A stretch of 64,000 nt of DNA from Siphlonurus alternatus (taxonomy: Eukaryota; Arthropoda; Insecta; Ephemeroptera; Siphlonuridae): assembly GCA_949825025.1 (NCBI GenBank), contig OX463784.1, positions 22,627,868 through 22,691,867 on the forward strand, given 5' to 3'. Of the stretch, positions 1 through 64,000 are shown piece after piece. How positions within the stretch are numbered: the first letter of the stretch is position 1; every line of letters starts with the position of its first letter. The notes beneath the pieces are model-generated. The model had not been told where the DNA came from and ran no database searches. It saw only the letters and a list, made by a program, of their open reading frames with translations. The position numbers and the translations under genes were made by a program.

Positions 1-1839
1 ACGTTCATGTTTATAAATTTTGATATACCATAGTCTCTAATTTTAATGAAAAAGGTACAATATTTATAAATAATAAAAATATATTGTAAATTCTATCAAA
101 TTCTTTGAAAGTTATGATAAACTTAAAAAAAAAAATGTTATGTACTTCCTTATAATCATTGAAGCATGTAAGAAAGTTTTTATATTATTTATTTTATTTT
201 TTTTTTTTGCAAAGTAGGTCAAGGATACCTTGTGAAAGGGGGAAGTCCGTTAAGTGAAAAGTTGGAGAGAAAATAATGTTATTTCATAGCAACCAATTGA
301 AGTTACTGTGCTTTATGTTATTATGGCCATATGGCTTGAAGGCACTGAACTTAACTGTAAATTTTTATAAACATATGGGAAAGAAGCTTTAGAAGTTTAT
401 CTTATGTGACAACTCAATAATTATTGTGTTATTTCTTATTATCTTTAAGATAAAAGTGATTCTTTAAGAAAAGATAAGTGACCTTCTGTTAAATTAAGTG
501 ATATTTTTTTAAAGTGGTGATATATAATTAGTTTGACCTAGCATAATAAATCAATTTATAACATAGTATTATTACATCAGCTATTTTATAATACAGTTTG
601 TGGTTTAACTGAACTTTATTAGTTAAAAATTAATTTTACTTTTGGTAAGTATGTACTGTAAATTTACAGTTAATAGTTTTAATTACTGTACCATATATGA
701 ATCTACCAGTATAATGTGTTTATAATAATGTATTGTATGAAAAATGATAACATTTCTAGCTTGTTGTATCATAGCAACCTTTTATGCTGTATGTAATTAT
801 TACATAATATTACCTGTTGAACATCATACACAGTACATGTACTGTAATTAAAATTTTACAGTTTTCATTAAATATTTTGTTTGCTATTTCATAAAAAAAA
901 AAAACACAGCTTGTATGGACCAATATTTTATAGGTTGCCCCCAAAATAAGAAGCATAATTTTTTTTTTTCTGTAATTAAAACAAATTTCTGACACGAAAA
1001 TCTTGGAATTACAAAAGGTCTTGTTAGGGGGAGGGGGAGGAAGGGTATACAGTACCCTTTAAAAAAAAATACATACCAGTACAGCACAGTAACTACTACA
1101 GTACATAGTATTATTGTATCTTCATTACATTAAAAAAAAAATTATTTCAATTTAAAAAGGATACTGTAACAATTTTATTTAAATTAATTTAAGGATGAAT
1201 TTCAGTAGGTTGATATCTCGCAATCGAACCGCCTGAATGCAACAAGACTTGCAGGGGACTTAGAACTCCCTATCAATAGGTGGCATACAAATTTTGAAGC
1301 GAATCTGTCTTATCAGTTTTGTGAAAACTGAGCTAGAAGTTTAACATTGGCCTTATGGACAGAAACCGGAAATGGAGCTGTTGTAAGAAAACTGCAAGAC
1401 TGAATTTGCTCAAACCATAAGCGAATAAGTTTTAGAACATTCTCGATTTTTTAAAATTTATTTCATTCGATTCGTTTGCAGGAAAATATTCTTTGATTCC
1501 GAAGTAACTGACAATTGTGAGATTAATCGTTAATACTTTATTTAATTTGATTTTCTCTATTGTTTTTATTTTCTTGTCTTGCATTCCAGCAAGCTTTGTT
1601 TTTATACATCGGTGAAAGTTAGTAGCATGTTATTTACAGTAGGAAGTAAAACAATTGCTGGATGCAGCACATACAAATTACTATCAGTGCTCTCTTTATT
1701 TGAGATAATTTGATGAAAGTTCGCATTACAAGCCTGTCAGTAGACAATTTAATTATACCGTAGCACAAGAGATTTCAGCTGTACAGTATTTGTAAAGGAA
1801 AAGTAAGGTTTTTATTAGTACCTCTATGTAAAATTGAAT
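1..1839 (+). other. Upstream IFRD intron sequence, no gene seen
   Basis: AT-rich with no convincing exon. It should be part of the intron between the missing first IFRD exon and 2572. A less AT-rich patch at 1230-1400 may be an old repeat that I cannot classify. Confidence 0.5.
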
Positions 1840-1928
1840 CTTGTGAAATGATGATTAACTTATATTTCAGAGCATTGGGTTATGAATCTAATGATTTATC
1901 TGGGTGTTTCCCATTTTCTGATCACAAG
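1840..1928 (+). ncRNA. Intronic C/D-box snoRNA, copy 1 (subfamily A)
   Basis: An 89-nt unit closed by a perfect 7-bp stem (CTTGTGA / TCACAAG). C box ATGATGA is at 1848-1854 and D box CTGA at 1918-1921, each next to the stem as in canonical C/D snoRNAs. Internally TTCAGAGCATTGGG (1866-1879) is followed by a degenerate D' (ATGA, 1882-1885) and a C'-like TAATGATT. The core is complementary, with one G-U pair, to the 28S rRNA segment I recall as CCCAGTGCTCTGAA, so the likely role is guiding 2'-O-methylation there. With the N+5 rule from the proposed D', the target would be the C just before AGUGCUCUG; human SNORD88 guides a nearby C from memory. Lies in the intron upstream of the first visible IFRD exon, on the host strand. 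Confidence 0.85.
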
Positions 1929-2033
1929 TATTTTATTCAAAAATTAATATCTTTGTAATATTATGTCCAATTAAATCTCAAATTAACTTTATTTCTTTTT
2001 GACTTGTCTTCAACACTTGTAAAAAATCAACAA

Positions 2034-2147
2034 TCACTACTTTTACATGACGGTGTTTAATACGTATCCGTTGACGACGCCTCATAAGAATAACATTATC
2101 CGTCGTCAACGAATACGCATTAAACACCGTCATGTAAATGTAGTGAT
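2034..2147. repeat. Short foldback element in IFRD intron
   Basis: Arms of about 45 bp (2034-2078 and 2098-2147) are inverted copies, e.g. ACGGTGTTTAATACGTATCC against its near-complement, separated by about 20 bp. Confidence 0.75.
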
Positions 2148-2571
2148 AATGAAGCATACAGTAGCTCATACGTTTAGAAGTGGAGTGAAATCCTTGCAAC
2201 CCATTGCATGATTTTTATGTTTTCATGTTTTGTTAGGTATTTTTTTTTTAATTAAAAAATAAGGAAATAGGAAGAAGTTTTACAAATTATACAGACCAAC
2301 TCTGAATTAAATGTCAATTTATTTTTGCAAAATGCTTGATGTGCAGATTCCTATTTCATTTCTTCTCCGAGTGCCATAATATGCCGTTATTTAATAGTTG
2401 GACACATGTAGGGAACAAAATATTACGTTTTTAGACACAACCAAATTTTTTCAACCATTTTATAGGAAACAAAGGGAGGTTAGGTCACATAGGAGACAAA
2501 ATATTGTGTATTAGGACACAACTTACATATCATGGCAATGTGTTGAACAGCTGTTTTTTTTTTGTTTCCAG

Positions 2572-2679
2572 GTGCCCCCAAGGGCCGTCTCGACAACCTC
2601 ACCTCCGATGAGGACTCTATGAACGATAATGCGAGCATCATCAGCATCGCCTCTGAGTCACGCAGCATCATGGAAGAAG
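2572..2679 (+). CDS. IFRD1: IFRD exon (first in window)
   Basis: Acceptor tttccag precedes 2572 and donor GTGAGA follows 2679. The first two bases finish a codon begun in the missing upstream exon. Encodes the low-complexity Ser/Asp-rich N-terminal region (APKGRLDNLTSDEDS and on) ending MEEG. Confidence 0.85.
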
Positions 2680-5600
2680 GTGAGATGACCTACATGGAGC
2701 TCTGTGTTCGGGGACAGTTTACTGGGAGGATAGATTGAATTGAGAAACTTTGATATTCAATAATTTTAGTGCGTTGGAGTGGTCTGTTTGGGGATGCCAA
2801 AGATTGACAGCGTAGCTCTGACACTTAATCGTCACCTTTGATGTACTTTAGTTAGGCTAGCCAATCAAATGCACTGTAAAAGTCAGCGTCGTGACGTACC
2901 AGGGATTTGACATGGCGTCACTTTAGCGGCAAGAGAGGACAGTTTGAAAGTTAGATCATCCTCCAGGAGACAATCATTGATTACCCTGGGTTAGCCCGTG
3001 TGTAGTGTGAACGGGCTCCGGGATAAAAAAAAAATAAAAAAAAGGTGGGAGAATGCACTTTTGCCATGTTGCTTACCGTGTGATACCAACTACATTGATA
3101 ATTTCAAAGATTTAACTGAAATTTTGATTTTTTTTTTTTTTTTTTAATAGTGAAAATACACTAAATACAAATGGACAATCTGCATGATTTTTTTTATTGC
3201 ATATTCAAATATAGGACCTTGACTTATTTGTTGTCATTTGCGAGCGTAGAGAAAGATGTTACATGACTATGACATCACAGTACTTTTTCCCTCAAATTAA
3301 AGAGTGTTATAACGAGCAAAAAAAAAAAATACCCAAGGTCCTCTATCCAAGTACAGAATAAAAATAAAAAAAAAAACTTTCATTTGTCCAGCATCAGCAA
3401 GCAGAACTTAAAACCTCTAGAAAAATGTAAAAAAGTGTGAACATTAGACCTGCAAAAAATGACATTTGAGTGACATTGAATTTAATCTCAGTCTGCAAAA
3501 AATATTGTCCTAATTTATGAATCATGAGGTTGGTAGCAAGTAAAAAATATGAAACTGGGCATTTTGTTTTTTGCTTTTATCTTAAAAAAACGGATTTAGT
3601 CAGCCAATAAGGTTCTAAAGGTTTTTACACTTTTTACAGATTAAAATGAAAGAAGTAGGAGGTCATTGTTTACTGTATTTTAGCTGATTTTTTTACTAAA
3701 CTAATTCATGTAGGTAATTCATGTTAGTGCAGTTGTGATATGATGAGACTAATTATTCAGAGCATTGGGTTATGATTGTAATGATTACACCTATTTTAAA
3801 TTTACTGATCACAATCATGTACTAACAAACTCTTTATAAAAGGTATTTACTGTAAAAAATTGGTGAAGGGGACTACAAAACATTTTTTTTTTCCCCTGAT
3901 GCATTCTTTTGCTCAGAGGGTAATTTTAAATTCTCTAATTTGCATCCCATTCGCCACTCCAAATCCTCTCGTATTTGTACATTTTCACATTTGTCTACAT
4001 GGTAATTAATGCAGAAAAGGAGGGTGATATATAGAAGATGATAAAAACAGTTAATATTGTTTGTAAAACCTTTGATATACAGTAAACATTTGTTATTACG
4101 TAACGTCAAGGAAACCTTATATAGAGTATTAACTTGCTGTAAGTTGAGTTTTTCCTATCCACGCAGTGCTAATTATTTTTTACGGGACCGTGATCTCCTT
4201 TACTCAAAATAGAGTTTTACCTAACAACAAGTTGCGTAGATTTTACAGTGTGTGGTATAAAATGGTGTTGAGGCATTATTGAGGCTTCATTGTTGGACTA
4301 CTTCCGTAGTCCTATTACCCCTGTAACACTTGTCAGTTTGGACGTCACTGACGTACTGTTCCATTTTGTCAGGGGGAGAGGAGGTTGACGAGCAGACCCA
4401 AGAGGACTTGTTCGAGGAGAAGTTGATGGAGGCGATAGACGGTATCATGCAGAAGTCTGCGCCGGCTCGCACCACAGCCTTGGAGGGAGTTGGCAAGGCT
4501 TTCGTCAAGAAGTACCTGCCAGACTTCACTGCAGAGAGGTGAGAACTGTTATTAGCAAAATTTCAATATGTAGGCCCCGTCTATACTGTGAGATGGTCAT
4601 CTAGATATTTAAGTATAAACTTAAGTGACATCTATATTTGAGAATTAAATACTACATACTTGTAATAACATAAATTAACTTTATTTAATCTCAAATCCAG
4701 AATAATGAGCTACCTTCTAAACCTCATTTCGTTGCTTGAGCTATCTGCTATTTCAGGTGCTTATTTTAATAGAGTATTGACCTCAATTTTTTTTATTGCA
4801 GAAATGAATAGAGGGTGCAAAGTTATGCTACCCTGATTTTTTTTCAGATTTTTTAGAGCCCGGGAAGTATTTTTAAAAAATTAATGAAAGTCCTTTTTGT
4901 GACGTCATGCGGCGGCAAGTCCTATTTTTTTTGTGACGTCACAAAAAGAACATTCAATAATTTTTTAAAAATACTTCCCGGGCTTTAAAAATCTGAAAAA
5001 AATCAGGGTAGCATAACTTTGCACCCTCTATCCATTTCTGCAATAAAAAAATTGAGGTCGATACTCCATTATGAGCTTTAAATTGGTATAAAGTAAAGCT
5101 TATTGTTGTGCTCATCCAAAATAGCAGATAGCTCATTATTGCAACGAGATTATGATAGACACATAGCTCAGTATTGTGGCAAGGGACAATTTAGTCTTTC
5201 AAGGCTAAGGTTACATCTGAGAAATTGCAAGAAATTACTTAATTTCCGCTTCCAGTTGCTATAGTATAGCTTGTAACGGGAGGGGAAATTGTGTAGTTAT
5301 TTCCAGAAATTTCCAGATGTACAGTAATGTAAAGCTTGTTTAAATTTCCTAATTATGTTTGTATATAAACATAAAATGATGTACATAATAATTTTAAGGG
5401 TAAGGTAACGCCACCAATGTTAAAAAAAATCCCTCACACAAAAATTCTGTAAAAAATTTAAAATGTTCTCCTCTACACCCCCAATCAGTAGCTAAAATAT
5501 CAGGTATACAAATTCGATCTAGTTTTTGAGTTATGAATTTTTAAAGTTGACTAATTTGACATGGGAGTTTCATTTCTCCATGTTAAAGTAGTCAACTTTA

Positions 5601-8600
5601 AAAATTTATAACTCAAAAACTAGATCGTATTTGTATACCTGATATTTTAGCTACTGATAGGGGGTGTAGAGGAGAACATTTTAAATTTTTTTCAGAATTT
5701 TTGTGTGAGGGATTTTTTTTAACATTGGTGGCATTACCTTACCCTTAAGTTAGCGTCTTGACATCATAGCATGTAGCTATCTAGCTATAAAGTAAAAGTA
5801 CTTAGGACAAGTTTATACTTGGGTCTATGAACTTAAGAAAGTGCAGACAGGACATTGACTCCATACTAAATTGTAATAGATAACCATTCATTTGCCCGGA
5901 AGTATTCTAAACGTCCTGCTACCTTCAATGTGTTTTTAAAAGAAACCGATAAGGTTCCTCTTATCTCACCACTTCCTTTGTCTAATTGGTGTTGTCTGAC
6001 CTTAACTGTAAAATATTATAGCCACAATTTTGTTTGTCAAATGTTTGTAAAAAAAATATGTATCTTGTGAAATGATGATTAACTTATATTTCAGAGCATT
6101 GGGTTATGAATCTAATGATTTATTCGGGTGTTTCCCATTTTCTGATCACAAGCCTTGAAAAAAAAAATTTTGCTAATTTTTTGCTCGTATAAAAGAAAAG
6201 ACACTATCTAAAATCATTAAAATGTTCATCAAAATGAAATGTGACTCCATTTTATTTTAATAGAATTGGGCTGGAAAAATACATAAAAAAAAATAGCATA
6301 CTATAATATAAATTATTTACAAAAATTGCATTAAAAACAAAATGTATTCTTATTATTTTTCATGCCCATGTCTGTAAGTCACAGCCACTTGTACACTAGG
6401 AACCAAGCTAAAGGCCACATCTAGGGGATGCCACGAGCCAAAGAAATAGGTGCAACATTGCCATTTCGGTGGCACGGGCATAGCTGGAGCTGAATAATAG
6501 CTGCACTATTTGACAATGTTGCTTGTATTTAAGCTATTTCATTAACTGACGGCACTCATGTTTAATGGTACATTTAGCTTTGCTTCTAATCTGCAGGGAC
6601 AATATTGAGATTCACCAATGATCATTTCAACTTACGACAACAGAACTCCATTGTTGACCTTCCTTGCCATGTCCGCAGGCACTGTACCATCACCGAGGGC
6701 ATCAAGGGCAGTCTGCGGAAGGGCCGAGGTGCCGAGCAGGGAGCTGCCGCTCAGTTGGCGCCCCTGCTGTGCGTGCAGCTGGGAGCCGGAAGTCTGAGCG
6801 AGGAGGTGTGTGCGGTGCTGGGGCCAGTCCTGCTGCAGGTGGCCACCGACAAGTCCTGTGCTCCCACCGCCCGCGCAAAGGTGAGCCACTTTATTGTTGA
6901 AGAGGAAAAAGTCTTGTTAGTTTTGAAACTATTTGTCATGTGAAAAAAATAGAAATTGTTCTGGGTCTTTGTCTTTTAAAAGGAGCACATAGAATTCAGT
7001 GGTCTCAAATTCGAAGTTTGTAAGTCGTCGCCTCAAAGCCAAATTTTGTACTTCTTTCAAAATATCTTGTTTAATGAATAGATGCTTGATAGATATTTAA
7101 ATACAGTAATAAATATTTTACTCCACTCTTCTACTTATGTATCTTGTGAAATGATGATTAACTTATATTTCAGAGCATTGGGTTATGAATCTAATGATTT
7201 ATCTGGGTGTTTCCCATTTTCTGATCACAAGTTGTTAAAAACTTAAGTCAATAGTTTATAATTACAGTATAGAACTAAAAATCACTGAATTGAAGAAAGA
7301 TGAATTGCTTCTCTAATTTCTGAAAAATTATTTCAGATAACACACTAGCCATTATTTCCTGAAGACTACACAGTATCCCCACTGATGGTCCCTGTACACC
7401 ACATGATCTCACTCTGTCCCCCCTGTGTCCACAGTGCTGCTGGTCACTGTCGCTGCTGCAGTTCCTGAGTGGCGGAGAGCTGACGGAGGTGACAGACACC
7501 ATGCAGGTGCTTGAGGAGATCTACTCGGGCTCGTACCTCAAAGGTAACGGCACCATCCCGGCCGTGCCAGCTGAGGAGGCCCAGCTTCACGCCGCGGCCC
7601 TCTCGAGCTGGTCCCTGCTGCTCACACTGCTAGCACCGTCTGACGTCTACTCACACATCTACACAGAGAGGTGAGTCACTGATTGAAACGAAGGTGTGGC
7701 TTTACGAGAGGCTTGTATAAATATACAGCCTGCTTGTATGGGTGCAAACGGGTAGCCATAAACCATTGTCAATGAACTGAACTAATTTTTATTTTCTAAA
7801 AAAAATATTCACTTTAGAATTTGAATTTTTTCTTTAAATACTGTATTTAAAATATTTAAGCAAGTGCTGTATGTTATTTTAAAATGTTATGAAACGAATA
7901 TTGTATTCCACTAGCATAGCAGCTGACATGACAATGTTGAAGACTGCTGAACTCTATGTACTGTAATAAAATTTCCATGCTGTACCGGTAACAAAGAATC
8001 ATTTTTTTTTTTAAGTACAGTAGATTAACTTTTTGTTTTATTTTCAAAAATCTTCATGCAATAATTGCATTTAATTGGTAATTAAAAGAAGGCATCCGAT
8101 TCACAAACACAATTATTATTGAGGAGGGATAAGAATTAAAAGATTAGACATGCAAGGTGATTGAGATAAGATGAACTTTACTTTTTGTTGCTATGTGACA
8201 ATTTTAAATCCACCAAACATAAGATTAAAAAAAAGAGTAGATCAAAGTTCAAGGTTATGTTCTTTGTTATTGAAGGTCAATCAGGGCAGTATAAAAAGAA
8301 AGGTCGGGTCAATTAAAAACATTTTCAGTATCACATGATCAAATAAAGTGAATTAAGTGTATTAAAGGAAATAATTTGGCTTGTCTTCTCCAAAATTTGT
8401 TTCCTAGCATTGTTTTGAAAATCCTGCACTAAAAAATATGTGCTTGTAAAGTATCATTGAATATAATTTAGATAAATTGGTACATTTCTAGCAGTACCGG
8501 TAAGATATGTATCATGTGTAATCTATGTACATACTGTATCTTGTGAAATGATGATTAACTTATATTTCAGAGCATTGGGTTATGAATCTAATGATTTATC

Positions 8601-9298
8601 TGGGTGTTTCCCATTTTCTGATCACAAGAAGTTTTAAAAGGAAAAAAAAAAAAAAAAAACCACACTCTGTTGCTTGACTTTGGTGATCTGACAAGACCTG
8701 GTCAAGCGCACTGCGACACCTTTCCACCTTCCCCCCCCCCCCCCCCCCTACTGTTGTTGATATTTGTCTCCACCATGCAGGGATATTGACCGTGCTCTGG
8801 AATGTTACAGCCAGCTGGAGCGACTGCTGGAACTGCTGGAGTCATCGAGCCTGGAGGTTCGTATCGCTGCCGGGGAGTGCATCGCGGTGCTGTTCGAGCT
8901 GGGTCGCTCCCACCACGACGACTTTGAGGAGGGACAGGTGGAACAGCTGTGCGAGATCCTCAGACAGCTGGCGACCGACTCTCACAAGTACCGAGCAAAG
9001 AAGGACCGCAAGACTCAGAGGTCGAGCTTCAGAGACATCCTGCATTTTGTGGAGGTGAGGATAAGACAGTCATCCTGGATATTGTAAAAATTGAGAAGTC
9101 GATGTTAGTATATTTTTTAATACCATATTTTTGTTGCTCAATGTTTTAAATTTCTAGGATTAAGTTATGCTACTGTCCTTTTTAAAATCTTAAAATATGT
9201 ATTATGTACTTTCACTACTTATCATAGCTTGAATAAATTAAATATTCTTACAATGTAGATATAATATTTTAAGGTTATGGTGAATTTTGTCCTCTTGT

Positions 9299-9330
<32 letters not shown>

Positions 9331-11839
9331 TATATTTTTTTTTTATTAAGCACCTGCAACTAATATAATTTGATTTAACTTATTTTGTAGCTCGAATGTT
9401 GGTACTACCGGTATTGCTGTGATATGATGAAACTGTAATATTCAGAGCATTGGGTTATGAAACCTATGATTACAATTAAATTTACTATTCTGATCACTTT
9501 TACATACAATAAAAAAGATAAAATATTTCTTTGCTACATTACTTAAAATCCTGAAGATATTCCTATGGAACTAAATTATGTGTTGGTTTCAGGACGCCAA
9601 GGCCCTAGACATCCAGGTGCGGTTTGGCAAGGAGATCCTGATGGTGGACTCTTGGTGCAAGAAGAAGCACTACGACGCCTTCTGCCAGGTCAATATTGTC
9701 TGCAAACACAGCCTCTAGACTAGGTCCAAGTGGTGTAAATTGGATTTAAAACTCATGCACTACATGAATAAGTAATACAGAATAGAAAATTGTCCTTTTT
9801 TAAACTCGTTCGATTCTTCTAACTTGCTTGCAAATTTCTATTTGTTACGCCTCAGTGCAGCTAAAAGTTACTTTTAAGAGTATGTGTGCTTTCTATTTAA
9901 AAATATTAACAATTTATGACGGTCATTGTTTATATTTTTTATAGTTCTTTGTGATATGATGAAACTGTAATATTCAGAGCATTGGGTTATGAAACCTATG
10001 ATTACAATTAAATTTACTATTCTGATCACATCAACAAACTTTAATTATCATCCCGCATCTGTAATACTGAGCTATGTACATCATGATTGTATGTAGCATT
10101 GAGTTATCTGCTGTATTAGGTGAGATTTAAATCAGAAAGCTTATTATTGCAATCATCTGATATTATAGCACACAGTTCATTGTTGCTCATCATTATTACA
10201 GACGAGGAACATAAAATATGGCACATAATAAAATTTGAACTCCTCTTTCTTCTTCTTTTCTTATGCCCATGTATTGGTTATTAAACCTTTTTATCATTTA
10301 CTTAAAGGCCTTATGAACCTTTGCACAATATTAAGTACACGGTTAGCTTTGCTTTAGTATGATTCGTCTGCATAATTTTTTTTGTTTCAGCAGCACAAAT
10401 ATCAGAGATAATAGCCGATGAAAAGGAACCTGTGACGTCACTCACGCTCATTCAGCGGCGACAATATAGGGAAATCCCTGCAAAAGATAGGTTCACTCCC
10501 GCTGCAACCACGGCCACAATTTTACTTCTGGAATTTTGAAACTTTACCAGGGCAGTCTTAATAGTATTTGTCAAATAGCCTGAAAGATTTTTTTTGATGA
10601 CATTCATACAAACCGAGTTATTGCGGTAGAAAGAGGAGCAAAAATGTTGTATAGGAAAACAATGTTAAATTTTTAGCTTATCTTGCAAGCACAATAACTC
10701 AATCGGTACACACGCCACCAAAAAAATTCTTTCAGTCCATTTGACAAATACTATCAAGACTGTCCTGGTAAAGTTTCAAAATTCCAGAAGTCAAATTGTG
10801 GCCATGGTTGCAGCGGGAGTGAACCTATCTTTTGCAGGGATTTCCCTATATTGTCGCCGCTGAATGAGCGTGAGTGACGTCACAGGTGCTTCTTCATCGG
10901 CTATTATCTCTGATATTTGTGCTACTGAAACAAAAAAATTAGGCAGCCGAATCACCCTGAAGCAAAGCTAACCGTGTACTTAATACTGTGAAAAGGTTCA
11001 GAAGGCCTTTAAGCTAATGCCTCTGACTTGTTATTTCTGTACTCATGAGGAAAATAAAATAGAGAAAGGATTCCTTCTCTTCCCTCTTCATGTTACCAGG
11101 CAACGAGTCAAGTTCTGTAGTTAATGCAGAGCATCTAAATAGATAACGATTTTCCCTGACGTTGTGACATGTTGTGACAGGTCCTTGGTCCTGGGCTGAA
11201 CCTTCACCTTGCCGAGAACGACCTCTTGAGAGACGTGTTTGAACTTGGAGAGAGACCTACCCTCCTCAACGGAGCCACACAAAAGACCACCAAGCTTGAG
11301 AGAGTGAGTTCCCTCAGTCACATTAGGATAATTGTGTCTTGATTTGTGAGATGATGAAACTTTATATTCAGAGCATTGGGTTATGATACCTATGATTACA
11401 ATTAATTATTTATTTCTGATCACAATTAAATTAAAATGTTAAAATTACCACTTGAATAGATTATATCAAATATGCAGACAACTGTTAAGTAGCAAAGCTC
11501 TGACATTTTGTGAATCGGGTGACTTGCCACAAAAAATAGGATAGCCTATAATGGCAGCTGGTTGATATCTAATACATTATTTACCATACTTTTGGTTGTG
11601 AGAACCTAAACCTCTTGACCTCTCATAACGAAGCGTAAGAGCTGGTCTGTCTCTCACAACCATTACAGCTAGTTACGAACCGCAGCCTAATTTACATACC
11701 TGTTTGAATGTATTGATGTAACGAGACTAACTTTGTTGTCTTCTGTCCGCAGCACTTGATGAACGCAGCTGCCTTTAAGGCAAGGACCATCTCTCGAAGC
11801 AAAAACCGTGACAAACGCTCGGCAGTCATAGCATGTTGA
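2572..11839 (+). CDS. IFRD1: IFRD1/IFRD2 homologue (interferon-related developmental regulator), 3' eight exons
   Basis: Spliced coding exons read at 2572-2679, 4373-4538, 6679-6880, 7435-7670, 8781-9054, 9593-9688, 11181-11303 and 11753-11839. All have AG/GT borders and compatible phases, giving 429 residues to the TGA. The protein begins with a Ser/Asp-rich segment (NLTSDEDSMNDNAS), has an acidic EEVDEQTQEDLFEEKL stretch, a helical-repeat IFRD domain (through RIAAGECIAVLFELGR and HKYRAKKDRKTQRSSFRD) and the C-terminal IFRD_C region ending near HLMNAAAFKARTISRSKNRDKR, as in vertebrate Tis7/PC4 and SKMc15. Family members act as transcriptional co-regulators and IFRD2 as a ribosome-binding translational inactivator; which role applies here is not shown. 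The first exon (about 30 residues with the start) lies upstream of the window. Exons are GC-rich against AT-rich introns. Each visible intron carries a snoRNA-like element. The 1/2 paralogue choice is not resolved. Confidence 0.93.
3733..3814 (+). ncRNA. Intronic C/D-box snoRNA, copy 2 (subfamily B)
   Basis: Stem TTGTGA / TCACAA, C box ATGATGA at 3740-3746, D box CTGA at 3805-3808. Contains the ATTCAGAGCATTGGG core; the preceding A extends the 28S complementarity by one pair. This is the most diverged B copy. In the 2680-4372 intron. Confidence 0.82.
4373..4538 (+). CDS. IFRD1: IFRD exon, acidic region and start of helical repeats
   Basis: Acceptor tttgtcag, donor GTGAGA. Encodes EEVDEQTQEDLFEEKLMEAI followed by a segment aligning with the human 'KSAKTRQAALEG' type helix (KSAPARTTALEGVGKAF). 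Phase fits both neighbours. Confidence 0.93.
4695..5180. repeat. Outer foldback (GAGCTATCTGCTATTT family) containing a nested foldback
   Basis: The outer ends (AATAATGAGCTAC..., AGCTATCTGCTATTTCAGGTG on the left; AAATAGCAGATAGCTCATTATTGC on the right) are inverted. Related copies are at 10056-10205 and 15770-15962. The middle is occupied by the 4771-5070 foldback. Confidence 0.7.
4771..5070. repeat. Foldback MITE, GGGTGCAAAG family
   Basis: Ends GAGTATTGACCTCAATTTT / TTGAGGTCGATACTCC; the inverted arms include GAGGGTGCAAAGTTATGCTA, CAGATTTTTTAGAGCCCGGG and AAAAATTATTGAAAGT-like runs. The centre carries TGACGTCA-type palindromes. Confidence 0.8.
5398..5744. repeat. TTAA-flanked foldback MITE, GGGTAAGGTAACGCC family
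   Basis: 347 bp, nearly perfect hairpin, starts GGGTAAGGTAACGCC and ends GGCATTACCTTACCC, with TTAA on both sides (5394-5397 and 5745-5748). TTAA duplication is the piggyBac hallmark; no transposase is present. The copy at 16886-17232 has the same length. Confidence 0.82.
6064..6152 (+). ncRNA. Intronic C/D-box snoRNA, copy 3 (subfamily A)
   Basis: Stem CTTGTGA / TCACAAG, C box ATGATGA, D box CTGA at 6142-6145. Differs from copy 1 only at the CT/TC pair before GGGTGTTTCCC. Sits in the 4539-6678 intron, which also contains two foldback elements. Confidence 0.85.
6455..6585. repeat. Dispersed repeat, second copy at 20292-20415
   Basis: Shares GCCATTT..GGTGGCAC, AGCTGGAGCTGAA, TATTTCATTA and CATTTAGCTT with 20292-20415 in the same order and orientation. 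Class unknown. Confidence 0.6.
6679..6880 (+). CDS. IFRD1: IFRD exon, helical repeats
   Basis: Acceptor gtccgcag, donor GTGAGC. Encodes CTITEGIKGSLRKGRGAEQG then AAAQLAPLLCVQLGAG, the conserved 'ERCLKKGK..EQ.AAA.LA..LCIQLG' part of the family. Ends in phase 0. Confidence 0.95.
7143..7231 (+). ncRNA. Intronic C/D-box snoRNA, copy 4 (subfamily A)
   Basis: By eye identical over 89 nt to copy 1, while the flanks differ apart from a short TGTAT also seen before copies 3 and 5. In the short 6881-7434 intron, about 200 nt from the acceptor. Confidence 0.85.
7435..7670 (+). CDS. IFRD1: IFRD exon, helical repeats
   Basis: Acceptor gtccacag, donor GTGAGT. Encodes CCWSLSLLQFLSGGELTEV through LSSWSLLLTLLAPSDVY; matches the human region containing SSLLAWTLLLT. 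A family-typical insert (SYLKGNGTIPAVPAEEAQ) lies between helices. Confidence 0.95.
8540..8628 (+). ncRNA. Intronic C/D-box snoRNA, copy 5 (subfamily A)
   Basis: By eye identical to copies 1 and 4: stem, C box ATGATGA, core TTCAGAGCATTGGG, D box CTGA. In the 7671-8780 intron, about 150 nt upstream of the next exon. Confidence 0.85.
8668..8735 (-). repeat. 5S rRNA-like SINE head fragment
   Basis: Read on the minus strand it gives CAGTGCGCTTGACCAGGTCT then CAGATCACCAAAGTCAAGCA, the 5S-like segment with a box A-type motif. The body is missing; a C-run lies at its 5' side and an A-run (T-run on the minus strand) at its 3' side. In the IFRD intron before exon 8781. Confidence 0.65.
8781..9054 (+). 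CDS. IFRD1: IFRD exon, most conserved core
   Basis: Acceptor caccatgcag, donor GTGAGG. Encodes the strongest family signature: LEVRIAAGECIAVLFELGR, then LRQLATDSHKYRAKKDRKTQ and RSSFRDILHFVE. Starts 1 base into a codon, ends in phase 0. Confidence 0.96.
9419..9497 (+). ncRNA. Intronic C/D-box snoRNA, copy 6 (subfamily B)
   Basis: Stem GTGA / TCAC, C box ATGATGA 9424-9430, D box CTGA 9490-9493, core ATTCAGAGCATTGGG. The 79-nt unit has a different 3' half from subfamily A. About 95 nt from the acceptor, near the 70-80 nt spacing known to favour vertebrate intronic snoRNAs. Confidence 0.85.
9593..9688 (+). CDS. IFRD1: IFRD exon, start of C-terminal domain
   Basis: Acceptor ggtttcag, donor GTCAAT (weaker than the others). 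Encodes 32 residues including IQVRFGKEILMVDSWCKKKH, matching human 'IKFGPERMYIDCWVKKHTYD'. Confidence 0.93.
9950..10030 (+). ncRNA. Intronic C/D-box snoRNA, copy 7 (subfamily B)
   Basis: Stem TGTGA / TCACA, C box 9956-9962, D box 10022-10025. By eye identical to copy 6 between the stems, although it lies in a separate intron (9689-11180) with unrelated flanks. Confidence 0.85.
10240..11160 (+). repeat. Dispersed repeat interrupted by a foldback; other copy at 15985-16135
   Basis: 10240-10301 plus 11013-11160 together match the reverse complement of 15985-16135 (CTTCTTTTCTTATGCCCA, GGCAACGAGTCAAGTTC, GCATCTAAATAGAT). The 10302-11012 foldback was inserted into this copy. Confidence 0.65.
10302..11012. 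repeat. 711-bp foldback element in IFRD intron
   Basis: Long hairpin: CTTAAAGGCCTT at the left end pairs with AAGGCCTTTAAG at the right. Arms contain CACGGTTAGCTTTGCTT, ATCAGAGATAATAGCC, CACTCCCGCTGCAACC and their complements. No coding capacity. Confidence 0.85.
11181..11303 (+). CDS. IFRD1: IFRD exon, C-terminal domain
   Basis: Acceptor ttgtgacag, donor GTGAGT. Encodes 41 residues, VLGPGLNLHLAENDLLRDVF through TKLER, matching 'EVLGSGMQYHLQSNEFLRNVFELG'. A dispersed repeat ends roughly 25 bases upstream of this exon. Confidence 0.95.
11344..11425 (+). ncRNA. Intronic C/D-box snoRNA, copy 8 (subfamily B)
   Basis: Stem TTGTGA / TCACAA, C box ATGATGA 11351-11357, D box CTGA 11416-11419, core ATTCAGAGCATTGGG. 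In the last intron (11304-11752), only about 40 nt after the donor. Confidence 0.84.
11753..11839 (+). CDS. IFRD1: IFRD terminal coding exon
   Basis: Acceptor gtccgcag. Encodes HLMNAAAFKARTISRSKNRD then KRSAVIAC and stop TGA at 11837-11839. Matches the human C-terminus (FERHLYNSAAFKARTKARSKCRDKR). Confidence 0.95.
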   Translation, partial: HLMNAAAFKARTISRSKNRDKRSAVIAC

Positions 11840-12396
11840 ACTCTTTCCCCTCTTCCCTCTGATTGGGTGAGGCTCGCAATGACATTATAGCCTCAAACCC
11901 AGGCCCCTCTCAATCAGACAAATGTGCAAGTTATTAAGGGTTAATTTCTACTTTCTTCTTATGGGAATTGGTTTTTATTTGTTTTTATTTTTCTTCTCTC
12001 TATCTACCTTTTGATTGTATGTAATTTATTTATAAGTGATTTTTTTTTTTTTTTTTTTTTTTTCATTTTACAAATGATGTTATGTATAAAAAAAAATTAG
12101 ATGTAAAAAAAAGGCCTTAGTTCTTTCATTAAAATTTATTATATTATTAAATTTAAAATAAAATTAAAATTTGTTTATCATGGTCATTTATTTATCTAGT
12201 CAAGTTATTTGTTGATTTTTGTTATTAACTAATTTCTTGTTAATAATACAGTGAGAAAGGGGGGGTAATAGAAAAAAAAGGACTAGAAACTTGTCCATGT
12301 TAACCTTGTGTGTATGAAATTGCTGTGTAATTGAAAGTCATTTATCATAAATAATAAAAGTTGGTGCTCTTTTTCATAAAATTCATCAAAATAAAT
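11840..12396 (+). promoter_or_regulatory. Probable IFRD 3' UTR with candidate polyadenylation signals
   Basis: AT-rich sequence after the stop, with T-runs at about 12040-12063. AATAAA hexamers are at 12157-12162, 12353-12358 and 12390-12395; which is used cannot be decided from sequence. Confidence 0.45.
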
Positions 12397-12399
12397 ATA

Positions 12400-15170
12400 C
12401 AATACATATTGAGAAAGTGTACACCACTAATTAATAATAATAATTAGACACTATTACATAATAAATAATTAACCTCTAAAAAACATCTGAGGCCTTATAT
12501 TTAATATATATAATAACATCCATGTAAAATGTAGATCATAATACATATATAATATTATATAAAGTATCATTATTATTTTTTTGATTCTGTGCTGGCACAA
12601 TCGTTTAAGAGGGTTATTTGTACCTTTTTGTTGATACCCTGGGTTGCAAATTTATTAAAATTTGAGGCATGTCTTCTTTTTTTTATCATATAATTTAAGA
12701 AGGGTTATATTTTGACAATCCTAGACCAAATTAAAAAAGAATGTATTTTATAAATCTTAAATTAAAGCTAAAAAAAGTGGTTTGTTATTTAGTTTAAATG
12801 GCTGGATATATTTCTAATTTCTTTATAATTTCAATTAAATAAAATTTAAGGTGATTAATTGGTTGTAAATATTATATTTATGTCAACTTTAATTTTTAAT
12901 TAATTTAAATTGTATCTGCAACCTGTGTATTTACTTAAATGTAAAAAATAAATGCTCATTGCAATCCCTCTGTATTTTAGTCGTGTTAAATAAAGAAAAT
13001 AAAATTCAATAAATGCATGTACATAAATAAAATGTACATAATTTCTTTGTTGCCAGTGCATTCTTGTCGTATGTATATTGTTATGTAAATAAAAAAAAAA
13101 AAAAAAGAATAGAATTATTAATATCAATGTGAACTGTTATTTTTTTTTCTTTATTGCGGCGTCAAAAATAATAAAAAAATATATAAACCTTAAAGGTTTA
13201 AATAATAATTTATTTTGTAAGTTGCAATTATTTGAAGGGGAAAAAACATAAAACAAAAATATTTTTATTCTTCCCATTTTTTTTTTTTTTTTTTTTTTCT
13301 AAAAAAGTTGCTCAGTTCAAAGTATCAAAATTTTAATTTAAATTAACACTTTTGAATGAAGATTTTTATTTCAATTCTGTCTTTTGTCCAAAATGATGAG
13401 CTTTCACATAATATTCTGCAAGAAACATCATGCTATCTTCTTTCAGGAGATCGTTAATGAACATTATCAAGGCTCATTATATTGACGAGAAACAACATAT
13501 TGGTAATTCTCTAAATTAAAAACATTTCTCCCCTCTTATCATTGCAATTTTAATAATTAGAATGTGTCGTATGCTATAATAGCATTTTGGTTTTGAAATT
13601 CTCTACCATGTATGACATTATATTAATTATTAATATAATTTGGGATTCATAATTAGTTATTTATTCATATTGTATGATTAAAGTGCTGCTAGTAGACTTT
13701 TATTAATCTCCCAAGTCCTCTACTCTTACTGGTTGTAAGAAACCGTTAATTGTTAAAATTGTCTGTCCGATGAAGCCTTTTCCATTATTGCCAACAGTGG
13801 AACAATGATTTCATCCACCAGAGCACAGAATGTAATAGGGCAGAGCCACGAGATTGTTAGGTTGCCTACTTACAGGATAACGCTCAGCTGTTTACCTCCC
13901 CTCACTTCTCCTACTGTTGTCATACCGTATACGCTCTAAAGCGTTGAAAAAAACAGAAAAAACAGGTTTAATTATTTAATAAGGATACAAAAATGTACCT
14001 TGTGCATTCTTTATAAACTAGCAGATGATATTGAAATAATATAAATGTAATAATTGCCGTCTATAATTAATATTTTTCCACATTTTCTCCCTTAAACACT
14101 GCTAATGTAGCACAAAAGCACAACAAAAAGTTGCGGCAGCTCCTGTAAAGTATGCAATATATGTTGCAGTGACGTCACGTGGGCCTGGCCTATTGTATTG
14201 TTAGCGCTAGTAGCCTGTAAAATTTTGTAATATCAACCATTTTGCATTATATGGACACATGTAAATCAACTACTCTGTCATGCTATTCCCTTCACTGGAC
14301 AGACATTACACAACAATACTTTTTTAAAGATCAGAGGACTTGGATAAACCTTATTTTAAATTGACATGCAATAGAGTTAATATTAACGAGTGAAATTTTG
14401 ATCAAATTAGGTTCAGAAAAAAGTATTTAAACTCTATTGTTAAATAAAAGTGTTCAAAATTTTGAATTATTTGCTCATATCGTAATGACGTCATTTTTAT
14501 AAGGTGATATATTGGAATAATAAATATTTAAATGAATATTTTAATTTTTTGATAATCATTTATATATAAAATTGGGAAAATATTTGTTAATTTAAAGCAA
14601 TAATTAAATTAAAAAATTATATCATTAAAAATTAAGAATTATAATCAACAAATTAAAAATTCAATCATGTTATTTATTATTCCAAGAAATACTTGAATTG
14701 TTAAATATTTTAGTCAACAAGGATAAAAATTCAAGAATTTTTTAATACTTTATCAAATTTGGTTGTGCATTTATGCAGAAAATAAAAATTGTTTACCATC
14801 AAATTTAAATTGTTTTTATTTATTTATAAACAATTAAGTACATTTTACATTTTTTTTTTCTTTTATTTATCATAGGAATGTTATGCAGTAATTCGATTAT
14901 TCTTTTATAAACATATCAAAATAATTTTATTTTCTAGTTATATTATTCTATTAACAATTTTTGGTTATATATTTTTAAATCAAATATAATTTAAATGATT
15001 ATTTAATATGAATAGAAATAGAAATGTATTTAAATGTTTCAAAATAATAAATTATAGTATAATATTTATAACAGACAATTTCACTAAAAAAAAAGTTGTG
15101 CAAAAACTATGCACTTTTTTTTTTACCAAAAGCAAGTTAATTTTGCCCTTGAAAATTTCCTCCTCTGACA
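12400..15170. other. AT-rich intergenic region, no gene seen
   Basis: Homopolymer runs and scattered AT-rich sequence with no splice-bounded conserved frame. Short frames such as the one at 12900-13127 are low-complexity and not supported. Confidence 0.6.
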
Positions 15171-15213
15171 CTATTAAGGGGAAGGTAACAGGCCCAATGT
15201 TAAATAATAATAT

Positions 15214-15340
15214 TGAGCGCGATTCACGAAGCAGTTAGCCAGGATTCTAACCACGTTTAACTAGCATGGTGTAACACGTAAAACAGGTATAGTTAAACGT
15301 GGTTAGAAACTTGGCTAACTACTTCGTGAATCGCACCCAT
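15214..15340. repeat. Foldback, GCGATTCACGAAG family, copy 1
   Basis: Ends GCGCGATTCACGAAGCAGTT / CTACTTCGTGAATCGCACCC; interior CCACGTTTAACTAG pairs with its complement. Second copy at 34742-34892. Confidence 0.78.
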
Positions 15341-15341
15341 T

Positions 15342-15456
<115 letters not shown>

Positions 15457-15769
15457 AATACCACAAATGAAAATTATGAAAAAAATTTAAAATGTTTTCC
15501 TCTACATCCCCTATAAGTACCTAAACTATCAGGTATACAAATTCATGACTCCAAAACTAGCTACTGATAGGAGATGTACGCAGAGAACATTTTATTTTTA
15601 TTTTTTTCATAATTTTCATGTGGGGGATTTTTTTTTTTTTTTTAATATTGGGCATGTTACCTTCCCCTCAATGTTCAGCTGAAACAATATACATATAGAC
15701 CAGTATTATGTAGTAGGAGTACATATAAAAAAAGGGTGGTTTTCAAGACATTTACAACCAGTTCCTCGT

Positions 15770-15962
15770 CCATAATAATGAGCTATCTGTCTACCATGAT
15801 CTAGTTGCAATAATGAGCTATCTGCTATTTCAGGTGACCACAACAATGAGCTTTATTTTATACTGATTCATAATTGCACTTACCTGAAATAGCACATTAT
15901 AGCCCATTATTGCAACAAAACCGTGGTAGGCAGATAGCTTATTAATCTGGATAAGGGACAAA
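15770..15962. repeat. Foldback, GAGCTATCTGCTATTT family
   Basis: CATAATAATGAGCTATCTG on the left and CAGATAGCTTATTAATCTGG on the right are inverted; same family as 4695-5180. Confidence 0.7.
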
Positions 15963-16885
15963 AGAACCTCAAGACAGAGGGCATCTATTTAGATGCTCAG
16001 CATTAACTGCGGAACTTGACTCGTTGCCTGGCAACATGAAGAAAGAAGAGAAGGAAGCCCTTCTCTATTGGCTTACTAGAAGTAAAATGGCTTAAACGCC
16101 AATGCGTGGGCATAAGAAAAGAAGAAGAAGAGGATATTAATAGTACACAAAAATTGCTATTAAATATATAAGAGTGCATATAACATTTGTTGAAGATAAA
16201 AATAAGAGAGCACCTACAATTTGGTAAATTAATTACATTTTTAAATTTAAAAGTTAACTTCTAAATTTCTGAAAATATTTTTTTTTAATTGAGACAGATT
16301 TTATCTTCAATTTATGAGATAGCCATTATAGTTTCAATGTATTTTTCAACAAACACATCAACACTACAACAGCTTTTTTTTTTTTTTAAGCAGGATATAT
16401 AATAATATTATGCTTAAATTGGAACTTAAATTGAACAATATGCTTTATATATTTTATTATTAACCAAAAACTAAAAATGCTCAGAGAGGAAAAATAAAAT
16501 CTAAAAGTTAGTATGATGGGTTTAAACAGTGGTGGTTATAGAATGGTTTAATGGCACACACCTAGCTCTTTTACTACAATTTTTATAGAAGGAGACCAAT
16601 CTTTATAGCAAATTCAGTAGCCAATTCAATATAATAAGTTCCTGATGACAAGTTGATTCTATTGAACTGGTTGCTCAGAAAATTCTACAATGACTCCTTC
16701 AATAATTATGGATAACAAAAAAAAAGAGTCAATATTAGAAGGTTAAGTTGTCAGTTTAATAGACTCCTGATGACGAGCTGGTTTCATGAGACTGTCTACT
16801 GAACCTTCTATTTCAATTTCTTCTATGGAAATATTAGGGTGAATGACCTTAAAATATTATACCCACCAAAACTGGTTGTATTTAA

Positions 16886-17232
16886 GGGTAAGGTAACGCC
16901 ACCAATGTTAAAAAAAATCCCTCACACAAAAATTCTGAAAAAAATTTAAAATGTTCTCCTCTATACCCCCTATCAGTAGCTAAAATATCAGGTATACAAA
17001 TTCGATCTAGTTTTTGAGTTATGAATTTTTAAAGTTGACTACTTTAACATGGAGAAATGGAAATCCCATGTTAAATTAGTCAACTTTAAAAATTCATAAC
17101 TCAAAAACTAGATCGAATTTGTATACCTGATATTTTAGCTACTGATAGGAGGTGTAGAGGAGAACATTTTAATTTTTTTTCATAATTTTTGTGTGAGGGA
17201 TTTTTTTTAACATTGTTGGCGTTACCTTACCC
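16886..17232. repeat. TTAA-flanked foldback MITE with 37-bp flanking duplication
   Basis: 347-bp hairpin, GGGTAAGGTAACGCC to GGCGTTACCTTACCC. Immediately outside, 16849-16885 and 17233-17269 are identical 37-bp direct repeats that each begin and end with TTAA. Confidence 0.85.
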
Positions 17233-17269
17233 TTAAAATATTATACCCACCAAAACTGGTTGTATTTAA

Positions 17270-19040
17270 ATGATTATTGTTCTATTTCACAGGATATTTT
17301 GACGAGTTATTTGTGTAAATAAGTACCTTAATAATATTATTAGTAAAAGTGTATACTTTTTTTAATGACAAGCATTATATGTCTAAAAAGTTGCTATGAA
17401 TAAGGTTCACAATTTTCTTGATATTGATAACATAAAAATTGGATATATAATGATGGTTAATTACAGATATCCAGTTTTAATTTCAGAATTTATTCAAATT
17501 AAAAAGTTCTGAATATACGGCTAAACTGCAAATTTAGAATTTTCTGTTATATTGGACATTGCTGCATATAAATGAGCAATTAATAAAAATATGCCATTAT
17601 ATATTAACCCTTATTTTAAATAACATTGTACCTAAATTATAAAAGTAATATATTATCACCATCATATTCAAAACTGTTAATTGATATTTCATGCAAATGT
17701 TAAAATAGGAAATATAACATTGTTTTACAAGTTTTGAAATAAAATGTATGAATATTAATTATTATCATTGAATACAAAAACAAAATTATTGTGTATCTTT
17801 GCCTCAAAATTTAAATTGGAAGATAAAATAAAATAACAAATTAGTTTCAAAAATAATTACATACAATCAATTAAATGACTGAGTCATAATAATTTTCTTT
17901 TTCAACTTCAATTTTGAGGCAGTGACATATATTACATCAGGTAAAAATTAGTTGCTTTTTATCAGTACATGGTTAATTTCAAGTACAATAGATAATATAT
18001 AAAATAAAATTCCATATCATAATATTATAGAAACAAAATAAATATAATAGCTTCTGATTTAATAATTAAAGAAATTTGCATTAAAGTCTCATTGCAAAAA
18101 TATTTTTCAACTTAAAATTAGTTTATGTATAAAAAAAATGGCTAATTTTAGCACCACGCAGAAAAATATATAATATATGAAATAAAATAAGAAATGGTTA
18201 ATTTTCTTAAAAAATAAAAATATCTGGATTTAAAAATCATTGTTTAAATAAATTCTTTCATTTTTCATACTTGGGATAGTTTGTTCAACAAATATTGATA
18301 ATAATTCTTTATCATTAAGATTTTAATATCAATTATTTGAATACAGAATTTATAATGTCAGACTTAATTAATCAATAAAATTAATCAATAACATATTTAT
18401 CATCCTTTTATTCAAGTTAAAAAGAGCATTTTATTTTCAACAATAAATTAACGAGAGTATTTTTCAATAATAATTTTATTTCAATAGTACCAAAAGAAGA
18501 CTTAACTTTCTCTATTAAAGACGTTTGACAACTTTTTATAAGTGATAAAGAGAGGCACATTGATTGTTCTTCACTCTACAAATCTACACAACTCTACACA
18601 TCGTTGCCGAAATGATGTAAACAATAAGACAAATTTAAGTCCCCATTAGTAAAAGCCAACAATTTAGCACTTTAATTTTATACATAAAAGACATAGACAA
18701 CTTGTCATATCCAATTTTGTTTTCATCAAGTTTGTAATATCTTCAATCATTGATAGCCAGTTTGAAAAAAAAAAAAAAAATCCAAGAAACGGTCATAATA
18801 AAATTGGTTTACGTTTGAAAGTACTTTGCCTTATTTTTAGTATTTTTACCAATGAGGTTCTTTGTTACAAACTGTCCACCAATGGCAGAGGACTTTACAA
18901 ACATAACGAAAAACAAATAAATATGATGCAAAGTGCAGCTGCATTTTTTACAATTATCATTGAACTTAATATGAAATACAACTACATATATATTTCATAA
19001 TTATAATCAGAAAATTACTCCCATTAAAATAAATTACATA
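17270..19040. other. AT-rich intergenic region, no gene seen
   Basis: No supported frame, RNA gene or recognised repeat. Lies between the 3' ends of the two convergent genes (IFRD + and DUF1397 -). Confidence 0.55.
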
Positions 19041-19046
19041 TTTATT
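19041..19046 (-). promoter_or_regulatory. Candidate polyadenylation signal of DUF1397 gene 1
   Basis: AATAAA on the minus strand, about 150 nt past the TAG at 19199. Position is plausible; use is inferred. Confidence 0.4.
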
Positions 19047-19198
19047 ATGTAGTTGTTAAAGGATACTTCCAAACCACGAATATAAAATATTTTCAACAAG
19101 ATTTACATAATTGTTGTTAAATTAAATAGATCCACTTTTAATAAGAGTTTCTGATTAAAATGGATCTACTTGATTTCAATAAAAGATCACTACAATAT

Positions 19199-19436
19199 CT
19201 ACATGGTAGATAGAAGTAGAGCCAGCAATAAAGACGGGACAGTAACATAGAGAGACGTTGCGGAAGAATGAGTGGAAGGTTGGGTCGTGCCGGTCGACCT
19301 GATTTGAGGGTCTGGGGTCTTGCACGGAATTGCCCTTCTGACGACCTTCAGGACGCTCTCCACTACGTTGGCAGGGGTCGGATCTTTGCAACCTTCGAGG
19401 GCCTTCACAACACAAATTGAGGCATCATCAATGTCC
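19199..19436 (-). CDS. DUF1397 gene 1, terminal exon with GPI-like tail
   Basis: Acceptor gttccag. Encodes DIDDASICVVKALEGCKDP, IPCKTPDP, then a Ser/Thr spacer and terminal hydrophobic stretch before TAG (19201-19199). Confidence 0.9.
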
Positions 19437-22400
19437 CTGGAACAAAAGTTAGGTTATTTAACACACTGATAAAACTTAAAATCCAAATTAATAATTATTT
19501 TAGGCACTGCCCACTCTATCAAGGTCTGCACACTTTGAAGAAAAATAGTCCGCCCCATTTGCTAAATCATTGTAAAATTCAAATTAAATCCAATAGAAAT
19601 AAACTTTTCTTGATATTTTCACACCCCAGGCATAATTTCTAAGCCCATTACCTTTCTCTGTGTAATGTTTCAAAATTTTAAAATCACTCCTATGAAAATT
19701 TCAGGGTTAAAGTTGTGCATATAACTCAATGGATTATTAAAAATCTACAAGTACTATTTCAAAAAACAATCAAGATCAATATTATAGTGTGCAGGCCTTG
19801 GTGGAGTGGGCAGTATATTAGGCTTGCCCCCAAAATGGCGGCTAAGGACTAATGAGTTGTAAAGCACTAAAATAAAAAGACCAAGCCGTACTGTGAAGCA
19901 CTTAATTTTCACGGTCCTCTAGTTTACAGCTTTGAGGAAGATACTCACTTGCACTGTCCTTCGTCGAAGAGGAAGATGGGGAAGTTGAGGTTGGAGATGT
20001 CCGTGATGTTCGTGTCTGGACCCGGCAGGTTCTCAGCGTACTTGCCGAACGTCTGGTTCAAACACTTCTGCATTTCGTCTTGCATTGACTCAAGGCACTC
20101 TGGGCCACCCTCAGCGATGAACACTGCAAGGAATATTAAATATAATATTAATATATATTTTTAATAGTGATATAGTTATAATAATATACAGTATATTCTA
20201 TTTTAATAAGGGGAATTGTGTGAAATGTATATTTAACCTTTTAGCATTATCAAAGGGATGGTAGCATGGTTTTGTTTAAAATTAGTACTCGACGTTGCCA
20301 TTTTGGTGGCACAAGGCACAGCTGGAGCTGAACAATATATAGTTGCAGTATTTGGCAACATTGCTTAATTTTATGCTATTTCATTAGCTGATGGCTCTCT
20401 TGTTTGATAGGACATTTAGCTTGAAATTATTTGAACATTTGAACCTATATAAGCAAGCTGACAAGTAATTTTGCCCTCAATTGAATCTGCCTACTTCTGT
20501 ATATGTATGTCAAACAGCTCAGCAATTAAAATACATATTCCCTTTAATTGCCTCAGATCCTAATTATCAAAAGCTTTGTTTTATAGACATTATAGGGGGC
20601 ATTCATAAAAGCTTAAGGCCCGATTTTAGACTCAATTTTTCATATATCCATGTCAGAATTTAGTGAGCCCTAAATCAGGCCTTGCCTTTTGTGAATGCCC
20701 CCTGTACGTTACATGCACATAAAAAAGGCTACATTTGCATGAAAATATCTTTGTGCTTATGTCATTTACATTCCGAGGTGACAAGTTCCTCTAAAATGGC
20801 TAGGTACTGTTATAACTACATTACAAGGCTAGAGACTCACGTGCGATGCGGTCCCCCTCCTTGAAACAGGTGAAGTTGAGAAGCGTCTTGGCCACGTCCT
20901 GGACGATGCTGCTTACTCTCTTCTGGTCCTCAGCCAGACATCCCTCGATGCTGTGAGTCAGGTTCGTCGCACAGTCCATCAGCTGGGGGCTTTTCCTGCA
21001 AGGTCAAGCAAACATTAGAATACAATGAAGAATACATGATTGCGGCGGAACTTTTTTGGATACAATTTTAAATTTTAGTAATGATGAATTTCACTGAGAA
21101 ATAGGATTAATAACACCATTTGCAGCCATTGTTAATTATTTCTTGATTTTCAACTATTAACCTTAGGGGAAAAAATTAATAGGATCAAATTTTTTAGTGT
21201 TTTTTAGATGCTGATTTGACTAAATTTTTACTTAAGATGCTACAGTCCCAATGATATTCTTCTAAATTTTGTCCTATATGAATCTAATATGCTTTTCTTT
21301 ATTGGCCTAAAAATTTTCTTACTTTTTATTTATATGATAAGGTAAATTGAAAAGATGGAAACGATGTACCAGTTCTTCATTCTTAATTTAAAAATAATAT
21401 AAAAAAAAATGCATGCAAATATCAATATGCATTTTAAAACAAAATGTATTAACAAAAGAAAATCAAAATTATTAATTGTAAAGACAAATATGTAATAATT
21501 TGTCAGATCTCTTAATAATATAATTCACAATTTATTTCATGATTATTTTTAATTAAATTTGATGGTTATACTGGTTTAATCCCTCGTTCAAATACACTAG
21601 CCATCATATTATATTCAAGTTGGGCTTCATCATACCATGGTGCCAATGAGGTCCTACATTACAAACTACCAATGTCTGATAAAGAAAATATTGTCAGACT
21701 CACCGACAGTACTTCTTGAACACAATGTCGAGGTCTCCGGTGGGCTTGGCTGCCTCCACTTCGATCTGCACCTGCGTCACGTTGATGAGCGACTGCACGC
21801 ACTGCATCATCTCCTGCTGAGCCACCTGCGACAAACAACAACACGTCAGCGAGTGTTGACAAAATGGGTTTGGTGGACCATAATGGTAATTTTTAATAAA
21901 AAATTTCAAGTTCTGTGAGGATATTTTGTACATTTATTTTTTAATTTGTTATTTATTGATTTTTATTTTTTATATTTATATATTTTTTTAATCCCATATA
22001 AAATAAAATATAATAACTCATAATATGATACTATTACATAATATATGTTAAAATAATCAATAATATTTTTGTTAATTAAAGAAACTAATTAAAAGAAATA
22101 AAATTATTAGGAAAATTAAAGCTGCTTTAATTTAAATATATTTTTTTTGCTTCCTCTGATATAGTTTGTTTATAGTGTTTGGTTAATATCATTACTTCAC
22201 TTTTACATCCTGCATGGTACGTCCAGTTTAATTCCTCCAACGCAATTAATATTTAATGTGTCATTATTTATATGACTCATTAACATTGCACTTTGTCACA
22301 AAAACATGATTCATCGATGTTATTTCCTGGACCTTTCATACAAATTAACCAGCACAAAAACCACAATATATAAAACGTTTGTCTCTTACAATATTTTGTA

Positions 22401-25400
22401 TTTATTCAATAAAATGTTTGGAATCTGTTTAAACAAAACGCACTTCCTCCGATAACAGCACATTTATTTAAATATATAATTAAATTTTTACATACAGTAA
22501 TTTAATTTTTAATTTAATTTTTTTAATTTTTTTTTTAATTTTTTAAATTAATTCTTTAGTTTGGCTCTCCATGGGAAATCCCTATGCTGAAATAAATTAA
22601 AAAAAAATAATTAAAAAAAAATCGGCTCGAGGCACTAATATCTGCCTCTCAAAAAAATTTCAGAATTTTTGTCAATTTGCTAAGGTTTACATGTTAATCA
22701 AAGGGGGGATTACGTCGAACAGCTGTTCGGCGTTATCTCTACCTTAAAGACACGAACGTGTCTCATAATTACAGGCATGACACTTTTTTTATTATTTCAA
22801 TCGTAACAGGAGGGAGGTTGAAAAATACTCACATGTGAATATTATGAGAATTTTTATTTTCAGTGATGCATCATAATATGATGCCTAAGATGACCTGATG
22901 ACGCTGTCTACATTGCCTATGACGTCATTGAACAGTTTGGTCAAACAAGCGATCATGAATTCTATGATTGTACACAAATTATTATTAGATTCCATTTTCA
23001 CAACGTGATTGCTTACGTCATCGCCTCTAAGTCACGTGACCTCTTTAAATCTTCATTTCAGGCATGATGCGTTACTAAAAAAAAAAAAAAAACGTATAAT
23101 ATTTGCGCAGGTGTATATTTTAACCTCTTTCAATTGAGCTAGTAAAAAAATGTCATGCAATGCAGATTCCTAATTTGCTATAATGATATTATCATCTATA
23201 TTCTATATTTAATGATCCAAGCATTCCAGCCATCAAGTGTATATTTCTTACAGTCATCTCTGATTATCTATAATACACAACCCTCCCATTAAAAAGGTTC
23301 ATCGTGACGTCAAGCCAAAGATAACCAGAGACGACTATATCACATGCATATAGCGAGGTACAGTATAATGCATTTCTTCACACTTTTTTCATTCCGATTT
23401 TATAGAAAGTTGTCTTCTGTAGTCAGATATCTGTAACGATCTTTTTGTTTCCATGGCAACCACAGAATACAAAAGATAACGCGATGACGTTAACCACATT
23501 GGATTGATTACTGTCAAGCAGATGTTATGAATCACGGACCTCTTGCATGACCACCATGCGTGTGGTGATTATAACAAGCACAGATAAATTAAATTACGTT
23601 TCACTGGTCTGACAAAAATAGCACGCTTTGAGTTTTTTTAGATGATTTTTTTAGTTGCGTGATCTAATATATTATGCTAAATGTTTACATTAAGTTTTTA
23701 TAAATCTAATTACTGTTATTACAGCAAAATTGTTTAAATCAATTTGTAAAACGTATAATATACATCAGGCAAAAAAAATATACGAATAATATTCATAACA
23801 GTTTTATTTCGCATTGGTTTCAATTATTTTAATTTAAAGAAATCTTCGATAAAATAAAAAATAATATTTTTTGCTAAAATATACAAACAAATTAACAATG
23901 AAATATAACTATATTACCGTTTATTTTATTTTGAGTGCAATAATTAAAAAAATATATATAACTGCATAAAAATTACAAAATTTTAATACTTTTTCAACGG
24001 AACGGTGAACAATTTTATACAAATCATCTATTTCAAAATAAAAAATAGTTAAGTATTACGTCAAAAAATATTTTACAATGCATTGATGTGTATTGTTGCT
24101 AGCTCAGAAAAATTTCCTAGAAAATATTTCATGCATGCCAACTTGAAACAAAATGCTAAATTCTATATATTTTTTTTCCTCTTTGTCTACAGAACTCTAT
24201 TATATACAGTTCAACAAATAAAAGATTACACCGGAAGTGCCAGCTTTTTGGACTTTCTAGTTCAGTTTTGAAACCTGAAACTTTACAAAGAGATTTATAT
24301 TAGGAATTTCAACCTCTCTCCAAAATTTTGGAGTTTTCAAGTCCACAGTTCAACCAAAACCCTTTCACTTCCGGTAGTGATTTTTATATTTTTTAAACTA
24401 TTTTTGTATATTTACTGCACAAACAAACGTCGTCGTGTTAAAAGTGCGAAGGTTGCAAGATGACTCGGTGCATTTAACGACAGGTTTCACAAGTAGCCTT
24501 GGATATAATTGACGTAGAGAGAAAATTATGCATAATCACAACATGATATTATTTAAAATAAGCAATTTTATTATATCACAGTAAAGTTTAATGTTCAGCT
24601 TATATTAATTAAAAACAATATACTGAAATAATAGTAATTAACGATAACTATAAAAAAAATAACAATAAGATTGAAAATAACAAAACAGACTTCGCTCTAT
24701 GTTTATGTGTTTTTAATATTATAGGAGTGATTACATGATCAAATAACAAATCAAATCATAGATTAATATTGTCATGCATTTCTAAATTACAAAAAATTTG
24801 GAGTTTAAAAATTGAATTATTAAAATATCGACAACATACTAACGAAAAATTATATCGTGACATCTTGTGACGTATATATAATATGAAAATTAAGATAATT
24901 ATGCATGTGACGCAAAATATACAACAATTTAAGACTTGAGAATTGAATATTATGCGGGCACTTATTAACCATGATATTTTCACTTAAACAGTAATTCTTA
25001 TTACTGACCCACTGAACTAAAATGACAAGTGAGAAAACAAATAGCTAAATTGAAATAAAGTGCATTTTCTTTTATTAAATTTTCTAGAAAATATATGTAT
25101 TCAAGTGATGTATACTGGCAGTTAGTATACACTACTTTGATTATATAGGATGACTGTATAGTGTATACTATATCGTCCCGCATCCAAAATAAAGAGATAA
25201 AGATTACCTCAAATAAAAAAAAAAGGTCTGATAGGTCTATACGTCTCGTGCAGTGGTATATAGCAGTAATAAATAATTAAATAGTCAAAACAGACACTTT
25301 TTTTTATACTGCAGTGTTCATTTATCGCCTCGGAAAATTTCTCTTTGCGGCCTTGTTAATCTCCATGCAAATTCCCGTAAGAATAACATAGGGCATGGTA

Positions 25401-28400
25401 ATTAACAAGGCTGCAAGTGGGAAATTTTCCAGAGCAAGGATTGTACAAAACATTATAAGATTGAGGTGTATTTACATGGTTAACCGACTCTGAACGATCT
25501 CAGCGCACTTCTGTGAAATCCTAGCGCATACATGTATATAAACTCAAAAACTGCATGTATACTGGGAGGACAGCCTAGGACGTCGAATTGAGAAACCTCG
25601 ATGATTTTCGCCACTTTCGAGAAATTTCACCAAATATAAGACAGGTGCTCAAGCGGTCTGTTTGGGGACCTCAAATTTGACAGCTTAGCGCTAGCGGATA
25701 AAGAGGCACCTTTGTAGAATAGAAAATATCATAGTTAGTAACTTTCTGAAATGCGTCCTCTTGGTTCAGTTCTTGAGTTCCCTCAGATTTCGTCCTACCT
25801 TGCCCCGTTCGACAGCCTCCTCTCCTCCATATTTCCTGCATTGGTCCTCGAAGGCTTTCTGTCCTTGTTCAGCGTTGGGTGGCGCTGGCAGCTCAATTCC
25901 CAGAGAGTTGAGTTGCTGCTGAACTTCAGATGTGTCCAGCTCCGCTACAACCGCCACTGTAACAATCAATGACAGTTGTAAGCAAAACCATACAACTTCG
26001 TATTGGGTGCATGTCTGTTATAATTACGGACAATTCTCAAAAACGTATCAAGAAGAAGAATTAAAACCCATACATGTATCCAATATCGGTACCATAACAG
26101 CTAATAACTAACGTATACTGCAGTATAACAGATCTTAGTATACGTGTAGATTCGACTACGCGCGGCGGCCATCTTGGATGTCATAACATGGCTAAGATAG
26201 GGGGCGCCAATCTGTCTAGACTTATTTGGCGCCATAGTGAGACGTAAAATTAGATTTGTTTTACTGTATAAGCATATAATTATTATAATTGGAGTTATAA
26301 TATTTATATTTCTTGTCAATTTAATTTAAACGTTCCTGATTGGGAGCTTCATAAAACTTTTTTTAAGTTTAATTAATCAAGTCATGTGATTTAATATTAT
26401 AATTTATTAAAATTGAGAAAAATAATGTAATGTTAACTTATGAGTGCTTTATGAATTCTCCCTATACTATGCAATGTATACTCCGAAACAGCAAGAATGT
26501 TGTCTGATTTTGTTGTAGCTTTAATGGACAACCTACATGAAAATTTTTAATTGCAGAAATGAATAGAGGGTACCAAATTATACTACTCTGAATTTTTTCA
26601 GATTTTTTTGAAACTCAGAACTATATTTTAAATAATTATTAAAAGTACGGCCACGCCCCCTGAAGGCGTCAATAGGCGTCTCGGTCCTATCCTTTTTATT
26701 AAGGATTCAGGAGTGCCAACTTAACTTACAGAACTTTCAATAATTATTTAAAAATAGTTTCGGGTCTCAAAAAAATCTGAAAAAATTCAGAGTAGCATAA
26801 TTTGGTACCTTCTATTCATTTCTGCAATAATTTTTTTTTATGTAGCTCTAATATACAAAAATAAGAAGGTTTGTTATTTTGGGGAAGGTTTGTTATTTTG
26901 GGGGGAGGTAAGAGGAACACCCTGCAGTCTTATCCCAAAATCTTCACATCTATAATGATGCGTAACAATGTCGACAGAGCATAATGGAGTGCAGACGTAA
27001 CGCTCGTGATGACCCTAGGTGTAATAATGTAATCTCAAGAAAATTCCAACCTGATTTGCTATACTTCGGAAGATAAAAATAGATAAAATATTACACAAAT
27101 TAGTTCACACTTGTATTAAGAAAATGTCAGATAGCTCCGCATATTTGTTAAAATATTTTGAAGGTGGATTTTAAACTCATCAATCATATTAATTATAAGA
27201 CCTCCAATGAAAGAGGTGCTACAAATTTCATTTAAATATCCGGCACGTGAGTAGCACGTGACCTTCACTTTTAATCTTATCGCAATATGTCAGACACATT
27301 ATTTTATACCCATTCACGTCTCTGTAATACAGTCTGCATCCATGAAGTGCTTTAAATTTATTTTTAATATTAAAATTAAGCAATGATTATTAAATTTAAA
27401 TATTTTACATTAATAAATTTTAATTTTATTCAAGTATACGCTACGCAAAAAATAAATAAATAAAAAAATGACTGTCGTGTCAGTATTTCAATAATATAAT
27501 TTCTCTTCAAGTAGATTTTATTAAGATAATAATTAAAATTTACTATGTAAAATTTATATTTGGAATTATTTTGATGCTTTGACTTTATATTTTTTATTAA
27601 AATTACAAACAGAACAGAAAATTTTTGTTTACCATGCAAATTAAACGTATACATTATAATATATAATTGTTTGTTTGCAAAACGTGAGTCAAAATAACAT
27701 TTTAATATACACATTTAGGAAGTTTCTATTATGTAACTGTTTATTGCACGGATTTATATCAAAATAAACTTAATTATCTCATCTCTCATCATTTAAACTA
27801 TTTTATTAATTACACAAAAAAAATGCACACAAAAGAAGTGAAAGTTCTATAATTTACTATGATGCAACTGGTGCAAATTTAATAGCGTTATATTATGCTA
27901 TGTTTTAAATGAGATAATGTGCTTCTGCATGCAACTATAATAATATATAATATAGCACATACAATATATTATACTGTCATATTTGACATGTAATGTAATA
28001 GATAAGTACTTACTAAAGTAATGTAGTAGTGTGTTATTACGTCATAAGAAAAAAATGCAAAGCGGGTCAATTTAAAAGTATATTATATAGTCATATTTAC
28101 ATGAATGTAGTCGGAAGTGTAAGGTTTCTGGTCTTCCTGTTAATATTTCAGCGTTACAATTTCACACATAGGTCAATACTTTTACTTCAAACCAATCTGT
28201 AAATTTTCAAAACTGAATTACAAACAGAAGAGTTGAAAACTTCACACTTCCGGCTACTTCCGGAAGGAATATCAAATTAATTTGACTGTAGTAGCGTTGC
28301 TCAAGCTGCTATCTATCTAGTGAATTGATATTATATAAATATACTCCCTCCGGAAATGTATAGGGTTTCGATGTTCTAACTATTCGCAGCTCTGGAAAGT

Positions 28401-31400
28401 TTCAAAAATGAATGGAGTATCGACATCAAAATTTTTCATTGCAGATATGGAGGACGTAAAGTTATGCTATATACTGTGATTTTTTTCCAGATTTTTTGAA
28501 GTCCAGGAACTATTTTTAAAAAAGTTATTAAGAGTAATTATTAATTAATAATTAACAATTATTAATAAAAAAAGATAAGAGCGTTGGTTCAAACCCAACC
28601 TTGGCAAAACTTTTTAGCAAAACTTCCTAAAAAATCAGAAAAAAAAAAATCAGAGACTTTGCACCCTGTACTCATTTTTGCAATAAAAAAAAAATTGAGG
28701 TTGATACTCCATTACAGAGTAGTCAAAACATTATTACTTCCGGCCACTTCCGGAAGGAATATAAATTTAATTTGACTGTAGCCACGAGTGGGTTGGTTTG
28801 AAGTAGTTGATAAGGAATAGGAAAATGAGGCTACATCAATTTACATCACTATACTAGCTGAAATATTATATCATTTTTTGGGAGTATATTTATATTTTTA
28901 ATTATTATTTATACTATATAGTATATAAGATAAGGAAATTGGAGCTTTATAGATACAAGCCATTCTTGATTAAATGAATTAGTATAGAACTCTAGTATAT
29001 TTTTGAAGTCATCTTGAATAATAGAAATAAAACTAATCAATGGAAAAATCCGAAAAATACTGATGTACAAAAAGTAAAAATTAGAGCTTTTGATATTAAA
29101 TTTATATACAGTATAATACTATTGACAAACAATTATATTTCTATTAAATAATATTTATGGAGTTTTCTAATACAGCACAGTACAGTACAGTAAATAATAT
29201 ACTGTACGTATATTATATAAACTAAGCTAAAGTAAATAAAAAAATTAATAAGTAGGTATAGTGTATATTATATATATATTATATATAATATATATTATGA
29301 TATACATAATACAATGTCATTATCATGCAAAAGTTAAAGATTTATTTCGTTCCAATTTTTTTAAGACGGAAACTTTCTAATGCCAAGACTGGCCAGTAAA
29401 ATAACCTGAAAACTATGGTATTCTAAAATTTATATTTAATTAACATTATGATCTGCATAGCTGCATCCACCGATTTGATGACGTGTATGACAGTCATATT
29501 ACACATTTAAAGAAAATTGAGCTATCAATCTGCGAGCTATTTATTATTGCTAAAAAATAAACAATAAAAAATTGCATGCTGGGGGAATTTTCTAACAAAG
29601 TTCAAATATTACATATGGACACATGGACTGGTCATTTAACAGTTATTTTATTGTCTAACATGACAATAACATAACATGACTTTTATTTTCATTAAAAGTT
29701 ATTTAATAGAACAAGATAAATTATAAAAGAATATTATTAACATCGATAATATGCAATAAACACAATGAATATGAAACATGCATGCAAGAAAAACATGAAA
29801 TAAATTTAATAAAGTCACGCTGCGTTTTATTATAAGGAAGTTATAACTATCGCAAAGATAATTTGTCATCAATATTAACACAAATCATTTCCTATAGTTT
29901 GTCACAGCGTCATGAGTCACAGTTATCAGTCTTTCCGCTCTAGAACACATGCACTTGAGAGCAAAGATTCCAGTACTAGCTCGTACAGGAATCTTGCTTG
30001 AGAGTATAATTTTATTATATACAGTAACACGACTTGATCAAAGCTCCAATTTCGTGTCACCTACTATATAGCCCATCTTGTAACGAGAGTTACTTGATGT
30101 ACTGTATGTAATGTACCAACAATTAAAGAGACATGACATGAGCTAGACCGTGACCTCTGTATGATTTACGCTCCGACAATGCCGTAAGTTCGTAATAGTA
30201 CAGTACGTATAGCAAACTACATAACATTTATGTATGTTGTTTTACACGTACGACATGCATTATATGAAAATTGAGGAGTGTTCTCCCAGCGAAAAAATTT
30301 TATCCATAATTTAATTAATTAGTGAAAAATGTGTCAATATTAAATTTGCAAACCTTATCTACCCCCCTTCCCTCAATATTTAAGGCTATTTTCACTTTGG
30401 TCCATTGATTTAAGAGGTGTCTATCCTAACCGAGGTTTTCCACGGTTCCCTCAGTCTCACTTCGGCGAATGCTGGGACGCGTAACAGGTCATCTTTACTC
30501 TCCCTTATTCCTACTCATTACCCCGCTTTGAGCTCATACGGTTGTTTCCGTTTAATCAACTTAAAATTAGTGATCCTGACCTTTTATACCCATTGCAATT
30601 TATATGAATCTACTCAAAGCGAGAAAAAAACACACAATAGGAACCTCCATAGTTAATTTAATATTCATTCCCAAAATATATCGATAATACATTCGACACA
30701 CGCAATGTAAAACCAATGATATATTAAATTCATTAGCAAAAGTGTGTCAACTTGTATACTATTTCTCGAAATCAATACAGATAGCTCGGCCAACGTTTTT
30801 ATCTCTCTAGACTTCGCTCTCTGAGTTGATAACGATGTGTTTATCTCAAAGAGTCGAGGTTACTAGTACCATATAATATATAACTAGTACCTTTGTCTAA
30901 GGAGCAATTGTACCAACGTTACAGGACCTTTGCACTGCAAGAATAATAAAAATAGCTCAATGATTTCATTATGTAAATGAACATGTTATTGAATAAAACT
31001 ACATTAAAAAAAATATGTAACCTCAGGATAGCACGAACTGCCTCACTTGCTATTATAGAGCTGCAGCTTCAATAGAGAGATACAGATTTACGATCTTAGG
31101 TGATGTAAGAAGAGCACCCTGTCTACCAATATCAAAAAAAGTTTTAGCTCACCAAGTGTCTATAGACTGCGTGGTAACGCTAGATGCCTACATGAAACAA
31201 AGAGTTAAAGTTCCTGGTGTCCAGAGGTGTACGGCTTTGTATGGACACCATGAACTTTACCACGCAGTCTATGGGAGGCGTAATGAACCAAAACTCTTTT
31301 TTGATATTGATAGACTGATGCTTACTCACCCTCTAGCAAGTGAGGCAGGAGTTAAGTTTTTATTGTACCTCATAGGTGTACAGCCCCAGACAAATCTTTC

Positions 31401-34400
31401 GTTACCCGTACGATTTCTGGACGATATCGAACTCATTGTTACGAATTTTAATTCTTCGGTAAAGAATGTATTATTATAGTAATCGCTTCTCTCATTTCCA
31501 CCGAAATATAGACAATAATGGTTGCATTTTTTTATTTCATAATTAGAAAATTTACATTAAATTAAGCTTTTCTGAATTTTTTCAGATTTTTTGGAGTGCG
31601 GGAACTAATTTTAAAAAAATATTTAAAATGTCTGAATTTGGGTGGTACACCTGATGGGACAACCGTGACGTCATCGACAGCCAATCACAGCAGCCGTGAC
31701 ATCATCAACAGCCAATCACAGCACGACAAATGACGTCACGGTTGTCCCATCAGGTGTACCACCCAAATTCAGGTATTTTAAATATTTTTTTAAAATTAGT
31801 TCCCGCACTCCAAAAAATCCGAAAAAATTCAGAAAAGCATAATTTTAGGTATATTTTCTAATTATGAATTAAAAAAATGCAACCATTATTGTCTATTTCA
31901 AATCATTAACTCCTATCATACTGCAGGATTTATACAACATCATAAATCAGTCCGGGGTAAAGAGGGCTTTGTCTTCAGATATATATATAATATGTATATA
32001 ATTATATGAACGGACTCAAGAGCAAAGTAATTAAATATTACTGTAATTTTAGATAAAAATCATAAAGATGGGTCAATAATATCATTGATATAAGTCTTAT
32101 TATGTACTCTGTAAATAGGACTATGGTGTAATGTGTAATTAATTTCAACAGCTGCAGGGGCAAAGTGCAACAAGCTTGCATACAGCTGCACAATATTGGT
32201 GTCACATTTATATAAATACTTGGTTTTCTTGTTATAACTTTACGTCATCTATATAAAAATATTATAATTTCAGACTAATTAAATTTACTTATATTACAAA
32301 ACAATGTACAGTACATAATATAATATATAGTCTCAGTCCAAATAGTGTAGCTCTGTCGCATTCTTTATGGCTATTATTTAATATACAAAATTGTATAAAA
32401 TTATAATTATATTCCTTAGGAATTAAGTTATCTGGATGGGAAGACTATAACATATTTGGCTAAATACCTATTAATAATGTCATAATGCAGAGTAAAGATT
32501 TTTAGTACTTAGAAATTATTATACTATTGTTTCTAGCTTGCAAATTTGCAAATATTTTCTCCCGTAAACGGAAGCGGAAATAATTGAAATTACAAGATTT
32601 CCGGCAGTAAACGAAGGCTTGAAACACTATATGTAAATGTAGCTGTATAATTAGCATGTAGTGTACATGACATGTGTATTGTTTATTTATTTTACGTGAG
32701 TCAAAAAGCCAGATTTACAGTATATTATAAAATATAATAATTATAATGCTGCAATGCAAGACGACTGCAATATACTGTGAATTTAAATAATGATTAAAGT
32801 AAAGTGCGCGCTAGAAAAAAAAGTTGAGTTAGTATTTTCTAACAATAGTTCAAGTAGTCCTCCATATCAAACCAAAATTAAAAAAATTCTATCTCAAATA
32901 GGTTTGCCAGAAAAAAATTCCAAAGTCAGAGTGAACGCGTCGCTTAACATGGGGCCTTACCTGACAAAAACCCTCGAATATCTCGAAAAAATACACCGTT
33001 AGGTGGTATGAAAAAAATATAGTGATGTTCTATGACCCAAGCTTTAACCAAAAACCGATTAAAAAAAATTCGCTCGAATCCATTTTTCCGTAAAAAAATA
33101 ATAAAAAATCTTATGGGAATTAACATGGTAGATTTTCTTGATTTTTTTACGGAAAAATGGATTCGAGAGATTTTTTTTTAATCGGTTTTTGGTTAAAACT
33201 TGGGTCATAGAACATCACTATATTTTTTTCATACCACCTAACGGTGTATTTTTTCGAGATATTCGAGGGTTTTTGTCAGGTAAGGCCCCATGTTAAGCGA
33301 CGCGTTCACTCCGACTTTGGAATTTTTTTCTGGCAAACCTATTTGAGATAGAATTTTTTTAATTTTGGTTTGATATGGAGGACGACTTGAACTATTTTTA
33401 GAAAATACTAACTCAACTTTTTTTCTAGCGCGCACTTTACTTTAGAGTATTTTATATTTATCTATTTTATTAGCACGTTTGTGCATTACTTTTACTATGG
33501 ATAATAAAAATGTCATTTTTATTAAATAATGGACAACATACATGAAAAAATTTTATTGCAGAAATGAATAGAGGGTACCAAATTATGCTACTCTGAATTT
33601 TTTCAGATTTTTTTGAAACCCAGAACCGTTTTTAAATAATTATTGAAAGTGCGGCCACGCCCTCTGGAGGCGTCAATAGGCGTTCAGTCTCTATCCTTTT
33701 TATTAAGAATTCAGGGGTGCCAACTTAAATCACAGAACTTTCAATAATTATTTAAAAATAGTTCCGGGTCTCAAAAAAATCTAAAAAAATTCAGAGTAGC
33801 ATAATTTGGTACCCTCTATTCATTTCTGCAATAAAAATTTGTCATATGTATGTTGTTCATTGACAATATTCACATATAATATACGATTCTTGCCAACATG
33901 TTTATTTTTCTTAAATTATGTCATTTTAAAATTATACATATTATATTTTAAATTTGTAGATAAATGTGTGCGACTATTTTTTTACTCTTTATTGCAAATA
34001 AAACTTTTAATTGTTTGCTAGCGTCATTCTCTGAAATATTTGTTAAATGACGAAGCAGTTGAGACAGATTGTGATTTTGCGACTTTTAACCCCGGATTTG
34101 CTGAGATAATGAAGATACGTAGCGGTCGGTGACAAAGTCTGCTATATTGTCACCTCTGTTTTAACGTTGCTTCATCCGTGACCCATTGGACGGTAGTGAC
34201 ACAAACTGTCGTTGACGTGAAGTTGACTTTAAGAGGTTTCGTTGACCTTAGGATATTTCAAGTAGTGGTACCAACATACAGGAAATTATACTATGATGAC
34301 GATATTTTAGGAATTAATGGGACATTGTCCACAAAACTGAAAAATAAAATATTTAAGCTTGTGATACTATTTTTACATTTCAAAATTTAGAATGGAATAT

Positions 34401-37400
34401 TTTAAGTTTTTCCAGTTTATTATGCATGCAAGTGCCATGGTTATCAAAACAATATTTTGCTGTATGACTTAAGGAACCGCGTGGAAACCTATATCTCTAT
34501 GATAAATTATTTGTCTGTTCACCTCAAAAGACAAAGCTTTAGTTACACTTACTTGATTTATGCACGCTTTAAATCCAGTGTAACAGAACAATGAGGATAT
34601 ATTATATCTACTCTGTGGTTTATACATAATAGAACAAAAATTTGCGCCCCAAAATACCAACCAATCAATCATAACAAAATTTACAAAATTAAATTAATGC
34701 AGAATTTATTAAAGATCTTCTAGACTATGAACTGAAAATATGGGTGGCGATTCACGAAGAAGTTAGCCAGGTTTCTAACTACGTTTAACTTAACCAACAT
34801 ACCTATTTTACTTGTTAAACCACCTAGTTAAACGTGGTTAAGCTATAAAAGTTGTTAGAAATCTATATACAACTGCTTTGTGAATCGCACCCATAGATAT
34901 TCTGTCCTTTTTATTCAAATTTTGGGGTTGCAAAATTCAGTTCAGGAAGTACATACTGCAGAACTGAAGTTAAATCACACCCATAACCCATAGATATTCT
35001 GTCCTTTTTATTCAAATTTTGGGGTTGCAAAATTCAGTTCAGGAAGTACATACTGCAGAACTGAAGTTAAATCACACCCATAACCCATAGATATTCTGTC
35101 CATTTTATTCAAATTTTGGGGTTGCAAAATTCAGTTCAGGAAGTACATACTGCAGAACTGAAGTTACAAACACTTCCGGCTACTTCCGGAAGGAACACTA
35201 TAAAAGTTATTTGCTCGGAACTTTTTGTGATAGCCGCCATGCATAAAGTGACATCAGATAAGTCGACTTTCTAGTCTTCTTATATCACTTCCGCTTGCAG
35301 TGCCGAGGAGATTCTGTGAGCTTATCTTGCATAATGTAAGCCAATTAAAGTCGAATTACATATACTTCAAAAGATAATCAAAACCGGAAAGTAGCGAATG
35401 CAGAAGTGTGGTAATATCGGAATGATATGAACAAAATAATAACAAATAATGTAAATTATATTTGCTGTACAGTAATATTATTAATATTTTGTAATATAGT
35501 TTATTTTTCTAAAATTTATAACTTCGACAGCTTTTAGATAAATATTTTTCACACTAAAAAAAAAAAAAAAAAAACACTCAGAAATTAGCCTGAATCGTAA
35601 TATTTTTAACACAGAAAAAATTTAAAATTTAATTTTTTTCAAATTTGGGTGTAAAAATATACGTAAATTGAGCACAGTATAATATTGTCAAATATACAAA
35701 ACATTCATTAATTGTTATTATTTTAAAACTCAAGAATAGAAATTACTTCACTACTTAATTAAAAAAACAATTATTATTTACAGTGTTATGTCTGTAAATA
35801 TGCATCAGTCTACTGAAAAAAATTACATTTTTTTTTTTTGTACAAAAAGGAAAAAAAATTAACCTAAATTTTGTCTTTTCCCATCTAAACTTTTGATTGA
35901 ATGAAAAGCATAACAACAATAAGATTACTCTAAAGTAAAATACATAACGGCAATTCATTGTATTTAATGTTTGCATTCTATTTCTATTGCAATTTCAAGC
36001 GGAACTAGTACTGTAGACAAAAAAATTTAAAAAAAGGTAACAGGTGCTTTTTTGTATTTCTTTACAAATTATCAGACACCTTACTGTCTGCTTATTATTA
36101 TTAAGACAAGTCATCAAAACATAGAAAAGAGTAGGCCATCTAGAGAAATAGGACATTATATATATGAGAGGTTCTTAACTGCACTTTTTTTTTATATGTT
36201 TTCGTTATTATTTACTTGCATGATTAATATTAGTAAAATTACTGAAATATAATTATTTAATCCATGAACATACATGACAATATATTATACTGTACATATA
36301 ATTTTTAAGTTAGATATTTAAAACGATATATTTATTTATTTATGATAAAAAAAAAAGTGTTTCTCAAGAAACTTGTTAAAGTTTGAGTCGTATATTGAAT
36401 GAAATTTCAAAAAACAGACATAAAATTTTTTAAAGTTTAAACCTGCTATAATTCCACTTATGATCATATTTTTGTACATAATAAAAAGAAAACATGAATG
36501 GGACACACGTGTCTTAATTTTTAAACGTACATACACGCATTGCACGGTATAAATTTATAATACTGTATTCGATATTATACCGTATATACCCACAATCATT
36601 GACAGTATAACACGTAGCCCGGTTTCGGACCCCCTTGTTGAGACATTATCGGAGCATATCTTTGAGTATTTTTTTTTTTTGTGCGGAGGCAATGATTTTT
36701 GAAAAAGTGCCAGTTTTGGACCCATCATGCAGGACCCATCATGAGACTGCCCTGCATCATGTTATTTAAACGTTTTTAACTTTTTTTGAACCGGCCAGTA
36801 AAAAAAATGATCAAGGTATTGCAGTTGTTATTTTCATGGAAGGGATGAGGGTTTGGTTAATTAGTTACAATTTTCATTTTTTTACTTTTTTTTTTTTTTT
36901 TTTTTTTTGCCTATAAGGAGCAAAAAAGCAGGTCGGAACCAAAACAGAGGGCTATGCACTGTATAATATGCATGAGAGTATACTGTATACAGTTTCAATA
37001 TGTTATATTGAATATTTTTATTATAATATGTTGTTCTATGTTGAACGTTGGTGTATGTTTACACACAAAAATTTGATAATAAATCTGTATCAGGACATAG
37101 TATGTATACGTACACTAGTGTATGAATATTATTAATATTATTATTTTTTTTTTTACAAGGATACACCCCTAAGAGCTTACAGCTCGCGGCGGGGTAATGG
37201 GTAGGGATAAGGTAGGGAACGGATAGTGGCCACGGCCTGCATGCTTACGCGTCCCAGCATTCGCTGAGGTGAGACTGAGGGAACCGTGGAAAACCTCAGT
37301 CAGGACGGACACCTCTACTTTTTCTCAATGGACCAAAGCGATGTCCAAAGCCTGGGGAACCACACACAAGTGCATCACTGCACTGGGTGGAAAGCGAGAC

Positions 37401-37966
37401 GAATTTACCCCAGGGAGGGAGCAGCGTATTTTTTACTTGAAACAGTCACCCATCCAAGTATGCTTCACTGGCATGCATGATCATACCGGTATATAGAGTG
37501 GCGCAGTACCAGTATCCATCAATAAAATCCAAAACTATCCTTTCATGTAACGCATACCAAATAAAGGCAAGTCATCATAAAGAGAAAGACTATAAAATAC
37601 TCTTGTTAGAATTTTAGAAGGCCTTAAAAAAGGTATGACAAAATCCTAAACTCATGAAGCGAAAACTGTACTTTCTATGACAAAGTTGTTTCGATGCCGG
37701 CATTCTGCAAAATTGATGCAGTTGCACCGATACATTCTACTTGAATAAAATTTTAATTATTTTTGCTGCATGCACTTCAATTATTTATTTATATGATAAA
37801 AATTCAAAACAATGCAACACTGATAATAAGTTATGAAAATTAAATATGTAAAGCAGGATATTTATAAATCAACATATCAAATTTTATAAAATTGCATCTA
37901 ATTATAAATATAAAAAATTAACTTACCAGCAAGCACCAAAACTGCAAGACTTATTAATAATTTCAT
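19199..37966 (-). CDS. 27 kDa hemolymph glycoprotein-like secreted protein (DUF1397), gene 1
   Basis: Six exons on the minus strand: 37966-37927, 25956-25799, 21825-21704, 20995-20841, 20123-19949, 19436-19199, all with GT/AG borders and phases 1,0,2,1,2. The 295-residue product starts MKLLISLAVLVLAVAVVAEL, a signal peptide. Twelve cysteines follow in the order of the arthropod 27 kDa hemolymph glycoprotein family; recognisable blocks are EAAKPTGDLDIVFKKYCRK, LLNFTCFKEGDRIALFIAEG and GPECLES. NVT, NLT, NFT, NQT and NIT sequons suggest N-glycosylation. After the last cysteine (IPCKT) comes a Ser/Thr-rich spacer and a hydrophobic end (VPSLLLALLLSTM), resembling a GPI-anchor signal, so it may be surface-bound rather than free in hemolymph. 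Molecular function of the family is unknown. The first intron is about 12 kb and full of mobile DNA. Confidence 0.88.
19497..19825. repeat. Foldback in intron 5 of DUF1397 gene 1
   Basis: CACTGCCCACTCTATCAAGG near 19505 and CCTTGGTGGAGTGGGCAGTA near 19797 are inverted; arms about 35-40 bp. Confidence 0.7.
19949..20123 (-). CDS. DUF1397 gene 1, exon 5
   Basis: Acceptor cttgcag, donor GTGAGT. Encodes LFIAEGGPECLESMQDEMQK, CLNQTFG and FLFDEGQCK. Confidence 0.92.
20292..20415. repeat. Dispersed repeat, second copy of 6455-6585
   Basis: Same ordered blocks as the 6455-6585 copy. In intron 4 of DUF1397 gene 1. Confidence 0.6.
20595..20702. repeat. Small foldback, GGGGGCATTCA ends
   Basis: GGGGGCATTCATAAAAG at the left pairs with CTTTTGTGAATGCCCCC at the right; ends are the best-matched part. 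Confidence 0.75.
20841..20995 (-). CDS. DUF1397 gene 1, exon 4
   Basis: Acceptor ccttgcag, donor GTGAGT. Encodes KSPQLMDCATNLTHSIEGCL through LLNFTCFKEGDRIA with three cysteines. Confidence 0.92.
21704..21825 (-). CDS. DUF1397 gene 1, exon 3
   Basis: Acceptor tgtcgcag, donor GTGAGT. Encodes VAQQEMMQCVQSLINVTQV and VEAAKPTGDLDIVFKKYCR, the most family-diagnostic segment. Confidence 0.92.
21840..22500. other. Intron sequence, nothing recognised
   Basis: AT-rich part of intron 2 of DUF1397 gene 1 (21826-25798); no exon-like frame or clear repeat. Confidence 0.5.
22540..22743. repeat. Truncated TTAA-family foldback
   Basis: Right end ...AACAGCTGTTCGGCGTTATCT before TTAA at 22744-22747 matches the 56216-56607 element. 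No matching left terminus is present. Confidence 0.6.
22750..25310. other. Intron sequence, one small foldback
   Basis: AT-rich. A weak inverted pair lies at 23253-23345 (CAGTCATCTCTGATTATCT against AGATAACCAGAGACGACT). Nothing else supported. Confidence 0.5.
25315..25440. repeat. Foldback, GCCTTGTTAAT family
   Basis: CGGAAAATTTCTCTTTGCGG.. with GCCTTGTTAAT on the left pairs with ATTAACAAGGC..GGGAAATTTTCC on the right. Related copy at 60545-60690. Confidence 0.72.
25799..25956 (-). CDS. DUF1397 gene 1, exon 2
   Basis: Acceptor ttgttacag, donor GTAGGA. Completes the signal peptide (VAVVAELDTSEV) and encodes the first conserved Cys block, EDQCRKYGGEEAVERGK. Ends in phase 0. Confidence 0.88.
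26524..26848. repeat. Foldback, GAGGGTACCAAATTATGCTA family, copy 1
   Basis: Starts ATGGACAACCTACATGAAAA; inverted arms with GAATAGAGGGTACCAAATTA and TCTGAATTTTTTCAGATTTT. Other copies 33528-33862 and 52097-52434. In intron 1 of DUF1397 gene 1. Confidence 0.8.
27000..28400. other. Intron 1 of DUF1397 gene 1, nothing recognised
   Basis: AT-rich. A short CACTTCCGG..TACTTCCGGAAGGA motif at about 28249 recurs at 28734 and 35166. Confidence 0.5.
28411..28714. repeat. Foldback MITE, GGGTGCAAAG family, diverged copy
   Basis: Ends AATGGAGTATCGACATC / GTTGATACTCCATT. The loop holds GTTGGTTCAAACCCAACC, resembling a tRNA T-arm/B box. Confidence 0.72.
28800..30400. other. Intron 1 of DUF1397 gene 1, nothing recognised
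   Basis: AT-rich, with a short ACAGT-repeat near 29175-29190 and TA-rich runs near 29265-29310. No supported gene. Confidence 0.5.
30413..30545 (+). repeat. 5S-derived SINE family B, old fragment
   Basis: GAGGTTTTCCACGGTTCCCT, GCGAATGCTGGGACGCGTAA and ATTACCCCGC match the body of the 39675-40020 copy, with clear divergence. The 5S head and 3' tail are missing. Confidence 0.75.
31025..31360. repeat. Foldback with ATAGACTGCGTGGTAA arms
   Basis: ATAGACTGCGTGGTAA, CAATATCAAAAAAAGTTTT and GCCTCACTTGCTA on the left each have inverted partners to the right. The open frame at 31156-31479 runs through it and is not a supported gene. Confidence 0.72.
31509..31897. repeat. Foldback, GACAATAATGGTTGC ends
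   Basis: Long hairpin with GGTGGTACACCTGATGGGAC and its complement, plus TCTGAATTTTTTCAGATTTT blocks shared with other families. The loop has repeated TGACGTCA-like motifs and two AGCCAATCACAGCA units. Confidence 0.85.
32000..32780. other. Intron 1 of DUF1397 gene 1, nothing recognised
   Basis: AT-rich sequence without supported genes or repeats. Confidence 0.5.
32785..33445. repeat. 660-bp near-perfect foldback, AAAGTAAAGTGCGCGCTAG ends
   Basis: Arms of about 310 bp are near-identical inverted copies, giving mirrored short frames at 32790-33002 (+) and 33238-33435 (-) that read nearly the same peptide. Related in arm sequence to 52455-52975. Confidence 0.88.
33528..33862. repeat. Foldback, GAGGGTACCAAATTATGCTA family, copy 2
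   Basis: ATGGACAACATACATGAAAA on the left pairs with the right end ATGTATGTTGTTCAT. The loop has GCGGCCACGCCC. Confidence 0.83.
34742..34892. repeat. Foldback, GCGATTCACGAAG family, copy 2
   Basis: GGGTGGCGATTCACGAAG on the left and CTTTGTGAATCGCACCC on the right; its right terminus touches the start of a 97-bp tandem repeat. Confidence 0.78.
34892..35168. repeat. 97-bp tandem repeat, about 2.9 copies
   Basis: Unit starts at 34892, 34989 and 35086 (CATAGATATTCTGTCC...GAACTGAAGTTAAATCACA). Copies differ by single bases. Confidence 0.95.
35200..36600. other. Intron 1 of DUF1397 gene 1, nothing recognised
   Basis: AT-rich, homopolymer runs, no supported gene. Confidence 0.5.
36616..36953. repeat. 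Short TIR element, TAGCCC..GGTTTCGGACC; second copy inside the hAT-like element
   Basis: Shares GGCAATGATTTTTGAAAAAG-type, GTATTGCAGTTGTTATTTTC and GCAGGTCGGAACCAAAACAG blocks with 54158-54680. Ends TAGCCCGGTTTCGGACC and GGTCGGAACCAAAACAGAGG form rough inverted termini. Confidence 0.7.
37145..37485 (-). repeat. 5S-derived SINE family B, near-complete copy
   Basis: Minus-strand reading runs from a 5S box C-like GGATGGGTGACTG through the B-family body to CTTAGGGGTGTATCCTTGTA followed by A-rich tail. It lies in intron 1 of DUF1397 gene 1 near exon 1. Short open frames here are repeat-derived. Confidence 0.85.
37927..37966 (-). CDS. DUF1397 gene 1, exon 1 (signal peptide)
   Basis: ATG at 37966-37964 starts MKLLISLAVLVLA; donor GTAAGT. 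The in-frame upstream ATG at 38089 would bury the signal peptide, so this start is preferred. Confidence 0.82.
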
Positions 37967-38179
37967 GGTAACGTTACGAGTGGTTCCAAACGAATGCAAG
38001 AGAGAAACGTTTCTTGCTAATGCATACAAAATCACAATGACTAATGACTTAACTTGGTTGACTAATAAACTCGTGAGATTATCAAGCAATTATACAGACC
38101 CCGGCTTTTTAAATGAGTGGGAGAGAAACACAAAAAAACACGATTAAACTTGAAGGGGAATAATTTAATATTTTTGTAG

Positions 38180-38400
38180 GAACTGTCTGGGTCTACGTCG
38201 GTCGTAGACGCATTAAATCTACGCCGGAACTTTTTCAATGTTCAAAACATCCATGACGTCACCCGACGTAGCTCTATTAAATCTACGTCGGTTGTATAAA
38301 ACATATGATTCATGACGTCACTAATATAACAAATGCAATAAACGGAGCTAATTGTTCAAATTTTTTACTCCACTGACTTGTACGTGTAATTATATTATAA
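38180..38400 (+). repeat. Dispersed repeat partner of 53610-53843 (inverted)
   Basis: GAACTGTCTGGGTCTACGTC, AACATCCATGACGTCACCCG and TTGTATAAAACATATGATTC recur inverted at 53610-53843. In both places it lies next to a family-A 5S-SINE. Confidence 0.85.
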
Positions 38401-38504
38401 TTGATTGTAATAAACGGTAATATGCAGAGTCTGTAGTAATTGTTATATTTATTAACTGTAAATATATTATATTTATATATAAGTGCATATAATATATATA
38501 ATAT

Positions 38505-38535
<31 letters not shown>

Positions 38536-39005
38536 TTCACATTAAATACCAGTTGGTACATTGTGACTACATTATACAGTTATTTAATATCTGAAAACAC
38601 AAAAAGAAATTAGTAAAACAATACATACATACAATTTATAATATACAAATAATTAAATTCCAATATATATATATAAAACAAAGATTATCAGAAATAAGAA
38701 TTGACACGTTCATTATTAATATTTTTCTTGTGAATAGAATAACAATTCTTTTTAATAAGATAAGTAAACAATTGTGTCTTAAAAATTGATATACTTTCAA
38801 TTTGTTTTAAAATTAAAGAATCAGGAAGTTTATTATACAATAACGAGCTCAGAAGGAAATGATCTCTTTTAGTTTGCTCGTAAGCTCCATATTTTTTATG
38901 GATTAGGTTTGACTGCCTAGTATTATGTCCAGTAATATTTCTATTAACTTTACTAATTTTTTTTTTTGCTTTGTTGGCAACAATGGTTTTAATTTTACAA
39001 GTCAC
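38505..39005 (-). pseudogene. Non-LTR retrotransposon (LINE) 3'-end fragment
   Basis: An open frame of 105 residues at 38688-39005 reads GHNTRQSNL.., FLLSSLLYNKLPDSLILKQI then FKTQLFTYLIKK. This is the typical C-terminal region after the reverse-transcriptase domain in animal LINEs (pattern NTR...LYNxLP..I....FK..L..YL). No catalytic RT motif is present. Downstream on the minus strand comes an (AAAT)n tract at about 38507-38540, a usual LINE tail. It interrupts the 38180-39515 composite repeat, which is continuous in the inverted copy at 53 kb. Confidence 0.72.
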
Positions 39006-39099
39006 GCCGCGTGGGGCAAGCAGGCTGTCTTCTTACAGGTTGATCTTGTCACCTCGAGCCAGCCTGCTGCGGTACATCCACAGAGACTGGTAGTTTGCG

Positions 39100-39515
39100 T
39101 CTGGGAGGTGTGGCGCAGTGCGCTTGACGGGGTCTCGTCAGATCACCGAAGTCAAGCAACGCCGCGCGTGGTTAGTAGATGGATGGGTGACCATTTTCAA
39201 CAAAAACCACGTTTCCCACCCAGGGGTAAAACGTTGCGCTTTTCCACTATGTGGTTCCCCTGGCTTTGGACCATTGCACTTCCGGTTCATTGACAAAAGC
39301 TGTAGCGTCCATCCTAGCTGAGGTTTCCACGTTTCCCTCAGCCGCAGGCAAATGCCGGGATGGATTTGCAAGGCCGTGGCCGCCCCCGTTCCAGAAGAGC
39401 CCGCGAAACGCTCAAGTTATGGTTTCGGAAGATCGGGCCGGGTTTCAAAGTAGTATGTATATAATTAGTAAATAATAGAAGTACCCAATAGCTAGGGTTT
39501 GATTAAAAAAAAAAA
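39100..39515 (+). repeat. 5S rRNA-derived SINE, family A, full-length copy
   Basis: The head at 39117-39192 carries CGGGGTCTCGTCAGATCACC, GAAGTCAAGCAACGCCGCGC, GGTTAGTAGATGGATGGGTGA: the 5S box A, intermediate element and box C in order, so an internal pol III promoter is expected. The body (CTTCCGGTTCATTGACAAAAG, GCAAATGCCGGGATGGATTT) ends in an A-rich tail. Inverted second copy at 53195-53600. Confidence 0.85.
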
Positions 39516-39674
39516 TATATATATAATATCATAATATGAAATCATTAAAATATTATTAAAAATTCGCATCTGCAATGTATATATAATTAATTCTGTATAT
39601 AAATAATTATATATATATAATATATATTATAATATATATTATAATATATATTATATAATATTATAATAAAATAT

Positions 39675-40064
39675 TAAGTCACACTTGGATGGGTGACCGT
39701 TTCAAGTAAAAAATACGCTGCTCCCTCCCTGGGGAAAATTCGTCTCGCTTTCCACCCAGTGCAGTGATGCACTTGTGCAGTGTACGTGGTTCCCCAGGCT
39801 TTGGACATCGCTTTGGTCCATTGAGAAAAAGTAGAGGTGTCCGTCCTGACTGAGGTTTTCCACGTACGGTTCCCTCAGTTTCAACCTCAGCGAATGCTGG
39901 GACGCGTAAGCATGCAGGCCGTGGCCACTATCCGTTCCCTACCTTATCCCTACCTTATCCCTACCCATTGCAGTACCCCGCCGCGAGATGTAAGCTCTTA
40001 GGGGTGTATCCTTGTAAAAAAAAAATAAAAAAAAAAAATAAAAAAAAAAATAAAAAAAAATATA
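39675..40064 (+). repeat. 5S-derived SINE, family B, with A-rich tail
   Basis: Starts in the 5S box C region (TTGGATGGGTGACCG), body as in 37145-37485 with a duplicated CTACCTTATCC, ends GGGGTGTATCCTTGTA plus (A)8-11T repeats, then a (TA)n run. 5'-truncated relative to family A. Confidence 0.85.
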
Positions 40065-40568
40065 TATATATATATATATAATATATATATAATCATATAC
40101 TAAATTAATTTAACTAAAAGGCATCAGCTATAGTGCAATTAAGTGACGACGAAGGTATAAAAAAAAAATAACTTTCCGGCAAAACTGGCATAAGAAATAA
40201 AAGCGTTCGTGAATTGAGTGAAACTGTGACAGGCACGGACTGGGCCGAAATTTTCCACCGAACGAGACAAAAAAGACGGCCCACATAGGCGGAGCCCCCC
40301 AGTAGCCCGCCGCAGGCGCGATTTTTTTTAGGATTTCACTAGATTTTTTACTTAATTTTACTAGAATTTTTACTTAAGTTCACTAAAGTATCCTCAAATC
40401 ACCTAAAATATTTTTCGCAGCTATAGGTGCGATATTTTTCACCTAAAATATTTTTCGCAGCTAGGTGCGATATTTTTTTAGGATTTCACTAGATTTTTTA
40501 CTAAAGTTAACTAAAATATCCTCGAATTGCCTAATTTTTTTTTCTTATTCTTAGCTATATACAATTAA

Positions 40569-41013
<445 letters not shown>

Positions 41014-41547
41014 TTAAAATATTTTATTATTAACTTTACTAAGAAAATAATTATATTTATCATTTTTAAGTCCCCTATTCCCCTGTATAATTACAATCAC
41101 ACCGGCAAAATGGAATAGTATAATTCTTTGAAGAAATAATAGAAGTGTAGAATTAAATTTAATTATATATTTTTTTTATTTAAAAACTGAGCATTTTAAA
41201 TTAAAATAAATTGTGTCCTTAATGTTAATGTTAATAAATACATGTTATATTTATAATATTTTTTTTTCCATGGTGAATCAAACTTCTTTAAAACATAAGA
41301 AAATAATTATTTACTCGTGATTTGCTAGGATTGTATCTTATTTTGTAATATGATAATTATGGTGATTATAACATTATGAGTGACCTTTAATTATAAAAGT
41401 AAAACAAAAACATTATTTGATTATAAAGTAAATAATTTTGACAAAAAAATAAGCAGATTGCATAAAGTTAAACATAATTTATGATAAAAAACAAATTAAT
41501 GGTAATCACGAGTTTCATATTTATAAAAAAGTTAGAAAATTATTTAA

Positions 41548-41852
41548 AGGTAAGATAACACGAGACATCGATTGTTGTAGTCCCATTTGATTAACATGTA
41601 AACCTTAGCAACCTCATTTTTTAAAATTATTTTTTAAATTTTCCAGTATATTATAGTGTATAGGGCTTTCCCATGGAGACCTAAACTAATAGATTAATAT
41701 AAAAAAATCGGATCGAGCGATTGTTTTGAAATTTTTGCTACATTTTTTTGTTGCTAGGAACTGCCTCTAAAAAAAAGAAATTCAAAATTATTATGATAAG
41801 GTTTACATGTCAAATGGGACTACATCAATCGATGTTTCGTGATATCTTACCC
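41548..41852. repeat. TTAA-flanked foldback
   Basis: AGGTAAGATAACACGAGACA on the left; its complement (TTTCGTGATATCTTACC) on the right, flanked by TTAA on both sides. Arms include CCCATTTGATTAACATGTAAA. Confidence 0.75.
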
Positions 41853-43249
41853 TTAACTACAAGCTACTTTTTGAAGCAAAACAATCAAGAACTTGCTCAT
41901 TTTTAGCCTTATATTCAATATTTCTATAATTCTCAGTATTCTCACAAAACGTCAACATAATAATTATATATTAATCTGTCTTGAGACAATCTACTTTTAA
42001 TACGCGTTTTCAATAGCTTCAATTTTTAGAAAATTAGCGTTCACATGCTACTTGTGCGAGTTGTGTGCAGCTGTGTTTTTAATACAATTAAATTTATAAG
42101 CAATAACTTTTAATTGCAAATACGCGCGGGTCGAACTCAAAATATGTTATGAATGTTATGATTAAAAATTAAGATGTCATATTATGTACTGTATACGATT
42201 TCGTAAGAAAGAATACTTTTAATTTAGTTTTATTTATTCCCGTCTTCATCCTTTACTTTTTTTCTTTCATTTTTTTTTTCTCTTCTTTTTCTCTCTTATA
42301 TTCTCCCTTTTTTTTTTTCTTTGTGGCCGGCGGCCCACATTTGGCCCGGCGGGCCAGTCCGTCGCTGCGTCATCGCGACCTTTGTCCTGACATTACTTTT
42401 ACAAGAACAGATTGGGCGCACTACATTGCACGTAAGATCCTATATACGGAGCAATTTTTTTTATCGCGGTATTGTTAATTCTTTACACAAGTTCTGTTTC
42501 CGAATTGAAAATCACGTATTGTCACTATAACCTTTTACATTTGCCACTATTAAAATATTATTTGCAACCCCAGCTCACAAGGAACACTAGGCTCACGAGG
42601 TGTAAATCGCAAATCTCGATGAAACCTTCAGGGTTGGTTGTCCTAGCCGAGTGATGAAGAACGGTACCAATTTTATCGGCAACCGTCAATATTTACCCAT
42701 AGAACGGGCAGGGAGAACCCATTTAAATAACATGGGAGACATATAGGGCTATAGGAATAAAAAATAATTTTGACCAAATTGTCCCAAAAATTTTTTATGG
42801 GTTAAAAATAGCAATACTTGGAAGGGAAAAATATTTAAAAAATTCAATTTTCATTTTGACCCTGATTTCAGGGTCATGCCTATACTTGCAGTGTTCAAAA
42901 TGCAAATTCGTTATAAAATTTTGAAAATTTGGAAATAAATTTAATGTGACACCTGATTTACAGAAAAAATAATGAAAAAAATTCAGTTTGAGTTTTGACC
43001 CTGATTTCAGGGTAAATAAATAAAAACTTCACTGATCTTTTTAAAAATTTGCAAATGGAATACTTTAGAGACCTTGAAGACTAGAAAAATAGTAAAAAAA
43101 ATTAGTTTTGAATTTTGACCCTGATTTCAGGGACATGCTTATAGTGGTACCTTTCAAAATGCAAATTGGTTGTAAAATCTTGAAAATTTGAGAATCATTT
43201 CTGTATTACATCTTATTTACAGGAAAAATAAAGAAAAAATTAATTTAAA

Positions 43250-43515
43250 ATTTTGACCCTGATTTCAGGGTAATATGAGGATACCTGACCGATGTTTCTA
43301 AAAATTTGTAAATAGACTGCTTATGAGACCCTTATAACAGGAAAATTAATGAAAAAAATTAGATTGTAATTTTGACCCTGATTTCAGGGTAATATGAGGG
43401 TACCTGACCGATGTTTCTAAAAATTTGTAAATAGACTGCTTATGATACCCTTATAACAGGAAAATTAATGAAAAAAATTAGATTGTAATTTTGACCCTGA
43501 TTTTAGGGTAAAATG
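43250..43515. repeat. 119-bp tandem repeat block in the left arm
   Basis: ACCCTGATTTCAGGGT at about 43255, 43374 and 43493 (last one TTTTAGGGT), each followed by related spacer sequence. Confidence 0.85.
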
Positions 43516-44004
43516 TCGATACTTGGCCAATAAGTTTAAAAATTTGGAAACAGACTGATTATGAACCCCTTATTAAAGAAAAGATAGGGTCAAAACTAAA
43601 ATTGATTTTTTTTATTATTATTATTTTTCCTCTCATAAATGTCTCATAAGTAGATCGATTCCAAATATTTAAAAATATCAGTTTATTATTTAATTTTTAC
43701 TCTGAATTCAGGCTCAATTTTTTTTATTATGTATTTTTCCTATAATAAAGATCTCATAATCGGTCAATTTCCAAATTTTACATAAAACATATAGATGTAA
43801 TAGATTTATTCAGTTCTTTAGGCTATACCACAAAAAATAAAAAAAATAATAGCATACTCTACATGGCTATAACAACATGAATTTATAATACATAGATTTT
43901 AACACCGATTCATGCAGACACGTTATTATGCAGGAATTGAAGCGAATAAACCCCTTTGCATAACTTTGAATTGAGTGCACTAGCTATATGCAATACAAAT
44001 TCTT

Positions 44005-44405
44005 AAAAACATCGGTCAGGTATCCTCATATTACCCTGAAATCAGGGTCAAAATTACAATCTAATTTTTTTCATTAATTTTCCTGTTATAAGGGTCTCAT
44101 AAGCAGTCTATTTACAAATTTTTAGAAACATCGGTCAGGTATCCTCATATTACCCTGAAATCAGGGTCAAAATTACAATCTAATTTTTTTCATTAATTTT
44201 CCTGTTATAAGGGTCTCATAAGCAGTCTATTTACAAATTTTTAGAAACATCGGTCAGGTATCCTCATATTACCCTGAAATCAGGGTCAAAATTACAATAT
44301 AATTTTTTTCATTAATTTTCCTGTTATAAGGGTCTCATAAGCAGACTATTTACAAATTTTTAAAAACATTGGACAGGTATCCTCATATTACCCTGAAATC
44401 AGGGT
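44005..44405. repeat. 119-bp tandem repeat block in the right arm, about 3.5 copies
   Basis: ACCCTGAAATCAGGGT begins at 44033, 44152, 44271 and 44390, exactly 119 bp apart, with near-identical spacers. Confidence 0.95.
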
Positions 44406-45454
44406 CAAAATTTTAAATTAATTTTTTTCTTTATTTTTCCTGTAAATAAGATGTAGTACAGAAATGATTCTCAAATTTGCAAGATTTTACAACCAATTTG
44501 CATTTTGAAAGGTACCACTATAAGCATGTCCCTGAAATCAGGGACAAAATTCAAAACTAATTTTTTTTACTATTTTTCTAGTCTTCAAGGTCTCTAAAGT
44601 ATTCCATTTGCAAATTTTTAAAAAGATCGGTGAAGTTTTTATTTATTTACCCTGAAATCAGGGTCAAAACTCAAACTGAATTTTTTTCATTATTTTTTCT
44701 GTAAATCAGGTGTCACATTAAATTTATTTCCAAATTTTCAAAATTTTATAACGAATTTGCATTTTGAACACTGCAAGTATAGGCATGACCCTGAAATCAG
44801 GGTCAAAATGAAAATTGAATTTTTTAAATATTTTTTCCTTCCAAGTATTGCTATTTTTAACCCATAAAAAAATTTTGGGACAATTTGGTCAAAATTATTT
44901 TTTTATTCCTATAGCCCTATGTCTCCCATGTTATTTAAATGGGTTCTCCCTGCCCGTTCTATGGGTAAATATTGACGGTTGCCGATAAAATTGGTACCGT
45001 TCTTCATCACTTGGCTAGGACAACCAACCCTGAAGCCCTTGTCGAAAAATAGCGGAGTGGTCACAATTTGACCACCTAAAATGAGTAGTCAGACCACTTG
45101 AATAAGTGGTCGGACCACCTAAATGAATGGTCAGGTCATAAATGGTCATAAATATTGACCTCTTGATAGGTGGTCCGGGTCAGGCGACCACTTAAATGAA
45201 TGGTCAGGTCACTGATTTAAGTGGTCAAGTTCTTAGTGGTCGAGATGTTTGACCACTTGGGTAAATGGTCAAAATTTTGTGACCATTTAAATAAACGGTC
45301 AGGTCATAAATATTGACCTCTTGTAAGTGGTCCGGATTTGGCGACCACTTAAATGAATGGTCAGGTCACTGCACTTAGTGGTCAAGTTCTAGTGGTCATG
45401 ACTACTTGACCATTTCATAAATGGTCAGATGTTAAATGGTCATATCTTTGGACA

Positions 45455-45582
45455 TGCTGTTTTTTTTTTTTTTTTTTTTTTTTTTACAAGGATACACCCC
45501 TAAGAGCTTACAGCTCGCGGCGGGGTACTGGGTAGGGATAAGGTAGGGAACGGATAGTGGCCACGGCCTGCATGCTTACGCG
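45455..45582 (-). repeat. 5S-derived SINE family B, 5'-truncated copy
   Basis: T-run then TTACAAGGATACACCCCTAA...GCCTGCATGCTTACGCG, the 3' third of family B read on the minus strand, inserted within the GTGGTCA element. Confidence 0.88.
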
Positions 45583-45768
45583 TAAGTGGTCGGGAGTTTG
45601 TAAATGGTCAGCTGCTTAGTGGTCATAATTTTTTGACCACTTACGTCAATGGTCGAATAATTCTGACCACTTGTCAAGTGGTCAGATTCTGACCACTTGT
45701 CAAGTGGTCAGATTCTGACTACTTAACAAGTGGTCAGATTCTGACCACTTAACAAGTGTTCAATCGAG

Positions 45769-46040
45769 TGCGCATGCGCGATGTTACGTGATAGAGAAAA
45801 ACATGGCGTCGGCACACGAGGAGCAGAGAGTTTGCAGAGTTCAGAATTATCGTCTTATCAAGCAGTTTTATATCAGATAAGTACCTTTTTATTAATTAAA
45901 ACGTATTATGAAATGCTGTTTTGTGATTTTCTTGGTACTTTGTGTCATATAATTTGTTCCAGGTAGCCTTAAACAGTCAATGTTTATCGGCTCTTGGGAC
46001 TTGATAAAAATAACCGCCGAAACAGCTAGAGCCGTTGATG
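45769..46040 (+). CDS. Possible captured two-exon gene fragment with promoter-like motif
   Basis: Inside the GTGGTCA foldback, TGCGCATGCGCG (45769-45780, an NRF1-type palindrome) precedes an ATG at 45781. A frame runs from MLRDREKHGVGTRGAESLQS to a potential donor after 45880 (GTACCT). An acceptor (tttgttccag) at 45953-45962 joins in frame to 45963-46040 (SLKQSMFIGSWDLIKITAET then ARAVDG) with a donor GTAATT. Total 59 codons open across the junction. An alternative start at 45803 (AACATGGCG, better Kozak context) gives another frame that stops quickly. I recognise no family. Expression and splicing are inference only. Confidence 0.3.
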
Positions 46041-46859
46041 GTAATTATACGTACTTCAAAAATATTCCTATTTTATTAAAGAATGCTATGTTTTGAGATG
46101 TTGTAAGAGAACAAATAAAAATAATTGCATGTTTATTGTATTTTAAGTGTGATAAAAATAATCAAATGAATGAATTTCTTATATATTGTACGCGTGTTTC
46201 CTCATTGTAAAATTTTATGTGACTTAATTATTTTTCTCGTCATGTTTGTTATGTTTCTACCTTGAATTTATTTTATTAATTCAAGTTAAAAAGGTGGAGG
46301 AATAATTTTATTTCATGTTCCAGCAATAATTTTTATTTTCTGTGGCATCCTGTTGAACGGCGTGCGAAGACATCCACAAACGGCTTTTTGACCACTTGAA
46401 ACCGACCACGAGAGTGACCACTAGAATGACCATTAGAGTGACCATTAGAGTGACCACTTAAGTAGTCGCAGGTTGGACCACACAAGTGGTAATTTCGCCA
46501 AGTGGTCATGGTGACCACTAGAGTCGACCATTTGAGTTGACCACTAGAGCGACCACTTGACCTGACCGTGACCACTTACGACCGTGACCACCTATTGACC
46601 AGGACCACTTGGCGAAATTACCACTTGAGAGTGGTCAACTACTTGACCACTACGCTTTTTTTCGAGAAGGGCTAGGTTTCATCGAGATTTGCGATTTACA
46701 CCTCGTGAGTGTCCCTTTGTCAGTTAAAAAGAAACTCTAAAAAAAAATCGCGGTACTAGCTTGTATTAATTCTGATTTTGGAGCGGGAAATTTGCGCAAT
46801 ATATGCCCATGGTGTCAAAATCTGCTGATCTTCAACATACGAATATCTTCCAGTAAAAA

Positions 46860-47215
46860 TATGGCGACCAAATTGGCAGGTCAAAGATTCCCATTGAAAT
46901 ATTCCTTATGGGCAAATAAAACCCACAAAAATTCCAATTTTTTTTCCAGGAAAATGGTCCGTAAAAAAATATTTGAAAATGAATTGAAGAATTCATGATA
47001 TATTATAGCTAGATAGGAACTTTTTGGACCAATTAATTAATAAGTTTTGAGTAAAAAGCTGTTTTCTGTTCCATGTAAGACTACATGTTAAAAAATTAAA
47101 AGACCTCCAAAACACCAACTTTGGGAATTTTTTTGGTGAAGAATTTTTTATCGGAAGAAAATAAAATGTTAAAAAAAATGCAATCGCTCGATCGTCACTC
47201 TACTTTAATAAATAT
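46860..47215. repeat. Partial element of the CACTCTACTTTAA family
   Basis: Contains AAAAAGCTGTTTTCTGTTCC, AACACCAACTTTGGGA and CACTCTACTTTAA, also found in the same orientation at 50760-51040 and within 52455-52975. Confidence 0.65.
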
Positions 47216-48720
47216 ATAATAAACTGCATGGTCTGCATGACGTACATACGTACTTCATTACTTCGATTATTTGGTACGTCTTTAAATTAATTCATGTATT
47301 TTTCGAATACTAGCTTATAGCTCCAAAAATGTACTATATAGCTAACCTTCTAAAAGCAACATCGAATATTATATACCATTTCACGTCATAGTGGCCACCT
47401 ACACCACCAGATATTAAAGTTCTTTGATTTTAATAAAATTAAATCACAGGACATTTTCGTATAATGAACCTACAAAAATGTTTTTGTATTTTTCAAAAAT
47501 GTTCAAAATTGAGGGACAATGGGCAAATACGAAATGGCGTCAGAATGCAAATGTAGCAAACGGCGGCTCCAGTAACTCGGAAAATATTATGCATAGATTA
47601 AATTTGATTTTTTCTATGGATGCATAACCATATGTGTCTACATCATCCTGCTTTCAGATTTTCTCTATGGGTTTTAGTTTTTTTGTTATACCGGTTCCCG
47701 TAAGCCAAGTATGACGTTTTTGAAGCATTTGCTTTCCGCAGCCCAAATAAAGACTAATTTTTTTTTAAATAAAAAATTGATTCTATATAGCTCCTAAACA
47801 TCTCTTCTTACCATAAAACTCCTAAAAATAAAAACTTTTTTTTTTCTCAACTAATGGCACAGTAAACGAAAAAGGGTACAATTCGTTAAGGTACCTACTT
47901 TGCGGGCCAAAAAAGTCGATGTCATTCAAACTTTAGGAGAATTTTAATGACACGACTGGAATCCTCGATCGTATCTTAATTAGTAAGAATCAAAAATAAT
48001 CTCGATGTACCTCTCGAGTATTTCCTTGCAAAAGCTACTGGGGGTTAATATCAGGTCAGTCCAATAAGGAGATGGGCTTGGGTCAATAGATTTCGATGAA
48101 TTTCACATATATTATGTTACACATCTAACCTAGTTTGATGAGGTTTGGGCATTATTTTTAGAAATTTCAAAAAAAAAAAAAACGAATTTCAGGAATTTTC
48201 AAAAAATCAATAAAGAGGGCAATCTCGAGAGATAAAAAAATTTGTATCTTAAATTCTGCTCCACATAGAATTATAATTTAAATTTTTTCAAGTTTGTAGT
48301 CAGATTGCCAAACTTTTTTGCATTGAAAATTTTGACCTTGAAAATTTATTAAGGTCAAAGGTCAGAGGTCAAACTACAAAAAGCGTATAACTTCATACCA
48401 AAGCACATTGTTAAAAAAAAATCAAGATATGGGTTTTAAACAATGTTTATCCTTCTATAAAAAACCGGTTTCAAATTTATGGAGAAATTCAAAATTTTGA
48501 AATTACGATTTTTTTTACTAATTATTCCGAGGTTTTTAGAAAAAAAAAATCGAGTTTTTTGTCATGAATTTTTACACAGGTTACTCATCTGACCCAGGTT
48601 GATAAGATTAGGAAATAATTTTTTCAAAATTTAAAAAAAAAAAAAAAAACGAAAATCGAAATTTGGCCGTGAATTTCGATTTTTTTTTTTTTTGAAATTT
48701 GAAAAAATTATTTTCAAACC

Positions 48721-49003
48721 TTGAGTGCGTTTGAATTCACGGGCCAGCCCAGGCTGGCCTGGGCTGAAGCGTTTTTTGTCGTCAAGTGGGGCCAGCCCGA
48801 CGGCCATTTTTCCTCCTCTCATGACGTCACTTCCTGGCTGGCCCAGGCTGACGCGGGCGGACTCTACAGTGCGCCTGAGACCTAGCGGACAGACTGGGAA
48901 CTAATTATGACGACATTATGACGTTTCATACCAAGCGACCAAGGTCACCGCCATTTTACCCAGCCCGGGCCAGCCCGGGCTGGCCCGTGAGTTCAAACGC
49001 ACT
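48721..49003. repeat. GC-rich foldback in the loop, GAGTGCGTTTGAATTCACGG ends
   Basis: GAGTGCGTTTGAATTCACGG..GCCAGCCC on the left pairs with GGGCTGGCCCGTGAGTTCAA..CGCACTC on the right. Its GC content stands out from its surroundings. Confidence 0.8.
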
Positions 49004-49561
49004 CCTTATCAACCTAGGTCAGATGAGTAACCTGTGTAAAATTCATGACAAAAAATTGAAAATATTTTTCAAAAAACCTCGGAATAATTAATAAAAAAAA
49101 AAAACGCGGTTTCAAAATTTTGAATTCCTCCATAAATTTGAAAACGGTTTTTTATAGAAGGATTTAAACCTATATCTTGATTTTTTTATCAATGTGCTTT
49201 GGTATGAAGTTATACGCTTTTTGAGTTTTTGTTGTTTGACCTCTGACATTTTTGACCTTAATAAAATTTCAAGTTCAAAATTTTCAATGCAAAAAAGTTT
49301 GGCAATCTGACTACAAACTTGAAAAAATTTAAATTATAATTCTATGTGGAGCAGAATTTAAGATACAAATTTTTTTATCTCTCGAGATTGCCCTCTTTAT
49401 TTATTTTTTGAAAATTCCTGAAATTCGTTTTTTTTTTTTTGAAATTTCAAAAAATAATGCCCAAACCTCATCAACCTAGGTTAGATGTGTAACATATGTG
49501 AAATTCATCGAAATCTATTGACCCAAGCTCATTTCCTTATTGGACTGACCTGATATTAATC

Positions 49562-50010
49562 TGGGGTAACTCCCTCTTATATATAGTACTCTATACGCAC
49601 CGCGTGCTCACCTCGTCAGACCCGTGATAGCACGAAGCGGCAGAGTGTTGTTGTGTTTATTGACATGAAATTTATGCAAAAATAATATTTTATTGCATCT
49701 ATGAAATAAACTTGCTACTAAATTATGTCACTGAGATAATTTTCCTTCTACATATTTGCTACCATTTTTACGCAAAATTCAATCCCACGTACCTATCTTA
49801 ATTATAATAGCAAATGGAAGGAAAATTATCTCAGTGACGTAATTTAGTAGCAAGTTGCAAGGTTATTCCATAGATACAATAAAATATTATTTTTGCGTTA
49901 TAAGTTTCATGTCAATAAACACAACAGCACTCGGCCGCGGCGTGCTATCACGGGTCTGACGAGGTGCGCACGCGGTGCGTATATAGAGGGAGTTACCCCA
50001 GTATAGCTTT
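49562..50010. repeat. Foldback nested in the right arm, GGGGTAACTCCC ends
   Basis: TGGGGTAACTCCCTCTTATA pairs with TATAGAGGGAGTTACCCC; interior CACCTCGTCAGACCCGTGAT and CAGTGACGTAATTTAGTAGC regions are also mirrored. The matching left arm is uninterrupted at this point (about 48045), showing it is an insertion. Confidence 0.85.
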
Positions 50011-50677
50011 TGCGAGGAAATACTCGAGAGGTACATCGAGATTATTTTTGATTCTTACTAATTAAGATACGAGGATTCCAGTCGTGTCATTAAAATTCTC
50101 CTAAAGTTTGAATGACATCGACTTTTTTGGCCCGCAAAGTAGGTACCTTAACGAATTGTACCCTTTTTCGTTTACTGTGCCATTAGTTGAGAAAAAAAAA
50201 AAGTTTTTATTTTTAGGAGTTTTATGGTAAGAAGAGATGTTTAGGAGCTATGTAGAATCAATTTTTTATTTTAAAGAAATTTAGCCTTTATTTGGGCTGC
50301 GGAAAGCAAATGCTTCAAAAACATCATACTTGGCTTACGGGAACCGGTATAACAAAAAAACTAAAACCCATTAAGAAAATCTGAAAGCAGGATGTTGTAG
50401 ACACATATATATAATATGGTTGTGCATCCATAGAAAAAATCAAATTTAATCTCTATGCATAATATTTTCCGAGTTACTGGAGCCGCCGTTTGCTACATTT
50501 GCATTCTGACGCCATTTCGTATTTGCCCATAGTCCCTCAATTTTGAATATTTTTAAATACAAAAAGCATTTTTGTAGATTCATTATACGAACATATCTTG
50601 TGATTTTTATCAAAATCAAAGAACTTTAATATTTGGTGGTGTAATTAAGTGGCCACTATGACGTGAAATGGTTCTCT

Positions 50678-50680
<3 letters not shown>

Positions 50681-50732
<52 letters not shown>
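50681..50732. repeat. (TA)n microsatellite
   Basis: TA run of about 50 bp beside the 3.3-kb foldback terminus; the open frame here is low complexity. Confidence 0.95.
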
Positions 50733-50735
<3 letters not shown>

Positions 50736-50759
50736 TTAAATTTATATATATAAATATAT

Positions 50760-51040
50760 AAAAAAATTTATTTGAAAATCCATTAAAGAATTCATCATAG
50801 ATTACGTACGTATTTTTTAATTGGTACCATAGTTCAGACGAAGTTGGAGTAAAAAGCTGTTTTCTGTTCCATAAGATGCATGTTAAAGGCCTCCGAAACA
50901 CCAACTTTGGGATTTTTTTGTGGTGAAGCTATTTGAGATGGAATTTTTTGGTTTTCATTTCTCAATAGAGGGCGAGTTGAACTATTTTTAGAAAATAAAA
51001 CATTCAAAAAAATTAAATAGCTCACTCTACTTTAAGTCAT
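50760..51040. repeat. Partial element of the CACTCTACTTTAA family
   Basis: Same orientation as 46860-47215 and matching half of 52455-52975; ends at CTCACTCTACTTTAA. Confidence 0.7.
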
Positions 51041-51686
51041 GATCTATGCAACAGCATATGGTAGCATGCCAAAAATATTTCTAATATTTTTTATATATTT
51101 TTTTCCTATACTATATAAAGATAACCCAATGCTCAAGTAATCGTATTGATTTTGTAAAATAACACAATTATCAAAAGACAGTAATGGAATTATGAGACGT
51201 ACGTCCATATTTGTCATGCCATGGTTGCGCTTTTTTTTTTGATTATGTACAGACCTTAATAAAAAAATGCATGCTTAGCTAATTTTTGTTCCTTGCAATA
51301 TGTACCACGGTTATAGCCTAGCAATTGTAATATTGGTCAGAAAAATTCACAATAAATAATATATTTGCCAAACGGCAGCGACGCAAAGTTGGCTCCGAGC
51401 ACTAGGTGCAAGAATGGGCTTGCCTAAAAACCTCGCCGCAATAAAGATATTTTCTATTCTATATAATATATAACAGTGCGCCAGGGGACCATTTTATGCT
51501 TATTTCGTAATATCGCTTTAACTTTTTTAGGTTATATCTACGAAATTCAAAAATATTATTAATTCATCTTGGTACGTCCTTTTATAGGCCTTCCTATAAA
51601 GTCTATAAACACATCAGATTTTTTTTAAACAAAATCTGAGGGGGGTTTATATTTTTTTACGGGACTATTTTTTCCGGAAAGAAAAA

Positions 51687-52027
51687 ATGAGATATTATTA
51701 TAGAATGTGAAAATTTTAATGGCTAAATCGAAAGAAGGGGTAAAAAAATATATTGTACTGTGAATTTTTTCAGATTTTTCTGAGACCGGGAACTATATAT
51801 TTTTAAAAAATTATTGAAAGTCTAATTTTATGACGTCACGGGCGGCACAGCCCTATCCTTTTTCTTAAGGAGTACCGCACGTGACGTCATCAAAATAGGA
51901 TTTCAATAATTTTTTTAAAAAAGTTCCCTGCAGTCTCAGAAAAATCTGAGAAAATTCACAGTACCATACCCCTTCTTTCGATCAAGGCGATCAAGCCACT
52001 AAATTTTTCACATTCTACTATCTCATT
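51687..52027. repeat. Foldback, ATGAGATATTATTATAGAATG ends, copy 1
   Basis: GAATGTGAAAATTTTAATGG / CCACTAAATTTTTCACATTC ends and TTTTTCTTAAGGAGT in the loop beside TGACGTCA. Second copy 60991-61310. Confidence 0.82.
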
Positions 52028-52096
52028 GTAATTTTTGTGGGTAAATTTAATTAATTTCTCATAAGGAATTTCGATTAATATAATTTTTCGCCTATA

Positions 52097-52434
52097 ATGG
52101 ACAACATGGATGAAAAATTTTTATTGCAGAAATGAATAGAGGGTACCAAATTATGCTACTCTGAAATTTTTCAGATTTTTTTGAAACCCAGAACTATTTT
52201 TAAATAATTATTGAAAGTGCGGCCACGCCCCCTGGAGGCGTCAGTAGGCGTATCTAGTCTCTATCAATTTTATTAAGAATTCAGAGGTGCCAACTGAAAT
52301 CACAGGACTTTCAATAACTATTTAAAAATAGTCCCGGCCGGGTCTAAAAAAAATCTGAAAAAATTCAGAGTAGCATAATTTGGCACCTTTTATTCATTTC
52401 TGCAATAAAATTTTTTCATGTATGTTGTCCATTC
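52097..52434. repeat. Foldback, GAGGGTACCAAATTATGCTA family, copy 3
   Basis: ATGGACAACATGGATGAAAA to CATGTATGTTGTCCAT; loop GCGGCCACGCCCCCTGGAGG. Confidence 0.83.
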
Positions 52435-52454
52435 ACGCTTTTATTTCTTTTGCC

Positions 52455-52975
52455 GGAAAGTTTTTTTTAAAGTAGAGTGAGCGAGTTCATTTTTTTTAAT
52501 ATTTTATTTTTTAAAAATAGTTTAAGCTGCCCTCCATTGAGAAATTAAAACCAAAAAATTCCATCTCAAATAGTTTCACCACAAAAAATTCCCAAAGTTG
52601 TTGTTTCGGAGGCCTTTAACGTGCAGCGCGGCCTTTTTATGGAACATAAAACCGCGTTTTACTCCAACTTTTTCTGAACTATATATATATGGTACCATTT
52701 AAAAAATACTTACGTACGTAATCTATGATGAATTCTTTAATGAATTTTCAAATAAAATTTTTTTTTACGGGGTCGTTTTCTTGGAAAAAAATCATGAAAA
52801 TCCTTATGGGAATTAACCCGCAAAAACTTTTGGGAATTTTTTGTGATGAAACTATTTGAGATGGAATTTTTTGGTTTTCATTTCTCAATAAAGGGCAGCT
52901 TAAACTATTTTTAGAAAATAAAATATTAAAAAAAATGCAATCGCTCACTCTATATAGCTACTTTAAATATCTCTC
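52455..52975. repeat. Foldback, AAAGTAGAGTGAGCGA ends
   Basis: AAAGTAGAGTGAGCGAG near 52470 and its complement TCGCTCACTCTATATAGCTA near 52945 end mirrored arms with GCCCTCCATTGAGAAAT and CCATCTCAAATAG. Confidence 0.8.
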
Positions 52976-53194
52976 CGCTTAATTTTGCACTGCCTTATTT
53001 ATTTTTTAGTATATTTATATATATTATAATTGCTACATATATATAATTTAATAATATATATATATTAATAATCTAATTTAATTATATACTCTATATATTA
53101 TATTTACAGTAAATAAATATAAAAATTACTATATCATATATAGACTATAGCTGCATATTAAAATACCGTTTATTACAATTATTACAATAAATTA

Positions 53195-53600
53195 TTATTT
53201 TTTTTAGTTTTTAATCAAACCCTATTGGGTACTTCTATTTACTAATTACATACTACTTTGAAACCCCGAACCTTCCGAAACCCTAACTTGAGCGTTTCGC
53301 GGGCTCTTCTGGAACGAGGGCGGCCACGGCCTTGCAAATCCATCCCGGCATTTGCCTGCGACTGAGGGAAACGTGGAAACCTCAGCCAGGATGGACGCTA
53401 CAGCTTTTGTCAATGAACCGGAAGTGCAATGGTCCAAAGCCAGGGGAACCACATAGTGGAAAAGCGCAACGTTTTACCCCTGGGTGGGAAACGTGGTTTT
53501 TATTGAAAATGGTCACCCATCCAACTACTAACCACGCGCGGCGTTGCTTGACTTCGGTGATCTGACGAGACCCGGTCAAGCGCACTGCGCCACACACGTT
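53195..53600 (-). repeat. 5S rRNA-derived SINE, family A, second full copy
   Basis: Minus-strand reading gives the same head (GGGTCTCGTCAGATCACCGA, AAGTCAAGCAACGCCGCGCG) and body as 39100-39515, ending in an A-rich tail at about 53195-53215. Confidence 0.85.
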
Positions 53601-53609
53601 TGTTCCGAT

Positions 53610-53843
53610 TATTATAATATATAATTACACGTACGATCGAGTCATTGGATCGAGTAAAAAATTTGAACTTCAGCCTCGTTTATTGCATTTGTTATATCAG
53701 TGACGTCATTAATCATATGTTTCATACAACCGACGTAGGTTTAATAGAGCTACGTCGAGTGACGTCATGAATGTTTTGAACATTGAAAAAGTTCCGGCGT
53801 AGATTTAATGCGTCTACGACCGGCGTAGACCCAGACAGTTCCA
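53610..53843 (-). repeat. Dispersed repeat partner of 38180-38400 (inverted)
   Basis: Continuous with the family-A SINE here, without the LINE fragment that separates them at 38.4-39 kb. Confidence 0.85.
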
Positions 53844-53874
53844 TTTTTGTACTTTATTTATCTACAGCTGTAAT

Positions 53875-55364
53875 CAGTGTTGCCAACCCGATGAGATGAA
53901 AAATCCCCATCAAACCCAATCTGGCGCTCAAAAATACCCGTTTCAGAGTAAAAATGCCCGTCACCGTATATGCTATTTTGGAAATGCAAAATTACCAAAA
54001 AAACACGTTTTCGAGTCGTTGAGCGGGGGGGGGGGGGGGGGGGGAATTTTTTTTATGTGTAATGTATTGTATATTTTTCCATTTTATCACGTTTTACTAC
54101 TTTTCATGCATGATGTATAATTTATACATTTTTTTTTTTTTTTTTGCATGATACACCTCGTAGTCCTGTTTCGGTGTTTCGGACCCCAAAAATTCAAAAA
54201 AATTATAAACACGTTTAGTGGAATGTATAGCATATAGCAGTTAATTAATTAAGTTCATCATATAAATTTATCAGAGAGCATCTCTTTGAGTATAAAAAAA
54301 AAAATTGTGCGGAGACAATGATTTTTGAAAAAGTGCCGGTTTTGGATTTGACATGTTATTTAAACGTTTTGTGACGTTTTTATAACAAATAAACATATAT
54401 TTTTTTTGAAAAAACCCTGTTTTTATTCGTTTTTTATTATTTTTTTTAATTATTTATTTTGTTTTATTTATTATTATTATTTTTTTTTTTTTAGCCAGTA
54501 AAAAAATTATCAATTAAGGTATTGCAGTTGTTATTTTCATGGAAGGGAGGGTTTGCATGGTTAATCAGATCAGTTACAATTTTCTTTTTTTACTTTTTTT
54601 GCTTAATATAATTAAAGGATCGATCGAGCTTTAATTAAGCCTATAGGCTGCAGGTCGGAACCAAAACAGCTATAGGGCTAAAATCCAAAACTGGGCAGCA
54701 AATTCATGGTGTTCATTTTATAACATTATAAAGTTTTTTCTTGATTGCTGGAAAACGGAAAAAAAAAAAACACATTTGAAATTTGAAGTTCGTTTAAATT
54801 AATTTTTTTTTTTTTCTGGCATTTTTTTTTTTTTTTTTAATTGGAAAAATATTTTATGTGCCACTCATTCTTGATCCCATAATTATACGTATATTATATT
54901 ATACTTCATCGATTTCTTAATATTTTTCTATTAATTAATATGATTTACACTTTTTGGATACGACAATTTTACGACATATACATCGATCAATGCATGCATG
55001 CAAACGCAGCCACCAATTTGAATAAGTAATTTTTAAGTGATATAATTATTTCGCGCTTTTTTATTACTAGCGTCAATAGCCAATCAAATTTTTAAAAAAT
55101 AAAATTCTTGAATGTGATTGGTTAAGAGACTCCAATCCTCCGAATCCTCCTCGAATCCTCCTATTGATAATATTTTTTTAAAAATGTTTTGTTTTTGGTA
55201 CAAAAATATGTTGAAAGCACACAATTTTGCATTAAAACACCCATTTGAGTAAAAATACCCGTTTTTTCCCATTGATCGACAAAAATACCCTTTTTCCCGT
55301 TTCTGCAAATTTTTAGTAAAAACGCCCGTCGCCGCGGGTAATACCCGCACGGTTGGCAACACTG
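53875..55364. mobile_element. Non-autonomous hAT-like transposon with 8-bp target duplication
   Basis: Termini CAGTGTTGCCAACC and GGTTGGCAACACTG are a perfect 14-bp inverted repeat, flanked by identical GCTGTAAT at 53867-53874 and 55365-55372. An 8-bp duplication and CAGTG-type ends are the hAT signature. Subterminal parts on both sides have repeated AAAATACCCG motifs. There is no transposase; a second TIR element (54158-54680) sits inside. Includes a G-run at about 54025-54043. Confidence 0.88.
54158..54680. repeat. TIR element inside the hAT-like transposon
   Basis: Matches 36616-36953 (GATTTTTGAAAAAGTGCCGG, TATTGCAGTTGTTATTTTCA, GGTCGGAACCAAAACAG) with extra T-rich filler. Confidence 0.65.
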
Positions 55365-55372
55365 GCTGTAAT

Positions 55373-56210
55373 TTTTGTACCTCCCCTCCTTTTTGTGAAA
55401 CAGCAATTTTTAAGAAACTTCATTTTACTGCCATCTATGAACTAAATTTGATACTGGTTACTCGACACATTTTCGTGCTTACGCCATCTTTAGTACACAT
55501 TCGATACTAAAAAAAACTTATTCACCGCAAAAAAAAAAAAAAAATCTTTATTTATTAAATAAATATAAATTATATATTATATTATATTACATTTATTTTA
55601 TATTTATTTATTTAATTATAATAATTAAAAAAAATAATTAAAAAAATTATTATAACAAAAAATGAAATGAAACTTTAATATATTGACAGCTATAATATAT
55701 TTTAATTTTATATTTATATTAATTATAATTAAATAATTACGTACACCTGCATGAGTATTTTAATTACATTTAATAACATTATATACTGTAACTGCATGTC
55801 TGTGTAATCTAATTAATTATGTTTACTTAATTGTGTATTATTATATGTTCTTTGAAGCTGGAGATGTACGTACTACACTTAAGTATCCTAAATATGGGAA
55901 AAATGTATTGGATTCAATAAATAAATAAATAAATGAAATGAAATTGTTTATCCCAAATTATCTCCGTTTTATTTATTTTATTTTTTTATTATTTTTAGAA
56001 ATAGTACGTTGCATAGATTCCATGGATACACCCCTAGCTTACCTGCAGGTTTACCTAATATATGCTATGATCTTTTGAAGCAGAAGATTAATTTATACAG
56101 TATATATTAAATTTATTAAAAGTTGAAGTAATTAAACATATATTTATATTAAATATAAATTTTATTATTATTTTATATTATAAATACACGTTCGTAAATA
56201 AAAGTATAAA
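55373..56210. other. AT-rich intergenic DNA, possible retroposon tail
   Basis: No gene. AATAAATAAATAAATGAAAT near 55915-55940 resembles a LINE-type 3' tail, but no body is recognised. Confidence 0.4.
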
Positions 56211-56215
56211 ATTAA

Positions 56216-56607
56216 GGTAGAGATAACACACGGATCAGCTGTTCGACGTAGTCCCCCCTTTGATTAACAGGTAAACCTTAGCAAACACAAAGGTTTTAAA
56301 AAAATTTGAGAGGCAGATTTTAGATTTTATTATAGCGAGAAAAAAAAATCAAAACAATTATATAATAAACGTCGAGCCATATATATTTTTTTAATTAAGT
56401 TTTTAAGTTTGTATCTCCGTGGGAAATTGATATATAGCTATATATGCTGAAAATTAAAAAAATTAATTGAAAACAATCAGCTCGATCGTTTAATTGTTTT
56501 GAAATATTTTCTATCACAAAAAAAAATCAGAATTTTTGTGAATTTGCTAAGGTTTACATATTAATCAAAGGGGACTATGTTGAACAGCTGATTCGCGTTA
56601 TCTCTAC
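56216..56607. repeat. TTAA-flanked foldback, GGTAGAGATAAC family
   Basis: TTAA at 56212-56215 and 56608-56611. GGTAGAGATAACACACGG pairs with the complement of CGCGTTATCTCTAC; arms include CTGTTCGACGTAGTCCCCCC and TTTGATTAACAGGTAAACC. Confidence 0.82.
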
Positions 56608-56619
56608 TTAAAAAAAAAT

Positions 56620-56988
56620 GCTTTTAAAACCTCTAGTCATGCTTGATACATCTTGACCTCATTCACCTCATTGATTTGACAGCAGCAGCAAGAGGTCATC
56701 AGGTCAATCTCTACATAGCTGTTTTATAGCTATTTTAAAATATAAATTTGTGCAGGTTAAGTGGAACTGTTATGAATCAAAATTCTTTTACTTCTAGTTT
56801 TACCTTAGGAAACTCATCGCAGTTGCATTAATTTAGCTTACTTAAAAAATAAATATTTCTTGAAAATATACCGCCTTGAGGTTAGGCAACTTATTCAGCA
56901 TCTAAATTGATCAAGAAAAATTCTCTAAGTATATTTAATTATTTTAATTGTATAAATATTAATTATAAATGCCTTGTTAATTAGTAAC

Positions 56989-57032
<44 letters not shown>

Positions 57033-58140
57033 TGTTTTTAAGTGTTTCAGTGTTTTTTCAATGTTGTAAAATGACGTAATCGATGTTGTACTTATAATGC
57101 AGCCTGCAGTGATCGAATAAATGAATTAAATTGAATTGAATTAATTATTATAATAATATGCTCCTTATTATTGTATTATATAAGTTTATTTTTATATTAT
57201 TGTTTCACCCAGTATATAAACATAATTACAATGTTATAAAACATAATAATATATGCTGGTTAAAAGCAGCATTAAAAGCATCAATTATATCAAATTTAAA
57301 ACTGTTTCACAGTTACATGAAATTTATACCTATAAGTTATAAGATTATACCTTATTTTTTTGTTAATTTAAAAATTATAATTAATTATTATTCAAATTCA
57401 TTATTATCATTATTATTAATATTACAGAGCTACAGAGATAAAGCTAGAAAATTTCCTATAGAGGCGTGTCAAGGTTTCTTGGTTTATCAGATGTGTTAAT
57501 ATCTGCATTTAATAAAAAATTATAAAAATTATTTTAAATACATTCTTAATCAAAAATGCCAGTGATGTTAAGCATGATTAGAATACATTTTGATGTCAAC
57601 ATTAAAAAACATGTAACATATTGTTGAAAAAATACAATTATTAAGAAAATATATATTATAGACAACCTGTGTATACAATTTTTGTTCTGTATATTTTATT
57701 ACATGTCAAGTTATTATTATTTCCGAATTTTTTCATATTTTTTGTAATCCCTTATCACTTCAAATCGTGCTGCAAAATGCATGTGACGACATCATGTTTT
57801 TAAAATTTTAACTTTAATGTAAATGTATCTTAATTTTATATTAAATTAACCAAGAAAAATATAATAAAATAAAAATTAGTCAAAAAGTCAAAAGCAAATA
57901 ATTAACATAAAAACATACGGTAAGAAAATACATGAATATGACGTCACAGTGTTTTGCAGTATGATTTTAAGGGTGTTATAGAGTTCAAAGAATATAAAAA
58001 CATTTACAATACAAAAGTTTATGTTCTTTATTAAATAAAATATAAATATGCGATACAGCAATACATGTAGGCTCTCCACATTGTAAAAGATAGATTAATC
58101 ATGAAAATTAGAACATCTTGTATTAAGTATTAAGCAATAC
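56620..58140. other. Intergenic DNA, no gene seen
   Basis: Contains a (TA)n run at about 56992-57028 and a GAATAAATGAATTAAATTGA-type tail near 57117. The frame at 57158-57499 is AT-rich low complexity and not supported. Confidence 0.5.
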
Positions 58141-58147
58141 AATTAAT

Positions 58148-58425
58148 AGAGTATTAACCTCAATTGTTTTGCAAAAATGAATAGAAGGTACAAAGTTATC
58201 TGATACTCTGATTTTTTCAGATTTTTTAGAACCCGGGAAGTATTGCTAAAAAGTTTTACTGTAATCGGGTTTGAACCCACGCCCCTTGTAGGCGTCTCTC
58301 TCTATTTTTTTTTTTTTAATAGTTCCCTGACTCTAAAAAATCTGAAAAAAAAAATCAAAGTAGCATAACTTTGCTGCACCCTCTATTCATTTCTGTAATA
58401 ATTTTTTTTTAAGTCAATACTCCAT
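58148..58425. repeat. Foldback MITE, GGGTGCAAAG family, at the 3' end of DUF1397 gene 2
   Basis: AGAGTATTAACCTCAATTG / AAGTCAATACTCC ends. The loop contains, on the minus strand, GGCGTGGGTTCAAACCCGAT, a tRNA T-arm/B-box-like stretch. It begins only about 30 bp past the gene's stop codon. Confidence 0.75.
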
Positions 58426-58430
58426 TTCCT

Positions 58431-58436
58431 TTTATT
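58431..58436 (-). promoter_or_regulatory. Candidate polyadenylation signal of DUF1397 gene 2
   Basis: AATAAA on the minus strand, about 20 nt after the stop at 58455. Confidence 0.45.
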
Positions 58437-58454
58437 CCATTGATATTCACTTTT

Positions 58455-63873
<5,419 letters not shown>

Positions 63874-64000
63874 GTTCGATGCGCAACTGTCTCTAAAATG
63901 TTAATTTAATTCAGAAGTACGTCCTCGTTTATCTGTACATGCGCAACAAACATGTCAGATTTCCTAGAATCATTTTTGTTTTGGACATTTGCCATGTTGA
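63874..64000 (-). promoter_or_regulatory. 5' flank of DUF1397 gene 2
   Basis: Sequence immediately upstream of the ATG on the minus strand; no TATA box or initiator that I can single out. Promoter position is inferred only. Confidence 0.25.

Follow-up and report, generated by a model that had tools for sequence, protein, structure and literature searches.

In the SNORD115 and SNORD116 arrays, one guide is present in many copies, each in its own intron of a single transcript. The human SNORD88A/B/C snoRNAs share the host gene C19orf48, and fly guides with multiple isoforms are known. Families of box C/D snoRNAs mostly reside in one host, for which cis recombination was proposed as the cause (in parts of PMC8178906 and PMC2653536), and intronic snoRNAs follow the rule of one snoRNA per intron (in part of PMC11028025). 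The nucleotide targeted by SNORD88A/B/C in human is C3680 of the large-subunit rRNA (in part of PMC10911272). Here, we describe an IFRD gene from the mayfly Siphlonurus alternatus, in which each intron of the coding region carries one copy of the same predicted box C/D guide. The window analysed comprised 64,000 nucleotides (64 kb) of contig OX463784.1 (positions 22,627,868 to 22,691,867), and all coordinates refer to it unless stated otherwise.

The host gene lies on the + strand. Its coding exons 2 to 8 are located at 2572..2679, 4373..4538, 6679..6880, 7435..7670, 8781..9054, 9593..9688 and 11181..11303, followed by exon 9 with the stop codon at 11753..11839. When joined, these eight exons encode 429 residues up to the stop codon, and the resulting protein contains the domains PF05004 (E 1.3e-92) and PF04836. 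It shares 84% identity (369/439) with B566_EDAN009870 of Ephemera danica; among the best 120 of 380 matches, the next ones reach 65-66%, with the named ones coming from insects (Timema, Zootermopsis), and the match from Neocloeon triangulifer, the one other mayfly recognised among them by name, shows only 53% identity. The start of the E. danica protein, MPKGKKKYNKGSGG, is encoded on the + strand about 720 bases upstream of the window (L007:9281), followed by GTAAGT, and the reading frame of this first coding exon joins that of exon 2 as judged by eye. Since the start codon lies in this exon, the coding region consists of nine exons and eight introns. A PDB sequence search with the IFRD protein also matched chain LP04564p of entry 6xu6, which we take to be fly IFRD on its ribosome. 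The host protein is a member of a family described as ribosome-binding (in part of PMC6226290). The introns additionally contain long inverted repeats (2033-2147, 4807-5032, 5487-5655 and 10524-10791), which by eye extend further and resemble MITEs, and a stretch similar to 5400-5750 recurs by eye near 16880-17235. Matches of the introns to Rfam microRNA families fell on long inverted repeats, with scores far under the cut-offs of the families, and were rejected.

Exactly one unit of 84-89 nt, oriented like the host gene (+ strand), was found in each of the eight introns. The units fall into two subfamilies. Subfamily A comprises those in intron 1 (1840..1928; C box 1848, guide 1866-1879, D' 1882, C' 1891, D box 1918), intron 3 (6064..6152; C box 6072, guide 6090-6103, D box 6142), intron 4 (7143..7231; C box 7151, guide 7169-7182, D box 7221) and intron 5 (8540..8628; C box 8548, guide 8566-8579, D box 8618). 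Subfamily B comprises those in intron 2 (3732..3815; C box 3740, guide 3756-3769, D box 3805), the most divergent B copy, intron 6 (9416..9500; C box 9424, guide 9441-9454, D box 9490), intron 7 (9948..10032; C box 9956, guide 9973-9986, D box 10022) and intron 8 (11343..11426; C box 11351, guide 11367-11380, D box 11416), the latter with the strongest predicted 28S duplex. The distance from the D box to the 3' splice site is scattered between 99 and 1155 nt. Under random placement proportional to intron length, with intron 1 entered at about full length, exactly one unit per intron is expected with P = 4.2e-4, so that an origin of this pattern through chance is unlikely.

All units share the same order of elements. 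A terminal stem encloses the C box ATGATGA, the 14-nt guide core TTCAGAGCATTGGG, TT, the D' box ATGA, a 5-nt spacer, the C' box ATGATT(T/A) and the D box CTGA. C box, guide, D' and D box do not vary across the eight units, and the 5-nt spacing between D' and C' is kept in all of them; the only difference in C' is its last base, T or A. The D' box, read in RNA as AUGA instead of CUGA, is a variant of the latter, and the 20 nt formed by guide and D' are common to 8/8 units. An ACT is kept shortly 3' of the C box in every unit, and no second common guide was found upstream of the D box, where the sequence differs between the subfamilies. The terminal stem measures 5-8 bp in seven units when small offsets are allowed, and 4 bp by eye in the unit of intron 6. 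Between C' and D, the A units carry GGGTGTTTCCC (1902-1912 in the copy of intron 1), which may form a small hairpin and is absent from subfamily B.

The core occurs eight times without mismatch in the window, always on the + strand. At up to 3 mismatches, ten matches were obtained, the additional two with 3 mismatches each; shuffled sequences gave a mean of 4.15, and 0/100 reached ten. Scanning the 64 kb on both strands with a plain C/D pattern, RTGATGA...CTGA closed by a stem of at least 5 bp, returned seven matches, whereas 20 Markov-shuffled sequences averaged 0.2. Every match was a unit, the one missed being that at 9416. A covariance model (R1) gave the eight units 93.7-98.9 bits (98.5 bits for the copy of intron 1), scores that are high by construction since the model was built from these units, and the runner-up in 84 kb (the window plus 20 kb upstream) obtained 22.3 bits. 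The 20 kb preceding the window contained no further copy of the core. The first-pass annotation had reported eight + strand units of 79-89 nt with ATGATGA and CTGA boxes, one per intron and none elsewhere in the 64 kb. Number, strand, boxes and placement agree with the present results, as does the absence of further units from the plain scan; the size range needs to be narrowed to 84-89 nt and one of the stems is weak.

The guide pairs with 28S rRNA over 14 nt, a length within the 10-21 nt expected of a C/D guide, including one G-U pair, and the duplex ends two bases before D'. Its predicted target in 28S rRNA is CCCAGUGCUCUGAA. The segment reads UGCCCAGUGCUCUGAA in the Rfam consensus of the eukaryotic large subunit, where it is printed in capitals, and TGCCCAGTGCTCTGAA in a 28S fragment of the same assembly. 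The previous claim that the guide is antisense to a conserved part of 28S was thus borne out over 14 nt against both sequences. The predicted free energy of the duplex is -28.6 kcal/mol for subfamily A and -30.2, -32.6 and -34.3 kcal/mol for the B forms, and 500 shuffles of the subfamily A guide yielded a mean of -10.4 and a best value of -22.4 kcal/mol. In the predicted duplexes, the ACT following the C box may pair further along 28S. This extension is tentative, because the rRNA letters are those of an unrelated contig and the fragment of the assembly itself differs there. In the duplex, the third C of CCC is paired with a G, the fifth base upstream of D'. By the D'+5 rule, the predicted methylation site is therefore the third C of UGCCCAGUGC, which is equivalent to C3680 of the human large subunit. 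The SNORD88A/B/C antisense oligonucleotide, when reversed, reads UGAUGUCCAGCACUGGGCUC and pairs with the identical 28S segment (sequence from part of PMC10911272). The guide derived from it and that of the units would be in the same register, provided that the D' box of SNORD88 is a CUGA begun by the last base of the segment. Judged by boxes, guide and target, the units are very probably box C/D snoRNAs aimed at the equivalent of C3680.

The 28S query detected a single fragment in the assembly (G000:C9:2750816; L021, about 1485-1575), whose sequence just beyond the guide site differs from the consensus, and no full rDNA unit was found with this query. Because 28S is seen only as a fragment, rDNA is evidently poorly assembled here, and other sequence may be missing from the assembly as well. 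The fragment breaks off after TAACTATGACTCTC, an end that we take to be the insertion point of R2 retrotransposons, and the break is possibly an R2-type junction. A second, inverted match to the large-subunit rRNA lies at the same locus. Separately, an IMG/VR contig (L001, 8-174) was seen to start with a eukaryotic 28S fragment and is possibly non-viral or chimeric.

Copies outside the gene were sought in the whole assembly (455.7 Mb, 102 contigs). Common words were skipped in these searches, and the counts are lower bounds. DNA queries with subtype A and subtype B returned five and four matches, respectively, all of them units of the IFRD gene. The 20-mer of guide and D' had eight exact matches, all within this gene, none at one mismatch, one at two and 16 at three. 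The reversed-pattern control gave 11 matches at up to 3 mismatches, and the 17 looser matches were rejected as snoRNA copies since they scored at most 19.4 bits with R1, compared to 93.7-98.9 for the units. A 14-mer allowing C or T matched ten sites (control: 2), one in each of the eight units, one in the 28S fragment and one at a site that is neither rRNA nor C/D, which was not accepted as a unit. The shorter pattern AGAGCAYTGGGNNHTGA matched the eight units and one further site (control: 0); by eye, the latter is part of a tRNA-like repeat. ATGATGA is absent from the surrounding 220 bases, and this site was likewise discarded. A comparator search for SNORD18 in the same genome yielded 0 matches, with 60 of 65008 candidates scored and the control ringing in 0/14 genomes.

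None of the Rfam families reached its gathering score for the units. The best match, snoZ122, obtained 34.2 bits at a threshold of 38 bits and was rejected as an identification, as it fell below threshold and left the guide unaligned. In a sub-threshold cmscan of 1500-11800, the families placed over the eight units were all C/D snoRNAs; a laxer scan of one unit gave 15 weak matches, including a scaRNA and a lncRNA family. Elsewhere in the window, no Pfam match (E <=0.01) was obtained for 8 of the 28 listed open reading frames, all located outside IFRD. Two near-identical open frames of 92 residues without Pfam match lie in opposite orientation at 39138-39416 (-) and 53287-53565 (+) and probably represent a repeat. 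A frame of 152 residues with complex composition, also without Pfam match, is located at 31021-31479 and is possibly an exon of an unrecognised gene.

Within subfamily A, the copies of introns 1, 4 and 5 are identical across 89 nt, and that of intron 3 differs from them at 2 nt. Within subfamily B, the spacers of the copies in introns 6 and 7 are identical. Between A and B, only 3-6 of 46 box, guide and stem columns differ, compared with 20-25 of 43-44 spacer columns. Past the ends of the units, identity within a subfamily continues for 0-7 contiguous bases, and the flanks (40 bases on either side, ungapped) match at just 8-20 of 40 positions. Duplication of intron blocks would have brought the flanks along and fits worse as a source of the copies. 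The alignments suggest instead that the copies moved by unit-sized copying or by gene conversion bounded by the units. The two subfamilies also provide a record of snoRNA movement among introns.

Based on these features, we propose that the IFRD pre-mRNA is spliced and that each excised intron would be debranched and trimmed to one C/D snoRNP. Besides one mRNA, a full transcript could thereby yield as many as eight copies of one guide, whose D'-adjacent sequence would pair with 28S and direct 2'-O-methylation at the equivalent of C3680. The sequence shows the anatomy of the units, their host, strand and intron placement, their exclusivity in the assembly, the conservation of the guide and its complementarity to 28S; production of RNA, methylation and selection for dose are inferences. 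The array would have arisen by copying inside the IFRD gene, with the subfamilies homogenised via unit-sized copying or gene conversion and the placement of the units shaped by the one-per-intron rule of processing. We lean towards selection of the eight copies for guide dose, because the guide is intact in each copy and decayed ones were not found. Recent homogenisation weakens this argument within the subfamilies, not between them.

The main competitor of dose selection is a neutral array, in which the copies would be harmless products of duplication in cis, one unit per intron would merely reflect that only such copies can be processed, and no particular dose would be needed, although the guides would still work. 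Almost all chicken paralogs are ascribed to intragenic duplication (in part of PMC2653536), and recent homogenisation could equally produce identical guides within a subfamily. However, boxes and guide are identical in 8/8 units even though roughly half of the spacer columns differ between the subfamilies, so that every copy looks constrained, and neither the gene, nor the 20 kb preceding the window, nor the looser matches in the assembly yielded a decayed copy. We consider a neutral origin possible but unlikely. Alternatively, the units could belong to a dispersed element, such as a snoRNA-derived SINE or a retroposed snoRNA family, that sits in IFRD by happenstance. Near-identical copies with dissimilar flanks, whose identity stops at the edges of the units, would be left by retroposition, and A-rich stretches are found downstream of some units, in sequence that is itself AT-rich. 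This explanation is scarcely credible in view of the whole-assembly searches, which revealed no copy outside IFRD, and of the uniform orientation of the units, one per intron; the abundance throughout the genome in random orientation that the first-pass annotation had named as evidence against its proposal was not observed, with only eight copies found in one gene and one orientation.

Action of the units in cis on IFRD splicing, instead of on rRNA, is highly unlikely. The guide core has no minus-strand match in the gene at up to 3 mismatches (with G-U scored as a mismatch) and matches a conserved 28S segment, and the distances between units and acceptors vary more than tenfold. A further extension of dose selection would treat IFRD in this mayfly lineage as a combined ribosome-state gene, whose array ties how much C3680 is methylated to how much of a ribosome-dormancy factor is made. 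It draws on the family member IFRD2, which holds 80S ribosomes inactive and contacts helix 69, and the C3680 mark presumably sits in the 28S domain just ahead of this helix. We regard this coupling as speculation and as rather improbable. That the host comes from a ribosome-binding family makes a coupling of host protein and guide worth testing. With one host, one site and eight nearly interchangeable copies, snoRNA dose is also open to experiment at this locus.

In the open-access literature, no relevant title was found on IFRD as a snoRNA host, no paper on a snoRNA in the fly IFRD gene (presumably CG31694), none by title on mayfly snoRNAs among those listed, and none treating snR76 together with SNORD88. 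The first-pass annotation had called IFRD a dedicated multi-copy snoRNA host; the gene is a multi-copy host, whereas "dedicated" is too strong a term, because it still encodes the IFRD protein with an open frame. Compared with human SNORD88A/B/C (HBII-180), the units are equally of the box C/D type and are predicted, from sequence, to address the same 28S nucleotide, C3680, in the same register, with a U in their guide that results in one G-U pair. The likeness lies in target and register, as SNORD88 gave no row in cmscan at gathering or among the 49 matches at E <=10, in a library that presumably includes this family. The guide of the units adds a new example to a function already known. Three isoforms of SNORD88 are described in human, where C3680 methylation differs between growth states of fibroblasts and knockdown of the SNORD88A/B/C guides slows their proliferation (in part of PMC10911272), as against eight copies in IFRD. 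The amplification of a C3680 guide in a distant animal thus bears on whether the number of guides sets the level of methylation.

As in IFRD, paralogous guides share one protein-coding host in the case of SNORD58A-C in RPL17, and the examples of single-host C/D families given in the same source comprise two or three expressed members (in part of PMC8178906), in contrast to eight coding-region introns with one guide. Intronic snoRNA clusters are described for another insect, Drosophila (in part of PMC5932544). JOSD3 and its chicken counterpart hold eight snoRNAs in different introns of a protein-coding gene (in part of PMC2653536), so that high occupancy of such a gene is not new by itself; these eight snoRNAs are different, whereas IFRD repeats one guide. 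The SNORD115 and SNORD116 arrays have a non-coding host made of repeated exon-intron units. Assignment of the present array to this type was rejected, since the IFRD exons are unique, encode successive parts of one conserved protein and are accompanied by units with dissimilar flanks. Hosts with several C/D copies are known from these systems, and what is unusual in IFRD is the occurrence of one guide in every coding-region intron of a protein gene, which takes the familiar arrangement to an extreme.
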